A model generated the notes under the pieces. That model saw only the letters and a program-made list of their open reading frames with translations, was not told the origin of the DNA and made no database searches. This document shows, in pieces, positions 1 to 64,000 of a DNA stretch of 64,000 nt (its first letter is position 1; every line of letters begins with the position of its first letter). The translations under genes and the position numbers were made by a program. This DNA is from Halobacteriales archaeon QS_4_69_34 (GTDB lineage Archaea > Halobacteriota > Halobacteria > Halobacteriales > Halococcaceae): the NCBI GenBank assembly GCA_003021045.1, contig PXRN01000034.1, positions 1-64,000 of the forward strand, given 5' to 3'.

Positions 1-17
1 ACGGAAACATTGCATCC

Positions 18-39
18 GGGTGACGCCACGGCGTCACCC
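18..39. repeat. perfect inverted repeat, 10-bp arms
   Basis: Arms GGGTGACGCC (18-27) and GGCGTCACCC (30-39) are exact reverse complements separated by 2 nt. It lies just downstream of the stop of the truncated KaiC-like ORF on the minus strand. It could be a terminator hairpin, a protein-binding palindrome or a scar end; no flanking gene is visible to decide. Confidence 0.6.
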
Positions 40-87
40 TTGCCCGCTACGCTTTCACAGCCCCAGCTCTCCGACCAACAATCTCCT

Positions 88-396
88 TCAGAAGAGCGAG
101 TCGAGAAAGTCGATGTCGTTGATGTCGAACCCCAGCGCCATCGAATTCTGCTCGATATCCGCGGTGGTCTCCTTGAGGTTGATGAACAGCGACGTGTCGT
201 CCTGGGTCGCGCTCTGGGTCAGATAGTGTAGTCCCAGAATCGTTTTGCCCGTCCCCGGTCTTCCGCGAACGAGGTAACTCCGCTCGGGGATGAGGCCACC
301 CTGCAGGATGTCATCGAGGCCGCGGACGCCAGTCGAGATGCGCTCGATTGCTTGGACGGTGTCCTCCGTGGAGCGAGATTCGGTATCATCGGTCAT
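88..396 (-). pseudogene. truncated KaiC/RecA-superfamily ATPase fragment
   Basis: The ORF encodes about 102 residues from the ATG at 396. It matches the N-terminal part of haloarchaeal KaiC-like circadian/signal-transduction ATPases: a 'STGVRGLDDILQGGLIPERS' entry followed by an intact P-loop (GRPGTGKT). It stops with TGA at 88-90, right after 'DINDIDFLDSLF', before the Walker B region. Full KaiC-domain proteins are over 220 residues, so only the first half of one domain is present. The bases beyond the stop give no recognisable continuation in the other frame. An in-frame upstream ATG at 420 exists, but 396 fits better. I read it as a decayed or truncated gene; a short functional protein is less likely. 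Confidence 0.6.
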
Positions 397-574
397 GGGT
401 CGATCGCCGATTGTATACACTTCGAGTGCATGCAGTAATTAATCATTCGCATCTGTAGTCACGGGACCACGTGCCGTTCGATGATGACGCCAAACCCGGC
501 GTGGACGGCGTTTCTGCCGGGCGAATACGGACGACTGTCTGCCGGGGGAAATGTTTATACATTCGGGAAACGTA

Positions 575-584
575 TTTAATATAT
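575..584 (+). promoter_or_regulatory. TATA box of the response-regulator operon
   Basis: TTTAATATAT at 575-584 is centred about 23 nt before the ATG at 602, as expected for a leaderless haloarchaeal transcript. It stands out from the GC-rich background. A second AT-rich element (TTTATA) lies around 554-559. Confidence 0.55.
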
Positions 585-601
585 ACTGATCGAGTCGAAC
601 A

Positions 602-970
602 ATGCCTCCTCACATCCTGCTCGCGGACGACGAAGTTCAGATCAGACAACTGCTCGAATTCAAACTCCAGGGCAAGGGCTTCGAGGTGACGGTCGTCGAT
701 GACGGAGCGGAGTGTCTCGATCACCTGGAGGGCCCGGACGAACTGCCCGACGCCGTCCTGCTCGACGTGATGATGCCACAGGTCGACGGGTTCCGCGCGC
801 TCGAAACCATCCGGGACACCCTCAGCGAAGAGCTGCCGGTGATCATGCTGACTACGCGCAGTCGGGAGCCCGATGCCATCCGCGGGCTCGAAAACGGAGC
901 AAACGAGTACATCGAAAAGCCGTTCAGCCCCGACGAGGTGATCGCACGCGTCGAACGCCACCTCCAATGA
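602..970 (+). CDS. stand-alone response regulator (CheY-like receiver)
   Basis: This 122-residue protein consists only of a receiver domain. The acidic pocket is D9/D10, the phospho-acceptor is D55 in 'LLDVMMP', the switch residue is T84 and the conserved lysine is K106 in 'IEKPF'. There is no output domain, so it must act by protein-protein contact. It heads an operon: the next gene starts 25 nt downstream and encodes a HEAT-repeat membrane protein, and the third encodes a processive glycosyltransferase. I infer that it conveys a phosphorelay signal to that membrane complex. The cognate histidine kinase is not in the window. Family assignment is secure; the partner is inference. Confidence 0.9.
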   Translation: MPPHILLADDEVQIRQLLEFKLQGKGFEVTVVDDGAECLDHLEGPDELPDAVLLDVMMPQVDGFRALETIRDTLSEELPVIMLTTRSREPDAIRGLENGANEYIEKPFSPDEVIARVERHLQ

Positions 971-994
971 CTACACAGGGCCGGCGCTGACGGC

Positions 995-2080
995 ATGACC
1001 CCACCGTTGCCGTCGCTGACGACGTTCGAACTACTCGGGTGGGTACTGGTCGGGCTCCTCGTGGCGGTCGTGGCGGTCGGGTACGTGGCTGTCGGCCTGT
1101 CGGTACGCGGCAAGCGCGAAGATCGACGGATCGAGGCGGTCGAGGACTCGATCCGGACCGAGCTCCTCGACCGGCTCGGACGCGACGAGCCCGCGTGGGG
1201 GACGTGGCTCGATGGCCTGTCACGGCGGGAACGCGACGTGCTCGAAACCCAGACCGACCAGTATCTCCGCCTGCTCACGGGAAGTGACCGCGATCGGCTC
1301 CACGACCTCGCCACTCGGCTCGACGCCGGCCAGCGAATCGAGCAGCCACTCGCCACGGGAGACCGGATCGACCGCCTCGGAGCGCTCTCGTGGCTCGCGC
1401 TCCTCGACCACGAGGTCGACGTCGACCGGCTCGTCGAACACTGCTCGGACGACCCCGCCGAGCGTGCGGCCGTCGGGCGGGTTCTCTACGAGCACCGCGA
1501 GGCGATCGACGGGGCGGCGTCGATCGGCACGAGGCTGCTGACGAGCGCCGGAACGACGCTACCGATGTACGGTACGGACACGCTGTTCCGGCTCAACCAG
1601 ACCGATCCGACGCCGTTGCTTACGACCTGTGCGTCCCAGCGCGGGGACTGGACAGTCGACCTGCTCGCCCAGGCGCTCGAGACGCTCACGTACTGCGATC
1701 CGGCCGGCGGTGACGCCCCGATCGAGTGGGTGCTCGACTGTCTCGACTGCGAGTCACCGGCCGTCCGCGAGGCGGCACTGGGCGTCGTCGGCACGTACGG
1801 CTGGCGTGCGGAGCTCAGGGAGGGGGTAGACGTCGAACGCGCGGTGAACGATCCCGTCCCGAGCGTGCGGCGGGCGGCCTACCGCGAGTTTTCGGCGTGG
1901 AACGACGAAACCGTGCAGGTGCTCGTCGGTGCCGCCGCGACCGAAACCGACGACCGGGCCCGGCTGCTCCTCGCCCGCGAGCTCTCGGGGCGGCTCCGCG
2001 AGGTGACCGAGCGACTTCCGCCGGGGATCGCGGCGTGTCTGGACTGGGCCGAGGCAGAGGAGGCGGCGAAAGCACGGTGA
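995..2080 (+). CDS. membrane-anchored HEAT-repeat-like protein
   Basis: This 361-residue protein has one N-terminal transmembrane helix (about 11-33), then a basic stretch and a long soluble alpha-helical region. The second half shows HEAT-like helical pairs, e.g. 'ESPAVREAALGVVGTYGW' and 'PVPSVRRAAYREFSAW', spaced like PBS/HEAT repeats. HEAT repeats are protein-binding scaffolds. It lies between a receiver protein and a GT2 glycosyltransferase; its TGA stop (2078-2080) overlaps the GTG start of the transferase at 2077. The order suggests a membrane adaptor between the response regulator and the transferase. No enzymatic motif is visible. Confidence 0.75.
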   Translation: MTPPLPSLTTFELLGWVLVGLLVAVVAVGYVAVGLSVRGKREDRRIEAVEDSIRTELLDRLGRDEPAWGTWLDGLSRRERDVLETQTDQYLRLLTGSDRDRLHDLATRLDAGQRIEQPLATGDRIDRLGALSWLALLDHEVDVDRLVEHCSDDPAERAAVGRVLYEHREAIDGAASIGTRLLTSAGTTLPMYGTDTLFRLNQTDPTPLLTTCASQRGDWTVDLLAQALETLTYCDPAGGDAPIEWVLDCLDCESPAVREAALGVVGTYGWRAELREGVDVERAVNDPVPSVRRAAYREFSAWNDETVQVLVGAAATETDDRARLLLARELSGRLREVTERLPPGIAACLDWAEAEEAAKAR

Positions 2081-3525
2081 TCCGAGCAGTCCTCGTCGAC
2101 GTACTGGGATTTCTCAGCGTGGCGATCCTCGTCTACTACCTCCTCGTCAACGGCATCTACCTCCTCGTCTACAGCTCCTCGCTGTTAGAGCTCCGTACCA
2201 GTCTGCGCGAGGACCGCTGGGAGCCGGCGTACAGTCGCTTCAGCAGCCCCTTCCTCCCCGAGGTCGCCATCGTCGTACCGGCGTACAACGAAGCCCCAAT
2301 CATCGCCGACAGCGTACAGGCGCTGCTCGATTTGAACTACTCGGCCAAGGAGATCATCGTCGTCAACGACGGCTCGACCGACGACACGCTCGATGTGCTC
2401 ACCGCGACATTCGACCTCGAGAAGACCGCGGCACCGGTGCCGATCGACACCAACTCCGAGCGCGTCCGGGCGGTGTACCGCGCCCCGAGAATCGAGGAAC
2501 TGACCGTGATCGACAAGGTAAACGGCGGGAAAGGGGACGCACTCAACGCGGGCGTCTGGCTCTCGGACGCGCCGTTGGTGTGTGCGCTCGACGCTGACTC
2601 GCTCATCGACCGCGAGGGCCTGCTCAAAGCCGTCAAACCGTTCCTGCGGGATCCCACGCGAATGGTGGCCACGGGCGGGACGGTCCGGGTCGCCAACGGC
2701 TGTGAGATCGACGACAGCCAGGTCACTGCGGTGACGACCGCCGATTCGTTCCTTCCCGGCGTCCAGGAGATGGAGTACCTGCGGGCGTTCTACGCCGGCC
2801 GGCTTGGCTACAGCCGACTCGAAGGACTCATCCTCATCTCCGGGGCGTTCGGCCTGTTCAGGACGGATCTCGTCCGCGAGATCGGCGGGTACAACCCCGG
2901 CTCGGTCACCGAGGACTTCGAGCTCGTCGTCCGGCTCCACCGCCACCTCACAGAACGGAACATCCCCTACAGCGTCGACTTCGTCCCCGAACCGGTCGTC
3001 TGGACGCAAGCACCGGGAACGTGGGGGGCCCTCGCCCGCCAGCGCCGGCGGTGGTTCCGGGGACTGATCGACACGCTGGTGCGTGAGCGCGACATGATCG
3101 GCAACCCGCGCTACGGCCGGCCGGGGCTGTTCGCTATGCCGGCGTACGTTCTCACCGAGGTACTCGGCCCGCTGATCGAGGGGTTCGGCTACGTTCTGAT
3201 CCCGCTGGCGATAGCGCTGGGCGCGCTTGATGCAGGGTTTTTCCTGTTATTTCTCGCCGTCACGATGGGCTTCGGCGTTCTACTCTCGTGGTTCGGCGTG
3301 TTGGTCGAGGTGTGGGGCTTCCGGCGTTACACCGAGCCGACGGACGTGCTCGTCCTGCTGGCCCACGGCGTGTTCGAGAACATGGGATTCCGCCAGTGGA
3401 AAGCGTTCGTCGCGTGGCACGGCCTGCTCGAGTACGTACGCGGGGACAGCGAGTGGGGCGAGATGACGAGGCAGCGCTTCACTGCGAGCGAGGACGCCGC
3501 CACCCGAACCGACGAGGCCGATTAG
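2077..3525 (+). CDS. processive family-2 glycosyltransferase, membrane-bound
   Basis: The 482-residue protein begins at a GTG overlapping the preceding stop (GTGA); an upstream extension of the frame is only a shadow of the HEAT gene. It has an N-terminal TM segment (about 8-34), then a GT-A domain with 'VVPAYNE' (67-72), 'DGSTDD' (98-103), 'DAD' (172-174), 'TED' (278-280) and 'QRRRW' (322-326). The last is the signature of processive beta-glycan synthases such as NodC, PgaC and hyaluronan/cellulose synthases. Three or four C-terminal TM helices follow. It probably polymerises a nucleotide sugar and exports the chain as exopolysaccharide or a glycocalyx component. The sugar cannot be told from the sequence. 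Confidence 0.88.
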   Translation: MIRAVLVDVLGFLSVAILVYYLLVNGIYLLVYSSSLLELRTSLREDRWEPAYSRFSSPFLPEVAIVVPAYNEAPIIADSVQALLDLNYSAKEIIVVNDGSTDDTLDVLTATFDLEKTAAPVPIDTNSERVRAVYRAPRIEELTVIDKVNGGKGDALNAGVWLSDAPLVCALDADSLIDREGLLKAVKPFLRDPTRMVATGGTVRVANGCEIDDSQVTAVTTADSFLPGVQEMEYLRAFYAGRLGYSRLEGLILISGAFGLFRTDLVREIGGYNPGSVTEDFELVVRLHRHLTERNIPYSVDFVPEPVVWTQAPGTWGALARQRRRWFRGLIDTLVRERDMIGNPRYGRPGLFAMPAYVLTEVLGPLIEGFGYVLIPLAIALGALDAGFFLLFLAVTMGFGVLLSWFGVLVEVWGFRRYTEPTDVLVLLAHGVFENMGFRQWKAFVAWHGLLEYVRGDSEWGEMTRQRFTASEDAATRTDEAD

Positions 3526-3869
3526 TACTGCCAGCCGTTCGCGGCGGATGGCGCGTTTTCGGCCGCCCGCCGAGTCGCGCGCGTCGGGCCCACGGTCGTT
3601 CGGTCCGCCTCGTTTCCCGAAGGTCTCGTGGGCGTGTACTCCGCAGTAGCCGCCGCGCGGGCATGGCTCGGCGTCCACGCCGCCGGTGTCGGCATACAGC
3701 GCCTTCACGGGGCCGCCGCGAGAGCGCGGTGGAACTGTCCTCGCGGACGACCTCGGCGAGCCCGTCCGGGTCCACGTTCGGCGTACGACGGCGGGCGCTG
3801 TAAGCACCGACAGTACGCGAGGACGACGGTCGTCGAGGCGCTTATTCGCCGGGCCACCGGTGCGAGAGC
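3526..3869. other. intergenic stretch without a supported gene
   Basis: These 344 bp separate the glycosyltransferase and VOC genes. All frames are open in places, as usual at this GC content. One minus-strand stretch (about 3605-3705) reads with a balanced composition including two Cys and two His, but it has no start, no recognisable family and runs into the 3' end of the transferase gene. I see no clear TATA box, RNA or repeat. Confidence 0.4.
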
Positions 3870-4268
3870 ATGGACGTCCGCACCATCGACCACGTCAACC
3901 TTCGCCTCCCGACCGACGGCATCGACGCCGCGGTCGAGTTTTACGGCGATCGGCTCGGATTCGCCATCGAAGGGTTGGACCGTCACGAGCGCGGCGAACA
4001 GTCGTTTTTCGACGTCCGGCTCGCGCCGGCGCACGTCGTCCACCTCTGGGCGACGACGGCGTTCGAGCCGCCGTCAGGTAACGGGTTCGATCACGTGGCG
4101 CTGCTCGTCGAGGCGGACATCGAGACGGTGAAAGAGCGGCTCGCGGCGGCCGACGTCACCATCGAGTCCGAGCTCGAATCGCCGCTGGGCGCGACCGGCC
4201 GGACGCCGTCGGTGTACGTCGAGGACCCGTTCGGCTACCGGATCGAGCTCAAGGCGGCCACGGAGTGA
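3870..4268 (+). CDS. VOC-superfamily (glyoxalase/dioxygenase-fold) protein
   Basis: This 132-residue protein has the paired beta-alpha-beta-beta-beta layout of the vicinal-oxygen-chelate fold. Likely metal ligands are H8 in 'IDHVNLRL', the His of 'FDHVALLVE' and the final Glu in 'FGYRIELKA'. 'VYVEDPFGYRIEL' is the typical C-terminal VOC motif. Single-domain VOC proteins include glyoxalase I, fosfomycin-resistance proteins and ring-cleavage enzymes; the sequence does not single out one. It is monocistronic, with a convergent methyltransferase gene downstream. Confidence 0.85.
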   Translation: MDVRTIDHVNLRLPTDGIDAAVEFYGDRLGFAIEGLDRHERGEQSFFDVRLAPAHVVHLWATTAFEPPSGNGFDHVALLVEADIETVKERLAAADVTIESELESPLGATGRTPSVYVEDPFGYRIELKAATE

Positions 4269-4391
4269 TCGACGAGACGAGAGCCGGTCGCCGCTCCGGG
4301 ACGGCCGAGCGCCGAGTCCCGGACGGGCCGCCCGTCGTCCGGGCCGTGAGAGAAGAGAACAGAACGGGAAGGGAAAGGGTGTTACCGCGTC

Positions 4392-5069
4392 TCAGGGGAC
4401 CACACCGACCGTCAGGAGCGTCCCGAACGTCCGGTAGCGTTCGACCATTGCCTCGCGGCTCTCGAAGCCCTCGGTGGGGAACGCCCCCTCGGGTGGAATC
4501 TCGGTTTCGCGGTCCGGGATCGTGTCCTGAGCCACGACGTGGAAGCCGGCCTCGCGGAAGGCCGCGCGGTACTCGTCCGTGCTCCAGCGGGTCATCGGGA
4601 CGTCGATCCCGTCCTGCCAGTCGCGGGTGTGGACGCTTTCGACGAAGTAGTTCACCGCACAGTGGAAACTCCCGCCGGAGCCGAGCACCCGTCGGAGCTC
4701 CCGGAGGGCTCGACGGGGGTCGTCCGCGTAGTAGAACGCCTCCATCGAGAACACGTGATCGAGCGCGTCGTCGGCGAACGGGAGCTGTTCGAAGTCGCCG
4801 AGGAGAAACTCCAGTCCGGGATCGTTGGCGTAGGAGCGGGCGTTCCGGACCATCGCGGGTGAGCCGTCGAGACCGACGGCCCGCGCACCGGCCGTTCCGG
4901 CGAGCGCGCGGGCGGCGTAGCCGCTGCCACAGCCCAGATCGAGGACGCGGTCGCCGGGCTCGATGGCCATTCGGGCGAGCGCGTGCTTGGCGGTGTGCCA
5001 GTGGCGTACCTCCATCCCGCGGTCGCGGCCGTCCTCGGCCCACGCGTCGAACTCCTCGCGGACGGTCAT
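4392..5069 (-). CDS. class I SAM-dependent methyltransferase
   Basis: This 225-residue protein has motif I 'VLDLGCGSGYAARAL' (about 43-57), an acidic motif II 'VGLDGSP', 'LLGDFEQLPFADDALDHV' and the post-motif 'LRELRRVLGSGG', the classic Rossmann methyltransferase layout. The N-terminus ('EEFDAWAEDGRDRGMEVRHWHTAK') is shared with small archaeal methyltransferases of UbiE/COQ5-like type. The substrate is unknown. It is transcribed convergently to the VOC gene and divergently from the DUF2391-like membrane protein. Confidence 0.85.
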   Translation of the reverse strand: MTVREEFDAWAEDGRDRGMEVRHWHTAKHALARMAIEPGDRVLDLGCGSGYAARALAGTAGARAVGLDGSPAMVRNARSYANDPGLEFLLGDFEQLPFADDALDHVFSMEAFYYADDPRRALRELRRVLGSGGSFHCAVNYFVESVHTRDWQDGIDVPMTRWSTDEYRAAFREAGFHVVAQDTIPDRETEIPPEGAFPTEGFESREAMVERYRTFGTLLTVGVVP

Positions 5070-5178
5070 AGGGGATCGTAGTGGCCGACCGGTAAAACGG
5101 GACCGCTGCGGTCCGCCGTGTGCCCGAGTTCACCACACTTCCGGAGGGTTCTCACCGACACGCACACAGCCGGGAGCG

Positions 5179-5604
5179 ATGGTCGGCTCGAACCGGCGGT
5201 TCAAGCTCGCCGACATCGCCCAGCAGATGGTCGGCGGCTTCCTGCTCGCCGGACCGTTCGTCGTGACCGAGGAGGTCTGGGTGCTGGCGACGAACATGAG
5301 CACGCTCCAGTGGCTCGTGACCGTCGGGTTCGTTCTCGCCATCGGCTACGGCGCGCTCTACCGGGCCGACGACGACCGTGATCCCGACCACGAACGCGAC
5401 TTCGTCGGCGTTCCGCTCCGGTTTCTCTCGCTCACGGGTGTCTCGTTCGGGTCGGTCCCCCTCCTCGCGCTCGTCTTCGCCGCCCCCGAGACGTTCCTCG
5501 CCGACCTCCCGTCCGCCGAGCGCCCCGCAGTGCTCCTCCGGACGATCTCGGTTGGAGCGGTGTTCAGCGTCGTCGGCGCGGCGACCGCCGACAGCGTCTT
5601 CTGA
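5179..5604 (+). CDS. integral membrane protein, DUF2391-like
   Basis: The chosen ATG at 5179 gives 141 residues; longer in-frame starts run into the divergent methyltransferase promoter region. Four hydrophobic segments are visible: about 14-32, 40-58, 80-99 and 119-135. 'LADIAQQMVGGFLLAGPFVVTEEVW' at the N-terminus resembles the haloarchaeal DUF2391/TIGR02587 membrane family. Function is unknown. The family call is from memory of the motif and is moderate. Confidence 0.65.
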   Translation: MVGSNRRFKLADIAQQMVGGFLLAGPFVVTEEVWVLATNMSTLQWLVTVGFVLAIGYGALYRADDDRDPDHERDFVGVPLRFLSLTGVSFGSVPLLALVFAAPETFLADLPSAERPAVLLRTISVGAVFSVVGAATADSVF

Positions 5605-5646
5605 TACTGTCGGACGGAACTACGCGAATATCGACCGCCAGCGAAC

Positions 5647-5716
5647 GCTCGATGGCACTGGTTATTTCGGCTCGATGGCGGCTGGATAGTCCGGCTCGAT
5701 GGTACTGGTTGTTCCG
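5647..5716 (+). repeat. three imperfect 23-24-bp tandem repeats
   Basis: Units start at 5647, 5670 and 5694. Each begins GCTCGATGG and most continue (T/C)ACTGGTTRTTYCG; the middle unit is diverged and one base longer. They lie in the 283-bp gap between the DUF2391-like gene and the next gene, well upstream of its start. They could be binding sites or a decayed satellite. Confidence 0.6.
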
Positions 5717-5887
5717 GCTACGTCTGCGAAGCGATGCTGTCCGACGGCATGAGGTGAGCGGCGGGAAGAGGGGGAAGCGGGGAGCCGTGTTCTGCCGCCG
5801 TCGATCCGTGCACCCGGCCAACTGACCCCCGCCAGTCGAGTCCGTCCGCCGCGGGAGTTTTAAGACGGCCCCGGTCCCGGTCGAACC

Positions 5888-6466
5888 ATGGATTACGAAC
5901 TCGCCGTCGAGAACACCCCCGACTCCGTGCCGGGGGGCACCGGCGTCCTCCTGGTCCACCCGAGCACCGGCGAGACCGACCGGATCGATACCGACTTCCT
6001 GAAGACCGACACCGATCACTACCTCGTCGTCTCGACGCGCACCACCGCCCGGGAGGTCGAACAGAAGCTCGATCACTACGGCGTCGATCCCGGGAAAGCG
6101 ACCATCCTCGACACTCTCAGCATCGAGCGGGGCTACTCGCGGCGCTCGGGCGAGGGCATCAACTACGTGGCCTCGCCGGACGACCTCGAAGGGATCGTCG
6201 ACGTCGTCCGCGAGTTCCTCGCTACCCACGACGGTAAGCGCCGTGTGAGCGTCGACTCGGTCACCGAGATGGCCTACTACGCCGACGAGGAGCGCGCCCG
6301 CCGGGCCGTCGAGTCGCTGCTCGCACTACTGGACGAGCACGACGCGGTCGGCCTGTTCCACCTCGCCGAGGAGGTCCACGAGGAGAGCGTGCTGGCGGGC
6401 TACCGCGAACTGTTCGACGCGATCGTCGAGCTCGACGCCGACGGCACCGTCACCGGCACGTTCTGA
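5888..6466 (+). CDS. RecA/RAD55-fold protein with degenerate P-loop (haloarchaeal DUF7090-like)
   Basis: This 192-residue protein starts like a RAD55/KaiC-type ATPase ('SVPGGTGVLLVHPSTGETDRI'), but the expected GxxxxGK(S/T) reads 'HPSTGETD', so the catalytic Lys is missing. 'DHYLVVSTRTTAREVEQKLDHYGVDP' and 'ATILDTLS' correspond to the next beta-alpha units. The C-terminal half has helices typical of this halobacterial family. It is therefore probably not an ATPase but a regulatory or scaffold RecA fold. It is separated by 33 bp from a convergent membrane-protein gene. Confidence 0.7.
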   Translation: MDYELAVENTPDSVPGGTGVLLVHPSTGETDRIDTDFLKTDTDHYLVVSTRTTAREVEQKLDHYGVDPGKATILDTLSIERGYSRRSGEGINYVASPDDLEGIVDVVREFLATHDGKRRVSVDSVTEMAYYADEERARRAVESLLALLDEHDAVGLFHLAEEVHEESVLAGYRELFDAIVELDADGTVTGTF

Positions 6467-6499
6467 ATTCCTCACCCGGAGCACCGGATCGGTGCGCGC

Positions 6500-7033
6500 T
6501 CAATCCTCCCTGCTGACGTTCACGCCCTCCATGACGAACACCACGTCGGTCCGGGCGGTGACGAGATCGAAGACCGCGCCGAGCGTCGCGCCGTAGCCCC
6601 AGTGGGCGAGCAGCGTCAGGCCGAGATACAGCACGAGGGCCGTCCCGGTCTGGCTCGTATAGAACGCGAGAATGAACCCCGTCCACGCGATGGTCCCGAA
6701 GGTGAGTCCGCTCGTCTCCATGCGTCCGCCGGGGAGGTAGTCGTTGAGCACGGCAAAGAGTAGCGGCCACGTCGTCATCCCGCCGCCGAAGAAGACGGCG
6801 TACCCGAGGAGCTCGCTCTCGCCGCCCCCGGCGATGCTCGCCAGCTCGGCGAACGCCGCGGTGTCGAACGCGCCCAGAGCGATGGCGACCGCCAGCACGA
6901 CCGACATGACGACGAGCCCGGCCGCCCCCGCGATCGCGCCGATGACGCCCCCCTTGAGGACGGCGACGACGTCCGCGACCGCCTCCTCGGATTCGCCGGT
7001 CGCCGTTCGGACGGCCGCTTCGTCGTCTGCCAT
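6500..7033 (-). CDS. haloarchaeal integral membrane protein (DUF6789-like)
   Basis: The ATG at 7033 gives 177 residues; the longer frame upstream lacks composition of a real protein. A short acidic N-terminus is followed by about four TM helices (roughly 27-51, 77-98, 113-131 and 137-155). A glycine-rich first helix and 'GYAVFFGGGMTTWPLLFAVLNDYLPG' resemble small haloarchaeal membrane proteins of the DUF6789 group. Function unknown. It is convergent with the RecA-fold gene. Confidence 0.7.
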   Translation of the reverse strand: MADDEAAVRTATGESEEAVADVVAVLKGGVIGAIAGAAGLVVMSVVLAVAIALGAFDTAAFAELASIAGGGESELLGYAVFFGGGMTTWPLLFAVLNDYLPGGRMETSGLTFGTIAWTGFILAFYTSQTGTALVLYLGLTLLAHWGYGATLGAVFDLVTARTDVVFVMEGVNVSRED

Positions 7034-7186
7034 GCCCGGTAGTGGCGGGCCAGCGGTAAAAACCCGCCGTGCGGTCGCGCGATCGCCGGCTGTCCCCGTC
7101 CGGGCTCCATCCAGGATAGGTCTCGTCTCGCTCCCGGATCGTCTGCACTCGCTCGCCGTCGAGCCGCCAGCCGCCAACTACCCGGC

Positions 7187-7858
7187 TCACAGCCCCGTGA
7201 GTGCGTCCTCGATGGCTTCGAGGTACGAGTCACGGGTGTGGCCGAGCCGCGAGAGCCACACCTCCTGGTAGGAGGGATGGAGGATCGGGACCAGCGTCGT
7301 CCCGAGCCCGTCGAGGGGAACGGGCTCGAACAGCGCGTCGAGAAACCCCTCCAGACGACGCCCCTCGCCCGCGAGCAGCGACCGGGTCGCGTGCTTGCCG
7401 GTGGCGACCACCGCGCGGGGGCCGACCTGCTCGATCTCCCGGTGGAGGTAGGGCCGGCAGTTCGCCCGCTCCTCGCCCGTTGGTTCGCGGTTCGACCCTT
7501 CGCCGTCCTCCTCGCTGGCCGGGAAGCACTTGACGGCGTTCGTGAAATAACAGTCGTCCCCGTAGCCGAGGTCGGCGAGGAGGTCGCGTATCTTGCGGCC
7601 GGAGTGCCGGGACGTGTAGGCCATGCCGGTCCAGTTGCCGCCCTTCCAGCGGTCGGCCTCCGGGTCGCCCGCACCGGGAGCCTCGCCGACGACCACCAGC
7701 GCCGCGTCGAGCGGCCCGTTGCCCCACGCGATCCGCTCGCGCGACTCGACGAGTGCCGGGCAGCGCCGGCAGGTCGCCGCGAGCGCGTTCCGCGAGTCGG
7801 GGTCGGGGTACTCCGCCACGAGCGAGTCACGGGTGGGATCGGTTTGAGTCTGCCGCAC
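7187..7858 (-). CDS. udg: uracil-DNA glycosylase, family 4 type (Fe-S)
   Basis: The start is taken as the GTG at 7858, giving 223 residues; no nearby ATG exists. Motif A 'VVVGEAPGAGDPEADRWKGG' and motif B 'ILHPSYQEV' are the UDG active-site loops. Four cysteines (CRRC near the N-terminus, then one in 'TNAVKC' and one in 'NCRPYL') match the 4Fe-4S ligand pattern of family-4 (UDGa) enzymes of archaea and thermophiles. It removes uracil arising from cytosine deamination, starting base excision repair. It is divergent from the APH-like kinase gene. Confidence 0.85.
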   Translation of the reverse strand: MRQTQTDPTRDSLVAEYPDPDSRNALAATCRRCPALVESRERIAWGNGPLDAALVVVGEAPGAGDPEADRWKGGNWTGMAYTSRHSGRKIRDLLADLGYGDDCYFTNAVKCFPASEEDGEGSNREPTGEERANCRPYLHREIEQVGPRAVVATGKHATRSLLAGEGRRLEGFLDALFEPVPLDGLGTTLVPILHPSYQEVWLSRLGHTRDSYLEAIEDALTGL

Positions 7859-8010
7859 CGCGACGATCGACCGGCTCGTTTCACCAGCCGGCGGTCGATC
7901 CGGTCCGCGGCCAGCCACCGTCGCCCTCGATCCGAACGTCGGCGGTGCGATGAATCGATACGGTTCCACCGACCGAGAGGGCCGTTTTCCGGGTCGCCAG
8001 CGTCGCCTCC

Positions 8011-9126
8011 GTGGCGACAACCCTCCATCGAAAGGATTTCTACGGGACGATCCGAGGACGGTTCGTGGACGACGTTCCGGAGGCTCGGGAGATACCGGCC
8101 TCGACCGTCGAGGAGATGGTCGGATCGATCGAGCCGGCCGCGGAGGTCCGAGAGATAGACGCGGCCGAGCGGGGCTTCTGTTCGGTCTACCGGGTCGTCG
8201 TTTCCGGCGACGGGCGCACTCGGGAGCGATATCTGAAGGCGTCACCCGACGGGCAGCCGTGGGGTATCCCGGTCGAGGCGCGGATTCAGGCTGTGCTCGA
8301 CGCCCGTACGTCGATCCCGGTGCCGGGGGTGTGCGGCGTCGTCGACGACCACGAGTCCCTCCCGACGCCGTTCTATCTCACGGACGCGCTGCCCGGCGCA
8401 GAGCTGCCCTACGAGCACGTCTCCCGCCTCGAAGACGGCCCGCTCCGGCGGCTCGCCCGGGAGACGGGCGAGTGTTTGGCCGAGCTGCACTCGGTTCCGG
8501 CGGTCGATAGCTTCGGCCACGTCCGCCACGACGGTCCCGAACTGAGCGGTGGCCGCCCCGACGGCGACCCGGCGCACCTGACCGTCGGGACCCCCCGTGA
8601 CGACTGGCCGACCTACCTCCGCGACCGCGTCGACCGGGCGCTCGACCGTCACGCCGACTCCCGGTTCTCGGCGCTGACGGCCGAACTGGATCGGTGGTTC
8701 GAGACGGGCATCGAGGAGCTGGAGGGACCGTTCGAGCCCGTCCTCGGGCGCAACGATCACGGGCTCCACAACCTCCTCGTCGATCCCGAGACGGGCGCGA
8801 TCACCGCGATGCTCGATTGGGCGTACACGCTCGCCGTGCCGGCGGCCTTCGACTTCGAGTTCGCCGTCTACCTCCTCGGCGGGGCCTTCCTGGCCGGCCT
8901 CCCCGACGTCCCGGACCGCCGGCCGCTCGTGCGGGACGCGATGCTGGCCGGCTATCGAACGGAGGCACCGGCCCGCGCCGCGGCGCTCTCGACTCCCGAG
9001 CCGCTCTACGAGGCGTTGGCGATGGTCCGAATCATGAACGACTTCCACCGTCTGGACCTCCCCGACGGAACCGAAGGGGCCGTGATGGCGCGCATCGGTA
9101 GCGACATGCAGTCCCTGCTGGACTGA
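8011..9126 (+). CDS. aminoglycoside-phosphotransferase-fold kinase
   Basis: This 371-residue protein (GTG start at 8011) has the APH/choline-kinase fold. Visible are an N-lobe with 'SVYRVVVS...RYLKASP' including the ATP-binding Lys, the hinge 'FYLTDALPG', 'ELHSVPA', a Brenner-like catalytic loop 'GRNDHGLHNLLVDPETG' and the metal-binding 'AMLDWAYT'. In archaea such proteins phosphorylate small molecules, and resistance is not implied. The phosphotransferase fold is clear; the substrate is not. Gene starts further downstream are possible. Confidence 0.8.
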   Translation: MATTLHRKDFYGTIRGRFVDDVPEAREIPASTVEEMVGSIEPAAEVREIDAAERGFCSVYRVVVSGDGRTRERYLKASPDGQPWGIPVEARIQAVLDARTSIPVPGVCGVVDDHESLPTPFYLTDALPGAELPYEHVSRLEDGPLRRLARETGECLAELHSVPAVDSFGHVRHDGPELSGGRPDGDPAHLTVGTPRDDWPTYLRDRVDRALDRHADSRFSALTAELDRWFETGIEELEGPFEPVLGRNDHGLHNLLVDPETGAITAMLDWAYTLAVPAAFDFEFAVYLLGGAFLAGLPDVPDRRPLVRDAMLAGYRTEAPARAAALSTPEPLYEALAMVRIMNDFHRLDLPDGTEGAVMARIGSDMQSLLD

Positions 9127-9236
9127 GAACGACCGCGACGGCTCCGGGACGTACCCTCGGTCGGAAGTGGGGTGGGCAACGGGACGAATTCGACACGGAC
9201 GCCGTGGAGACGCGAAGACGAGCCAGGTAGAGAGCC

Positions 9237-10412
9237 CTACACCACGCCGAGGTCCCGGGGATAGTCGTTCAGGTTCTCGCAGCCGGTCTCGGTCACCACG
9301 AGGAGGTCTTCGAGACGGACGCCGCCGAACCCCCGTTCGTACAGTCCGGGCTCGACCGTGACGACGTGGCCGGGCCGGAGCTCCCCGCCGCCCCAGCTGA
9401 GTTTCGGTCGTTCGTGGAGGTCGAGCCCGACGCCGTGGCCGGTGGCACTCGTGAAGCCGTCCTCGGTGGTCTCGTCGGTTCGGAGCGTCGGATACCCCTC
9501 GCGCTCGAAGACATCACACACCCTATGGTTCACTTCCTCGCCGGCGACACCCGGCTGGATCGTCTCCAGCGCCGCCTCGTGGGCCTCACGGACGAGGGCG
9601 TACCACTCCTCGATCTTCGCTCCCGGCTCGCCCTTGACGAACGTCCGGGTCACGTCGCCGAAGTACCGCGACTGCTCGTGCTGCGGGGCGATGTCGACGA
9701 TGACTGGTTCGTTCGCCTCGATCGGCCCCGAGCCGACCGCGTGGCCGTGGGCGCTCTCCGCGCCGGAGGCGACGATGCAGGTGGCCGTCCTACAGCTTCT
9801 TTCGAGAAGCGTGGTCTCGATGGTCCGGCGGACCCGCTCGCTCGTCACCGCTTCCCCGTCGAGACGCAGGACGCCAGCTTCGACCGTCGCGCGCTCGAAC
9901 GTTCCCTCCGCGGCAGCCATCGCCGCCTCGGCTGCCCGCTGTGTCGTCGCGATGTGCTCGATCTCCGCGTCGGTCTTCACCGCGCGGATGCTGCCCACGG
10001 CGTCGTCGTAATCCGGGACGACCCCGATGTCCCGATCGCGCAGTACGTCCGCGGTTCCGGTCGGAAAGGCGGTCGGGACCGACACCGAGTCGATCCCGCA
10101 CTCGTCGAGAAACGCCGCCGTCGTGAGGGGGCCAGCCTTCCGCGACCCGTGTTCGAGGACCCGTTCGCCGTAATCGAACGCCGAGAACCGGCGGACGCTA
10201 TCGCCGTCGCTGTCGCTACTCGCTCGCGCGTATTCGAGATCGGGAACGAGCAACCGAATCTCGCCGTCGGTGTAGAGCGTGCGAAAGCTCCCCGGGGCGT
10301 CGAACCCCGAGAGGTAGTACTGATCGCCGTCTTCGCCGCCGGCGTCGAGCAGATACCCGTCGGTCCCCGTTTCGTCGAGACGTGCCGTTAGCTCCGGATA
10401 GGCGGGGAGCAT
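9237..10412 (-). CDS. M24 metallopeptidase, Xaa-Pro aminopeptidase-like
   Basis: The ATG at 10412 gives 391 residues; the much longer open frame is antisense to the thiolase and is not real. A creatinase-type N-domain (about 1-150) precedes the pita-bread catalytic domain. Metal ligands visible are Asp in 'VIVDIAPQ', Asp in 'YFGDVTRTF', His in '[10 protein letters not shown]', Glu in 'VTVEPGLYE' and Glu in 'VRLEDLLVV'. Members cleave N-terminal Xaa-Pro bonds in cytoplasmic peptides. It is divergent from the thiolase; the 162-bp gap holds both promoters. Confidence 0.9.
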
Positions 10413-10540
10413 GGGCGCGACGAAGAGGGAAGCCGGCAAAACGGTACCGTTCCGACGGAACTCCACTCGGCCTTCGATCGCGCCGTGGACGTTCGTCAGC
10501 AGAACGCCTCGCTCCCGGCCGCGACGGCGCGGGCGGAGGA

Positions 10541-10547
10541 TACATAA
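10541..10547 (+). promoter_or_regulatory. TATA-like element of the thiolase gene
   Basis: TACATAA at 10541-10547 lies about 30 nt before the ATG at 10575, the spacing expected for a near-leaderless transcript, and supports that ATG over the TTG at 10563. Confidence 0.4.
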
Positions 10548-10574
10548 GCGCGCCCGCCCCAGTTGCACAAGACC

Positions 10575-11723
10575 ATGCAAGACGCTGTCATCGTCGACGC
10601 CGTCCGGACGCCCTTTGGCAAGCGCGACGGGTCCTTTCAGGACACCCACCCACAGGACCTCGCGGCCGAGCCCCTGACCGCCCTCGAGGAGCGCAACGGG
10701 TTCGACTCCGGGACGATCGAGGACGTGATCTACGGCTGCGTGACGCCCATCGACGAGCAGGGACTGAACATCGGTCGGCTCGCGCCGATGGTCGCCGGCT
10801 GGGGCGAGGAGATCCCGGGCGTCCAACTCAACCGGATGTGTGGCTCGGGCCAGCAGGCCGTGAACTTCGCCGCCGGGCAGATCCGTGGTGGGATGCACGA
10901 CGTGCTCGTTGCGGGCGGCGTCGAGCACATGACCCGCGTGCCGATGGGATCCGATGGAAATTCGGTGACCGACACCTACTTCGAGCACTTCGACGAGGTC
11001 ACCACGCAAGGCGAAGGCGCGGAGCGCATCGCCGAGCAGTGGGGGTTCTCCCGGGACGACGTCGACTCCATCGCCGTTGACTCCCAGCAGCGCTGGGGCG
11101 AGGCGTGGGAAGCGGGCCACTACGACGACCAGATCACAGCCGTCGAGACCGAACTCGACGGCGAGCCCGTCACCGTAGAGCAGGACGAGCACCCCCGTCC
11201 CGAGACCACCAAGGAGGCCCTCGATGGGCTGCCGCTCGCCTTCCGCGAGGAAGGGAACGGCGTGATCCACGCCGGCAACTCCTCGGGCATCGTCGACGGG
11301 TCGGGCGCGCTGCTGGTGGCGAGCGAGGAGGCCGCCGCCGAGCACGGCTGGGACCCGATGGCCCGGATCGTCGACAGCCACGTGGTCGGCGTCGATCCCG
11401 TGACGATGCTGACGGGGCCGATCCCTGCGACCCAAGAGATCCTCGAAGGGAACGACATGGACGTGGGGGACATCGACCTCTTCGAGGTCAACGAGGCGTT
11501 CGCGTCGGTGATCGCCGCGTGGCTGGAAGAGACCGGCGCCGACTGGGAGAACGTCAACGTCAACGGCGGCGCGATCGCCCACGGCCACCCGCTGGGTGCG
11601 ACCGGCTCGGCCCTGATGACGAAGCTCGCCCACGACCTCGAACGCACGGGCGGGGACTACGGACTCTGTACGATGTGTATCGGTTTCGGGCAGGGCGTCG
11701 CCACGATCATCGAGCGAGTGTAG
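10575..11723 (+). CDS. thiolase (acetyl-CoA C-acyltransferase)
   Basis: The 382-residue protein has the nucleophilic Cys in 'NRMCGSGQQAVNFAAG' (about residue 88), the histidine motif 'NVNGGAIAHGHPLGATGS' and the second catalytic Cys in 'CTMCIGFGQG'. All three catalytic positions are present, and the length fits the tetrameric thiolase family. It condenses acetyl-CoA units or cleaves beta-ketoacyl-CoA; direction cannot be told. It is a single gene, with no neighbouring beta-oxidation genes (an enoyl-CoA hydratase lies at 50.5 kb). Confidence 0.93.
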   Translation: MQDAVIVDAVRTPFGKRDGSFQDTHPQDLAAEPLTALEERNGFDSGTIEDVIYGCVTPIDEQGLNIGRLAPMVAGWGEEIPGVQLNRMCGSGQQAVNFAAGQIRGGMHDVLVAGGVEHMTRVPMGSDGNSVTDTYFEHFDEVTTQGEGAERIAEQWGFSRDDVDSIAVDSQQRWGEAWEAGHYDDQITAVETELDGEPVTVEQDEHPRPETTKEALDGLPLAFREEGNGVIHAGNSSGIVDGSGALLVASEEAAAEHGWDPMARIVDSHVVGVDPVTMLTGPIPATQEILEGNDMDVGDIDLFEVNEAFASVIAAWLEETGADWENVNVNGGAIAHGHPLGATGSALMTKLAHDLERTGGDYGLCTMCIGFGQGVATIIERV

Positions 11724-11773
11724 CCTACGACGACGGTCATCGAACGGACGTCGTCCGCGACGATCCTCGACCG

Positions 11774-11790
11774 CGTCGGGGATCCCGACG
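11774..11790 (+). terminator. GC-rich hairpin after the thiolase gene
   Basis: CGTCGGG and CCCGACG form a 7-bp stem with a 3-nt loop, about 50 nt after the thiolase stop. There is no downstream T tract, so a terminator role is only possible. Confidence 0.2.
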
Positions 11791-11908
11791 ATCCCCACGG
11801 CCCGACCCCCCACGGCTCGATCGAGGGGAGGGAGGTGAGAACAGAGGGTCGCGGCCGTAGCGTTCGGTCCCGACAGGCTTAATCGTCACTCGGTAGAACG
11901 AATCGGCA

Positions 11909-13105
11909 GTGAAAAGACGACGCTTTCTCCGGCGAACCGGCGCGGGACTGGCCGGGGCTGCCGTGCTCGCCGGCTGCACGGGTACTGGCGATGGAGACGC
12001 CGGCAACGGCAACGGCAAGGCCGGGACGCCGTCCGAGGCCGGCGACGGCAGCACCGAAACGTCGACAGCGGGGACGACGAACACCGCCGGGGGGACGGCC
12101 GGCAGCGGGGAGACGACCGGCACCGCGGGCGACAGCCCGAGCGGCACGCTCACGGTTGCAACCTACTCGTCGTTCACCGGCGAGGGCACGGCCGGAAACT
12201 GGCTCAAGTCGGCCTTCGAGGAGACCTACCCGGGCACGACCGTCGAGTTCGTCACCCCCGACAACGGCGTCAATCGGTACATCCAGCGCCGATCGCAGGG
12301 AGCCCCGATCGACGCCGACCTCTACGTCGGTCTGAACACGGACGAACTCGTCCGGGCCGACCGGGAGCTCGAAGAGCCCCTCTTTCGCTCCGTCGCGAAC
12401 CGGCTCGACCGGGCCGATACCGTGAAGGACGCGCTCCGCATCGACCCCGAGGGCCGCGCGATTCCCTACGACACGGGGTACATCAGCCTCGTCTACAGCG
12501 AGGATGAGGTCGACGATCCGAACAGCTTCGACGCACTGCTCGAGCCCGCCTACGAGAACGCCCTCATCGCCGAGAACGCCCAGCAGTCGGATCCCGGGCG
12601 GGCGTTTCTCTTCTGGACGATCATCGCGAAGGGCGCGGACGGCTACCTCGATTACTGGCAGGGACTCGTCGACAACGGGGTGCAGATCCTCGCCGACTGG
12701 GAGCCCGCCTACCAGGCCTACCTCGACGGCGAGGCCCCGATGGTCGTCTCCTACTCGACCGATCAGGTGTTCTATCACGGCGAGGACGTCGACATGTCCA
12801 GACACCGGATCGGTTTCCTGAACGATCAGGGCTACGCGAACCCCGAGGCGATGGCGCTGTTCGAGGGGACGGAGCAGGCCGCCCTCGCGCGCCGGTTCGT
12901 GGACTTCGCGCTGACCGAGGAGGCCCAAGCCGAGATCGCGGTCCGGAACGTCCAGTTCCCCGCGGTCGAGGGGGTCGAGCCCGGCGCGGAGTTCTCGAAG
13001 TACGCCCTCGAACCGCCCGAGCCGGTCACCATGACCTACGACGAGCTGTCGGGATCGGTCGAGACGTGGGTCGAGCAGTGGGCCCGGCAGATCGCCGGCG
13101 GGTGA
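11909..13105 (+). CDS. thiB: thiamine-type ABC transporter substrate-binding lipoprotein
   Basis: The GTG start at 11909 gives 398 residues beginning with a Tat signal: twin arginines in 'KRRRFLRRTG', a hydrophobic stretch and the lipobox 'LAGC'. A Gly/Thr-rich linker (to about residue 80) tethers the periplasmic-binding fold. 'LTVATYSSF', 'FVTPDNGVNRYIQR', 'YDTGYISLVY' and 'PMVVSYSTD' match the thiamine/TbpA-type iron/thiamine-binding family. Its stop overlaps the permease start (GTGA). Together with the next two genes it forms a complete importer. No TPP-riboswitch consensus was recognisable upstream. Thiamine is the likely ligand by family. Confidence 0.82.
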   Translation: MKRRRFLRRTGAGLAGAAVLAGCTGTGDGDAGNGNGKAGTPSEAGDGSTETSTAGTTNTAGGTAGSGETTGTAGDSPSGTLTVATYSSFTGEGTAGNWLKSAFEETYPGTTVEFVTPDNGVNRYIQRRSQGAPIDADLYVGLNTDELVRADRELEEPLFRSVANRLDRADTVKDALRIDPEGRAIPYDTGYISLVYSEDEVDDPNSFDALLEPAYENALIAENAQQSDPGRAFLFWTIIAKGADGYLDYWQGLVDNGVQILADWEPAYQAYLDGEAPMVVSYSTDQVFYHGEDVDMSRHRIGFLNDQGYANPEAMALFEGTEQAALARRFVDFALTEEAQAEIAVRNVQFPAVEGVEPGAEFSKYALEPPEPVTMTYDELSGSVETWVEQWARQIAGG

Positions 13106-14949
13106 GGGCGGCCGAACGGCTCGGCGAGCGGACCGAGCGACTCGGTGGATGGGCCGGCCGATGCGGCGGCCGCGTCGAGCGGCTCGCGCTCCCGCTGGGC
13201 GTCGCGCTGACGGTCGCTGCACTGACGCTCGTCTTCTACTACCCCGTCGGGAGCGTGCTGATCGAGGCGGTCGTTCGCGGCGGCCGGCTAACGGCCACAC
13301 CGCTTCTGGACGTGCTGGCCAACCCCTTCTACACCGGCGTCGCCCACCACCTCTTCGCTGATCTGTGGGGCGTTCCGGCGGGGACGATCGAGTGGGTGCG
13401 GGCCGGATTCCGGCCGGTCGAGTTCGGTCTGTTCGGCTTCACGACCTATCAGGCACTGCTCTCGACGCTCGCCAGCGTCGCCCTCGGCCTCCCGGGCGCG
13501 TACCTGCTCGCGCGCTACGAGTTCCGGGGTCGCCGACTGGTGCGCTCGCTGACGATCCTGCCGTTCGTGCTGCCCTCGATCATGGTCGCGGTCGGCTTCC
13601 TTGCGATGTTCGGACGCAACGGTACCCTCAACGACCTGCTCGGTACTGTGGGTTTCGGTCCCGTCGACGCGCTCTTTACCCTGGAGATTGTCGTCCTCGC
13701 CCACGCCTTCTACAACGCGCCCCTCGTCGTCCGGCTGGTGGCCGCCGCGTGGGAGGGGGTCGACGCCCGCCGCGTCGAGACCGCGCGGGCGCTGGGTGCC
13801 TCGCCCGCCCGCGCCGTCCGGGACGTCGTCCTTCCGCGGGTGCTGCCCGCACTGCTGACCGCGGCGCTGCTCGCGTTCGTCTTCACGTTCATGTCCTTTC
13901 CGATCGTGCTCGCGCTCGGGGGTCTCCGGCTCGCCACCGTCGAAGTGTGGCTGTTCGCGCGGGTGCGAGACCTCGAACTGGCCGAGGCGGCGACGCTCGG
14001 GGCCATCGAGACCGCGCTGTCGGTCGCCCTGATCTACCTCTACCTCCGGTACGAGGCGCACCAGGCCGACGCCGGCACTGGCGGCACGGCGCTGGCCCGC
14101 CGCCCGCTCCTCGCGGGGTGGCGGACGCTCCGTGACCCTCTCCGGATGGGGCTGCTGGCCTATGCCGCCCTCGCGCTGGTGGTCTTCGTCGGGCCGCTTT
14201 CGAGCCTGCTCGTCGAGAGCGTGACCGGGCCGGGCGGGAAGCTCACTGCGGCGTACTACGAGTTCCTGTTCGCACAGCAGTCCGCTACGGCGGTCGGAAC
14301 CACCAAGCCCTTGCCGGCGATCGTCAACTCCCTCGTCTTCGGCGTCGGGACCCTCCTGCTGGCGGTCCCGATGGGGATCGTCGTCTCGGTCGTCGCCACT
14401 CGCGGCGGTCCGGGGAGCCGGGCGGCCGAGACGGTGTTGAGCGCGTCGCTCGCCGTCAGCGGCATCGTCGTCGGGCTGGGGCTGCTCCGAACGCTGGTCT
14501 TCGGGACCCGGATACTGGGGCGACGGATCGTCCTGACGGGGGCGGTCGTGATCGTCCTCGCTCACGCGGTCGCGGCCTACCCCTTCGTCAGCCGGAATCT
14601 CACCCCGGCGCTGGGGCGTCTCGACCCCCGGTTCACCGACGCGGCCCGCTCGCTCGGTGCGAGCCCCCTCCGGGCACTGATCGACGTCGAACTGCCCCTC
14701 GTCGCGCCCGCCGTGCTCGCGGGCGCGGCGTTCGCTTTCGCCATCAGTATCGGGGAGTTCGATTCCACAGTACTGCTCGCCGAGGGTGTAAGTAGCTACA
14801 CGATGCCGGTCGCGCTCGAACGCTACATCGGGAATCGCTCGCTCGGGCCGAGCCTCGGGCCGGCGACCGCGATGGGCACCGTACTGTTGCTGGTGACGGC
14901 CGTCAGCTTCGTCGCCATCGATCGCCTCGGGGGACGGTGGGAGCCGTGA
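13102..14949 (+). CDS. thiP: ABC transporter permease, ThiP-like (fused double permease)
   Basis: The GTG start at 13102 sits inside the preceding stop (GTGA) and gives 615 residues, the double length of ThiP/SfuB-type permeases. About twelve TM helices are visible, and two EAA loops: 'ETARALGASPARAVRDVVLP' in the first half and 'DAARSLGASPLRALIDVELP' in the second. Each loop docks to one subunit of the ATPase dimer. It is translationally coupled on both sides (GTGA at 13102 and 14946). It is the membrane channel of the presumed thiamine importer. Confidence 0.85.
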   Translation: MRAAERLGERTERLGGWAGRCGGRVERLALPLGVALTVAALTLVFYYPVGSVLIEAVVRGGRLTATPLLDVLANPFYTGVAHHLFADLWGVPAGTIEWVRAGFRPVEFGLFGFTTYQALLSTLASVALGLPGAYLLARYEFRGRRLVRSLTILPFVLPSIMVAVGFLAMFGRNGTLNDLLGTVGFGPVDALFTLEIVVLAHAFYNAPLVVRLVAAAWEGVDARRVETARALGASPARAVRDVVLPRVLPALLTAALLAFVFTFMSFPIVLALGGLRLATVEVWLFARVRDLELAEAATLGAIETALSVALIYLYLRYEAHQADAGTGGTALARRPLLAGWRTLRDPLRMGLLAYAALALVVFVGPLSSLLVESVTGPGGKLTAAYYEFLFAQQSATAVGTTKPLPAIVNSLVFGVGTLLLAVPMGIVVSVVATRGGPGSRAAETVLSASLAVSGIVVGLGLLRTLVFGTRILGRRIVLTGAVVIVLAHAVAAYPFVSRNLTPALGRLDPRFTDAARSLGASPLRALIDVELPLVAPAVLAGAAFAFAISIGEFDSTVLLAEGVSSYTMPVALERYIGNRSLGPSLGPATAMGTVLLLVTAVSFVAIDRLGGRWEP

Positions 14950-16022
14950 CGCGAGCGCGGGACGGGAGCGCCGGCGATCGAACCGCGGCGGGCGTCGAAC
15001 TCGCCGGCGTCGGTGTGAGCTTCGACGGCGTGCGCGCCCTCGAGGACCTCTCGATCGCGGTGGCGGCGGGCGAGTTCTTCACCCTCGTCGGTCCATCGGG
15101 CTGTGGGAAGACCACGGCTCTCAGGACGGTCGCGGGCTTCGAGACGCCCGACGCCGGCCGGGTTCGGATCGGCGACACGGACGTCACCGGCACGCCGCCC
15201 GAACAGCGTGGCGTCGGCATCGTCTTCCAGCACTACGCGCTGTTCGAGCACATGACCGCCCGAGAGAACGTCGCCTACGGGCTCCGGTTCGCCGACCCGC
15301 CGGGCGGCGTCGACCGGGCGGATCGCGTCGACGAGCTGCTCGCGCTGGTCGACATGGCGGGGCTGGGCGAGCGCGATCCCGCGGCGCTGTCGGGCGGCCA
15401 AAAACAGCGGATCGCGCTCGCGCGCGCGCTCGCTCCCGGGCCCGACGTGCTGCTGCTCGACGAGCCCCTCTCGGCGCTCGACGCGCGCCTGCGCGAGCGC
15501 CTCCGGGTCAGGGTTGGGGAGATCCAGCGCGCGCTCGGGATCACCACGATCTACGTGACCCACGATCAGGCCGAGGCGCTGGCGATCAGCGACCGCGTCG
15601 CCGTGATGTGTGACGGCCGGATCGAGCAGGTCGACACCCCCGAGCGGGTCTACCGCGAGCCGGCCTCCCGGTTCGTCGCCGAGTTCGTCGGCGACAACAA
15701 CGTCTTCGAGGCACGGGTGACGGCAACCGAGCCGCCCACGGCGTCGGTCGCGGGCGTCGACGCGGCGCTCCCGCTTCCCCGCGGGACGTCGGTCGGCGCC
15801 GGCGAGCCGGTGACGCTCTGTGTCCGCCCGGAGGCGATTCGCTTCGAGGGGGGCGAGACGACGCTCGACGCGACCGTCGCGAGCGCCGAGTTCCTCGGCG
15901 ACGCCTACCGGCTCCACTGTGACTGGCACGGCCACACGTTACTGGCGAAGACCGACGCCCGGCGCACTCCGGGTGAGACCGTGCAGCTGGGCGTCGACGC
16001 GGCTGACGTCCGCGTGCTGTAA
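14946..16022 (+). CDS. thiQ: ABC transporter ATP-binding protein (thiamine/iron/spermidine type)
   Basis: The GTG start at 14946 overlaps the permease stop (GTGA) and gives 358 residues. It has Walker A 'GPSGCGKTTA', the Q-loop 'VFQHYALFEH', signature 'LSGGQKQR', Walker B 'VLLLDEPLSALD' and the H-loop 'YVTHDQ'. The last 100 residues are a TOBE domain, as in PotA/FbpC-type ATPases, and longer than classical ThiQ. It powers the importer encoded by the two upstream genes. Confidence 0.88.
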   Translation: MTRARDGSAGDRTAAGVELAGVGVSFDGVRALEDLSIAVAAGEFFTLVGPSGCGKTTALRTVAGFETPDAGRVRIGDTDVTGTPPEQRGVGIVFQHYALFEHMTARENVAYGLRFADPPGGVDRADRVDELLALVDMAGLGERDPAALSGGQKQRIALARALAPGPDVLLLDEPLSALDARLRERLRVRVGEIQRALGITTIYVTHDQAEALAISDRVAVMCDGRIEQVDTPERVYREPASRFVAEFVGDNNVFEARVTATEPPTASVAGVDAALPLPRGTSVGAGEPVTLCVRPEAIRFEGGETTLDATVASAEFLGDAYRLHCDWHGHTLLAKTDARRTPGETVQLGVDAADVRVL

Positions 16023-16057
16023 CCGATCCACCAGCGGGGCCGTAGCGACCGTCAGGG

Positions 16058-16178
16058 CTCCAACTGCCAAAGAGCGCCTGAACGTCCACGACGTCCGTGC
16101 TACCGTCGCCGTCGACGTCCTCGGAGAGCCCGCCCCGATCGGGATCGAGCGCGACCGACCCGACGCCGCCGACCACGG
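16058..16178 (-). pseudogene. remnant of a dockerin-like secreted-protein C-terminus
   Basis: The minus strand here reads ...LDPDRGGLSEDV followed by 'DGDGSTDVVDVQALFGSW'. This is the calcium-loop dockerin motif that ends many haloarchaeal secreted and cell-surface proteins ('DVNGDGxxDVVDVQALF'). There is no start codon in a sensible position and no upstream domain; the frame passes into the thiQ gene on one side and is lost on the other. It is opposite in strand to its neighbours. I interpret it as the last trace of a deleted surface-protein gene. Confidence 0.55.
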
Positions 16179-16293
16179 CACCGGCTGCTCGACGAGGGCT
16201 GGCGCTGGGCGCGAGAGACGTATCGACGACGCTTCCGGAACCGGTCCGGCGCGTCCTCTCTAGGATGGCGATCACACTGCACGACCGATTCTC

Positions 16294-16299
16294 CTTTAG
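16294..16299 (+). promoter_or_regulatory. TATA-like element of ileS
   Basis: CTTTAG at 16294-16299 is about 26 nt before the ATG at 16322, which favours that ATG over the in-frame ATG at 16316. Confidence 0.35.
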
Positions 16300-16321
16300 T
16301 CCCCGCCGGACACGGATGGGT

Positions 16322-19300
16322 ATGAGCAGCTTCGACGCATCCGGCGAGCCCGATTCCACGGGCGGAGCCGCGGAGCGAGACGGAACCGGTGAGGTCGATG
16401 GAAGCGACGCCGGAGGCGAGAGCGGCGTCGAGGGGCGCTTCGCCGCTGTCGCCGATCGGTACGATCCCGAAACCGTCGAGGAGCGCGTCTTCGAGCACTG
16501 GGAGGAGACCGACGCCTACCGGAAGACGAAGGCCCACCGCGCCGGCAACGAGCCCTTTTTTTTCGTCGACGGCCCGCCCTACACCTCCGGGTCGGCCCAC
16601 ATGGGCCACGCGTGGAACAAGACGCTCAAGGACGTCTACGTCCGCTATCACCGGATGTGCGGCTACGACGTCACCGACCGGCCGGGCTACGACATGCACG
16701 GGCTGCCGGTCGAGACGAAAGTCGAGGAGGAGCTCGGCTTCGAGAGCAAAAAGGACATCGAAGCCTACGGCGAGGAGGCGTTCATCGAGGCGTGCCGAGA
16801 GTACGCCGAGACCCAGCTTGAGGGACTTCAGTCGGACTTCCAGTCGCTCGGCGTCTGGATGGACTGGGAGAACCCCTACCGAACCGTGACGCCGGAGTAC
16901 ATGGAGGCCGCGTGGTGGGCGTTCGCTCAGGTCCACGAGCGCGGCCTCGTCGAGCGTGGCGGGCGCTCGATCAACCAGTGTCCGCGGTGTGAGACCGCGA
17001 TCGCCGACAACGAGGTCGAGCGCCACGACGTCCACAAGCCGGCGATCCACGTGCGGTTCGAGCTCGTAGATCGGGAGGGATCGCTCGTCATCTGGACGAC
17101 GACGCCGTGGACGATTCCCGCGAACGCGTTCGTCGCGGTCGAGGGCGACGCCGAGTACGTCGGCGTTCGGGCGGAGAAAGGGGGCGAGGCGGAGCTGCTG
17201 TACGTCTCCCGTGCGGGCGTCGAGGGCGTCCTGGACGCGGGCGGCTACGAAGAGTACGAGATCGTCGAGGAGCTGGCGGGCGAGGAGCTGGTCGGCTGGC
17301 GCTACGAGCACCCGCTCGCCGACGCGGTGCCCGAGCACCACGCCGGTGAGGGCACGGGGGAAGTCTACACCGCCGGCTACGCCGACGCCGAGGACCAGTC
17401 GGGACTCGTCCACTCCGCGCCCGGCCACGGCGAGGAGGACTTCGAGCGCGGCACGGAGCTCGGGATCGAGGCGTTCTCGCCGGTCGCCGGCGACGGCACC
17501 TTCACCGCGGCCGCCGGCCGGTACGCGGGGCAGTTCGTCCGCGACGCGAACGCGGACATCGTCGCCGACCTCGACGAGCGGGGACTGTTGCTCGCCCACG
17601 ATCCGGCGTACCTCGTCGAGGGCGAGGGCCAGTGCTGGCGGTGCGGGACGGACATCGTCCGCATCGTGACCGACCAGTGGTTCATCACCATCACCGACGT
17701 CAAAGAGGAGCTGCTGGCGAACGTCGGCGACGCAGAGTGGTACCCGGGGTGGGCACGGGAGAACCGCTTCCGGGAATTCGTCGCGGACGCCCCCGATTGG
17801 AACGTCTCGCGCCAGCGCTACTGGGGCATCCCCATCCCGATCTGGCTGCCCGAGGGCGCGGCGGCGTCGGCCGACGGCGCTGCGTCGGCCCCGGAAGGCA
17901 GTGCGAGTGTCCAGAAGGGCGGGGCGAGTGCGCCGGCGGGCGAGGACGCCGGAGGCGACCCGGGAGGCTGGAGCGGCGCGATGGACGACGCGATCGTCAT
18001 CGGCGACCGCGCGGAGCTCGCCGCGCGCGTCGATCAGGACGTCGACCCCGCGGCGATCGACCTCCACAAGGACACCGTCGACGACCTGACGATCACCGAG
18101 GACGACACCACCTACACGCGGGTCCCCGACGTCTTCGACGTCTGGTTGGACTCGTCGGTCGCCACGTGGGGGACGGTCGGGTTCCCCGGGCGGACCGACG
18201 ACCACGAGCGACTCTGGCCGGCCGACCTCGTCGTCGAGGCTCACGACCAGACCCGTGGGTGGTTCTGGTCGCAGTTGGGCATGGGAACCGCCGCGGTCGG
18301 CGAGTGCCCCTACGAGCAGGTGTTGATGCACGGCTACGCGAACATGCCCGACGGCCGCGGCATGTCGAAGTCCAAGGGCATCAGCATCGACCCGATCGAG
18401 GTGTGCGAGGAGTACGGCACCGACCCGCTGCGGCTGTTTCTCCTCTCGGTGACGCCGCGGGGCGAGGACATGCGTTTTTCCTACGAGGAGACCGAGGAGA
18501 TGCAGCGCCGGCTCAACATCCTCTGGAACGTCGCTCGCTTCCCGCTGCCGTACATGCGAGCCGACGGCTTCGACCCCGCGGCGACCACCCTCGACGAGGT
18601 CGACGCCGACCTCGAACTGCTCGATACGTGGGTGCTCTCCCGGCTCGGGAGCGTCGAGGCCAGCGTGACCGAGCAGATGGACGCGTTCGCGAACGAGCGG
18701 GCCGTCGCGGAGCTGCTGGAGTTCGTCGTCGAGGACGTCTCGCGGTACTACCTCCAGGCCGTCCGCGATCGCGTGTGGGAGGAAGGGGAATCGCGCTCGA
18801 AGCGGGCCGCCTACGCTACGCTGTACCGCGTGCTCGACGAGACGGTCCGGCTGTTCGCGCCCTTCGCCCCGCTCGTCGCCGAGGACATCTACGGGACGCT
18901 CACCGGCGACGCGGGCCACCCGACCGTCCACATGTGCGACTGGCCCACACCCGACGCCGAGCGCCGCGATCCGGAGCTAGAGCGCGAGGTCGCGGTCGCG
19001 CGCGCCGTCGAGGAGGCCGGCTCGAACGCCCGCCAGCAGGCCGGGCGCAAGCTCCGCTGGCCCGTCGAGCGGGTCGTGGTCGACGCCGATTCCGAGGACG
19101 TGACCGCGGCGATCGAGTCCCGGCGCGAGCTCGTCGCCGACCGGCTGAACGCGCGCAGCGTCGGCGTCGTGGCTCCCGAGGAGCGCTGGGGCGAGCTCCG
19201 CTACGGCGCGCGTGCGGACATGAGCGTCCTCGGGCCCGCGTTCGGCGAGCGCGCCGACAGGGTGGTGGACGTGCTCAACGACGCCCGGGTCGTCGAGCCC

Positions 19301-19744
19301 ACGCTCGACGCGCTCGAAGCGGCCGTCGGGGAGACCCTCGGCGAGCCCGTCGAGCTCACCGACGAGATGGTCGCGGTGCGCGTCGAGCCCCCGGAGGGCG
19401 TCGCCGGGGCAGCCTTCGAATGCGAGGCGGGGACGGGAACGGTCTACGTCGACACGGCGCTCACCGAGGACGTCGAGAGCGAGGGCTACGCCCGGGACGT
19501 CGTCCGACGAGTCCAGGAGATGCGAAAGGAACTCGATCTGGACGTCGAGGCGTCGATCCGGCTCGACCTCGCCATCCCCGACGAGCGCGTCGCCGCCCTC
19601 GTGGGTGAACACGAGGCCCTGATCGCCGAGGAGGTCCGCGCCGGCGAGTTCGGCGACGTGGAGGACGGCCACCGGCGGGAGTGGGAGATCGAGGGCGTCG
19701 CCGTCGAGATCGCCATCGAGCCGCTGGCCGAGGCGCGAGCCTGA
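16322..19744 (+). CDS. ileS: isoleucyl-tRNA synthetase
   Basis: This 1140-residue class Ia synthetase has the HIGH-type motif 'HMGH' in 'TSGSAHMGHAWNK', the Cys cluster around 'NQCPRCETA', the CP1 editing domain, 'QCWRCGTDIV', and the KMSKS loop 'GRGMSKSKGIS'. An anticodon-binding domain and C-terminal extension follow. It charges tRNA-Ile and hydrolyses misacylated Val-tRNA. Two low-complexity insertions stand out: residues about 1-38 (Ser/Asp/Gly-rich tail) and about 511-555 (Ala/Gly/Ser-rich) just after 'WGIPIPIWLPEG'. Neither is part of the conserved core. A tRNA that probably needs this enzyme (CAT anticodon) lies at 51.4 kb. Confidence 0.95.
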   Translation: MSSFDASGEPDSTGGAAERDGTGEVDGSDAGGESGVEGRFAAVADRYDPETVEERVFEHWEETDAYRKTKAHRAGNEPFFFVDGPPYTSGSAHMGHAWNKTLKDVYVRYHRMCGYDVTDRPGYDMHGLPVETKVEEELGFESKKDIEAYGEEAFIEACREYAETQLEGLQSDFQSLGVWMDWENPYRTVTPEYMEAAWWAFAQVHERGLVERGGRSINQCPRCETAIADNEVERHDVHKPAIHVRFELVDREGSLVIWTTTPWTIPANAFVAVEGDAEYVGVRAEKGGEAELLYVSRAGVEGVLDAGGYEEYEIVEELAGEELVGWRYEHPLADAVPEHHAGEGTGEVYTAGYADAEDQSGLVHSAPGHGEEDFERGTELGIEAFSPVAGDGTFTAAAGRYAGQFVRDANADIVADLDERGLLLAHDPAYLVEGEGQCWRCGTDIVRIVTDQWFITITDVKEELLANVGDAEWYPGWARENRFREFVADAPDWNVSRQRYWGIPIPIWLPEGAAASADGAASAPEGSASVQKGGASAPAGEDAGGDPGGWSGAMDDAIVIGDRAELAARVDQDVDPAAIDLHKDTVDDLTITEDDTTYTRVPDVFDVWLDSSVATWGTVGFPGRTDDHERLWPADLVVEAHDQTRGWFWSQLGMGTAAVGECPYEQVLMHGYANMPDGRGMSKSKGISIDPIEVCEEYGTDPLRLFLLSVTPRGEDMRFSYEETEEMQRRLNILWNVARFPLPYMRADGFDPAATTLDEVDADLELLDTWVLSRLGSVEASVTEQMDAFANERAVAELLEFVVEDVSRYYLQAVRDRVWEEGESRSKRAAYATLYRVLDETVRLFAPFAPLVAEDIYGTLTGDAGHPTVHMCDWPTPDAERRDPELEREVAVARAVEEAGSNARQQAGRKLRWPVERVVVDADSEDVTAAIESRRELVADRLNARSVGVVAPEERWGELRYGARADMSVLGPAFGERADRVVDVLNDARVVEPTLDALEAAVGETLGEPVELTDEMVAVRVEPPEGVAGAAFECEAGTGTVYVDTALTEDVESEGYARDVVRRVQEMRKELDLDVEASIRLDLAIPDERVAALVGEHEALIAEEVRAGEFGDVEDGHRREWEIEGVAVEIAIEPLAEARA

Positions 19745-20066
19745 GAAGCCACCGCCACCGGGACACTCGAACGGGCCGCCAGCCCGGACGCAGCTACCCA
19801 CTCAGTCCACCGCGGTAGCGCGGACTGTGGTTAGTCGGCGCGCGGAGGCACACCCTCCGTGGCGCGCTCTCCCGTGCGAGGGACGGACGGGCCGACGACA
19901 GCACCGCGTCGGTCCGGCGCACGAATCGGTGGGGGAAAGGTCCGCCGGACCGCGGTTGCGGTACGGATGCGGTTCTCGGATGTACCGGCAGTCACGGCCG
20001 TCGCTGCCTCGCCGGCCCGGCACTCGCGACCGTCGCCACCTCGCCACCACGGGGATCCCTCGTCGC
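19745..20066. other. intergenic region with nothing recognised
   Basis: These 322 bp lie between the convergent ileS and PRPP synthase genes. Short GC-rich inverted repeats occur (e.g. GGTCCG/CGGACC at 19939-19951), which may act in termination. No gene, RNA or TATA box is supported. Confidence 0.35.
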
Positions 20067-21011
20067 TCACTCGTCCCGGAGCGCGTCGGCCACGACGGGT
20101 GCGGCGCTGACGACGCTCTCGACGCGCTCGACCGTGTCGGTCGCGTAGACGGCCTCGACGCCGGCCGCCGCGAGACGGGTCCGGGCCGCGCCCGCGAGCA
20201 CCGGGTGGACACAGGCCGCGCGGACGCTGGCCGCCCCGCGATCGTCGAGCACTCGCGCGGCTTCGGCCATCGTCCCGCCGGTGGCGACGATGTCGTCGAC
20301 GAGCACGGCGTCCCGGCCCTCGACGCCGACTTCGTGGGGGACGAGGTCGACCTCGCTGCCCGAGCGCCGGGTCTTCTCGAAGTGATCGACCGTGCCCGCC
20401 CCGTGGGCCGCTCGCACCGTGTCCGCGAGCCCCCGCGCCCCGGAATCGGGCGCGAGAAACAGCGGATCGTCGAGGGCTGGGAGCGCCGCGGCGAGCCGGG
20501 GGGCAGCGTCGACGACCGCACAGGACACCTCGAAGAACTCGGCGACCGCCGGCTCGTGGGGGGTGACGATGATGGCACGGTCGGTCCCCGCGCTCAGCGC
20601 GCGCGCCATCGCCCGCGCGGAGACGGGCTGGCCGGGCTCGAACGCCCGGTCCTGGCGGGCGTAACCGAAGTACGGAACGACGGTGAGCACCTCGCTCGCG
20701 CCGGCCTCGCGGGCGGCGTCCTGGAGCTGGAGGGCCTCGACGTGGGCCTCGGCCGTCGTGGTCGCACAGACGACGACCGCCCGCCGGCCAGCGAGCACCC
20801 CACCGTCGATCGCTCCCCCCTCCGTCGCCCTCCGATCGGCCGTCCCGGCGGCTGCCCCCGCGCTCGCGGCCCCCGGAGCCCCGAACTCCGGGATGGAGGC
20901 CCGGAACTCCCCGTCCGGGAAGCGCTCGGCGGCGACGGGGGCGAGCGGCTCGTCGAGCGCGGCGGCGAGCGCGGCGGCGAGCGACTGGGAGGTTGAGGCG
21001 CTGACGATCAT
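20067..21011 (-). CDS. prs: ribose-phosphate pyrophosphokinase
   Basis: This 314-residue protein has the tandem phosphoribosyltransferase folds of PRPP synthase. Visible are 'RFPDGEFRASIPEF', the flexible-loop region 'YFGYARQDRAFEPGQPVSARAMA', 'LAPDSGARGLADTV', 'FEKTRRSGSEV' and the PRPP-binding loop 'AVLVDDIVATGGTM'. It makes PRPP from ribose-5-phosphate and ATP for nucleotide, His and Trp synthesis. A short Ala/Gly-rich insertion (about residues 44-74) replaces a loop of the first domain; archaeal PRPP synthases are usually about 285 residues. It is monocistronic. Confidence 0.88.
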   Translation of the reverse strand: MIVSASTSQSLAAALAAALDEPLAPVAAERFPDGEFRASIPEFGAPGAASAGAAAGTADRRATEGGAIDGGVLAGRRAVVVCATTTAEAHVEALQLQDAAREAGASEVLTVVPYFGYARQDRAFEPGQPVSARAMARALSAGTDRAIIVTPHEPAVAEFFEVSCAVVDAAPRLAAALPALDDPLFLAPDSGARGLADTVRAAHGAGTVDHFEKTRRSGSEVDLVPHEVGVEGRDAVLVDDIVATGGTMAEAARVLDDRGAASVRAACVHPVLAGAARTRLAAAGVEAVYATDTVERVESVVSAAPVVADALRDE

Positions 21012-21251
21012 GGACCCCGATTCGCGGCGGACGTAAACCGGTTTTCGGTTCTCCCGGCGTATCGGGCCTACGGTGGAGCTCGCTCGCGGTACCGCTTAGC
21101 GATCGGGTAAGCCCGAAGGATGATCGGACCGGACTACACGGCCGACGCGCCCAGCCAGGATGGTCAGGTCGGCCCGGGTGGGACGGGGCCGAGGGGCCGC
21201 GCTTGCTCGGTCACGCCAGGTTTTTATGTATTGTCGTCCCGGAGGGAAGGT

Positions 21252-21442
21252 ATGGCGGACCTCAGAAGGTGGTGGGATGCACTCGGCGTCGGCGGCGTGA
21301 TCATCGTCGGGCTGGCGCTGTTTTTTTCCCGGAGCCAATCACCTCCGTCGTCGGGATCGTCACCATCCTGATCGCCGCTGTAGTATGGCTGGTCGGCTGG
21401 TACGTGGCCGACGACTCCGAGGACGATACCGGGATCGAGTGA
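21252..21442 (+). pseudogene. small two-TM membrane protein, apparent frameshift at a T7 run
   Basis: From the ATG at 21252 the frame reads 'MADLRRWWDALGVGGVIIVG' and a TM helix, then hits seven T residues (21321-21327). The sensible continuation, 'FPEPITSVVGIVTILIAAVV' and an acidic end 'DDSEDDTGIE', is in the -1 frame and stops at 21442. Joined, they form a plausible protein of about 63 residues with two TM helices joined by a 'FPEP' turn. Either one T is missing (true mutation or sequencing/assembly error) or ribosomes slip by -1 on the U7 run. Function unknown. Confidence 0.6.
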
Positions 21443-21560
21443 GGAGCGTCCGGTCGCAGCGCGCCGCCGATCGAGAGCGCGTTCGCCGTCGCTTCCGTTG
21501 GTGAGAACGAGGACGGGACGCGGGCGCTTCGTCGACGCTCTCGACGGGGACCGGGGCGGG

Positions 21561-22415
21561 TCACGGGACGGCGAGGGCCGCGACGCCGGGGAGCCCGAGC
21601 GGATGGGTTCTGAACCCTTCGCCCGCGTCCACGAGGAAGGTCCCGCCGCGCGTGACGGCGTAGACGCCGGTGTCGTAGGCGATTCCGACGACCGACCCCT
21701 CGCCAGGGACGTCGACGGGCAGCCACTCGCCGTCGTCGCCGCGGCCGTTACGCCCGCCGGCGTGTTCGAACAGGGCGTCGCGCGTCGCGGCATGGGCCCG
21801 CCCGAGTGCGCCCGGCTCGGCGGTCGCCGGGTCGGCGTCGATAGCGAGGAAGTCGCCGTCGAGGGCGTCGAGCCAGCCGTTGCCGAGCCGGTAAAGCCCC
21901 GTCTCGGTTGCAGCGTGGGGCGTGCCGGCGGCCGCGACGTCGCGGCCTGCATCGAGCCCGACGCCCCGGAGCCGATCGCCGGCGCGGTAGATGCCGGCGT
22001 CGGTTGCGAGCAGGTCGCCGTCGATTGCGCGCACGCCGTCGAGCTCACCCACGGGACGCCAGTCGCCGTCGGCGTGACGTGCGACCGTGCCCTCCCCGGC
22101 GGCGAGGAGCGCGTTCCCGTCGAACCCGACGGCTGTGGCCGGACCGAACCCCGTCGACTCGAAGCCTCCTCGGTCGTCCCCGGCGTCGCTCGCGTCGCTT
22201 TCGTCGGCAGCGACGAACACGTCCTCGTCGGTGGCGACGGCGAGTCGGCCCTCGGCGGCCGCGACGTCGCGGGCTACACACCGGCGGCGGAGTTCGATCC
22301 CGCCGACGCGATCGCCGACGACCGAGACGCACGCGAGGCCGGTCCCGGTGGCGACGGCGACCTCGGTCGCGCGCTCCGTGCCGTCGTGGATCCGCTTCTC
22401 GTCGATGCTGCTCAC
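21561..22415 (-). CDS. haloarchaeal beta-propeller-like protein (HVO_0234 family)
   Basis: The 284-residue acidic protein consists of short beta-rich repeats ('VAVATGTGLACVSV', 'GRLAVATDEDVFVAA', 'GNALLAAGEGTVARH', 'GDLLATDAGIYRAG', 'VGIAYDTGVYAVTRGGTFL') of about 40 residues. The pattern is that of a beta-propeller. It resembles a family confined to haloarchaea and named after HVO_0234. No signal peptide, catalytic motif or metal site is apparent. Its role is unknown, and it is monocistronic. Confidence 0.65.
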   Translation of the reverse strand: MSSIDEKRIHDGTERATEVAVATGTGLACVSVVGDRVGGIELRRRCVARDVAAAEGRLAVATDEDVFVAADESDASDAGDDRGGFESTGFGPATAVGFDGNALLAAGEGTVARHADGDWRPVGELDGVRAIDGDLLATDAGIYRAGDRLRGVGLDAGRDVAAAGTPHAATETGLYRLGNGWLDALDGDFLAIDADPATAEPGALGRAHAATRDALFEHAGGRNGRGDDGEWLPVDVPGEGSVVGIAYDTGVYAVTRGGTFLVDAGEGFRTHPLGLPGVAALAVP

Positions 22416-22681
22416 GAGCGGACCCGGGGCAGGGACCGACGAAAGCGTTCCGGCGAGCGGCGGCCCGGTCGTGACGTGGACCGAACGGACGGTCGCGCCG
22501 CGAGCGGCGACCGAGCGCCGGGTGTGCTGCCCCCTGCCGTCCGCTCAGTCGACGGAGCGCTCGCCGGCGGGAGTTCGCTCGCACGGTTCGAGAGAACGCG
22601 GCGTATCGCCCCTTTCTCCCTCGCCGCCCACGGAGACGAAGCGAGCAGCGGTATCCCAGCGGCACGTTCGCGTCGGCTCCG

Positions 22682-23347
22682 TCAGCGAAAGCGGACGCCG
22701 AGGTCGTGGAGGTCGTCGCCGTTCGCCGCGAGATTGATCAGGAGGGGGGTGAGGCTCTCGACCTCGGCGGCGTTGCCGAGCCCGCCGGCGTCGAGCGCGC
22801 GCAACCCCTCGATGCCGTCGGCGAGTTCCCCCACCCGGCTTTTGGCGTCGGCGTCGTCACCGACCACGGGGACGTCCCAGCCGAGTTCGGTGCCGAGGTC
22901 GGCCAGCCGGCCGGCCGCGAGGGCGTGGAAGGCCCCCACTACAGACGTTCCCTCGGGGGCGGCCCCGGCGGCGAGCGCGGTCACGCTGCCCGCGCTCGGC
23001 GGGTTGTAGTGGAGGCCCGCGTCGTCGCGTCCCATCCCGACGGCGGGGCTCACCAGCACGGTGTCGTCGATCCGATCGGCGATCGACTCGACGGTATCGA
23101 CGAGGTGGTAGGCCGGCACACAGAGGACGACGACGTCGGCGCGATCGGTGGCCATCCCGTTGGCGAAGCCGTCCAACGAGGCCGCGACCCCGTGCTCGTC
23201 GAGCGTCGCCTCGTAGTCGGCGGCGCGCTCGCGGGCCTTCTCGGGGTCGCGCGAGCCGACGAGGGTCTCGTGGTCGGTGTCGCGGGTCCATCGGAGTGCG
23301 AGGCCCTCGCCGAGGTCGCCGGTGCCGCCACAGAGCGCGATTCGCAT
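22682..23347 (-). CDS. npdG: NADPH-dependent F420 reductase
   Basis: This 221-residue protein has the N-terminal Rossmann motif 'IALCGGTGDLGEGLALRW' and then 'LVGSRDPEKA', where Ser/Arg select NADP(H). 'VVVLCVPAYHLVDTV', 'LHYNPPSAGSVTALAAGAAPEG', 'VVGAFHALAA' and 'RVGELADGIEGLRALDAGGLGNAAEVESLTPLLINLA' are characteristic of F420H2:NADP+ oxidoreductase. It exchanges hydride between coenzyme F420 and NADP. The next gene upstream is about 270 bp away. Confidence 0.9.
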   Translation of the reverse strand: MRIALCGGTGDLGEGLALRWTRDTDHETLVGSRDPEKARERAADYEATLDEHGVAASLDGFANGMATDRADVVVLCVPAYHLVDTVESIADRIDDTVLVSPAVGMGRDDAGLHYNPPSAGSVTALAAGAAPEGTSVVGAFHALAAGRLADLGTELGWDVPVVGDDADAKSRVGELADGIEGLRALDAGGLGNAAEVESLTPLLINLAANGDDLHDLGVRFR

Positions 23348-23514
23348 ACTCCGCTCTCGGGCGAGCCGGGATTAAGCGTTCCGCGACCGTGCGCCGCTCT
23401 TCCCCCCGTTCGTTGCGCTCAACCTCTACGGGGTAGACATGTTCGCCGGCCGAAGGCTCAGGCTCCCGCGTAGACCGGGAGCACGACGAGCGGTGGCTGC
23501 TAGAATCCGGGGTT

Positions 23515-24390
23515 TCAGGACTCGAGCAGTTCGGGCAGGTCGTTCACCGATCCGACGACAGCGTTCGCGCCCGCGTCCTCGAACTTCCGGCGACCCGCGT
23601 CGCCCGAGAGCCCGCCGGTGAGCACGCCGACCCCATCGTAGGCTCGCTCGGGGTCGACTTCGCGGGCGTTCACGACCGTTCGCACGTCGTCGAGCGCGTC
23701 GCCGACGAAGGCCACCCGCGTGGCGTCGAGCCGGTCGGCGAGCGCCACGAGTCCCCCCGGATCGGGCTTGTCCGGCTCGGGATCGTCCATCGTGCGACGG
23801 TGCTCGGTGGGCACGTCGAGGCCGACCCGCGAGAGCGCGATATCGGCCTCGGCGGCCGGCCGGCCGGTGAGTACGCCCACGGCGAACCGTGCAGTCAGGA
23901 ACTCGACGGTCGCTGGCTCGACCAGTACGGGTTCGTCGTGGACGAACCCCGGTTCCTCGATCGGGGGCTCGCCGCCCTCTAGCTCGCGGTAGCGCGCCGC
24001 GCCGAGATAGAGCGCCTGGAAGACCTCGCGCAGGTGCTCGGGCTCCCACGCGGCGAGCACGCGCTCGCGGGCAGCAGGCGCAAGCGCGTCGGCGACGACC
24101 GCCTTCGCTCCCGCGAGGCCGCCGCCCGCGGCCGCGATCCGCTCGGTGAATTCCGCGACGGTCGCATCGAGACCTTCGCGCCGGGCGAGCAGGAAAAGCG
24201 CCGCCGCGGCGGTGAGATCCCAGTCGTCGTTGAATCCGCCGGCCTCCTTGAACGACTGTACGCCTTCCGATGAAAGGGTCTCGCCGTACACCCGCTCGAT
24301 CGATTCGACGATCGCCCGGCGGTAGGAGCCGGCGACGTCCAGTAGCACGCCGTCGACGTCGAGCACGACCGCCTCGACGGCGGGGTTCAC
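23515..24390 (-). CDS. HAD-superfamily phosphatase, TIGR01548-type
   Basis: The GTG start at 24390 overlaps the stop of the upstream gene (GTGA) and gives 291 residues. HAD motif I is '[11 protein letters not shown]' (DxDG), motif II falls in 'VGVLTGRP', the lysine is in 'DKPDPGGL' and motif III is '[14 protein letters not shown]'. The N-terminal nucleophile and acid/base Asp are present. The cap region is helical ('[18 protein letters not shown]'). The substrate is not known. It is translationally coupled to the UPF0146 gene. Confidence 0.82.
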
Positions 24391-24941
24391 GCGTGCCCGT
24401 CCCGTCTTCGGCCGCTCCGTCGCTCGGCTCGGTCGCGCCATCGCTCGGCTCGGTCGCGCCGTCGTTCACCTCGGTCGTTCCGTCGCTCGGGTTCGTTGGG
24501 TTCCCCGGCTCTCGTCCCGTCGCGTCCCCGCCCGGTCGCCCTGAAGAGCGTCTCACCGGGGAGAGTCTCGGGGGCGGCGGGGATCGTGGGCGGATCGCCC
24601 CCGAGCGTCGTGAACAGGAACGTCGCCCCGCCGGTCCGCGCGGCGTTCCACGTGGGTCGGTGGAGCTCGGGTGGGAGGTTCAGCGCGTAGACGGCATCGG
24701 CGTCGGTGTAGCGTCCGGGGTCGGGGTCGATCACGTCCTCGCGGACGAACGCGACCCCGGCTGGCGTCTCGCGCTCGCGGACGTCGGTCGCCGTGACGCG
24801 ACAGCCCTCCCGGGCGAGCGCGCGGGCGACGCCGGTCCGGCGACCGATACCGACCTCGACGAGACGGTCGAAGCGCGCGAGACGGGCGCGGAGCGCCTCG
24901 CGGGTGGTGCGGGCGGCGGGGGTCGCGGGAGTGGTGTTCAC
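24387..24941 (-). CDS. UPF0146 family protein
   Basis: The GTG start at 24941 gives 184 residues. '[33 protein letters not shown]' is a compact Rossmann-like motif, followed by '[33 protein letters not shown]', typical of the archaeal UPF0146 family (methyltransferase-like, role unknown). The last 40 residues are an unusual Arg/Glu/Asp-rich tail built from three 21-bp tandem DNA repeats (see 24428-24490) that replaces an ordinary C-terminus. Its TGA overlaps the start of the HAD gene. It is divergent from the archaemetzincin gene. Confidence 0.8.
24428..24490 (+). repeat. three 21-bp tandem repeats in the UPF0146 3' end
   Basis: Units CTCGGTCGCGCCATCGCTCG (+1 base), with variants, start at 24428, 24449 and 24470. 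On the coding (minus) strand each unit encodes seven residues of the type R-(A/G)-E-R-x-x-(D/G), so the expansion is in frame. Confidence 0.75.
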
Positions 24942-24956
24942 GCTTGCGTCGGGACG

Positions 24957-24962
24957 TTTATG
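24957..24962 (+). promoter_or_regulatory. TATA box of amzA
   Basis: TTTATG at 24957-24962 is about 27 nt upstream of the ATG at 24987, matching a leaderless transcript. Confidence 0.5.
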
Positions 24963-24986
24963 CTCGGGACGCCCTAAGCCCGTCGC

Positions 24987-25508
24987 ATGCGCGTCGACAT
25001 CGTGCCGGTCGGCGAGGTCCCCGCGGCGGTCACGCGCTCGGCCTCCGCCGCACTGCGCGCGGCCTACGACTGTGACGTCTCCCTCCACGACACCCGCCCC
25101 CTCCCCGGGGACGCCTTCGACGAGAGCCGCGGCCAGTACCGCGCCGAGGCGTTCATCGAGCTCGCCAGCCGCGTCGGCGGCACGGCCAAGAACATCGCCC
25201 TCACGACCGAGGACCTGTTCTATCGCCGGCGCAACTACGTCTTCGGACTCGCCTACCTCTCCGGGAACGGCAGCGTCGTCTCGACCTACCGCCTCCAGAT
25301 CGCCGAGGACGGCGGGCAGTCCGAGCAGTCGGCCGGGGACGCCTTCGACGAGCGCGTCCGCAAGGAGGTCGTCCACGAGGTCGGCCACACCCTCGGGCTC
25401 GAACACTGCGACGACGACCGCTGCGTGATGAACTTCTCCCCCACCGTGCGCGAGGTCGACGTCAAGCGCGAATCGCTCTGTGGGAACTGTGCGCGGACCG
25501 TGGGCTGA
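24987..25508 (+). CDS. amzA: archaemetzincin (zinc metallopeptidase)
   Basis: The 173-residue protein has the extended zinc motif HEVGHTLGLEH (residues 130-140), with ligands H130, H134 and H140 and the catalytic Glu E131. Four Cys follow: C141, C146 ('CVMNFS', with the Met-turn), C165 and C168 ('CGNC'), forming the structural second zinc site specific to archaemetzincins. It is probably a cytoplasmic aminopeptidase-like enzyme. It is convergent with the RLI gene, which ends 30 bp downstream. Confidence 0.93.
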   Translation: MRVDIVPVGEVPAAVTRSASAALRAAYDCDVSLHDTRPLPGDAFDESRGQYRAEAFIELASRVGGTAKNIALTTEDLFYRRRNYVFGLAYLSGNGSVVSTYRLQIAEDGGQSEQSAGDAFDERVRKEVVHEVGHTLGLEHCDDDRCVMNFSPTVREVDVKRESLCGNCARTVG

Positions 25509-25538
25509 CCCCGCCGCTCGCGGCTCGGCGGCGCTGGA

Positions 25539-27365
25539 TCAGGGCGCGTAGTAGTACTCGCCCGCGTGCTTCTGCTCGCGGTCGAGCCGGCTGCCGGGCT
25601 TGTTGATCCGCGGACGACCGACGCGCTCGTCCCGGCGGAAGGTCACGTCGAGATCGGCGAGAAATCGGTTCATCCCCTCGCGCATCCCCACCGGGGGACT
25701 CGCGTGGCCCGCCGTGGCGGGTTCGCCGTCGAAGACGAGGAGTCGATCCGCGAGCAGGTCGATCATGTAGATGTCGTGGTCGATCACGAGGGCGGTGGCG
25801 TCGTGGTTCTCCGCGTACCGGCGGATCGCCGAGGTCGCCTGTACGCGCTGCTCGACGTCCATGTGTGCGGATGGCTCGTCGAACACGTAGAGGTCGGCGT
25901 CCTCGGAGAGACACGCCGCGATCGCCACCCGCTGGCGCTCTCCCCCCGAGAGGTCGGTCAGGGACTGCTCCATGATCCGCTCCAGCTGGAGGGGCTGGGC
26001 GATCTCGGTCTGCCAGTAGGAGGTGCCGAAGTCCGTAGTGATGGAGGAGAGAAAAGCGTCGACGCGCATCGGCCGGTCGATCTCGATGTACTGGGGCTTG
26101 TAGGCGACCTGTAGCTGCGTGTCGAGACTCCCCGCGTCGGGATCGAGCCGGCCCGCGATCAGCTCGGCGAACGTCGACTTCCCGATCCCGTTGGGGCCGA
26201 CGACCCCGAGCACCTCGTTCTCGAAGATCGCACCGCTCTCGACGGTGAGCGAGAACTCGCCCTCGCCGTAGGACTTCTCGATCGCGGGGTACTCGACGAG
26301 CGGGTCGCCGGTCGCCACCGTCCGTGGGGTGTGCTCCTCGAACTCGATCGCGTCGGGACGAATCCGCATGTTCTCGTTTTCGAGGTATCCGGCGAGGTAC
26401 TCGTTGATGCCGTTGCGGACGGACTTGGGGCTCGTGATCACGCCGTAGGCCCCGGGCTCGCCGTAGGCGACGTGGAGGGAATCGGCGAGCAGGTCGAGGA
26501 TGGCCAGATCGTGCTCGACGACCAGCATCGACCGATCGTCGTCGGCGAGCTCGCCGATCAGGCGCGCGGCGGCCATGCGTTGGCTGATGTCGAGGTAGGG
26601 GGTGATCTCGTCGAGGAAGTAGAAGTCGGCGTCGCGGGCGAGCGTCGCCGCCAGCGCCACGCGCTGGAGTTCGCCCCCGGAGATCGAGTCGATGGGCTGG
26701 TCCATCACCGGGCCGATCGAGAGGCGCTCGACCAGCTCGTCGAGCGCGCCCCGTTCGTCGGTCCGGGAGAGCAGCTCCCGGGTGTTGCCGCCGAACTGCT
26801 CGGGAATCCGGTCGACGTACTGGGGCTTGCGCGCGACCGTCACCGCCTCCTTCCGAAGGGCTTCGAGGTAGCTCTGGAGTGCCGTGCCGCGGTACTCCTC
26901 CATGATGGCTTCCCAGCCGGCCCCCTCGTCCCATCGGCCGAGGTTCGGCGCGAGCTCGTCGGCGAGGATCCGCACGGCGGTGGTCTTGCCGATGCCGTTC
27001 GGACCCAGAATACCGGTCACGCGGCCCTCACCGGGTGCGGGCAGGCCGTAGAGCGAGAAGGCGTTGTCGCCGTAGCGGTGCACCGGCTCCTCGTCGAGCT
27101 CCTGTGGGAGGTTGATGATCTCGATGGCGTCGAAGGGACACTTCCCGACGCAGATGCCACAGGACTCGCCGAGACAGATCTCCTCGGAGATGCGGATCTG
27201 GTCGGGGCCGCCCGCGAACGGTTCGTCCTCGTCGTAGGCCTCCCGACGGGTGACGATGCACTCCTTGCCCGTGCGGTTGGGCGGACAGAAGTTCGCACAC
27301 TCGTAGTTGCACCGGTCGGGCTGACAGCGGTCGAGGTCGACGACCGCGATGGAGTCGTCGGTCAT
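25539..27365 (-). CDS. abcE1: ribosome-recycling ATPase RLI/ABCE1
   Basis: The ATG at 27365 gives 608 residues. The N-terminus carries two 4Fe-4S clusters: 'CQPDRCNYECANFCPPNR...C' and a ferredoxin-like 'CLGESCGICVGKCPFDAI'. Two ABC domains follow, with Walker A 'GPNGIGKTTAV' and 'GPNGIGKSTFA', and signatures 'SGGELQRVA' and 'SGGERQRVA'. It splits 70S ribosomes after termination with aRF1/aPelota. The upstream small membrane-protein gene ends 2 nt before its start, so the two are one transcription unit. Confidence 0.97.
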   Translation of the reverse strand: MTDDSIAVVDLDRCQPDRCNYECANFCPPNRTGKECIVTRREAYDEDEPFAGGPDQIRISEEICLGESCGICVGKCPFDAIEIINLPQELDEEPVHRYGDNAFSLYGLPAPGEGRVTGILGPNGIGKTTAVRILADELAPNLGRWDEGAGWEAIMEEYRGTALQSYLEALRKEAVTVARKPQYVDRIPEQFGGNTRELLSRTDERGALDELVERLSIGPVMDQPIDSISGGELQRVALAATLARDADFYFLDEITPYLDISQRMAAARLIGELADDDRSMLVVEHDLAILDLLADSLHVAYGEPGAYGVITSPKSVRNGINEYLAGYLENENMRIRPDAIEFEEHTPRTVATGDPLVEYPAIEKSYGEGEFSLTVESGAIFENEVLGVVGPNGIGKSTFAELIAGRLDPDAGSLDTQLQVAYKPQYIEIDRPMRVDAFLSSITTDFGTSYWQTEIAQPLQLERIMEQSLTDLSGGERQRVAIAACLSEDADLYVFDEPSAHMDVEQRVQATSAIRRYAENHDATALVIDHDIYMIDLLADRLLVFDGEPATAGHASPPVGMREGMNRFLADLDVTFRRDERVGRPRINKPGSRLDREQKHAGEYYYAP

Positions 27366-27367
27366 CC

Positions 27368-27670
27368 CTACACTACCGCCTCGGTCGTCAGCAGGATCGC
27401 CCACACCACGAACCAGAAGGAGACGGTCATGAACGCCACGTAGAGGTAGTCCTTCGCGCCGAAGGAGTCGACGTCGACGCCCGCGAGGCGCAGCAGGGGG
27501 ATCTGGACGAGCACCGCGACGGCGACGGGATAGATCCCGAGCGAGGCCGTCGGATCGGCGACGAGCGCCGCCGAGACGAACGCGGCGGCGATGCCCGCGA
27601 GGGCGGCGAGCGTGGTGACGGTCAGGCTCCTGAGATGGTCGGCCCGGCCGTCGAGATTTTCAGTCGCCAT
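27368..27670 (-). CDS. EMC6-like small membrane protein
   Basis: The ATG at 27670 gives 100 residues with three TM helices (about 16-37, 47-62 and 76-96). 'DSFGAKDYLYVAFMTVSFWFVVW' is the conserved C-terminal part of archaeal EMC6-like proteins, related to eukaryotic EMC6. It is cotranscribed with, and 2 nt upstream of, the RLI/ABCE1 gene. The linkage to a ribosome-recycling factor suggests a role in membrane-protein biogenesis, but this is inference. Confidence 0.65.
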   Translation of the reverse strand: MATENLDGRADHLRSLTVTTLAALAGIAAAFVSAALVADPTASLGIYPVAVAVLVQIPLLRLAGVDVDSFGAKDYLYVAFMTVSFWFVVWAILLTTEAVV

Positions 27671-27813
27671 GGTTTGGCTACCCAGCGGGCGCTCAAAAGC
27701 CGTTCGCTTGTGGTCTCGGCCCGCTTCGGAGCCGTCGTTCCCGCGAGCGATCCCCCCTTTAGCGTCCGCCCTCGGCGCGCGGACCACCTCGAATGCGAGG
27801 GGACGACCGCACC

Positions 27814-27820
27814 TTTATAC
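27814..27820 (+). promoter_or_regulatory. TATA box of the wHTH regulator gene
   Basis: TTTATAC at 27814-27820 lies about 28 nt before the ATG at 27845; clear AT-rich island, leaderless spacing. Confidence 0.6.
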
Positions 27821-27844
27821 ATCCAGCGCCCGTAGATCGGCGTG

Positions 27845-28150
27845 ATGACCGAAACCGACACGGAGAACATCGAGGACCTCCCACCGAGCGCGAAGCTCGT
27901 GTTCAAGGTGCTCGAATACGACGGCGCGCTCACCCAGAAGGCCATCGTCGAGGAATCGATGCTGTCGGCGCGCACGGTGCGCTACGCGCTCGAACGTCTC
28001 GAAGGGATCGGGGCCGTCAGCGAGGACGTCTACTTCGCCGACGCCCGCCAGAACCTCTACGAGCTCACCCCGAGCGCGACCGCCGATCCCGATCCCGATC
28101 CCGGGGCCGAGTCCGAGCCCGAGGCGGAGCGAACGGCCGCGGACGACTGA
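27845..28150 (+). CDS. winged-helix transcriptional regulator, MarR/TrmB-like
   Basis: The 101-residue protein is read from the ATG at 27845 (a GTG one codon upstream is also possible). After an acidic N-terminus it has one wHTH: 'PSAKLVFKVLEYDGALTQKAIVEESMLSARTVRYALERLEGIGAVSEDVYFADARQNLYEL'. 'TVRYALERL' is the recognition helix, and the wing follows. The tail is Asp/Pro/Glu-rich. Its length matches the small single-domain wHTH proteins abundant in haloarchaea. Targets are unknown; no operon partner is adjacent. Confidence 0.85.
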   Translation: MTETDTENIEDLPPSAKLVFKVLEYDGALTQKAIVEESMLSARTVRYALERLEGIGAVSEDVYFADARQNLYELTPSATADPDPDPGAESEPEAERTAADD

Positions 28151-28374
28151 GTGCTCCACGCGGACCGTCCCCACGCGGGAACGGCTCGCTCGCGTGATCG
28201 CTGCGGATCGTGTCCGCCGATCCGCGCGCTTGCACGGACGACGGTTGACGTCTCGCGGTTCACAGGACCGTTCACGAGAGCGGCCGCCCACGGCACGGTC
28301 GCTCGCCCAGCTCCGCGCCGACGACCGGCGTGGCCGCCGACGCGCCCGTTCGTCGCCACCGAGCGAGTGGCGGC

Positions 28375-29697
28375 GTGAGTGCCGTCCGCTCGACTCCCGA
28401 GAGGCGCCGCTGGATCGCGTGGGCGGCGCTGGCGACGGCGTTCGTGCTCGTCAACCTCCTTCGACTTTCAACGGCAGTGCTCGCCGAGGAGCTGGCGAGT
28501 GCCTACGCCGCGACGGCCGCCGAGCTCGGCACGCTCCACGCCGCCTTCTTCTACATCTACGCGCCCCTCCAGATCGTCGCCGGCGTGCTCGCCGACCGGG
28601 CGGGCATCCGGCGAACGGCGACGATCGGCGTCGCGGTGATGAGCGCCGGCGCGCTCGGGTTCGCGCTCGCCGACACCTACCCTGTCGCCTTCGCGGCCCG
28701 GCTGTGTATCGGGCTGGGTGGCAGCGTCGTCTTCGTCGCTACGCTGCGGTTCTGTGCGAACTGGTTCCCTCCGAGGGCGTTCGCCACCATGAGCGGCGTC
28801 ACGGTCGCGATCGCCGGAGTCGGGGGGATCCTCGCCACGACGCCGCTGGCGGTCGCGGTCGCGGCCGCCGGCTGGCGCGCGGTGATAGCGGGCCTCGCTG
28901 CCGTCGGGCTGGCGCTGGCGGCCGGCGTGTCCCTCCTCGTGCGCGACACGCCCGCCGACGCCGGCCTCCCGTCCATCGCTGGCGTTCCCGACGCCCCGAC
29001 GCTCACGCTCGGCGAGGTCGGCGCGAACGCGCTCTCGGTGCTCCGCGGGCGGGACACGTGGCTCGCGGGGATCGTCCTCTTCGCGGGGACGGGCGTCAAC
29101 ATCACCGTCATCGGACTGTGGGGGGTCCCCTACGTCGTCCAGACCTACGGCGTCTCGGTGACCCGCGCCTCGACGTACACCCTGCTCGGCAGCGCCGGCC
29201 TGCTGCTCGGCCCGCCCCTCCTCGGGCGGCTCTCCGACCGGCTCGGCCGGCGCACGGGCCTGATCGTCGCCGCGACCGCGCTTCACGCGACGGCGTTCGG
29301 GGCGCTCGCCGTCGCCGCCAGTCCGCCCCTCCTCGCCGTCGGCGCGATCCTGTTTCTCACGGGCTTTCTCGCCGGCGGCTTCACGCTCACCTACACCGTC
29401 GTCAGGGAGCGCCACGGCAGCGCCGCCAGCGGCGTCGCCACCGGCACCGTGAACGCCCTCGGTTTCTCGGGCGCGGCCGTCTTCCCCGTGTTGATGGGCA
29501 CGGCCCTCGACACCTTCTGGACCGGCGAGACCGTCGCCGGCGCGCGGGTGTACTCGGCGACGGGCTACCGGGTCGCGTTCGGGCTGGCCGCGCTCGCCGG
29601 CGTGGCCGCGTTCGCCGCTGCGTCGTGGCTGCACGTCCGCACGCGACGCCGCCGAGGAAAGACCGAAACGACGACCGCCGGCACGACGGCCGATTGA
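28375..29697 (+). CDS. MFS transporter (nitrate/sugar-phosphate-like antiporter fold)
   Basis: The GTG at 28375 gives 440 residues; an in-frame GTG at 28330 would add 15 residues. Twelve TM helices are visible. The MFS loop-2/3 motif appears as '[16 protein letters not shown]' and again in the second half as '[15 protein letters not shown]'. '[20 protein letters not shown]' is shared by the GlpT/OPA-type and related MFS lines. The substrate cannot be inferred. The gene stands alone. Confidence 0.85.
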
Positions 29698-30022
29698 GCA
29701 CGGGAGCGAACGGGAGCGGTCGAGCGCGACGGACCGTTCGCCGTCGGACGTCGACCGTCCGACTGCTCGGACAGTCGGCATACCGCCGAGCGTGGTGGAG
29801 GCACCGTCGTGCGGTGTGCAGTGTGGCCTCCCGTGTGGACCGACACTCTGGGTTCGTCCCTCGCTTCGGCCGGTCCACCGGAATCGAAGCGCGGACGGTT
29901 CTACGGCCCGACCCGCTGCTCCCGTTCGACCACCTACTCGGGGAAGCGATCGGGAGAGGAACGATCCCGACGGCGTTTCGCCGAGCGAGCGCGTCAAGTG
30001 CCTCCGTCCCCATCGGATAGCA
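29698..30022. other. intergenic region upstream of uvrB
   Basis: 325 bp between two plus-strand genes. No convincing gene, repeat or TATA box; the uvrB promoter must lie here but is not obvious. The low-specificity reading frames are shadows. Confidence 0.35.
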
Positions 30023-32100
<2,078 letters not shown>

Positions 32101-32104
<4 letters not shown>

Positions 32105-33303
32105 CGGTCGGGTTCGGCGACGGGCTCGGTGACCCCGAGCCGCTCGCGTGCGGCCCCGAGCCCCGCCTCGGTGTCGGCGTCGACGCCGGCGTCGACGAGG
32201 GCCTCGCCTACGGTCCGGATCCCCCGGAGCACCTGTTCGTCGGCGAGGTGGCCCATGTTGCTCACCCTGAATATCTCGCCGCCGAGGTGGGCCTGCCCGC
32301 CGCTGATCGAGACGTTCCGGCGAGCGACGGCGTCGAAGAACTCGTCGGGATCGCCTCGGATGCCCTCGGGCAGCGCCATCGCGGTGACGGTGTTCGAGCG
32401 GACGGTCGCGCCCGCGGCGTCGGGGAACCCCTCCAGACCCATCGCCGCAAAGCCCTCCCGGAAGACGGCGGCCTGCCGGCGGTGGCGCGCGATCCGCTCG
32501 GCCATTCCCTCCGATTCGATCTGCTCAACGGCGACCGCGAGCGCGCGAAAGAGGGGGACGGCGCTCGTAAAGGGCGTCTGGTGGCTCCCGGCTTTCCGGA
32601 GATGCCAGTCGAGGTCGGCGTAGAAGGGCGCGCGGTCGCCGTCGATGTGCTCGCGGGCGCGATCGGTCACGTACACCGCGCTGAGGCCGGGCGGGGCGGC
32701 GAGGGCCTTCTGGGCGTCGGTGATGGCGATGTCGACGTTCCAGTCGTCGATACAGAAGACGTCGCCGCCGATCGAGGTGACGCCGTCGACGACGAAGCGC
32801 GCGTCGTGATCGTCGGCGAGGTCGCCGACCGCCGGTACGGGGTTGAGCAGGCCGGTCGAGGTCTCGTTGTGGACCATCGTCACGAGCGCGGTGTCGTCGG
32901 TGATGGCGTCGGCGACGGCGTCGAGGTCGAAGGCGCCCCCCCAGTCGACGTCGACCCGCCGGACGCGGGCGTAGCGCTCGGCGATGCGCGCGAAACGGCG
33001 ACCGAACTTGCCGTTGACGAGCGCGACGACCTCCTCGCTCTCGCCGACGAGGTTGGCGACCGCGGCCTCCATGCCCATCGTCGCCGTCCCGTTGAGCACG
33101 AGCGCGGTCCCGCCCGCGGCGGTGGCGTCGCCCGAGAGCGTCGAGCGCTCGAAGACGTACTCCAGTCCGTCTTGAGCGCGCTCGTAGACGGCCTCGAAGT
33201 CGGCCGAGCGATGCGAGACCATCGGCGCGTCCATCGCCTCCCGGACCTCGGCAGTCACGGGGACCGGCCCCGGGTTGAGCAGGAGGAACTCCTCGTCGGT
33301 CAT
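32101..33303 (-). CDS. alanine-glyoxylate/serine-pyruvate-type class V aminotransferase
   Basis: The 400-residue PLP enzyme starts '[20 protein letters not shown]', the hallmark of this family. Further motifs are '[18 protein letters not shown]', '[12 protein letters not shown]', '[10 protein letters not shown]' (Asp binds the PLP nitrogen) and the Schiff-base Lys in '[13 protein letters not shown]', with '[13 protein letters not shown]' near the end. It transfers an amino group from Ser/Ala to pyruvate or glyoxylate. Its last codon overlaps the uvrB stop on the other strand. Confidence 0.92.
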
Positions 33304-33722
33304 GGTCGCCCGTTCGCGTCGCGCGGAATAAAGCCGTGGGTTGTACGCGGAACGAGAGCGGATCGGCCCCTCGCTCGGTGCGCTCCGGATGGGCCGGCCG
33401 AAGCGAACTACGAGACCGCGAGTGTCGATGCACACGAGAGGGCACCGCAGCCGCCACCGCGGCCGCACGGCCCACGACCCTCCCCGGCCGACTCGCTCGC
33501 GGCGGGCTCTCCACTACCACCGCACCGAAACCACACCGCCGGCCCGCGCGTGGCTCGCGGGTCGCTGCCCCGCCGTCAAGATGCTCGTCCCTCGCACCTC
33601 GCTTCTCGTCTCTCGTGAGTCCGCGCCCACGCACCCCGGCGCTCCGTGCGCCGACCGCACACCGGCTGTACGCGACCGTACTACGGAGTACGACCGTCAT
33701 CGGGGCCACGACCGTACCGCAG
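33304..33722. other. intergenic region with a dispersed-repeat copy
   Basis: No gene is supported in these 419 bp. Bases 33426-33560 resemble those at 61611-61760 (see findings); the rest has no recognisable element. Confidence 0.4.
33426..33560 (+). repeat. dispersed intergenic repeat, copy A
   Basis: Begins with CGATGCACACGAGAG and contains CCACGACCCTCCCC at 33472-33485 followed by (G/A)GCCGA, then CACACCGCCGGC..CGCG. The same anchors, in the same order and orientation, occur at 61611-61760. Anchor spacing differs (46 versus 59 nt). Both copies are intergenic. Confidence 0.6.
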
Positions 33723-34205
33723 TCACGACCGTTCCCGGCGGAGCGCCCGGAGGAGGTCCTCCCGGGTGACGATGCCAACGAGCCGGTCGCCATCGATCAC
33801 TGGCACGCGATTGACGTCGCGCTCCTCGTCGGCCAGCACCGAGAGCACCCGATCGAGGTCGTCGTCGGGGGAAACGGTGACGACGTCGGTCGTCATCACG
33901 CTGCTGATCGGCTCGCCCGCCCGCTCCGACAGGTCGATTTCGTCGTCCCACGGGAGGTCGAACCCGTAGTCGATCGGTTCGATGAACGGCGGAAACCCGA
34001 TGGGGATCCAGAGCGTGCGGTCGCTGGGTTGGAAGAGGTCGACGAGGTCGCTCTGTGTGACGATCCCGACCACCCGCTCCTCGTCGACGACGGGAAAGCC
34101 GTCGAACGCCGCGTCCGAGAGCCGCGTCAGTACGGTGGCGATCTCCTCGTCGGGAGCGACCGTCTCCACGTCGGCCGTCATGATGTCGCGGGCGCGCACC
34201 GACAT
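33723..34205 (-). CDS. CBS-domain protein
   Basis: The ATG at 34205 gives 160 residues, composed of two CBS motifs: 'ARDIMTADVETVAPDEEIATVL...FPVVDEERVVGIVTQSDLVDLF' and 'VMTTDVVTVSPDDDLDRVLSVL...VPVIDGDRLVGIVTREDLLRAL'. Between them is an insertion of about 30 residues rich in aromatic and acidic residues ('PIGFPPFIEPIDYGFDLPWD'), seen in some archaeal CBS proteins. A CBS pair usually binds adenosyl ligands (AMP, ATP or SAM). It is divergent from ligA. Confidence 0.88.
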   Translation of the reverse strand: MSVRARDIMTADVETVAPDEEIATVLTRLSDAAFDGFPVVDEERVVGIVTQSDLVDLFQPSDRTLWIPIGFPPFIEPIDYGFDLPWDDEIDLSERAGEPISSVMTTDVVTVSPDDDLDRVLSVLADEERDVNRVPVIDGDRLVGIVTREDLLRALRRERS

Positions 34206-34323
34206 GGGTGGGGTGTCCAGCGGGACGGCCCTATGCCTTCCGGTGATCGTGGCGCACGCTCCGGCCACCGCCGACACGCGCCGCGTGCGGGCGGTCGGTG
34301 GGCGGATCGACCGAGCAGTATGA

Positions 34324-36606
<2,283 letters not shown>

Positions 36607-36638
36607 CGTTGTCGCTACAACCGCGTGGACGTCGGCGC

Positions 36639-37484
36639 TCAGAGGTCCGTGCCGTCGAAGCGGAGGTAGCCGAGCGCGAGCGGGACGACGAGCCAGAACG
36701 CGAGCACGACGAACCCGAAGGGCTCCTGGAGGTAGAAGGGATCGCCCGCCTCCGTCGGGACGGACTCGGACAGCTCGGGGATCACCGACGCCGCAGCGTA
36801 GCTGTACGCGCGTTGGGGATTGAGCAGGGCGAACAGCGACGCCCACTCCGGCGTCGTCGTCAGCTGCGGGAGTTCGAAGCCGTTGATCACGTAGAGGACG
36901 ACGACCGGGACGAAGTTCCAGACGAACTCGAAGAGCACGAACAGACCGATCGCGCCGTACAACGCCCAGCTGGTCGAGCGCAGCCCGGCGGAGAAACCGA
37001 CCGCGATGGCGACGAACACCGCCCCGAGCAGCACGGTCAGGACGGCGTAGGTGGCGAACTCGACGATCGCAAACGAGTCATAGAGGACGAACGCGGCGAC
37101 CGCGGCCGCGGCAAAGCCCACGAGCACCGCGACCGCGACGACCCCCGTTCGGCCGACCAGCTTCCCGATCACGACGTCCCGGCGGGAGTGGGGGAGACCG
37201 AGCAGGAGCTTCAGACTCCCGCTGGCGCGCTCGCCGACGAGGGCCTTGTAGCCGACCACCAGCCCGATGAGCGGGACGACGAGCGCGCTGGCGTTGTTCA
37301 GCGCCGACAGGAGCGCGATCGTCGCGGCGGTGTCGGGGGCGGCGTTGCCCAGCACCCGAGGGATCGCGCTGAACAGGTAGGTGAAGCCGACGGCGAAGAG
37401 CACGAACAGCACCGTGAGTGCGATCAGCATCCGCGACCGGATAGCGTCCCGGAAGTCCTTCTCGGCGACGGCGGTCCAGCTCAT
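36639..37484 (-). CDS. ABC-2-type permease
   Basis: The ATG at 37484 overlaps the stop of the ATPase gene (ATGA) and gives 281 residues. Six hydrophobic helices are visible, with an N-terminal amphipathic 'AVAEKDFRDAIRSRML' typical of ABC-2 permeases and the loop 'LVGERASGSLKLLLGLPHSRRDVVIGKL' near the coupling helix. It forms an exporter with the upstream ATPase. The pair resembles NosFY/copper-type or heme exporters, but the substrate is not shown. Confidence 0.85.
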   Translation of the reverse strand: MSWTAVAEKDFRDAIRSRMLIALTVLFVLFAVGFTYLFSAIPRVLGNAAPDTAATIALLSALNNASALVVPLIGLVVGYKALVGERASGSLKLLLGLPHSRRDVVIGKLVGRTGVVAVAVLVGFAAAAVAAFVLYDSFAIVEFATYAVLTVLLGAVFVAIAVGFSAGLRSTSWALYGAIGLFVLFEFVWNFVPVVVLYVINGFELPQLTTTPEWASLFALLNPQRAYSYAAASVIPELSESVPTEAGDPFYLQEPFGFVVLAFWLVVPLALGYLRFDGTDL

Positions 37485-38458
37485 GGGCGCGCGCCTCCGG
37501 AGTCGGCTCCGGCCTCGCGCGTGCCGTCGCGTGGCCCCGCTCCGCTCGTATAGCTTACGAACAGGTCCTCGAGCGAGGCGTCCCGCGTGGTGAAGTCCTC
37601 GATCGACGCACCGGCGTCCTCGATGGTGCTCAACACTGCGGTCTTCGAGGCGTTCTGGCAGGAGACCGTGATCACCGTCCCGTCGGCGCTCGCCGCCGAG
37701 ACGTCCCCGAGCGCGCATACCGCGCCGAGCGTTCCCTCGGGTATCCGGTCGACCTCGACGATCAGCGTCGCCTCCGTCACCGTCGCGTCGCGCAGCCCCT
37801 CGACGGTGTCCTCGGCGACGAGTTCGCCGTCGCGGAGGATACCGACCCGATCGCAGACCGCCTCGACCTGCCCGAGAATGTGACTCGAAAAGAACACCGT
37901 CGCGCCCCGGTCGCGCTCGCTGCGGATGATCTCGCGCATCTCCCGGGCTCCGTTGGGATCGAGCCCCGTCGAGGGCTCGTCGAGGATCAGCAGATCCGGC
38001 TCGCCGACGAGCGCCATTCCGAGGACGAGACGCTGGGCCATCCCCTTCGAGTACCCGCCGGCCTTGCGGTCGAGCGCGTCCGCGATGCCGACCCGCTCGG
38101 CGACCCGCCCGGGATCGTCGTCGGCGTCCTTCGAGTCGGCGGCGAACGCGAGATGCTGGCGGCCGCTCAGCCGGTCGTAGACGTGAAACCCTTCGGGGAG
38201 CACGCCGGTTCGTTCGCGCACGCGGACGCTCTCGGTCCGTGCGTCGTGGCCGAGCACGCGTGCGCTCCCGGCGGTCGGCCGGGCGAAGTCGAGCAGGAGG
38301 TCGATCGTCGTCGACTTACCTGCACCGTTGGGACCGAGGAAGCCGTAGATCTCGCCCTCCTGTACGTGGAGGTCGAGTTCCCTGAGAGCTACGACGTCCC
38401 CGTAGCGCTTCGTCACGCTGTCGAGCTCGATAGCAGCCACGTCGGCGCTTCGATGCAT
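37481..38458 (-). CDS. ABC transporter ATP-binding protein
   Basis: The 325-residue ATPase has Walker A 'GPNGAGKSTT', a Q-loop region 'TGVLPEGFHVYDRLSG', signature 'YSKGMAQRL', Walker B 'LLILDEPSTGLDP' and the H-loop 'SSHILGQVEAVCD'. The C-terminal part (about 230-325) resembles the accessory domain of the NosF/CcmA-type and DUF4162-type exporters. Its TGA overlaps the permease ATG. Together they are a two-gene ABC-2 exporter. Confidence 0.9.
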   Translation of the reverse strand: MHRSADVAAIELDSVTKRYGDVVALRELDLHVQEGEIYGFLGPNGAGKSTTIDLLLDFARPTAGSARVLGHDARTESVRVRERTGVLPEGFHVYDRLSGRQHLAFAADSKDADDDPGRVAERVGIADALDRKAGGYSKGMAQRLVLGMALVGEPDLLILDEPSTGLDPNGAREMREIIRSERDRGATVFFSSHILGQVEAVCDRVGILRDGELVAEDTVEGLRDATVTEATLIVEVDRIPEGTLGAVCALGDVSAASADGTVITVSCQNASKTAVLSTIEDAGASIEDFTTRDASLEDLFVSYTSGAGPRDGTREAGADSGGARP

Positions 38459-38867
38459 CGGGTTATAGCTCTTGCCACCTGACGATACGCATCGGCGGAG
38501 ACCGCCGCTGTGCGAGGGCTGCCCCTCCCCGTCTCTCGGTCCTGCCGGCCGAAACGGACGGGAAGCATGGAACAGTGGGGCTACTGGTCCGATCCGGGAG
38601 TAAAGGGAACTTGATATGGCGGTAGCGGCGATTCGCGTTCTCGGTCAGAGGGCGCAGTAGCGACCTGCTGTCGGACCGTCGCTCCATCCAGCCGGACGAC
38701 GGTCCGAGAACGCGATAGGAAGCGACGTCACTCGGCGGAGCCCGAAGCGACGAATAGCCGGCTATCGTCGGCGAATTCCGGACTCTCGTGGCGTGTAACG
38801 GTCCGTAACGGTGCGGAACGGCTACGTCGATTTATGTCCCCTCCGGGCGTCGGCCTGATCGCCGAAA
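38459..38867. other. intergenic region with a complex promoter
   Basis: These 409 bp separate two divergent units. A small minus ORF (38463-38687, 74 residues) is possible but lacks family support and composition; I do not call it. The strand near 38795-38836 carries three 10-bp direct repeats and a TATA box for the lipoprotein gene. Confidence 0.45.
38795..38836 (+). promoter_or_regulatory. phased 10-bp repeats plus TATA box of the heptad lipoprotein
   Basis: Direct repeats GTAACGGTCC (38795), GTAACGGTGC (38805) and GGAACGGCTA (38815) are contiguous with a 10-bp period, i.e. on one helix face. The TATA element TTTATG follows at 38831-38836, and the ATG of the lipoprotein is at 38868. The position is that of an activator or TFB-adjacent (BRE) array. 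Confidence 0.55.
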
Positions 38868-39266
38868 ATGAGAGACGAACTACTCGGTACGATCGGCACA
38901 GCCCTCCCGTCGAAACGCGTCCTCGCGGTCGGTTTGCTGGCATTGATGTTGGTGCTCGCCGGCTGCACGGACGGTGGCGGCGGCGAAGAGAACGCGACCG
39001 AGGCCGAGACGGAGCTGACCGAGGCAGAGGAGGAAGTGACCGAGGCAGAGGAGAACATGACCGAGGCCGAGGAGTCCGGGAATGAGACCGAGATGACCGA
39101 AGCCGAGGAGAACCTGACCGAGGCAGAGGAAACCCTCACCGAGGCCGAGACGGAGCTGACCGAGGCGATGAACGATACGACGACAGCCGGGGACATGAAC
39201 GAGACCGAGATGGGCATGAACGAGACCGAGATGGGCAACATGTCCGGCGACACGACGACGGCCTGA
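38868..39266 (+). CDS. acidic heptad-repeat lipoprotein with many N-glycosylation sequons
   Basis: This 132-residue protein has a signal peptide with lipobox 'LAGC' (Cys 33), so it is anchored outside. The mature part is built of 'TEAE' units at residues 44, 51, 58, 65, then 77, 84, 91 and 98: two blocks of heptads broken by a 12-residue step. Eight N-x-S/T sequons (N42, 63, 72, 82, 102, 111, 118, 124) lie in 83 residues. The repeat is highly acidic and helical, perhaps a coiled coil or stalk. No family is recognised. The next gene, on the same strand, is a membrane regulator. Confidence 0.8.
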   Translation: MRDELLGTIGTALPSKRVLAVGLLALMLVLAGCTDGGGGEENATEAETELTEAEEEVTEAEENMTEAEESGNETEMTEAEENLTEAEETLTEAETELTEAMNDTTTAGDMNETEMGMNETEMGNMSGDTTTA

Positions 39267-39466
39267 ACGGCTCCCTCGGAATTCGACCGGCGCACCGCCG
39301 CGCTCGACCGCGTGTTTTTCCGACGATCGTCCGATAGCGGCTGCCCCGACCCGGAGCTGGTGACCGGCGGCGGTGGGCCCGCCGCGGCCTTCGGTCTCGA
39401 CGGTCCTCTCGGAGCGGTGTAGCACAAAGATAATAGCGAGCGGCCGCCGAGGGACGACGAAGACGA

Positions 39467-40699
39467 ATGGATGAAGGTGCGCACGCACTCTGCTGGGCGA
39501 TCTGCGTGCTCGTGATCGTCGGGTCCGTGGCGGCCCCGGTCGGGGGGCAATCGACGGCCGAGGGCATCACGGGCATCGGGCTGTCGGGGAGCGGCGTGAT
39601 CTCCTCGACCGTAAGCGGCAACGACTCGACGTATCTCTGGAGCGACGAGCCGTTCAATGCGAGCGTCACCTTCACCGACTCGCCGGCGGCGCGCAACTAC
39701 GCCGTCTGCATCTACTGGACGGCGGGCGACCGGGAGCGCAAGCTCGTCGAGAACTGTCCGACGCGGTCGCTTTCGAACGGGACCAACGAGACGGTCGCCT
39801 TCACCGGAGTCAGCCCGCCGTCGAACGCCACCGGCGAGGGGCAGCTCCGGGTGGAGCTGCGGTCGATCGGGACGAGCGTGGAGCAACTCGACGAGCGCTC
39901 GCTTTCGGTGACGGCGATCACCAAGGGGGGCGACGCCGACAAGGACGGACTGTCGAACCAGAAAGAGGTCACGAAGGGGTTGAACCTCTCGGACAGCGAC
40001 ATCGACGACGACGGACTGGACGACGGCGACGAGCTTCAGGAAGGGACGGACCCACAGGACCCCGACACCGACGGCGACGGACTCAGCGACAGACGCGAGG
40101 TGCTGTCCCTCGACACCGATCCCACCGAGCGCGACACCGACGGCGACGGACTGGCCGACGGAACGGAGGTCAAGTGGGGGGTGGACCCGACCAGAGCGGC
40201 GACGCCGCTCCTGATCGGCGGCGTGGCGCTCGCCGCGCTCGCCGGCGTCGTGGGGCTCGCGCTTCTCTATCGCCGCCGTCCGGCGGACAGCCCGGAGACC
40301 CCCACTGGAGCCGACGCGAATGGGGGCGGTGCCGGATCGGACCTCTCGCGGAATCGCGGCCCGCAGGCTCCCGAACCGCCGGTCACGGAATCGAACGGGG
40401 CCGGCGAGTCGGCGACGCCGGCGGTCGGGATCGAGTCACCGGAAGGGGAAGCCGGGTCGCCGGGGGCGGAGCTGCTGACCGACGAGGACCGCGTGCTTGC
40501 CCTCCTGGAGGAGCACGGCGGCCGGATGAAACAGGCGGCCATCGTCGAGGCGACCGAGTGGTCGAAGGCGAAGGTGAGCCGGCTGCTCTCGGGGCTCGAC
40601 GAGGAGGGTCGGATCGAGAAGCTCTCGATCGGCCGGGAGAACATCATCAGCCTCGCCGGCCACGGCCCCGAGGCCGCGCGGTCGCCCCACGACGAGTAG
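39467..40699 (+). CDS. membrane one-component regulator: surface Ca-binding-type repeats, TM, cytoplasmic wHTH
   Basis: The 410-residue protein starts at an ATG 35 nt after the TATA element AAGATAATA. Order: signal peptide (about 1-28), a beta-type extracellular domain (30-150) with two Cys and several sequons, thrombospondin type-3/EF-like Asp repeats (155-240; 'DADKDGLSNQKEV', 'DTDGDGLSDRREV', 'DTDGDGLADGTEV'), one TM helix (247-268), a flexible linker, and a winged HTH (335-397, 'KQAAIVEATEWSKAKVSRLLSGLDEEGRIEKLSIGRENIISL') of the haloarchaeal DUF7343-like type. It would couple an external calcium or surface cue directly to DNA binding. It follows the heptad lipoprotein by 200 bp. Confidence 0.85.
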   Translation: MDEGAHALCWAICVLVIVGSVAAPVGGQSTAEGITGIGLSGSGVISSTVSGNDSTYLWSDEPFNASVTFTDSPAARNYAVCIYWTAGDRERKLVENCPTRSLSNGTNETVAFTGVSPPSNATGEGQLRVELRSIGTSVEQLDERSLSVTAITKGGDADKDGLSNQKEVTKGLNLSDSDIDDDGLDDGDELQEGTDPQDPDTDGDGLSDRREVLSLDTDPTERDTDGDGLADGTEVKWGVDPTRAATPLLIGGVALAALAGVVGLALLYRRRPADSPETPTGADANGGGAGSDLSRNRGPQAPEPPVTESNGAGESATPAVGIESPEGEAGSPGAELLTDEDRVLALLEEHGGRMKQAAIVEATEWSKAKVSRLLSGLDEEGRIEKLSIGRENIISLAGHGPEAARSPHDE

Positions 40700-40771
40700 C
40701 GGCTCCGCCGAGGGGGTCCGATCGACGGTCGGACGTCAGCTTCAAGCGCGTTCCGACCCTCGCGTCGATCG

Positions 40772-42547
40772 ATGGACGCGACCGCTGTCCGCGAGCGCGC
40801 CGGGGAGCTGTCGCGCGAACCGGGCGTCTACCGATTTCTCGCCGCCGACGGGCGCACCCTCTACGTCGGCAAGGCCGTCGACCTCCGCGATCGGGTGCGT
40901 TCCTACGCCGACCCGCGCGGCGAGCGGATCGCACGGATGGTCGCCCACAGCGACGCGATCGACGTCGCCGTCACCGACACCGAGACGCAGGCACTCCTGC
41001 TCGAGGCGAACCTCATCAAGCGCCACAGTCCCCGCTACAACGTCCGACTGAAGGACGACAAGTCCTACCCGCTGGTGCAGCTCACCGACCACGAGCGCCC
41101 CCGGATCGAGATCACCCGCGACCCCGACCCGGGCGCGACCGTCTTCGGGCCCTACACCGACAAGGGCCGCGTCGAGGTGGTCGTGAAGGCGCTCCGGGAG
41201 ACGTATGGAGTGCGTGGCTGCTCGGATCACAAGTACGCCGGGCGCTCGCGGCCCTGCCTCGACCACGACATCGGCCTGTGCAGCGCGCCCTGTACGGGCG
41301 AGATCGATGGCGACGACTATCTCGGGGACGTCGCGTCGGTCGCTCGGTTTCTGGGGGGCGAAACGGGCGTCCTCGCCGATCCGCTCCGGCGCGAGATGGA
41401 ACGGATGGCGGACGAGGAGTCCTTCGAGCGCGCCGCGAACCTCCGGGACCGCCTGCGGGCAGTCGAGGCGTTTCACGAGGGCGGCGGCGAGGCGGTCACG
41501 GCGCGCACGGAGGAGGGACGGACGGACATCCTGGGAGCGGTCGTCGCCGGAGAGACGGCGACCGTCGCCCGGCTCGCCGCCGAGGGCGGCAAGCTGATCG
41601 AGCGCGAGCGCCACACCCTCGACACCCCCGAGAGAGGAGAGAGCCGAGAGGAAGAGGAGAACGAAGACGGAGTGGGCGCGAGCGTCGTGGGCGTGCTCGC
41701 GGCGTTTCTCGCCCAGTACTACGCCGAGCGCACCCTCCCCGACGCCCTCCTTCTCCCCGAACGTCCCGACGACACGGAGCTACTCGCGTGGCTCGACAGC
41801 GAGGGCGTCGACGTGCGCGTGCCGGGTGCGGGCCGGGAGGCGACGCTGGTCGACCTCGCACTGAAGAACGCGCGCCGGGGCCGCGACCGGGACGACGGGA
41901 CGGCGGCGCTCGCGGAAGCGCTCGGGGTCGGCAGTGCGAACCGGATCGAGGGGTTCGACGTGAGCCACACGGGAGGGCGGGCGGCCGTCGGGAGCGACGT
42001 AACCTTCCTAGAGGGGAAGCCCGAAAAGGCGGGCTACCGGCGCAAGAAACTCGCCGAGCGCAACGACGACTACGCGAACATGAAGCGATTGATCCGGTGG
42101 CGAGCCGAGCGAGCAGTCGAGAACCGTGACGACCGGCCCGATCCGGACCTGCTCCTGATCGACGGCGGGCGCGGCCAACTGGAGGCGGCGCGCGAGGCGC
42201 TCTCGGAGGTCGGGTGGAACGTTCCCACGGTGGCGCTGGCGAAGGCCGACGAGCGCGTCCTCACGGGCGACGACGAGCATGACTGGCCCGCGGACGCACC
42301 CGAACTCCACCTGCTCCAGCGGGTGCGCGACGAGGCCCACCGCTTTGCGGTACAGTACCACCAGACGGTGCGGGATTCGGTCGCGACGGTGCTCGACGAC
42401 GTCCCCGGGATCGGATCGACGACCCGCCGCCGGCTGCTCCGGCGCTTCGGCAGCGTCGACGGCGTCCGCGCGGCCTCGCCCGACGAGCTCCGCAGCGTGG
42501 ACGGCGTCGGACAGTCGACCGCCGAGACGATCCACGCACGCCTCTGA
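40772..42547 (+). CDS. uvrC: excinuclease ABC subunit C
   Basis: This 591-residue protein has the GIY-YIG-type N-domain ('[25 protein letters not shown]'), a Cys-rich linker ('[25 protein letters not shown]'), a UVR motif ('[23 protein letters not shown]' type), the RNase-H-like endonuclease domain ('[30 protein letters not shown]', '[17 protein letters not shown]') and tandem HhH at the end. It makes both incisions around UvrB-bound lesions. It carries a short acidic insertion at about 286-298. It lies 73 bp after the membrane regulator, so cotranscription is possible. Confidence 0.97.
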
Positions 42548-42598
42548 GGGATTTTCGAGGGTACTGAGTGTCTGGCGCGTTGGACGACGATTCCAGAC

Positions 42599-43804
42599 TC
42601 ACACCGACCGTCCCGCCTCGAACGGTCCCCGGGGGACGTCGAGCCGGAGGAGCGCCGGGAGCGCGAGGAGGACGATCCCGGCTTCGAGCGCGCCGGCGGC
42701 GAGGAAGGCCGCGCCGAAGCCGAGGCTCCCCGCGAGCGCGCCGCCGCCGGCGACGCCGGCCAGAAAGCCGAGGCTCCCGAAGACGTTGAATCCGCCCATG
42801 GCGACGCCGCGCTCGGCTCCGGACGCGACGTCGCTGACGAGCGCCATCGTCGCCGGCGCGACGAGCGCGCCCGAGACGCCGAGGGCGACCATCGCCGCGC
42901 CCGCGAGCTCGACCGTGGGGGCGAGCGAGACCGCGACGGTGCTCGCACCGTAGCAGACCGAGCCGCCCACCACGGGCACCAATCGGCCGATCCGATCGGA
43001 GAGGGCGCCCATCGGGTACTGGAGCAGCGCGAACGGCGCGAAAAAGAGCGCGAGCACGACGCCCGTCGTGGCCGCGTCGAGGCCGAACGCCTGCCGGAAG
43101 TAGAGGGTGCCGACGAGCGCGAAAAAGCCCGCCGTGAAGCGATCGACGAAGCCGAAGGCGTAGGGCAGCCCGAGCGCGGGACGGGCGGCGAGGCCGGCGA
43201 GCGCGGCGCGGAGGCCGCCCCGTCGCTCCCGTGTGGGCGCGCGGTCGCCGACGCGGGTCGCAAGCAGTGCCACGACGACGAGCAGGCCGGCCGCGACGGC
43301 GAGGGGCACGAGGGGGCCAACCGCCGTGAGCCGGCCGCCGAGCGGCGCGCCGAGGGCGGTTCCGGTCCCGATAGCGATGCCGGCCGCCCCCATGTTCCGG
43401 CCGTGACCACCCTCCAGATCCATCAGCATCGTGATCGACAGCGAGAACGCCCCGACCGTGAGGCTCCCCTCGATAAACCGGAGCGCGAGCACGGTCACAA
43501 ACTCCAGACCGCCGAGCCCGGCGAGGCCGATCAGGGTCGCGTAGCTCGCGGCTCCACCGAGCGCGCCCGCGAGGACGAGGGGGCTTCGGGAGCCGGTCGC
43601 GTCGCTGAGCGCGCCCCAGACGCCGGCGAAGAGGACGAAGCCGGCGAACTCGGCGGCGAGAAACCACGTGCTCGCGTCGAGGGCCGTCGTCGCGCCGAGC
43701 GCCGCCACGAGCTCGGGCACGCCGGGGTAGAGCGCCACCTGCCCGAACAGCACGGCGAACACCATCACGGCCAGCACCGCGCGGTCGCCGTCGTCGGTGT
43801 GCAC
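42599..43804 (-). CDS. MFS transporter
   Basis: The GTG at 43804 gives 401 residues ('MHTDDGDRAVLAVMVFAVLFG...'). Twelve TM helices are visible, with the MFS motif 'GVWGALSDATGSRSPLVLAG' in the first loop and 'MGALSDRIGRLVPVVGG' in the second half. It resembles drug/metabolite efflux MFS proteins of haloarchaea. It lies only 49 bp from the next gene on the same strand, which is the geranylgeranyl-reductase family member. Confidence 0.85.
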   Translation of the reverse strand: MHTDDGDRAVLAVMVFAVLFGQVALYPGVPELVAALGATTALDASTWFLAAEFAGFVLFAGVWGALSDATGSRSPLVLAGALGGAASYATLIGLAGLGGLEFVTVLALRFIEGSLTVGAFSLSITMLMDLEGGHGRNMGAAGIAIGTGTALGAPLGGRLTAVGPLVPLAVAAGLLVVVALLATRVGDRAPTRERRGGLRAALAGLAARPALGLPYAFGFVDRFTAGFFALVGTLYFRQAFGLDAATTGVVLALFFAPFALLQYPMGALSDRIGRLVPVVGGSVCYGASTVAVSLAPTVELAGAAMVALGVSGALVAPATMALVSDVASGAERGVAMGGFNVFGSLGFLAGVAGGGALAGSLGFGAAFLAAGALEAGIVLLALPALLRLDVPRGPFEAGRSV

Positions 43805-43853
43805 GCTTCCCGTAGCCGCCGGCGGCGTATAAGCGACGCCCTCCCGCCCGGAC

Positions 43854-45002
43854 TCACGACAGCAGCTTCCGCAGGTGGGCGGGCGAGAACAGCGTCGTCG
43901 GGCGATCCATGTGGACGCCGATCTCGCCCGAGAGAAGCGCGAGGCCGGCGCGCTGGATCGGCCCCGGCAGCGAGTACGCCCGCCGGACCCACCGACCCAG
44001 CCGGATCTCCCGGGCGAGGTTCGCCCGCCACGCACGCTCGTAGTCGGCGAGCGTCCGCGGATCGCGAGGGTCGATCTCGCTGGCGGCGTGGTCGGCGGCG
44101 GTCATGCCGTAGACGATGCCGCCGCCGGTGAACGGCTTGGTCTGGCCGGCGGCGTCCCCGACGAGAAAGCTCCGCGCGCCGGTCACCCGCTCCGGGGGGC
44201 CGATCGGGATCGTCCCCGCACAGACGTCGTTCGTCTCGACTCCCACCCCGTAGTCGTCAGTGAAGTCGGCGAACAGCTCGCGGGCGTCGCTGCCCGGCGC
44301 GGCCGCCAGTCCGTATTCGACGCCCGCCGCGCCCCGGGGGATGCGCCACGCGAAGAAGTCGGGGACGGTGAGGTGGACGTCGACGTGCTCGCCGGCGTCT
44401 TCCGCCTCCGTGAACGCGAGCACGCCCCCGAGCAGTTCGCCGGGCTCGGGCAGGTCGAGCTCCCGGCGCACCCGCGAGACCGGTCCGTCACAGCCAGCGA
44501 CCATCCGCGCGCGGAACGTCTCGGTTCCGGAGCCCTCGGGCGTGCGCGCCTCCACCGCGACGTGCCCGTTCGGGCTCTCCCCTCCGTCCGTGCTTCCGCT
44601 CTCGCCCGCGCTCCCCTCGCCGCCTGCGTGCTCGTCGACGCCGACGACGCGGTGGTGCTCGCGCACCTCGGCCCCGGCCTCGCGGGCGGCCGCGGCGAGC
44701 GTTCGGTCGAGTGCCACGCGGTCGACGACGTTCGAGATGGCCTCGCGCGAGTAGAACAGGTGGCTATCGCTTCCCGGTCCGCCGGCGTGAAAGCGCGCGC
44801 CGGAAACCTCGTTCTGGAGGAGCTCCTCGCGCGCGCCGTCGGGGACGAACTCCCAGAGGTCGGTGCTGACGTGGCCCGAGCACGCCAGCGGCCGGCCCAC
44901 CGCGCCGCGTTCGAGGACGAGCACGTCGCGGCCTGCCGTGGCGGCCCGCCATGCGAACCGCGAGCCCGCGGGACCGGCCCCCACGACGACGAAGTCGTAC
45001 AT
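43854..45002 (-). CDS. geranylgeranyl reductase family flavoprotein
   Basis: The ATG at 45002 gives 382 residues; an in-frame ATG at 45029 would add nine. The start fits a TATA-like CCTATG at about 45031-45036. The FAD-binding Rossmann motif is 'FVVVGAGPAGSRFAWRAA', with 'ACSGHVSTDLWEFVP' and the second FAD motif 'SFLVGDAAGQTKPFTGGGIVYGM'. These match the archaeal geranylgeranyl reductase family that saturates isoprenoid lipid or quinone side chains. A Gly/Ser-rich loop at about 122-146 is an insertion. Confidence 0.88.
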   Translation of the reverse strand: MYDFVVVGAGPAGSRFAWRAATAGRDVLVLERGAVGRPLACSGHVSTDLWEFVPDGAREELLQNEVSGARFHAGGPGSDSHLFYSREAISNVVDRVALDRTLAAAAREAGAEVREHHRVVGVDEHAGGEGSAGESGSTDGGESPNGHVAVEARTPEGSGTETFRARMVAGCDGPVSRVRRELDLPEPGELLGGVLAFTEAEDAGEHVDVHLTVPDFFAWRIPRGAAGVEYGLAAAPGSDARELFADFTDDYGVGVETNDVCAGTIPIGPPERVTGARSFLVGDAAGQTKPFTGGGIVYGMTAADHAASEIDPRDPRTLADYERAWRANLAREIRLGRWVRRAYSLPGPIQRAGLALLSGEIGVHMDRPTTLFSPAHLRKLLS

Positions 45003-45232
45003 CGGCCGCGCTACTGGGCTGTTCGACATAGGCCTTCTCACTCGCGTCGCCGGGCACCGCCGGGCGACCCGCAGGTTTGTGCCCGAATCCGTGACCACCA
45101 CGGGGGGATGGACGAACCGAACGCCCGCCGGCCCGGCTGCCACGAACAGGGTGGGACCGAGCGACGGCGTGGGCGCGAGTGCGAGCACGGAAAACCACAC
45201 GATAGCGACGGGACTGGGGCACGGGGACAACG

Positions 45233-45238
45233 CTTAAC
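45233..45238 (+). promoter_or_regulatory. TATA-like element of the RPA gene
   Basis: CTTAAC at 45233-45238, about 31 nt before the ATG at 45269. Confidence 0.35.
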
Positions 45239-45268
45239 AGCACCACCCCCGTCGGGAGTCGTGGGATC

Positions 45269-46816
45269 ATGGGCGCGATAGCAGACGTCTTCGAGGACCT
45301 CGACAGCGAGGTCCCGGAGGCGGAGTTCAGGGAGGCCGTCGCCGAGAAAGTCGAGACGATGGGGGGACTCGCCGACGAGGAGACCGCCGCGATGCTGGTC
45401 GCCCACGAGCTCGACGGGGGCGGCGAGATCGAGGGGATCGCCGACGTCGAGCCGGGCATGGAGGAGGTCAAGTTCCTCGGGAAGGTCACGAGCGTCGGCG
45501 AGCTCCGCACCTTCGAGCGCGACGACGAGAGCGAGGGGCGGGTGCTCAACGTCGAGGTGGCCGACGAGACGGGACGGGTTCGGGTCGCGTTCTGGGACGA
45601 GCGGGCGGAAGCGGCCGCCGAGGAGCTCGAAACCGGCACCGTGCTGCGGATCGCGGGCCGCCCGAAGGAGGGCTACGACGGCGTCGAGGTCAACGCCGAC
45701 CGCGCCGAACCCGACGACGCCGAGATCGAGGTCGACGCCGCAGCCGACACGATCGCGGGGCTCTCGCTGGGCCAGTCCGGCGTGAGTCTGGTTGGACTGG
45801 TGCTGGATACCGACTCCGTGAGGACGTTCGAGCGCGACGACGGCTCGGAGGGCCGGGTGGCGAACCTCGCGCTCGGCGACGACACTGGACGGACGCGAGT
45901 GACGCTCTGGGACGCCCAGACCGAGCGGGCCGAGGAGCTCGAATCGGGCGACGTCGTCGAGGTCGTCGACGGCTACGTCCGCGAACGCGAGGGCGACCTC
46001 GAGCTCCACGTGGGCGAGCGCGGCGCGATCGAGGAAGTCGACGCCGAGATCGAGTACAGCCCGGAGACGACGCCCATCGACGCCCTGGAGATCGACACCA
46101 CCGTCGACATCGCGGGCGTCGTCCGGTCGGCGGACCCGAAGCGCACCTTCGAGCGCGACGACGGCTCGGAGGGCCAGGTTCGGAACATCCGGGTGCAGGA
46201 CGCGACGGGCGACGTGCGGGTCGCGCTCTGGGGGGAGAAGGCCGACCGGGAGATCGGCCCTGCCGACGAGGTCCAGCTGACCGACGTCGAGATCCAGGAT
46301 GGCTGGCAGGACGACCTCGAAGCCTCCGCCGGCTGGCGCTCGGCGCTCACGACGCTCGACGGGGTGGCGAGCGCGGACGCCCGGGAGGCCACCGGAGCTG
46401 ACAGCGACGGGACGAGCGACGCCGACGGGCGAGCGGGCACGGCCGGGAGCGGGGCCAGCGCGGACGGCGCGGCCGGTCTCGACTCGTTCGCCGGCGGGGG
46501 AGCCGGAGCGGGGGCGGCGGGAGACGGCGGCACGACCGACGGCGGCGATAGCGGGAGTATCGGGGGCGATGCGGACGGTGGGGCCGACGCGGGTGGGAAG
46601 GCGACCGCGGACGGGGACGGAACCGCAGCGTCGAACGGTGCCGGCGAACCGATCGAGTTCACCGGGACGGTCGTCCAAGCGGGCGAGCCGGTAGTGCTCG
46701 ACGACGGTACTCGAACCGTGAGCGTCGAAACCGCGACCGAGGTCCGGCTCGGCCAGAAGGTTACCGCCCGGGGGCCGATGGTCGACGGGCGGCTCGACGC
46801 CGAGGACGTCCTCTGA
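45269..46816 (+). CDS. rpa2: replication protein A, RPA2-type single-stranded-DNA-binding protein
   Basis: The 515-residue protein has three tandem OB folds (about 66-150, 175-245 and 275-345). Each contains the echo 'RTFERDD(E/G)SEG(R/Q)V...V(A)FW' ('LRTFERDDESEGRVLNVEV', 'VRTFERDDGSEGRVANLAL', 'KRTFERDDGSEGQVRNIRV'). A long Gly/Ala/Asp linker (about 372-455) leads to a fourth OB-like segment ending 'GQKVTARGPMVDGRL'. No zinc finger is visible. In Haloferax the RPA2 gene is the essential one and is not part of an rpa-rpap operon; here too it is followed by a histone gene rather than an RPA-associated gene. It binds and protects ssDNA. Confidence 0.88.
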   Translation: MGAIADVFEDLDSEVPEAEFREAVAEKVETMGGLADEETAAMLVAHELDGGGEIEGIADVEPGMEEVKFLGKVTSVGELRTFERDDESEGRVLNVEVADETGRVRVAFWDERAEAAAEELETGTVLRIAGRPKEGYDGVEVNADRAEPDDAEIEVDAAADTIAGLSLGQSGVSLVGLVLDTDSVRTFERDDGSEGRVANLALGDDTGRTRVTLWDAQTERAEELESGDVVEVVDGYVREREGDLELHVGERGAIEEVDAEIEYSPETTPIDALEIDTTVDIAGVVRSADPKRTFERDDGSEGQVRNIRVQDATGDVRVALWGEKADREIGPADEVQLTDVEIQDGWQDDLEASAGWRSALTTLDGVASADAREATGADSDGTSDADGRAGTAGSGASADGAAGLDSFAGGGAGAGAAGDGGTTDGGDSGSIGGDADGGADAGGKATADGDGTAASNGAGEPIEFTGTVVQAGEPVVLDDGTRTVSVETATEVRLGQKVTARGPMVDGRLDAEDVL

Positions 46817-46930
46817 GAGCGATTCGTAGCGGCGGTCGCCGGTTCCCGTCTCGATCTTCGATTCCTTCCGGTCACGCCCGCACGTGAAACCGAATACCGC
46901 CACGAATCCCCCCGAGCAGCCACGGAAACC

Positions 46931-46936
46931 CTTAAG
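46931..46936 (+). promoter_or_regulatory. TATA-like element of the histone gene
   Basis: CTTAAG at 46931-46936, about 27 nt before the ATG at 46961. Confidence 0.35.
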
Positions 46937-46960
46937 AGCGAAACCGCCCCCGAAGGTGGT

Positions 46961-47464
46961 ATGAGCGTCGAGCTCCCGGTCGCGCCGGTCGACGCCCTCA
47001 TCAGGCGGCATGCAGGCTCGTTGCGAGTGAGCGCCGAGGCCGCCGAGGAGCTCGCCTGTCACATCCAGCGCCGCGGGGCGGCGGTGGCCAGCGAGGCCGC
47101 CGAGCGGGCGACCAGGGAGGAACGAAAGACCCTCCAGCCGGCGGACTTCGACGGGCTGGCCGCCGGAGCGACCGGGAGCGTCGGGGAGGTCGTCGATCCC
47201 GGTCTCGACACCGAGCCGAAGCCGGACGCGGAACCGGAACTGCCGATCGCGCCGGTCGACCGGATCGCCCGCCTCGACATCGACCCGGAGTTCCGCGTGG
47301 CGACCGACGCCCGGGTGGTGCTCGCGGGCGCGCTCGAAGCCCACGCGGCGAACGTCGCTGCGGCGGCGGCGATCCTCGCGCGCCACGCCGGCCGGCGGAC
47401 GATCAAGGCAGAGGACGTCGAGGCCTACCGCGCCCTTGAAGCGCACTTTCCGGGCCGGGGATGA
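46961..47464 (+). CDS. hstA: fused double histone (archaeal HstA type)
   Basis: The 167-residue protein holds two histone folds. The first starts 'ELPVAPVDALIRRHAGSLRVSAEAAEELACHIQ...TLQPADFDGL', the second 'ELPIAPVDRIARLDIDPEFRVATDARVVLAGALEAHAANVAAAAAILARHAGRRTIKAEDVEAY', joined by a short acidic linker. Haloarchaea characteristically encode such a fused dimer. It is highly acidic for a DNA-binding protein. Its TGA overlaps the ATG of the deacetylase-family gene (ATGA at 47461). Confidence 0.93.
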   Translation: MSVELPVAPVDALIRRHAGSLRVSAEAAEELACHIQRRGAAVASEAAERATREERKTLQPADFDGLAAGATGSVGEVVDPGLDTEPKPDAEPELPIAPVDRIARLDIDPEFRVATDARVVLAGALEAHAANVAAAAAILARHAGRRTIKAEDVEAYRALEAHFPGRG

Positions 47465-48489
47465 GGTTCGGCTACGCCGAGGCGTGCCTCCGACACGACA
47501 CCGGCCCGCGCCACCCCGAGAGCCCCGACCGCCTCCGGGCGATCAGACGGGAGCTCGCCACTCGCCACGGCGTCGAGTACGTCGACCCCGGGCCCGCGTC
47601 CATCGAGACGATACGACGGGTCCACGACGACGCCTACGTCGACCGCCTCGAAACGTTCTGTGCCGACGGCGGCGGCGAGTGGGACGCCGACACCGTCGCG
47701 GTCGCGGCCACCTGGGACGCCGCCCTCGAAAGCGCCGGGCTGGCGGTGTGGGCCGCCCGGGCGGCGCTCTCGGGAGCCGGGGGTCGCGAGACGCCGTTCT
47801 CGCTCGGTCGTCCGCCGGGCCACCACGCGGTCGCCGACGACGCGATGGGCTTTTGCTTTCTCAACAACGTCGCCATCGCCGCCCGGAGCGCCCTCGACTC
47901 CGGATCGACGGACGCCGCCCGAGACGACGCCGGGCGAGTGGCGGTCGTCGACTGGGACGTCCACCACGGCAACGGCACACAGGAGCTGTTCTTCGATCGC
48001 GGCGACGTTCTGTACACGTCGATCCACGAGCGGGGGCTCTACCCGGGCACCGGCGCGATCGAGGAGACCGGGACGGGCGCGGGCGAGGGGACGACCTGCA
48101 ACGTCCCGCTGCCCGCGGGGGCCGGCGACGCCGCCTACGCCGCGGCCGTCGACGGAATCGTGGCCCCGCTCGTCGCGGACTTCGCGCCCGACCTCCTGCT
48201 CGTGAGCGCGGGCTTCGACGCCCACGGGCGCGACCCGATCTCCCGGATGGACGTCTCGACGGAGGGCTACGGGCTGCTCGCCACCCGCATGGCCGACCTC
48301 GCCCGGGTGAGCGACGCGGCGCTCGCGTTCGTCCTCGAAGGCGGCTACGGCCTCGACACGCTCGCGGGCGGGGTCGGCACCGTCAACGAGGTCTTCGACG
48401 GCTACGAGTCCGCCGAACCAGAGGGCGAACCCGACGAGCGCGCGCGAGACGTCATCGAGGAAACCCGGCGGATCCACGGCCTCGGGTGA
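47461..48489 (+). CDS. histone deacetylase family protein
   Basis: The ATG at 47461 lies in the histone stop (ATGA), giving 342 residues. Motifs: 'RPPGHHA' (H121/H122), 'VDWDVHHGNGTQ' (zinc ligands D166 and H168), 'SAGFDAH' (third ligand D253) and 'FVLEGGY'. All catalytic and zinc positions of class II-like HDAC/acetylpolyamine amidohydrolases are present. It deacetylates lysine or polyamine substrates. Coupling with the histone gene implies chromatin-related or DNA-linked deacetylation, although haloarchaeal histone acetylation is not established here. Confidence 0.92.
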   Translation: MRFGYAEACLRHDTGPRHPESPDRLRAIRRELATRHGVEYVDPGPASIETIRRVHDDAYVDRLETFCADGGGEWDADTVAVAATWDAALESAGLAVWAARAALSGAGGRETPFSLGRPPGHHAVADDAMGFCFLNNVAIAARSALDSGSTDAARDDAGRVAVVDWDVHHGNGTQELFFDRGDVLYTSIHERGLYPGTGAIEETGTGAGEGTTCNVPLPAGAGDAAYAAAVDGIVAPLVADFAPDLLLVSAGFDAHGRDPISRMDVSTEGYGLLATRMADLARVSDAALAFVLEGGYGLDTLAGGVGTVNEVFDGYESAEPEGEPDERARDVIEETRRIHGLG

Positions 48490-48584
48490 CGACCCGGGTT
48501 CGGAAGCGAGGGCGGTGGCGTCGCGACGTGTGTCGGATTCGGTCGACGCGACCGCGGTGAGCGCGGCGAAGGCGCCGCTAGTGG

Positions 48585-50087
48585 TCAGGGCTCCGGGTCG
48601 AAGTAGCGCGCGAGCTCGACGCCGAACGTCCGGGCGAGCGCCGCACAGTCGCGTCCGACGAGCAGCTCGTGGCCCTCCCGCAGGGCGGGCTCGACATTGG
48701 TCCCGAGACCGACGTCGAACAGGGCCGATTCGAGCACCGCTCGGGGCTTACGGTACTCGCGCTCGCGCTCGACGACGTAGCGATCGCCCTCGACGAACGG
48801 GCCGTAGCAGTCGGCGTCGGCGTACTTCTCGTGGAAGCCCGCGGCGTGCTCGCGTGCGCCGAGGGGCGGCCCCTCGTGGCGCTCGATCGGGGGGCGCTCG
48901 GCGACCGCACACTCACAGAGCAGGACGGCGATCCCGCGGCCGTCGCCGTCCGCGTCGCCGCTTCTCGCCGCGTCCACTCCGGTCTCTCCGTCCGCACCGC
49001 CGGTGGTGGCTGTCACGTTCGCGCCGTCGGTGCTGGCGTCCGTACCGTCGGTCGCTCCGCTCGCGTCGGCGGCGTCGTCCGTGCCGGCGGCGAACGCGGC
49101 GGCGCGCAGGACGTCGAAGCCGGCCGCATCGAGCGCGCGCCGCACGCCCGCGAGCGACTTCTCCAGCTGGGGGTAGAGCTGGTCGTCCACCAGCTCGGGA
49201 GCCCCGAATCGGACGGCGATCGGGGTCGTCCCCCGGCGCTCGATCTCGGTCCGTACTGCTGTGGGCGAGAGCGGGCCGGGCGTGTCACGCTCGAAGAGCG
49301 CGATGCGGGGATCGGCGAGGAGCTCGCGGGCGTAGTGCTGGAAGCGCGCGAGATTGGTGGGCGAGAGGACGGCCGCGACGTTGCGCTCGGGGTCGGTCGG
49401 ATCGATCACCACCAGCGGATCGTCGAACGCTCGCGTGGCGTGATCCTGGGGATCGAGGCGCACCGGGGGCGACCAGTCGGCGGCGGCTCCGACGAGCGCG
49501 CGGAAGCCGCCGTGTTCGAGGACCAGCAGCTCGGCGAGATAGCCGGAGAAGCCCCGTGTGCGGAGGTCGCTACCGTAGACGCCGATCGCGGCGAGAAATC
49601 CCTTCAGGAGGCGGACGTCGGCGGCGAGCGCGTCGTCGAGGCGAGTTTCGAGATAGCGCGTGTGAAAGGGGGTCCGGTCGACCGCCGAGCGACTCTCGGC
49701 TGCGTTCTCGACCCGGAAGCAGGGCACGCAATCGACGTCGAACCCCTCGAACGCGCCCGTAACGTAGGGGTGCTCGGCGTACTCCTCGCGGCCTCCGGGG
49801 AGCACCCGGTGTCCGACGGCGAGCCCGTGTGCTTCGAGTTCCGCTCTCCCGAGCGCCGGCGGGAAGCGCACGAACAGGTCGACGTCGCGGTCGCCGGCTA
49901 TCCAGGTCCCGCGGGCCGTGGAGCCGACCAGCACGGCGTCCGCCTCGACCGGCAGGTCCGCGACGGCCGCCTCGGTCCGCGCGAGCAGCCGCTCGGTCGC
50001 GGCTTCGAGGCGGGCGCGCTCGTCGGGCGTGGGATCGACCCGCTCGCGGGCCCGCGCGAGGACCGCCGCGAGCTCGTCGTCGGTCAT
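48585..50087 (-). CDS. cca: archaeal CCA-adding enzyme (class I tRNA nucleotidyltransferase)
   Basis: The 500-residue protein has the nucleotidyltransferase motif 'VLVGSTARGTWIAGDRDVDLFVRFP' with the DxD metal ligands, 'PYVTGAFEGFDVDCVPCFRV' and 'VRLLKGFLAAIGVYGSDLRTRGFSGYLAELLVLEHGGF', the class I archaeal CCA enzyme core. Haloarchaeal versions run about 450 residues. An extra Thr/Ala/Asp-rich insert (about 338-382) lies in the C-terminal domain. It adds or repairs the 3' CCA of tRNAs; both tRNA genes nearby lack an encoded CCA. Confidence 0.92.
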   Translation of the reverse strand: MTDDELAAVLARARERVDPTPDERARLEAATERLLARTEAAVADLPVEADAVLVGSTARGTWIAGDRDVDLFVRFPPALGRAELEAHGLAVGHRVLPGGREEYAEHPYVTGAFEGFDVDCVPCFRVENAAESRSAVDRTPFHTRYLETRLDDALAADVRLLKGFLAAIGVYGSDLRTRGFSGYLAELLVLEHGGFRALVGAAADWSPPVRLDPQDHATRAFDDPLVVIDPTDPERNVAAVLSPTNLARFQHYARELLADPRIALFERDTPGPLSPTAVRTEIERRGTTPIAVRFGAPELVDDQLYPQLEKSLAGVRRALDAAGFDVLRAAAFAAGTDDAADASGATDGTDASTDGANVTATTGGADGETGVDAARSGDADGDGRGIAVLLCECAVAERPPIERHEGPPLGAREHAAGFHEKYADADCYGPFVEGDRYVVEREREYRKPRAVLESALFDVGLGTNVEPALREGHELLVGRDCAALARTFGVELARYFDPEP

Positions 50088-50235
50088 GAGCGGCGTTGTC
50101 CGCCGCCGGGCGAAAGCGTGTCGGTCGGATCGGCGACGAACGGCGATCGACCGGTGACGGCGATCCAGTCCGACCCCGGCCCGTCGGCGGGAAGCGAAAC
50201 GGCTTTGAGGGGACTCGCGCTAATCGCTCGTGCGG

Positions 50236-50308
50236 GCCGCCGTAGCTCAGTTGGTAGAGCACCTGGTTGTTACCCAGGTTGTCCCAGGTTCGAGCCCTGG
50301 CGGCGGCG
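50236..50308 (+). tRNA. tRNA-Asn (GTT)
   Basis: A 73-nt cloverleaf: acceptor GCCGCCG (50236-50242) pairs with CGGCGGC (50301-50307); discriminator G50308. D stem GCTC/GAGC, anticodon stem CCTGG/CCAGG (62-66 and 74-78) with anticodon GTT at 50269-50271, and T stem CCAGG/CCTGG. No intron and no encoded CCA. Confidence 0.95.
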
Positions 50309-50478
50309 TGAGTAGCTTTCGTGGTTCGCCGTCTTCGGTTTCCCTCTCCTCAGCCGGGGGCAGCCCGTATCCGAGCCGCGGCCCCGATCGGGTGTGGGGA
50401 GGGGAGAAGGCGTCCAGCGGCGTTCGCGGGTGTTTCTCGGCGTCGTCGGCGGCCGGTAGGCCGTGCGTCGCCGACCGA

Positions 50479-51297
50479 CTACTCCCCGCGGAACTCGGGC
50501 TCGCGGCCCTCGATGCGAGCGCTGAACCCCTCGGCGTAGTCGTGGGTCGAATCGAGTTCGCGGCCGAGCGCACGCTCCAGTTCGAGTCCCTTTTCCAGGG
50601 GAACGTCGAGGGCGGCGTCGAGCGCCCGCTTCGCGTTGGCCATCCCGAGTGGGGCGTTCTCGCACAGCCGGTCGGCGAACGCCCGCGTACGCTCGCCGAC
50701 CGTCCCCGGCTCGCAGAGCTCGGCGACGAGCCCGCAGGCGAGCGCCTCCTCGGGGTCGAGATACTCGCCGGTGAGGACGATCTCCTTTGCCTTCGCCAGC
50801 CCGACCAGCCGGGGGAGACGCTGGGTCGCACCGCCGTGGGGGAACGTGCCGAGCTTCACCTCGACGACGCCGTAGTTCGCGTCCCGCCCGAGCAGCCGGA
50901 CGTCGGCGGGGAGGGTCAGTTCGAACGCGCCCGCGATGGCCGCTCCCTCGATGCCGACGACCGTCGGCGCGTGGGTCGACTCGATCGCCTCGATGAGCTC
51001 GCCGAGCGCGTCCCCTGCCGACTGCCGGTCCGTGCCACCCTCGCTCCCATCCGCGTCGCCATCGCTCGCGCGCCCGCGCATCATCTCCAGGTCCATCCCC
51101 GCGGAGAACACCGGACCGCGTCCCAGCAGCGTGATCGCCCGGACCTCCTCCGCCGTGTCGGCCTCGCGGAACGCCCGCGCGAGGTCGGCGAGGACGTCGC
51201 GGTTCATCGCGTTGCGCTTCTGCGGGCGGTCGATGAGCACGTCCGCGCGGTGACCGTCGATAGCGAGGCGCGCGTGGCCGGTGCCGATCTCTCGCAT
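50479..51297 (-). CDS. enoyl-CoA hydratase/isomerase family protein
   Basis: The 272-residue crotonase-fold protein has the N-terminal beta 'ADVLIDRPQKRNAMNRDVL', the oxyanion-hole segments 'GRGPVFSAGMDLEMM' and 'GIEGAAIAGAFELTLPADVRL' (usually GGG in place of AIAG), and 'YGVVEVKLGTFPHGGATQRLPRLVG', carrying the catalytic Glu region. It hydrates or isomerises enoyl-CoA. The Asp/Gly/Ser-rich loop at about 78-92 is inserted. The gene is monocistronic between two tRNAs. Confidence 0.85.
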   Translation of the reverse strand: MREIGTGHARLAIDGHRADVLIDRPQKRNAMNRDVLADLARAFREADTAEEVRAITLLGRGPVFSAGMDLEMMRGRASDGDADGSEGGTDRQSAGDALGELIEAIESTHAPTVVGIEGAAIAGAFELTLPADVRLLGRDANYGVVEVKLGTFPHGGATQRLPRLVGLAKAKEIVLTGEYLDPEEALACGLVAELCEPGTVGERTRAFADRLCENAPLGMANAKRALDAALDVPLEKGLELERALGRELDSTHDYAEGFSARIEGREPEFRGE

Positions 51298-51419
51298 GCG
51301 CCCGCCTCGCCGGGAACGAATAAATCACCGGCGGTGGAGAGCGAGAACGCCGGCGAGGGGGACGCTTATTAGGCGGCGTTCGCTGGATTCGGACGCGGGT
51401 GGTGCGGAGGCAGCGTCGT

Positions 51420-51495
51420 GGGCCCTTAGCTCAGTCCGGTTCAGAGCGCTCGGCTCATAACCGGGTGGTCGTTGGTTCGAATCCGACAGGGCCCA
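51420..51495 (+). tRNA. tRNA with CAT anticodon, probably tRNA-Ile2
   Basis: A 76-nt cloverleaf: acceptor GGGCCCT (51420-51426) pairs with AGGGCCC (51488-51494); discriminator A51495. Anticodon CAT at 51476-51478 needs correction to 51456-51458 by position of the loop; stem CTCGG/CCGGG. It is not the initiator (no GGG/CCC anticodon stem, no A1). The stem-loop CTCGGCT(n)ATAACCGGG equals that of haloarchaeal tRNA-Ile(GAT), so this should be the AUA-reading tRNA-Ile whose C34 is agmatidine-modified, rather than elongator tRNA-Met. No intron and no encoded CCA. Confidence 0.85.
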
Positions 51496-51534
51496 TCCGC
51501 TCGCCGACGACACCGTGGCCGACGACGGTTCGCG

Positions 51535-52029
51535 TCAGTCGATCGGATCGACGTCGCTCGACGGATCGTCGGTCGGTGCGTCGTCGGCCGACGCGTCGTC
51601 GCTTCCCCCGCTCTCGTCGATGATGGCTGCGATGGCGAACGTCTCCCGGACGGTCTCGACCTCGACGGCGACCTCCTGGTCGGGTTCGGCGTCGGGGACG
51701 ATCAGCACGTAGCCGCGGTCGATTCGGGCGATGCCGTCGCCCTCGTCGCCGAGCGTCTCGACGGTCACCTCGCGGACGTCGCCGGCCTCGACCGGCGGGG
51801 AGCGGGTGGGTCGGTCGTCGGCCCATTCCTGCCGACCGCCCGTGCTCGCCTCCGTTCTATCCCCGCCGGCCTCCTCCGCCGGTGTCTCGATCAGGGCGAC
51901 GCGGTAGCCCTCGCCGGGGGTGACGCTCCCGCGATCGACCTCGCTCCGTGGCACTTCGAAGACGTAGGAGTCCTCGTGCCGTTCGAGCCGTGCGCTGAAC
52001 AGACACCGCAGCCGGTCGGGAACGCTCAT
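51535..52029 (-). CDS. TRAM-domain protein
   Basis: The ATG at 52029 gives 164 residues. An N-terminal part of about 80 residues ('SVPDRLRCLFSARLERHEDSYVFEVPRSEV...PGEGYRVAL') precedes a TRAM domain: 'PPVEAGDVREVTVETLGDEGDGIARIDRGYVLIVPDAEPDQEVAVEVETVRETFAIAAI'. Stand-alone TRAM proteins are abundant in haloarchaea and bind RNA nonspecifically, acting as RNA chaperones. The Ser/Asp-rich C-terminus is disordered. It is divergent from msrB. Confidence 0.85.
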   Translation of the reverse strand: MSVPDRLRCLFSARLERHEDSYVFEVPRSEVDRGSVTPGEGYRVALIETPAEEAGGDRTEASTGGRQEWADDRPTRSPPVEAGDVREVTVETLGDEGDGIARIDRGYVLIVPDAEPDQEVAVEVETVRETFAIAAIIDESGGSDDASADDAPTDDPSSDVDPID

Positions 52030-52186
52030 TATCGTGGCGACACCGCTCGTGGGCAGGTGACCGCTTGGCTTAACTGTAGGGGGCGTCCGAGCGGATCGGG
52101 GCCGGCAGGACCGCCACACCGAGCGCTCGACCGCACACGCCCCTCGAAACGGAACGCATAACCTCGCGCGGGCCGGAGCGTGGGAC

Positions 52187-52585
52187 ATGGCGACCGACGG
52201 GACCGAGATACCGCAGACCGACGAGGAGTGGCGCGAGGCGCTGACCGACGAGGAGTACGAGATCCTCCGCGAGCGGGGCACGGAGCCGAAGTTCAGCGGC
52301 GAGCTCCTCGACCAGAAGGCCGACGGCGCGTACGCCTGTGCCGGCTGTGGAACCGAGCTGTTCGACTCCGAGACGAAGTTCGACTCCGGGTCGGGCTGGC
52401 CGAGCTTCTACGACGCCGAGGGGGCCGTCGAGCTCCGGGCGGACGACCGTCACGGCATGACCCGGACGGAGGTGGTGTGTGCGAGCTGTGAGGGCCACCT
52501 CGGACACGTCTTCGAGGACGGACCGGAGCCGACGGGTCAGCGCTTCTGTATCAACTCGGTCGCGCTGGAGTTCGAGGAGGGCTAG
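52187..52585 (+). CDS. msrB: peptide-methionine (R)-S-oxide reductase
   Basis: The 132-residue protein has two zinc CxxC motifs ('CAGCGTELF' and 'CASCEGHLGHVFED'), the substrate loop 'FDSGSGWPSFYD', and the catalytic Cys in 'RFCINSVALEF'. It repairs methionine-R-sulfoxide in proteins. Domain is complete and of usual length. It is monocistronic, divergent from the TRAM gene. Confidence 0.95.
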   Translation: MATDGTEIPQTDEEWREALTDEEYEILRERGTEPKFSGELLDQKADGAYACAGCGTELFDSETKFDSGSGWPSFYDAEGAVELRADDRHGMTRTEVVCASCEGHLGHVFEDGPEPTGQRFCINSVALEFEEG

Positions 52586-53101
52586 CCGATCGGCGGCCGC
52601 GACCGGCGCGACGACGATCCGCGGCGCGAGCGCCGCGAACCGCAGGTCGGTCGCGGGGGCTGCCGACGGCAGCGGCCGCGCCGAGAAGGGGGAGCCGCCG
52701 ACTCTCCACGCCCGAGGGAGGGCCGGGAGAGCGGGAACCTGCCGCGGGTGATGCCACGCAGCGTCGTCGGTCCCGGTCTCGCACCGCAAGCGCGGTCTCT
52801 CCGTACGCCGTATTAACTCCACGGGAGGGTACAACGACCGTTTTACCTAACGGTCGTTCATCGATTTCCGCGCGGGCAGCGCTCGTGCGACGGAGTCGGA
52901 AGCCCGACGCCGCTCACGGATGGCGACGGGTAGAACACGGGTTCGAGCGTCAAGGGGCCGACGTCGGAAACGGAGGGCGCCGACCGGGACGGGAGGGCAG
53001 TCTACGGGTGATGCCACGCGACGGACCCCGCGTCGCCGATGCCGATATCGGTGCGCGGTTCGAACGTGGCGACAGTCAGTCATAAACGTTGTGCAGGCGT
53101 A
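52586..53101. other. gene-poor stretch with an orphan inverted repeat
   Basis: 516 bp after msrB with no supported ORF. It holds a TATA-like GTATTAA near 52810 and a perfect inverted repeat at 52833-52858, but no gene in the right place to use them. The next region (53102-53536) is a decayed ORF. Confidence 0.5.
52833..52858. promoter_or_regulatory. perfect 10-bp inverted repeat around a TTACCT core (operator-like)
   Basis: Arms AACGACCGTT (52833-52842) and AACGGTCGTT (52849-52858) are exact reverse complements with 6 nt between. The size and the form suit a TetR-type dimer site; a TetR gene lies 1.7 kb away at 54605. A hairpin is the alternative. Confidence 0.5.
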
Positions 53102-53536
53102 TCACGGGCCACCGACACAGGGCAGTGAGGTCGGACGGGACAGGCCCGTCGGTCGGTCGCCGCCACGCTGTGGCGAGTCGGTGATCAGGGAAACGTCGGC
53201 CAGGCGCTCGCCGTCGACAGGTTGGAAGACCTCGTCGTACGTGACCGGGTTCTCGGTTTCGCCCTCGCCGTTCTCGTGGTTCGTCCCGATGAGCAGCTCC
53301 TCGAACTCCTCTCTCGTATTTCGGCTCGGTCTTCCCGTCCGTCGTCTCGTCGTCGCTCTCTGGGCCGTGGCGACGCCCGCACCGCCCGCCATGCCGCCGA
53401 CGAGCGCCGTGCTGGCGAGTGCGCCGGTCCCTCGACACCGTTCGGCGGGTGGGATCGTCTCGTCGGTCGCCGGCTCGGGGGTTCGTTCGGTCCTCGGGCG
53501 GCATCGTCGGTACCGTACCGTCCCCGGGCAAACCAT
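53102..53536 (-). pseudogene. decayed ORF of a secreted or lipid-type protein
   Basis: The frame holds a signal-like stretch 'RGTGALASTALVGGMAGGAG' preceded by a degenerate twin-arginine-like region ('TDETIPPAERC'), then 'TREEFEELLIGTNHENGEGE' and 'NPVTYDEVFQPVDGERLADV', which has the balance of a genuine coding sequence. It breaks into low-quality Pro/Gly sequence at both ends, so the gene looks truncated and mutated. No family is recognised. It is followed by 145 bp of noncoding DNA before AlaX. Confidence 0.4.
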
Positions 53537-53681
53537 CGGTCCTCTGTAGGTTTTCCGAGCGCCGCTTGGCCGCCGTCCCTCTCCTCACGATACGCCGGCG
53601 AGCGGCACGTCACGGGGAGCGATGCCTCCGCCGCCGGTCGAAGGGCCCTCGTGACCCGGCGTGGCGGGTGGTCGGGTCGGT

Positions 53682-54470
53682 CTACGCGGCGGGCTCGGGT
53701 TCGGCGGTCTCGACTGGGTCGCCGAGGACGAACTCGATCCGGTCGACGGCAGCGCCCTTGGAGGTCCGCTCGACGATCTCGATGGGGCCGAGCTCGCCGA
53801 GGCTCCGGACGTGGGTGCCCCCACAGGGACAGACGTCGCGGTCGCCGATGAAGACCGCGCGCAGGGGATCGACGCTCGCCGGAATGAGATCGAGGTTCGT
53901 CCGGCCTTCGGGGGTGCGCGCTTCGAGCTCCTCGCGCGCGAGGAACTCCTTCTCGACCGCGAGGTCGGTTTCGAGGAGGTCGTTCGCGGCGTCCTCGATG
54001 GCCCGCAGGTCCGCGGCGTCGAAGCTCGCGGGCTCGAAGTCGATGCGGGCGCGGTCGGTGTAGAGCCGGTTGCCCGCCGTGCTCGCATCGAACGCCTCGA
54101 GGACGACCTTCGAGACGACGTGCTGGGCGGTGTGATAGCGCATGTGGGCGTACCGGCGTTCCCAGTCGATCGCGCCGCGCACGCGCTCGCCTTCGGTCGG
54201 GAGGTCGCCCCCGGTCGCGGAATCGTCGGTGTCGTCGCTCGGGGTGTCGAGGGTGTGTCTGACCTCGCCGTGATCCTGCCTGACGTCGGCGACACGCGCC
54301 CGGCCGGCGTCCCACTCGATCACGCCGTGGTCGGGGGGCTGGCCGCCGCCCGCCTTGTAGAACAGCGTCCGGTCGAGGACGACCGTTCCCTGCTGCTCGT
54401 CGACCGCCGTCACCGTCGCTTCGAACGCGCGCTCGTACTCGTTCGCCGGGAGATAGAGCAGGTCGGTCAC
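53682..54470 (-). CDS. alaX: alanyl-tRNA editing protein AlaX (medium type)
   Basis: The 262-residue protein has a short N-terminal beta domain ('ATVTAVDEQQGTVVLDRTLFYKAGGGQPPDHG') and the AlaRS-like editing core. Zinc ligands are H113 and H117 ('HTAQH'), C216 (or C214) and H220 in 'CPCGGTH'. It hydrolyses Ser-tRNA-Ala (or Gly-tRNA-Ala) mischarged by AlaRS. There is an Asp/Ser-rich loop at about 77-93. It is divergent from the TetR gene 134 bp away. Confidence 0.93.
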   Translation of the reverse strand: MTDLLYLPANEYERAFEATVTAVDEQQGTVVLDRTLFYKAGGGQPPDHGVIEWDAGRARVADVRQDHGEVRHTLDTPSDDTDDSATGGDLPTEGERVRGAIDWERRYAHMRYHTAQHVVSKVVLEAFDASTAGNRLYTDRARIDFEPASFDAADLRAIEDAANDLLETDLAVEKEFLAREELEARTPEGRTNLDLIPASVDPLRAVFIGDRDVCPCGGTHVRSLGELGPIEIVERTSKGAAVDRIEFVLGDPVETAEPEPAA

Positions 54471-54604
54471 GTCGCCGCGTCGGATCTCTCGGCGTATCTC
54501 GCTTTCGCTCGGCCGGCCGGCGGATACGACGGGCGGGCACGCGACGCCACGGTGGGCGTCGAAAGGCGTTTAGCCCCCCGCGGTCGTCGTCCGCCACGTC
54601 GTTC

Positions 54605-55237
54605 ATGGTCGAGACGAGCCCGTCCGATCGAACCGGTCCGCCCCCCGAAACCCACGAGGCGATCATGCGAGCGACCTACCGCGCGTTCTGTGCGCACGGC
54701 TTCGCGGAGCTGACGATGCGGGACATTGCCGAGGAGTTCGAAAAGAGCCGCTCGCTGCTGCACTACCACTACGAAACCAAACAGGACCTCATCGTCGCCC
54801 TCCTCGAGTATCTCCTCGAAGAACACCCGGCGAAGGCAACGATAGCCGACATCGACGACCCGGAGACGCGCTTGGAGCGGTTCGTCGACCGCGGGCTGTT
54901 CGGCCCCGAAGACGCCGCCTTCGACCTCTGGGAGTTCCACGCGGCGCTGCTCGAACTCCGAGCGCACGGCCACCGCAACGACGCCTACCGCGAGCAGCTC
55001 GACCGGAACGTCGGGTTCATCACCGACCTCGTCGCCGAGACGATCCGCGAGGGGATCGAGGCGGGCTGCTTCCGGGACGTCGATCCCGAGGCGACGGCAC
55101 TGTTCCTCCACGACGCGATCGACGCGGCCCGCATCCGGAAGATCACGCTCGGGCACGACGACGCGCCGCGGCGGACGCGGGAAGCGATCGAGACCTACGT
55201 CCTCTCGACGCTCCGGACGCCCGTCACGGAGAGCTGA
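54605..55237 (+). CDS. TetR/AcrR family transcriptional regulator
   Basis: The 210-residue protein has the TetR HTH at about 20-65: 'ETHEAIMRATYRAFCAHGFAELTMRDIAEEFEKSRSLLHYHYETKQDLIVALLEYLLEEH'. The C-terminal ligand-binding helices follow. It lies directly before a DrrAB-type ABC exporter on the same strand, and the usual TetR arrangement (repressor next to an efflux pump) makes it the likely regulator of that pump. Confidence 0.93.
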   Translation: MVETSPSDRTGPPPETHEAIMRATYRAFCAHGFAELTMRDIAEEFEKSRSLLHYHYETKQDLIVALLEYLLEEHPAKATIADIDDPETRLERFVDRGLFGPEDAAFDLWEFHAALLELRAHGHRNDAYREQLDRNVGFITDLVAETIREGIEAGCFRDVDPEATALFLHDAIDAARIRKITLGHDDAPRRTREAIETYVLSTLRTPVTES

Positions 55238-55391
55238 CACCGCCGGCCCGGCCGGTCCGTCGGTTCCGTCGGCCCCGCCGAACTCGGCCGACTCCGCCGG
55301 CCGTTCTTCGAGTCTCCATCGCACTCACGCCGACGCGTTCGATCGACGATCGAGGTCGTATGTCCGGCCGGCTGTCCAAGCGGTCAGCAGG

Positions 55392-55397
55392 CTTAAG
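55392..55397 (+). promoter_or_regulatory. TATA-like element of the DrrA-like gene
   Basis: CTTAAG at 55392-55397, about 28 nt before the ATG at 55423, supporting that start over the in-frame ATG at 55360. Confidence 0.4.
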
Positions 55398-55422
55398 CCG
55401 GCTCGGTGCGAGGGATGGGACG

Positions 55423-56469
55423 ATGAGTGCGATCGACGCCGACGACGTCACGCTCACCTACGCGGACGGCACCGAGGCCGTCCGCGGCGTGAGCCTCGAC
55501 ATCCCCGAGGGGGAGTTCTTCGGCTTTCTGGGGCCGAACGGCGCGGGCAAGACGACGGCGATCAAGACGTTCACCACACTGTTGTGCCCGACGTCGGGGT
55601 CGGTCACGGTCAACGGGTTCGACGTCGTCGAGGAGTCCCGGGCCGTCCGGGAGTCGATCGGTTACATGGCCCAGGAGACGAGTATCGACCCCGAACTCAC
55701 GGCGAGGGAGAACATCAGGTTCGCTTGCGAGGCCTACGGCGTCCCCCGCGGGGAGCGGGCCGAGCGAATCGACGAACTGCTCGACCTCGTCGAGCTCGCC
55801 GCGGCCGCCGACAAGGAAAGCGGGGAGTTCTCCGGCGGGATGAAAAAGCGCCTCGACGCCGCGATGGCGCTGGTCCACCGGCCCCCGCTCGTGTTCCTCG
55901 ACGAGCCCACGACGGGACTGGACCCCAAGGCCCGCAATCGCCTCTGGGAGTACTTCCGGCGGATCAACGAGGCGGGCACGACGATTTTCCTGACCACTCA
56001 GTACCTGGAGGAGGCCGACCAGCTCTGTGAGCGCATCGCGGTCATCTCGGACGGCGAGATCGTCGCCACCGGCTCGCCCGGGGAGCTAAAGCGCCGGGTC
56101 GGTGGCGAGATCCTCGACATCGACCTCGACGGTGGCGCGGCGGCTCGCGAGCGCGCGGCCGAGATCGCTGCCGACTCCGATCTCTTCGGGGACGGGGCCG
56201 GCGTCGAGACCACGGCGGCGGGGATCACCGTCACCTCGCGGCGCGCCCGCGAGGCCGGGACCGACCTGCTCGTCGCGCTCCGGGACGACGGCCTCACCGT
56301 GACGGGGTTCAACATCCGCGCGCCCACCCTCGACGACGTGTTCCTCGCCATCACCGGCGACGGTGCGGACGGGGGCGCCACGGACACGGACCGGGACGCC
56401 GACGGAGCGAGCGGAGCCGACGGAGCTGGAACGGCTCCCGCGGCCGCCGACGGGGGGACCGGTCGGTGA
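55423..56469 (+). CDS. ABC exporter ATP-binding protein, DrrA-like
   Basis: The ATG at 55423 gives 348 residues. It has Walker A 'GPNGAGKTTA', 'YMAQETSIDPELTARENI', signature 'FSGGMKKRLD', Walker B 'LVFLDEPTTGLDP', 'TTQYLEEADQLCERIAVISDGEIVATGSPGELKRR' and a DrrA C-terminal domain (about 230-320), with an Asp/Gly-rich tail. It drives drug or lipid export with the next gene, whose GTG overlaps its stop (GTGA). Confidence 0.92.
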   Translation: MSAIDADDVTLTYADGTEAVRGVSLDIPEGEFFGFLGPNGAGKTTAIKTFTTLLCPTSGSVTVNGFDVVEESRAVRESIGYMAQETSIDPELTARENIRFACEAYGVPRGERAERIDELLDLVELAAAADKESGEFSGGMKKRLDAAMALVHRPPLVFLDEPTTGLDPKARNRLWEYFRRINEAGTTIFLTTQYLEEADQLCERIAVISDGEIVATGSPGELKRRVGGEILDIDLDGGAAARERAAEIAADSDLFGDGAGVETTAAGITVTSRRAREAGTDLLVALRDDGLTVTGFNIRAPTLDDVFLAITGDGADGGATDTDRDADGASGADGAGTAPAAADGGTGR

Positions 56470-57467
56470 GCCCGGCCGACGCCGACGGCGAGCCGGGCGG
56501 TGAGCAGGGCGTCGCGGACGCTGTGGCGGCCACCGACGCTGTAGCGGCCACCGGCAGCACGACGGCCGCCGACGGTGGGACCACCGGCGCGACGGCCGGA
56601 GCCGGGACCGGCCCCCGGAGGTCGGTCACCCGCCGGTCGAGCAACTCGTTTCTCGGCGATGCGTGGGTGAACGTCAAGCGCTGGAACCTCAAGGCGGTCC
56701 GGAACCCCTTCGTGCTCGTAGTCTCGCTGGTCCAGCCGATCATCTTTCTAGTGCTTTTCACGCAGGTGTTCGGTCAGGTCGCCACCGGCGCGATCAACCA
56801 GGGTGCCGGCGACATCTCCTACGAGACCTACCTCGTGCCCGCGATCGTCATCCAGGTGTCGCTGGCGGCCGCTATCACCTCGGGGATCGGGCTCGTCAAC
56901 GACATCGAGGAGGGGATGTTCGAAAAGGTGCTCGTCACGCCGATGAGCCGCGCCGCGGTCTTTACGGGGAAGACCGCCGCCGAGGTGGCCCGGATCGCGG
57001 TTCAGATCGCCATCATCCTCGGGCTCGGCGTCCTGCTGGGTGCGGAGATCACCACCGGGATCGCCGGCGCGCTCGGCATCATCGCCGTCGGCGTGCTCTT
57101 CTCGCTGTGGTTCGTCTCCCTCTCGAACAGCCTCGCGGTGCTCACGAGAGATCAGGAGTCGACGATCATCGCCATGAACCTCCTCCAGTTTCCGCTGCTA
57201 TTTTTATCCTCGGCGTTCCTGCCGCTCGATTCGCTCCCGGAGTGGATCCAGACGTTCGCGCGGTACAATCCCGTCACCTACGGCGTCGACGCCGCCCGCG
57301 CGCTGATGCTCGACGCCGACGTGATGACGGTGCTCGGCGTCGCAGCGTTCTCGGAGGTCTGGAACACGCTCGTGCCGGCACTCGCCGTGCTCGGCGCGCT
57401 CGATCTCGGCCTCGGGGCGATCGCGGTCTACCTGCTCGGGCGGGCGTCGAGCGCGAGCGCGCGCTGA
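56466..57467 (+). CDS. ABC-2 permease, DrrB-like
   Basis: The GTG start at 56466 is in the stop of the ATPase gene; 333 residues. A disordered Ala/Thr/Gly N-terminus of about 60 residues precedes six TM helices of the ABC2_membrane family: 'LVVSLVQPIIFLVLFTQVFG', 'IVIQVSLAAAITSGIGLVND', 'FEKVLVTPMSRAAVFTGKTAAEV', 'LQFPLLFLSSAFLPLDSLPEW' and 'YNPVTYGVDAARALML'. The last two are DrrB hallmarks. With the ATPase it forms an exporter near a TetR gene. Confidence 0.92.
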   Translation: MSPADADGEPGGEQGVADAVAATDAVAATGSTTAADGGTTGATAGAGTGPRRSVTRRSSNSFLGDAWVNVKRWNLKAVRNPFVLVVSLVQPIIFLVLFTQVFGQVATGAINQGAGDISYETYLVPAIVIQVSLAAAITSGIGLVNDIEEGMFEKVLVTPMSRAAVFTGKTAAEVARIAVQIAIILGLGVLLGAEITTGIAGALGIIAVGVLFSLWFVSLSNSLAVLTRDQESTIIAMNLLQFPLLFLSSAFLPLDSLPEWIQTFARYNPVTYGVDAARALMLDADVMTVLGVAAFSEVWNTLVPALAVLGALDLGLGAIAVYLLGRASSASAR

Positions 57468-57551
57468 CGACCTCGCTCGGCAGCGCTTCGCGGGCGTACC
57501 GTTCGCCCGGCAGGCCCACGGGGTCGCGACGACCGCCACCAGCGTCCCCGG

Positions 57552-58403
57552 TCAGCGCTCGCGGCGGAGCGCGAGCAGCGCGAGCGCCGCGACGGCGGCG
57601 ATGGCGGCGATGGAGCCGAACCCGGGGCCGAACACGCCCGTTTCGCCGTCGCCGCCGTCTCCCGCGTCGTCACCGTCGTCGCCCGCGTCGCCGTCGCCCT
57701 CGCCGGTGGGGCCGTCACCGCCGTCGGCGGTGGTCGGCCCGCCGGCCGTCGCCGGCACGGCCGTCGTGGTCGCCCCCTCGGTCGCCGGACTCGGTTCGGC
57801 CGTCGCTTGGCCGTCCCCCCTGACGGTAACCTCGGCGATGTCGGCCACCCGTCCGTTCCCGGTGGTGTAGGGAACGTCCTCGGTACCCCCCATATCGACG
57901 AAGTCGAACTCGTCGTTCCCGTTGCCGTCGGTGTGGACCACCGCCGTCAGCGACTTCGAGTCGTTGAGTGGTCGGTCGATCTCGATTCGGATGTTGTCCG
58001 TCGTGCCCGGGGCGAGCGGGAACGAGTGCCCGACGATCCGCTCGGTCGCGTTGCCGCCCCGGGTCGGGTCGTAGATGGCGACGAACCCGCCCGCCGGGGC
58101 TGTCACCGAGGCGACCGTAACCGACTGGCCGCTGCTGGGCTGTTCCTCGAAGTTCACGGCGGCCGTGTCGCCGCCCGGCGTCGGCGTTCCGGTGGCGTTC
58201 CCGGTCCCACCGTCCACGTCGCTCGTGGTCGGGGCGACCGTCGTAGGCGGGGCGTCCTGTGCGCCGGTCGCGTTCGCAGTGGCGTTGGGCGACTCCTGGG
58301 CTACAGCCGGCCCGGCGGCGGGCGCGAGGGCGGCCGCCGTCCCCGCCCCACACACCAACAGGATCGAGAGGAGGGTGACGCCGACCGTCGTGGTCGTGGG
58401 CAT
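57552..58403 (-). CDS. PGF-CTERM surface protein with DUF7282-like domain
   Basis: The 283-residue protein has a signal peptide (about 1-35), a Thr/Asn-rich linker, one beta-domain (about 90-195; 'SVTVASVTAPAGGFVAIYDPTRG', 'IVGHSFPLAPGTTDNIRIEID', 'LTAVVHTDGNGNDEFDFVD'), an Asp/Gly tail, and the archaeosortase substrate motif 'PGFG' before a TM helix and 'RRER'. PGF-CTERM proteins are cleaved and lipid-attached by archaeosortase A. Two N-x-T sequons occur near 40-46. Function of the domain is unknown. Confidence 0.88.
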   Translation of the reverse strand: MPTTTTVGVTLLSILLVCGAGTAAALAPAAGPAVAQESPNATANATGAQDAPPTTVAPTTSDVDGGTGNATGTPTPGGDTAAVNFEEQPSSGQSVTVASVTAPAGGFVAIYDPTRGGNATERIVGHSFPLAPGTTDNIRIEIDRPLNDSKSLTAVVHTDGNGNDEFDFVDMGGTEDVPYTTGNGRVADIAEVTVRGDGQATAEPSPATEGATTTAVPATAGGPTTADGGDGPTGEGDGDAGDDGDDAGDGGDGETGVFGPGFGSIAAIAAVAALALLALRRER

Positions 58404-58570
58404 ACTGAACCCCGCTACAGAGTCGTCTCACATAACATCCCCGCATCGCACTCGACTCGGCCGACCGGACGACCCGCGTCCCGCTGCCATCCTCGTCTCT
58501 CATATCCCGATCCGTCGAGCCGCGGCGATCGACTTCGCCGGCGGACTGTGGCACGCGATCGACCCGCGGG

Positions 58571-58576
58571 CTTATG
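58571..58576 (+). promoter_or_regulatory. TATA-like element of ubaA
   Basis: CTTATG at 58571-58576 is 24-29 nt before the ATG at 58600, leaderless spacing. Confidence 0.45.
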
Positions 58577-58599
58577 CCCGCGCGCGGACAAGATCGGCC

Positions 58600-59436
58600 A
58601 TGGCGTCGCCCAGTCTCGACGCGACCCAGCTCGACCGGTACTCCCGGCACGTCATCATGGAGGAGGTCGGCCCCGCGGGTCAGGCGGCTCTGCTCGATTC
58701 GCGCGTGCTCGTCGTCGGCGCGGGTGGACTCGGCTCGCCGGCCATCCAGTACCTCGCGGCCGCGGGTGTCGGCGAGCTGGGCATCGCCGACGACGATACG
58801 GTCGAGCGGTCCAATCTCCAGCGCCAGACCGTCCACCGCGACGCCGACGTCGGCCGGCCGAAAGTCGAGAGCGCCGCCGCATTCGTCGCCCGGCTCAACC
58901 CCGACGTCGAGGTGAGAAGACACGAGCTCCGGGTCGGCCCCGAGAACGTCGCGTCCCTGCTCGCCGACTACGACCTCGTCGTCGACGGCTCGGACAACTT
59001 CCGGACGAGATACCTGCTCAACGACGCCTGCACGCTCGCCGGCGTGCCCTTCTCCCACGGCGCGGTCCACCGCTTCGAGGGGCAGGTGACGACGTTCTCC
59101 GGCGGTGCCGACGGCCCGTGCTACCGGTGTCCCTTCCCCGAAGCCCCGCCGCCGGGGACGATCGAGGACTGTGCGACCGCGGGCGTGCTCGGGGTCCTTC
59201 CCGGCACCGTGGGAGCGATCCAGGCGACCGAGGCGATCAAGCACCTCGTCGGAGTCGGCGATTCGCTCGACGGGCGGCTGCTCGTCTACGACGCGCTCGG
59301 GACGCGCTTCGAGGAGGTGCCCGTCCGGCGGGATCCTGACTGCCCGGTCTGTGGGGAGGGTGGCATCGACTCGGTCGCCGAGGTCGAGTACGCCGACACC
59401 TGTGCCGTCGCTGCCCCGGCCGATGCCGCGGACTGA
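58600..59436 (+). CDS. ubaA: E1-like SAMP-activating protein (ThiF/MoeB/HesA family)
   Basis: The ATG at 58600 gives 278 residues. The ATP-binding motif is 'VLVVGAGGLGSPAIQYLAAAG'; Arg/Asp/Asn around 'VERSNLQRQTVHRDADVGRPK' complete the adenylation site. Catalytic Cys is C191 in 'EDCATAGVLG', and zinc Cys pairs are C174/C177 ('CYRCPFP') and the 'CPVC' near the end. In haloarchaea this one E1 activates SAMP modifiers and also supports tRNA thiolation and molybdopterin synthesis. It is a single gene. Confidence 0.93.
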   Translation: MASPSLDATQLDRYSRHVIMEEVGPAGQAALLDSRVLVVGAGGLGSPAIQYLAAAGVGELGIADDDTVERSNLQRQTVHRDADVGRPKVESAAAFVARLNPDVEVRRHELRVGPENVASLLADYDLVVDGSDNFRTRYLLNDACTLAGVPFSHGAVHRFEGQVTTFSGGADGPCYRCPFPEAPPPGTIEDCATAGVLGVLPGTVGAIQATEAIKHLVGVGDSLDGRLLVYDALGTRFEEVPVRRDPDCPVCGEGGIDSVAEVEYADTCAVAAPADAAD

Positions 59437-59559
59437 CCGATTTCGACGGCGGACGACTGGATAGAGCGGTTCTCACTCACGCGAACGATGCTGTCACGCG
59501 GACTTGCCGACGAGGAAAGTTTCCCTGTCCGATCGGCGTCGTCCGTGCGGGAGTGACGA

Positions 59560-60273
59560 TCACCGCGCCTTTTCGAGCGCCGCCACCCACTGGTTCGGCG
59601 CGTCCTCGGGGCCGTATCTGACGCCGGCGACCTCCCACGACGTTCCGACCGTCGCCTCTCGGAGTCGGTCCGTGCTGAACAGCCGGAACAACAGCGTTCG
59701 CCCGACGGCTCCCTCGTACTCACAGTGGAAGACGCGGTACGCGAGACCGGACGCGGGGTCGTCACGGTACGCGAACGCGTCCGTCGTCGCCTCCTTTTCG
59801 GGGGCGTAGTTGTCGAGTATCGCGGTCGCGTCGGGCGTGGTGACAAACGCAAGGTCGCCGAGGAACTGCCTGACACCCGCCATCGATCCCGCGAGTCCCA
59901 TCTGCGTTCCGTTCGAGATCGCCGACCGAAACCGGTCGCGCTCGAAGTGATCGCGGAGCGAGAATATGTCAGCGAGGCGGGCGTCGTCCACCCCGCGGTC
60001 GCGCATCGTCTCGACGAGCGGTTCGCTCACCTCGATCGCGACCGTCTCGAACTGCCCTTGGAAGTGAAGTGAATCCCGACCCACGCCGGCACCCATGTCG
60101 AGGAGCGGCCCGTCCAGCCACGATTCGAACCAGTCGTCGGCCTCGTACTCGCCGAAGTACCACCTGTCGATCGCGTGTGTGCGCGTCTCCTCGCCGTCAC
60201 GATCGACGAGCGATTCTTCCCGTTCGCCGAGGTAGTGGTCGCGGATCGCGCGACCGAAGGGATCGGACGCCAT
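59560..60273 (-). CDS. class I SAM-methyltransferase-like protein
   Basis: The 237-residue protein has motif I 'GPLLDMGAGVGRDSLHFQG', then 'TVAIEVSEPLVETMRDRGVDDARLADIF', which fits a Rossmann methyltransferase. The remainder is not family-specific. The promoter is an AT-rich TATTTATTACA-like element (minus, about 60296-60304), 27 nt before the ATG at 60273. The local GC content is lower than in neighbours, hinting at a more recent arrival. The methylated substrate is unknown. Confidence 0.7.
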   Translation of the reverse strand: MASDPFGRAIRDHYLGEREESLVDRDGEETRTHAIDRWYFGEYEADDWFESWLDGPLLDMGAGVGRDSLHFQGQFETVAIEVSEPLVETMRDRGVDDARLADIFSLRDHFERDRFRSAISNGTQMGLAGSMAGVRQFLGDLAFVTTPDATAILDNYAPEKEATTDAFAYRDDPASGLAYRVFHCEYEGAVGRTLLFRLFSTDRLREATVGTSWEVAGVRYGPEDAPNQWVAALEKAR

Positions 60274-60442
60274 ATCGTGCTATCACACCACAATTGTAAT
60301 AAATCTGTAGTGGTACTGTTTAGCATTCGCCCCATCCCCGTTTCGCTCGTCAGTCGCCCCCGAGCCGGTCGGTGGGTGACGGTCCTCCGATACGCTCTGC
60401 CGGACACGCACGCGCTCGCCGACGGCGGCGAACCCGGCCCGG

Positions 60443-61468
60443 TCACGACTCGACCGACTCGGCTCGCCGTTTGGACAGCGACTGCACGACGGCCGGGGAC
60501 GGTCGCTCGAAGGTGTCGGGCCGGACGAGGCCGGCGAGGTGTTCGAGCGAGTCCACCAGCCGCGGCCCGGGCCGATTCAGGTAGTCGTGGCCGTCGATCG
60601 CGTAGGCGCGGCCCGCCCGCACCGCCGTCAGGTCCGACCAACCCGGTCGGTCGGTGAGGTCCGTGAGGTTCTCGTCTACCTGTTCAAGGTCGAACCCACA
60701 GGGCGCGACGACGAACACCTCGGGATCGTACTCGCGGACGTCGGCCCACTCGATCGGGCGCGAGGGTTCGTCGGGCCCGTTCAGCCCGTGGGAGCCGCCG
60801 ACGCGCTCGACCATCCCCGGCACCCAGTGACCGGCGACCATCACGGGATCTATCCAATCGAGGACCGCCACCCGTGGTCGACCCTCGGCCGTCGCTGTGG
60901 TCTCGGGGGTCGTCGCTGGGGATCCGGCGGCCTCCGTCGTCGCGGCTGCGCCGGCGGTTTCACCGCCCGGCGTCCCGTCCTCCGCGGCGGCCGCGGCCCG
61001 CTCCTCGACCCGCTCGACGCGCCCGCGCAGGTCGGCGACGAGCCCGGCGGCGCGCTCGGCTCGACCGGTGGCCTCGCCGATCCGGCGTACGTCCTCGAAG
61101 ACGTCTTCTACACTGTGGGGATCGGTCGTGAGCACCGCGCAGTCGAGGCCGAGACGGTCGATCGCCTCCCGGACGAGCACCGAGTCGACCGCACAGACTT
61201 CACAGACGCCCTGGGTTATCACGAGGTCAGGGTCCAGCGCCTTGAGGGTCGCGAGGTCGATCTCGTAGACGCCGTCTGCGCGCTCGGCCTCTAGGACCTG
61301 ACGATCGATCTCGGCGCTCGACGCCGACGCGTCGACGTGCGAGCGGTTCATCGCGGGCACGTCCGCCGCGGCGGACGGGTGGTCGCACTCGTGGGAGACG
61401 CCGACGGGCTCGATCCCGAGCGCGTAAACGATCTCCGTCGCCGAGGGCAGAAGCGAGACGACACGCAT
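60443..61468 (-). CDS. btuF: cobalamin-binding/BtuF-like protein
   Basis: The ATG at 61468 gives 341 residues, beginning 'MRVVSLLPSATEIVYALGIEPVGVSHECDHP' with no signal peptide, and so cytoplasmic, unlike typical BtuF. 'DPDLVITQGVCEVCAV', 'EVFVVAPCGFDLEQ', and 'AIDGHDYLNRPGPRLVDSLEHLAGLVRP' are typical of vitamin-B12 periplasmic-binding-type proteins. The Ala/Thr/Gly insertion (about 154-190) lies in the linker. Whether it is a soluble cobamide carrier or an export-independent transport partner is unclear; no Btu genes are adjacent. Confidence 0.78.
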   Translation of the reverse strand: MRVVSLLPSATEIVYALGIEPVGVSHECDHPSAAADVPAMNRSHVDASASSAEIDRQVLEAERADGVYEIDLATLKALDPDLVITQGVCEVCAVDSVLVREAIDRLGLDCAVLTTDPHSVEDVFEDVRRIGEATGRAERAAGLVADLRGRVERVEERAAAAAEDGTPGGETAGAAATTEAAGSPATTPETTATAEGRPRVAVLDWIDPVMVAGHWVPGMVERVGGSHGLNGPDEPSRPIEWADVREYDPEVFVVAPCGFDLEQVDENLTDLTDRPGWSDLTAVRAGRAYAIDGHDYLNRPGPRLVDSLEHLAGLVRPDTFERPSPAVVQSLSKRRAESVES

Positions 61469-61912
61469 ACCTCCGCTACGCGTCGCGGCGCTAAACGCTT
61501 GGGGCGGCGTCCCCGGACGAGGCGTGATCCAGTCGCACGTCTCGTCTCCCCGGTCAGCCCGTTCGTTTCGTGGTCGGCCGATCGACCGGAGCGACGCCGA
61601 CGGCAACTGCCGATGCACACGAGAGACCGCACCGCGACCGCCGCTGCACCGACCGCGGCCACACCGCAGCCACGACCCTCCCCAGCCGATTCCCGCGCTC
61701 GGGCCACCGCACAGCGATCGCACCGCCGGCTCTCGCGCGCCCATCGCTCGCGCGAGGCAAGTCGCCTACCCGTGCCGGGCGCGAGCACGCGACTCGCGAG
61801 CGCGCCGACCGCCCCGGGAGCCGGCCCACGTCCCCTCTCTCTGCTGTCGCCCCATCCTCCGTCGCCGGACGGCACGCGACGGGCCCTTGGTGCTTGCGCA
61901 CCGAGCGTGGGC
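61469..61912. other. intergenic region with a dispersed-repeat copy
   Basis: 444 bp without a supported gene. Bases 61611-61760 are copy B of the repeat seen at 33426-33560; the remainder is featureless GC-rich sequence. Confidence 0.4.
61611..61760 (+). repeat. dispersed intergenic repeat, copy B
   Basis: Starts CGATGCACACGAGAG, has CCACGACCCTCCCC at 61670-61683 followed by AGCCGA, then CGCACCGCCGGCTCTCGCG. It shares these anchors with copy A at 33426-33560, in the same order and orientation but with a longer middle. Confidence 0.6.
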
Positions 61913-62519
61913 ATGGGCCAGACGACCGAGAGGACCTATCGCGTCCTCGCCAGTACGCGCGGCCGAGGAGTGGCTCCTGCTCGACGTCGGGACGGCCGAC
62001 CCGACCTACGTCCCGGCGACGGGCTACGCGGGCGACCTCGCCGAGACGGTCGCCGAACTCCGGCCCGGCAACCGGATCACGGCGACGCTGTCGTGGGAGG
62101 CCGGGACGCCGCGCTTCGCGGCCCTCGCTATCGAGACGCGCACGGAGATCGACTTCTTCGACGGCGCGACGGGGATCTTCGAGGCCGGGCGCGAGACGGC
62201 GGCGGCCCGCCGGAGCGGCGAGGGGATGAACTCGCGGGTGCTGCGTGGCACCGACGGCGGGGAGATCGGCGTCGTCTACACGTTCGCCACACAGCCCGGC
62301 GCGCGCGACCTCTTCGCGGAGTTCCGGGACGGCGTCCGACCGCTGGAGCCGCTGATCGAGCGTCTCGGACGGGACGCGGAGCCACCCTACGGCATCTCCG
62401 TGATCCGGCCCGCCGACGAGCCGTTCGTGCTCGTCTGCCTGGCGCTCGATCCGGACGGGCTACTCGCCGAGACGATCCGGGACACCTACGAGCGATCGCA
62501 TGTCGTCGCGGGATCATAG
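61913..62519 (+). pseudogene. haloarchaeal conserved protein with N-terminal frameshift (DUF6663-like)
   Basis: From the ATG at 61913 the frame reads 'MGQTTERTYRVLAST' and then degrades; the +1 frame continues as 'RAAEEWLLLDVGTADPTYVP', 'YAGDLAETVAELRPGNRITA', ending at 62519. Joined near 61950 they give about 200 residues that resemble a conserved haloarchaeal family (DUF6663-like). The second part has no usable start codon nearby. One extra base, by mutation or sequencing error, explains it. No function is known. Confidence 0.5.
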
Positions 62520-62633
62520 GTCGACGCCTGGCGGGCAGTGGTGACGGTACACGACAGCGAACACCGTGGAACAGCAGCGACGTCGTGAACGACGGTACGT
62601 CGGCGACACCGACCCGGCCACGCCGACGGGTGG

Positions 62634-62640
62634 TTTATAC
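62634..62640 (+). promoter_or_regulatory. TATA box of the small gene at 62665
   Basis: TTTATAC at 62634-62640 lies about 28 nt before the ATG at 62665, confirming this start (leaderless). Confidence 0.6.
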
Positions 62641-62664
62641 GACGGGACGACCAATCGAGGGGCG

Positions 62665-62955
62665 ATGCTCGACGAGGCAGACCGGCGCGACCTCGAAAAT
62701 CTCCGGCTCCGGCTCCGGGTGCTGAGCGGACGGCACAAGCTCGCCGCCATCGAGAACGCCGAGGCGTGGGAGGACGCCCGTGTGACCGAGGCCGAGGGGA
62801 AGTCGGTTGCCTACGGCACCGCAGCCGACCACGTGGCCGCCCTGCTCGACGGCGAGTACGAGCGCCGCGGCGTCGACGAACTGATCGCCGAGCTCCCCGA
62901 GCAGTGGAACCTCAACCTGCTGCGCTACGCCGCCCACACCGAGCGCGAGGAGTGA
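62665..62955 (+). CDS. small haloarchaeal protein of unknown function
   Basis: The 96-residue protein is soluble, helical and acidic: 'DLENLRLRLRVLSGRHKLAAIENAEAWEDARVTEAEGKSVAYGTAADHVAALLDGEYERRGVDELIAELPEQWNLNLLRYAAH'. No signal, TM or cysteine is present. A strong TATA box at leaderless spacing supports expression. I recognise no domain with a function. Confidence 0.75.
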   Translation: MLDEADRRDLENLRLRLRVLSGRHKLAAIENAEAWEDARVTEAEGKSVAYGTAADHVAALLDGEYERRGVDELIAELPEQWNLNLLRYAAHTEREE

Positions 62956-63045
62956 GCACGGGGTGGTCCACGGTGAGAGGGAAAGAAGGGACGACGGACA
63001 CGACCGTGAAAACCGATGGCACGCGGCGTCGCCCGTCCGAGTGCC

Positions 63046-63051
63046 TTATAG
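63046..63051 (+). promoter_or_regulatory. TATA-like element of the terminal lipoprotein
   Basis: TTATAG at 63046-63051, about 39 nt before the ATG at 63090, longer than usual and implying a short leader. Confidence 0.35.
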
Positions 63052-63089
63052 ATCTTCGCGGCCTCGACGCGACGAGCCGCGAGCCTAGC

Positions 63090-64000
63090 ATGAACAGCAG
63101 GAGACGGTTCCTTCGGGCGGCGATCGCCGGCGCGGCGACCGGTCTCGCGGGCTGTAGCGGCCTCGGATCCCGCCCCCGTTCGGCGGACGGAACCGCGACT
63201 GACGCCCGCACGCAGCCGGAGACCGATCCCGAGACCGACGCGCCGGATCCGACGACCGATGCCGACCGGACGGCGACCGAGCGGGCCCCGGCCGACGGGC
63301 TCGCGTACTACTCGCCGGCCGCGGACCTTCGAAACTACGGGAAGCTGGTCAGGACGAGAAAACGTGCGGCGCTTCGGAGTGTCCTCTCGGTTCCCGCGGC
63401 CGCACAGTCGGTGCTCGGGGCGGTTTCGTCGACGGCCTACCACCGCATCTTCGAGGGTATCGACTTCGTCGAGATCCTCGCGCCCCACGAGATGGAGGTC
63501 GTCGCCTCCGGGACCGGGGACGAACCCGGACTCGACGATCCCACCGCGATCGCCGAGGAGTACGTGATCCGCTACCGGGACATCGCGCGGATCCGGGGGC
63601 TGGTCGACCGGGAGACCGACAAGCTGCTGCGAGTCGAGTTCGGCGAGCACGAGCCCCACACCATCACGTGGAACTACGACGAGCTGGGCATCGACCTCAC
63701 GCCGGCGCGGATCTCGCTCGAAGACCCCCGCGTCCGGGACGTGCTCGCGGACGTCGACTGGTACGTAGCGGCCTCGGGCCAGTCGGTCTATGCGGGCTAC
63801 TCTGAGGAGTACCCGATCGACTCGCTCTCGCTGGCGTGGTTCAACTGGAACGACCGGCAGGGGGAGTTCGTCTCGCTGCACACCGTCCTCGACGCCGACC
63901 GGCGGGAGGTCCTCGGGGCGTACACGCCGCGGCGATCGACGCCACAGCCGCTCACGGCGGTCGTCGCCGACGTGCGGGGAGAGCCCGAACCGGCGGGGTA
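63090..64000 (+). CDS. Tat-secreted lipoprotein, 3' part outside the window
   Basis: The ATG at 63090 opens a frame that runs off the window end after 303 codons. It starts with the Tat motif 'SRRRFLRAA' and lipobox 'LAGC' (Cys 22), then a Thr/Asp-rich linker to about residue 65. The rest is a globular alpha/beta domain without recognised family: 'LAYYSPAADLRNYGKLVRTR', 'HRIFEGIDFVEILAPHEMEV', 'VLADVDWYVAASGQSVYAGY', 'SLSLAWFNWNDRQGEFV'. Such haloarchaeal lipoproteins often have no assigned function. Confidence 0.8.
   Translation, partial: MNSRRRFLRAAIAGAATGLAGCSGLGSRPRSADGTATDARTQPETDPETDAPDPTTDADRTATERAPADGLAYYSPAADLRNYGKLVRTRKRAALRSVLSVPAAAQSVLGAVSSTAYHRIFEGIDFVEILAPHEMEVVASGTGDEPGLDDPTAIAEEYVIRYRDIARIRGLVDRETDKLLRVEFGEHEPHTITWNYDELGIDLTPARISLEDPRVRDVLADVDWYVAASGQSVYAGYSEEYPIDSLSLAWFNWNDRQGEFVSLHTVLDADRREVLGAYTPRRSTPQPLTAVVADVRGEPEPAG

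Follow-up and report, generated by a model that had tools for sequence, protein, structure and literature searches.

A conserved histone–deacetylase gene pair in Halobacteria: gene order, promoters and the histone as a possible substrate

Genes and promoters at the locus

The window analysed here, a stretch of 64,000 nt from Halobacteriales archaeon QS_4_69_34, carries in a row the genes for an RPA-type single-stranded DNA-binding protein, a double histone and an enzyme of the HDAC family (Table 1). All three had been named in the initial annotation and were confirmed in place by profile matches, and the ATGA by which the deacetylase start was said to overlap the histone stop was read in the sequence. 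RPA2 reached 698.7 bits against the NCBIfam equivalog NF005551 (cut-off 575, which 1 of 14 control genomes also exceeded) and so belongs with the haloarchaeal RPA2 proteins. It contains a long Gly/Asp/Ala/Thr-rich stretch between its OB folds and its C-terminal part (window 46370-46650). The same families occur in the same order in Haloferax volcanii, as rpa2 (HVO_0519), hstA (HVO_0520) and hdaI (HVO_0522); the only differences seen were in sequence, the window histone having a linker about 20 residues longer than usual, and the numbering suggests a tag HVO_0521 between hstA and hdaI. The pairing of the single histone gene with the deacetylase gene was published in 2010 (Soppa 2010, PMC2946573), and both the cotranscription and the overlap of histone and hdaI have been published for H. 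volcanii.

Table 1. Features of the rpa2, histone and deacetylase locus, in window positions
Feature	Position	Strand	Basis
TATA-like CTTAAC, probable rpa2 promoter (own transcription unit)	45233..45238	+	sequence; TTWA count in homologous loci
rpa2, RPA-type single-stranded DNA-binding protein, 515 aa	45269..46816	+	NF005551, PF01336, PF16900
BRE-like GGAAA, -37..-33 of histone start	46924..46928	+	A at -35, -34, -33 in 85-95% of 101 loci
TATA-like TTAAG, -29..-25 of histone start	46932..46936	+	T, T, A at -29..-27 in 90-92% of 101 loci
Histone gene, acidic doublet of two histone folds, 167 aa, pI 5.15	46961..47464	+	PF00808 in two stretches, NF043032
Codon of histone K56 (R55-K56-T57, loop L2, fold 1)	47126..47128	+	only invariant lysine
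ATGA, HDAC start overlapping histone stop	47461..47464	+	sequence
hdaI-type class II zinc-dependent deacetylase homologue, 342 aa	47461..48489	+	PF00850, 277.8 bits
CCA tRNA nucleotidyltransferase, convergent neighbour outside operon	48585..50087	-	TIGR03671, 470.9 bits

When 101 upstream regions were aligned at the histone start, a common GAAA at -36 to -33 and a common TTAA at -29 to -26 emerged, peaking at 1.9 bits per position, and TTWA was present ahead of the histone in 70 of the 101 loci and never in the control stretch. This spacing of GAAA and TTAA is the standard haloarchaeal BRE/TATA layout with a leader that is very short or absent, and a short leader or none is expected for the histone mRNA. 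The aligned regions held no signal farther upstream of these elements. We note that three positions before the histone start, -18 (A 74%), -13 (C 92%) and -1 (T 92%), are also strongly conserved in the window (46900-46960) and 100 homologous regions; perhaps they represent an operator or initiator. The RPA promoter signal in homologous loci is weaker than that of the histone; 55 of 94 loci have TTWA between -36 and -19 of the RPA start (control stretch 0). No promoter element was found directly before the deacetylase gene in these loci, where an SD-like motif is also rare (12/101).

The initial annotation had presented RPA2, histone and HDAC as one cluster; the gene order stands, the single unit does not. 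Membership of RPA2 in the operon was ruled out because rpa2 and the histone gene each have conserved promoter elements and the two are separated in 11 of 100 loci. The operon consists of two genes, histone and hdaI, and rpa2 is a neighbour transcribed from its own promoter, 144 nt from the histone gene in the window. With its ATGA overlap and a promoter upstream of the histone only, the window pair belongs with the Haloferax-type histone–hdaI operon. We propose that the histone's own promoter drives one histone–hdaI mRNA, a step that draws on the observed gene order and promoter and on the cotranscription published for H. volcanii. Ribosomes ending the histone frame would then begin again on hdaI, whose start overlaps or adjoins that frame, and the deacetylase would be made in step with the histone; such coupling is suggested by the overlap and by the absence of a second promoter for the HDAC gene.

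Conservation of the gene pair across Halobacteria

In a sample of 294 Halobacteria genomes from 79 genera, the histone and HDAC families were both present in every genome. A search with the window deacetylase found the linked type in 289 of them at E 1e-123 or better (G251, counted among the 289, scores lower as it is cut by contig ends), while the remaining five held only a distant HDAC paralogue with E near 1e-58. One hundred linked loci, mostly picked via the deacetylase, were inspected from nearly every sampled genus; a few genomes appear twice among them, and the distinct proteins number 99 of each kind. Histone and deacetylase genes were adjacent on the same strand in all 100 loci. The gap between them was 10 nt or less in 96, the genes overlapped or abutted (spacing of 0 or less) in 53, and the overlap was of the -4 type in 35. 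By comparison, the RPA gene was the immediate upstream neighbour of the histone in 89 of the 100 loci, and the CCA gene was convergent and no more than 800 nt downstream in 78 of 99, having moved away in the other 21. The view that the gene order is kept in Haloferax is thus correct, and the comparison extends it to nearly the whole class. As the RPA and CCA neighbours have been lost repeatedly and the histone–deacetylase contact never among these loci, we argue for selection on that pair; synteny inertia alone is an unlikely cause of the adjacency.

A rival reading is that the linkage was simply inherited as synteny and means nothing for function. The neighbourhood is indeed old, and some other archaeal families also have histone, HDAC and CCA genes no more than a few kb apart. 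However, contact within 10 nt has been held in nearly all linked loci while RPA and CCA drift, and the HDACs of those other families do not belong to the subfamily of the linked enzyme (p 0.003 in an AU test, for a group chosen after the tree was seen), so that we regard inheritance without function as very improbable. On the same AU test, orthology of the linked HDAC with the HDACs near histone and CCA genes in other archaeal families was not supported. At five loci from four families outside Halobacteria (L200, L201, L202, L203 and L204), a singlet histone gene is followed, at a distance of about 1-4 kb, by an HDAC gene that is itself near to and convergent with the CCA enzyme. The histone–HDAC–CCA neighbourhood may therefore be older than the class Halobacteria, though with another HDAC subfamily.

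There are exceptions within the class. In one genus (genomes G001 and G007; loci L160 and L159) hdaI has been cleanly lost, leaving RPA, histone and CCA genes directly adjacent; a distant HDAC paralogue is present at another site in these genomes. In three further genomes from two deep families (G021, G220 and G288) the histone is unlinked. The clean loss indicates that at least one natural lineage can do without the linked deacetylase, whose absence is possibly covered there by the distant paralogue.

Class and function of the deacetylase

The match of the window enzyme to the Hist_deacetyl domain far exceeds the cut-off of 27.9 bits, and the presence of all zinc ligands, as first annotated, was borne out: alignment places the ligands at D166, H168 and D253, the catalytic dyad at H121/H122 and the tyrosine at Y296, and these residues are near-invariant in 101 sequences. 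Sequence and fold searches both returned HdaH, HDA15 and HDAC6 as the closest relatives, that is, class II enzymes and not those of class I, class IV or ApaH. The window enzyme has its catalytic residues in common with these proteins; it differs in being about 30 residues shorter than HdaH chains before the first aligned block, and identity in the fold matches is 28-35%. A tree groups the linked enzymes in a single supported clade; with the exception of one sister, the other haloarchaeal paralogues fall outside it. The window deacetylase contains no lysine among its 342 residues. Going by the aligned residues and a structure model of moderate confidence (pLDDT 78), the most likely identity of HdaI is that of a zinc-dependent class II enzyme that deacetylates protein lysines.

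One alternative is that HdaI acts on acetylpolyamines or is some other small-molecule amidohydrolase. The gatekeeper P259-I260-S261 is present in all 99 sequences that cover it, DPISR is invariant in all covering sequences, and a DP-I-S gatekeeper is also seen in bacterial polyamine deacetylases, where the PIS motif goes with dual activity (PMC11532494); dimethoate hydrolase is, in addition, among the close structural neighbours of HdaI. This ApaH-type motif alone is not specific, however. The Glu gatekeeper and PEG motif of the HDAC10 type are absent, Ile standing in place of the Glu, and the nearest folds are those of HdaH, HDA15 and HDAC6 and not those of polyamine deacetylases, with ApaH ranking far below HdaH in sequence and missing from the 50 best fold matches. 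The orders that lack polyamines, as given in PMC11532494, include Halobacteriales, which makes lysine deacetylation the better reading, and a polyamine function would leave the histone linkage unexplained. Taken together, the missing HDAC10 Glu, the fold neighbours and the listing of Halobacteriales make polyamine deacetylation unlikely as the main function of HdaI, and we give a small-molecule role little credence. Activity only on small polyamines, the outcome that was to overturn the proposed link to chromatin, is thus unlikely.

The histone as a possible substrate

The best PDB matches of the window histone were HMfA and HMfB, and its AlphaFold2 model contains two three-helix folds (mean pLDDT 75). 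The two PF00808 matches, the acidic pI and the two-fold model place it with the haloarchaeal acidic doublet histones (HpyA, HstA; cluster 3, PMC13260811), which likewise have two fused acidic folds; cluster 3 and the homologue set assembled here both have a median length of 143 aa and a pI of 4.7. A longer linker is the sole difference of the 167 aa window protein from these doublets. This linker between the folds (window 47130-47240) exceeds that of nearly all relatives, and only one other locus, L075, is similar.

Lysines are scarce in haloarchaeal histones, averaging 2.6 per chain over 101 sequences. K56 occurs in all 101 and is the sole lysine in 24; it aligns with HMfB K53, part of the RKT motif in loop L2, and fold 2 has arginine at the corresponding position. 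No other lysine is invariant, so any action of the deacetylase on the histone across the class would have to be at K56. The acetylated site of the Thermococcus histone is K35 (PMC8775648), a position that carries no lysine here. Conservation of K56 was ruled out as a sign of acetylation, since the residue is retained in all five genomes without a linked HDAC and the RKT motif is a general feature of archaeal histones, HMf included; it is equally explained by DNA binding.

Genetic data from Haloferax and Halobacterium bear on the substrate. HVO_0519 (RPA2) is the only essential RPA of H. volcanii. Both hstA and hpyA can be deleted, so that the histone is dispensable in both genera, and the growth defect of the hstA deletion is complemented by hstA alone. 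In contrast, hdaI was reported to be essential in 2009, a result that needs repeating because the pat2-elp3 lethality from the same study was not reproduced in 2025 (PMC12323606). If hstA is deletable and hdaI essential, the need for HdaI cannot lie simply in its acting on the histone; either the essential target of HdaI is another protein or a hyperacetylated histone is harmful.

An explanation for these data is that HdaI is a general lysine deacetylase of the proteome or metabolism with essential non-histone targets, which shares with the histone only a promoter and an expression level and for which the histone is no significant substrate. The dispensability of the histone set against the reported essentiality of hdaI fits this explanation, as do the persistence of K56 without a linked HDAC and the acetyl-lysine documented on haloarchaeal metabolic enzymes such as glycerol kinase. 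It is harder to explain by expression level alone why the adjacency is unbroken in 100 linked loci despite shuffled neighbours, and although we take a purely general role to be a serious possibility, we consider it somewhat less probable than the following model.

We propose that HdaI, translated in step with the histone from the histone promoter, most likely deacetylates several proteins, the histone probably among them; the odds of this whole explanation appear to us about even. If the histone is a substrate, the site must usually be K56, and removal of an acetyl group from this residue, located in the loop L2 of fold 1 that faces DNA, would be predicted to restore its positive charge and DNA binding. 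A more specific version, a one-site switch, is rather doubtful; in it, acetylation of K56 would free the histone from DNA, and the coupled deacetylase, present in fixed proportion to the histone, would reset the switch. That haloarchaeal histones bind few sites counts against the histone as a substrate, as does the missing lysine at the Thermococcus position. The initial suggestion that acetylation of DNA-bound proteins is tied to chromatin is reasonable and has been published as a guess, and deacetylation of the histone by HdaI is plausible. Against the suggestion stand the contrast between hstA and hdaI, the separate transcription of rpa2 and the literature: no acetyl-lysine on a haloarchaeal histone or RPA was found in the article texts searched, a negative that covers those texts only.

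The gene arrangement itself is real, widely conserved and already described. The present analysis adds the conservation of the pair measured against its neighbours and the anatomy of the promoters; it also shows that one genus has lost hdaI naturally and that K56 is the only candidate site common to all the histones. Whether acetylation regulates archaeal histones is a question of long standing. The genus that lacks hdaI and retains the histone with its K56 provides a natural knock-out for comparison, and a single universal lysine, together with a linkage that extends across nearly the whole class, makes the guess that the histone is a substrate easy to test at one residue.
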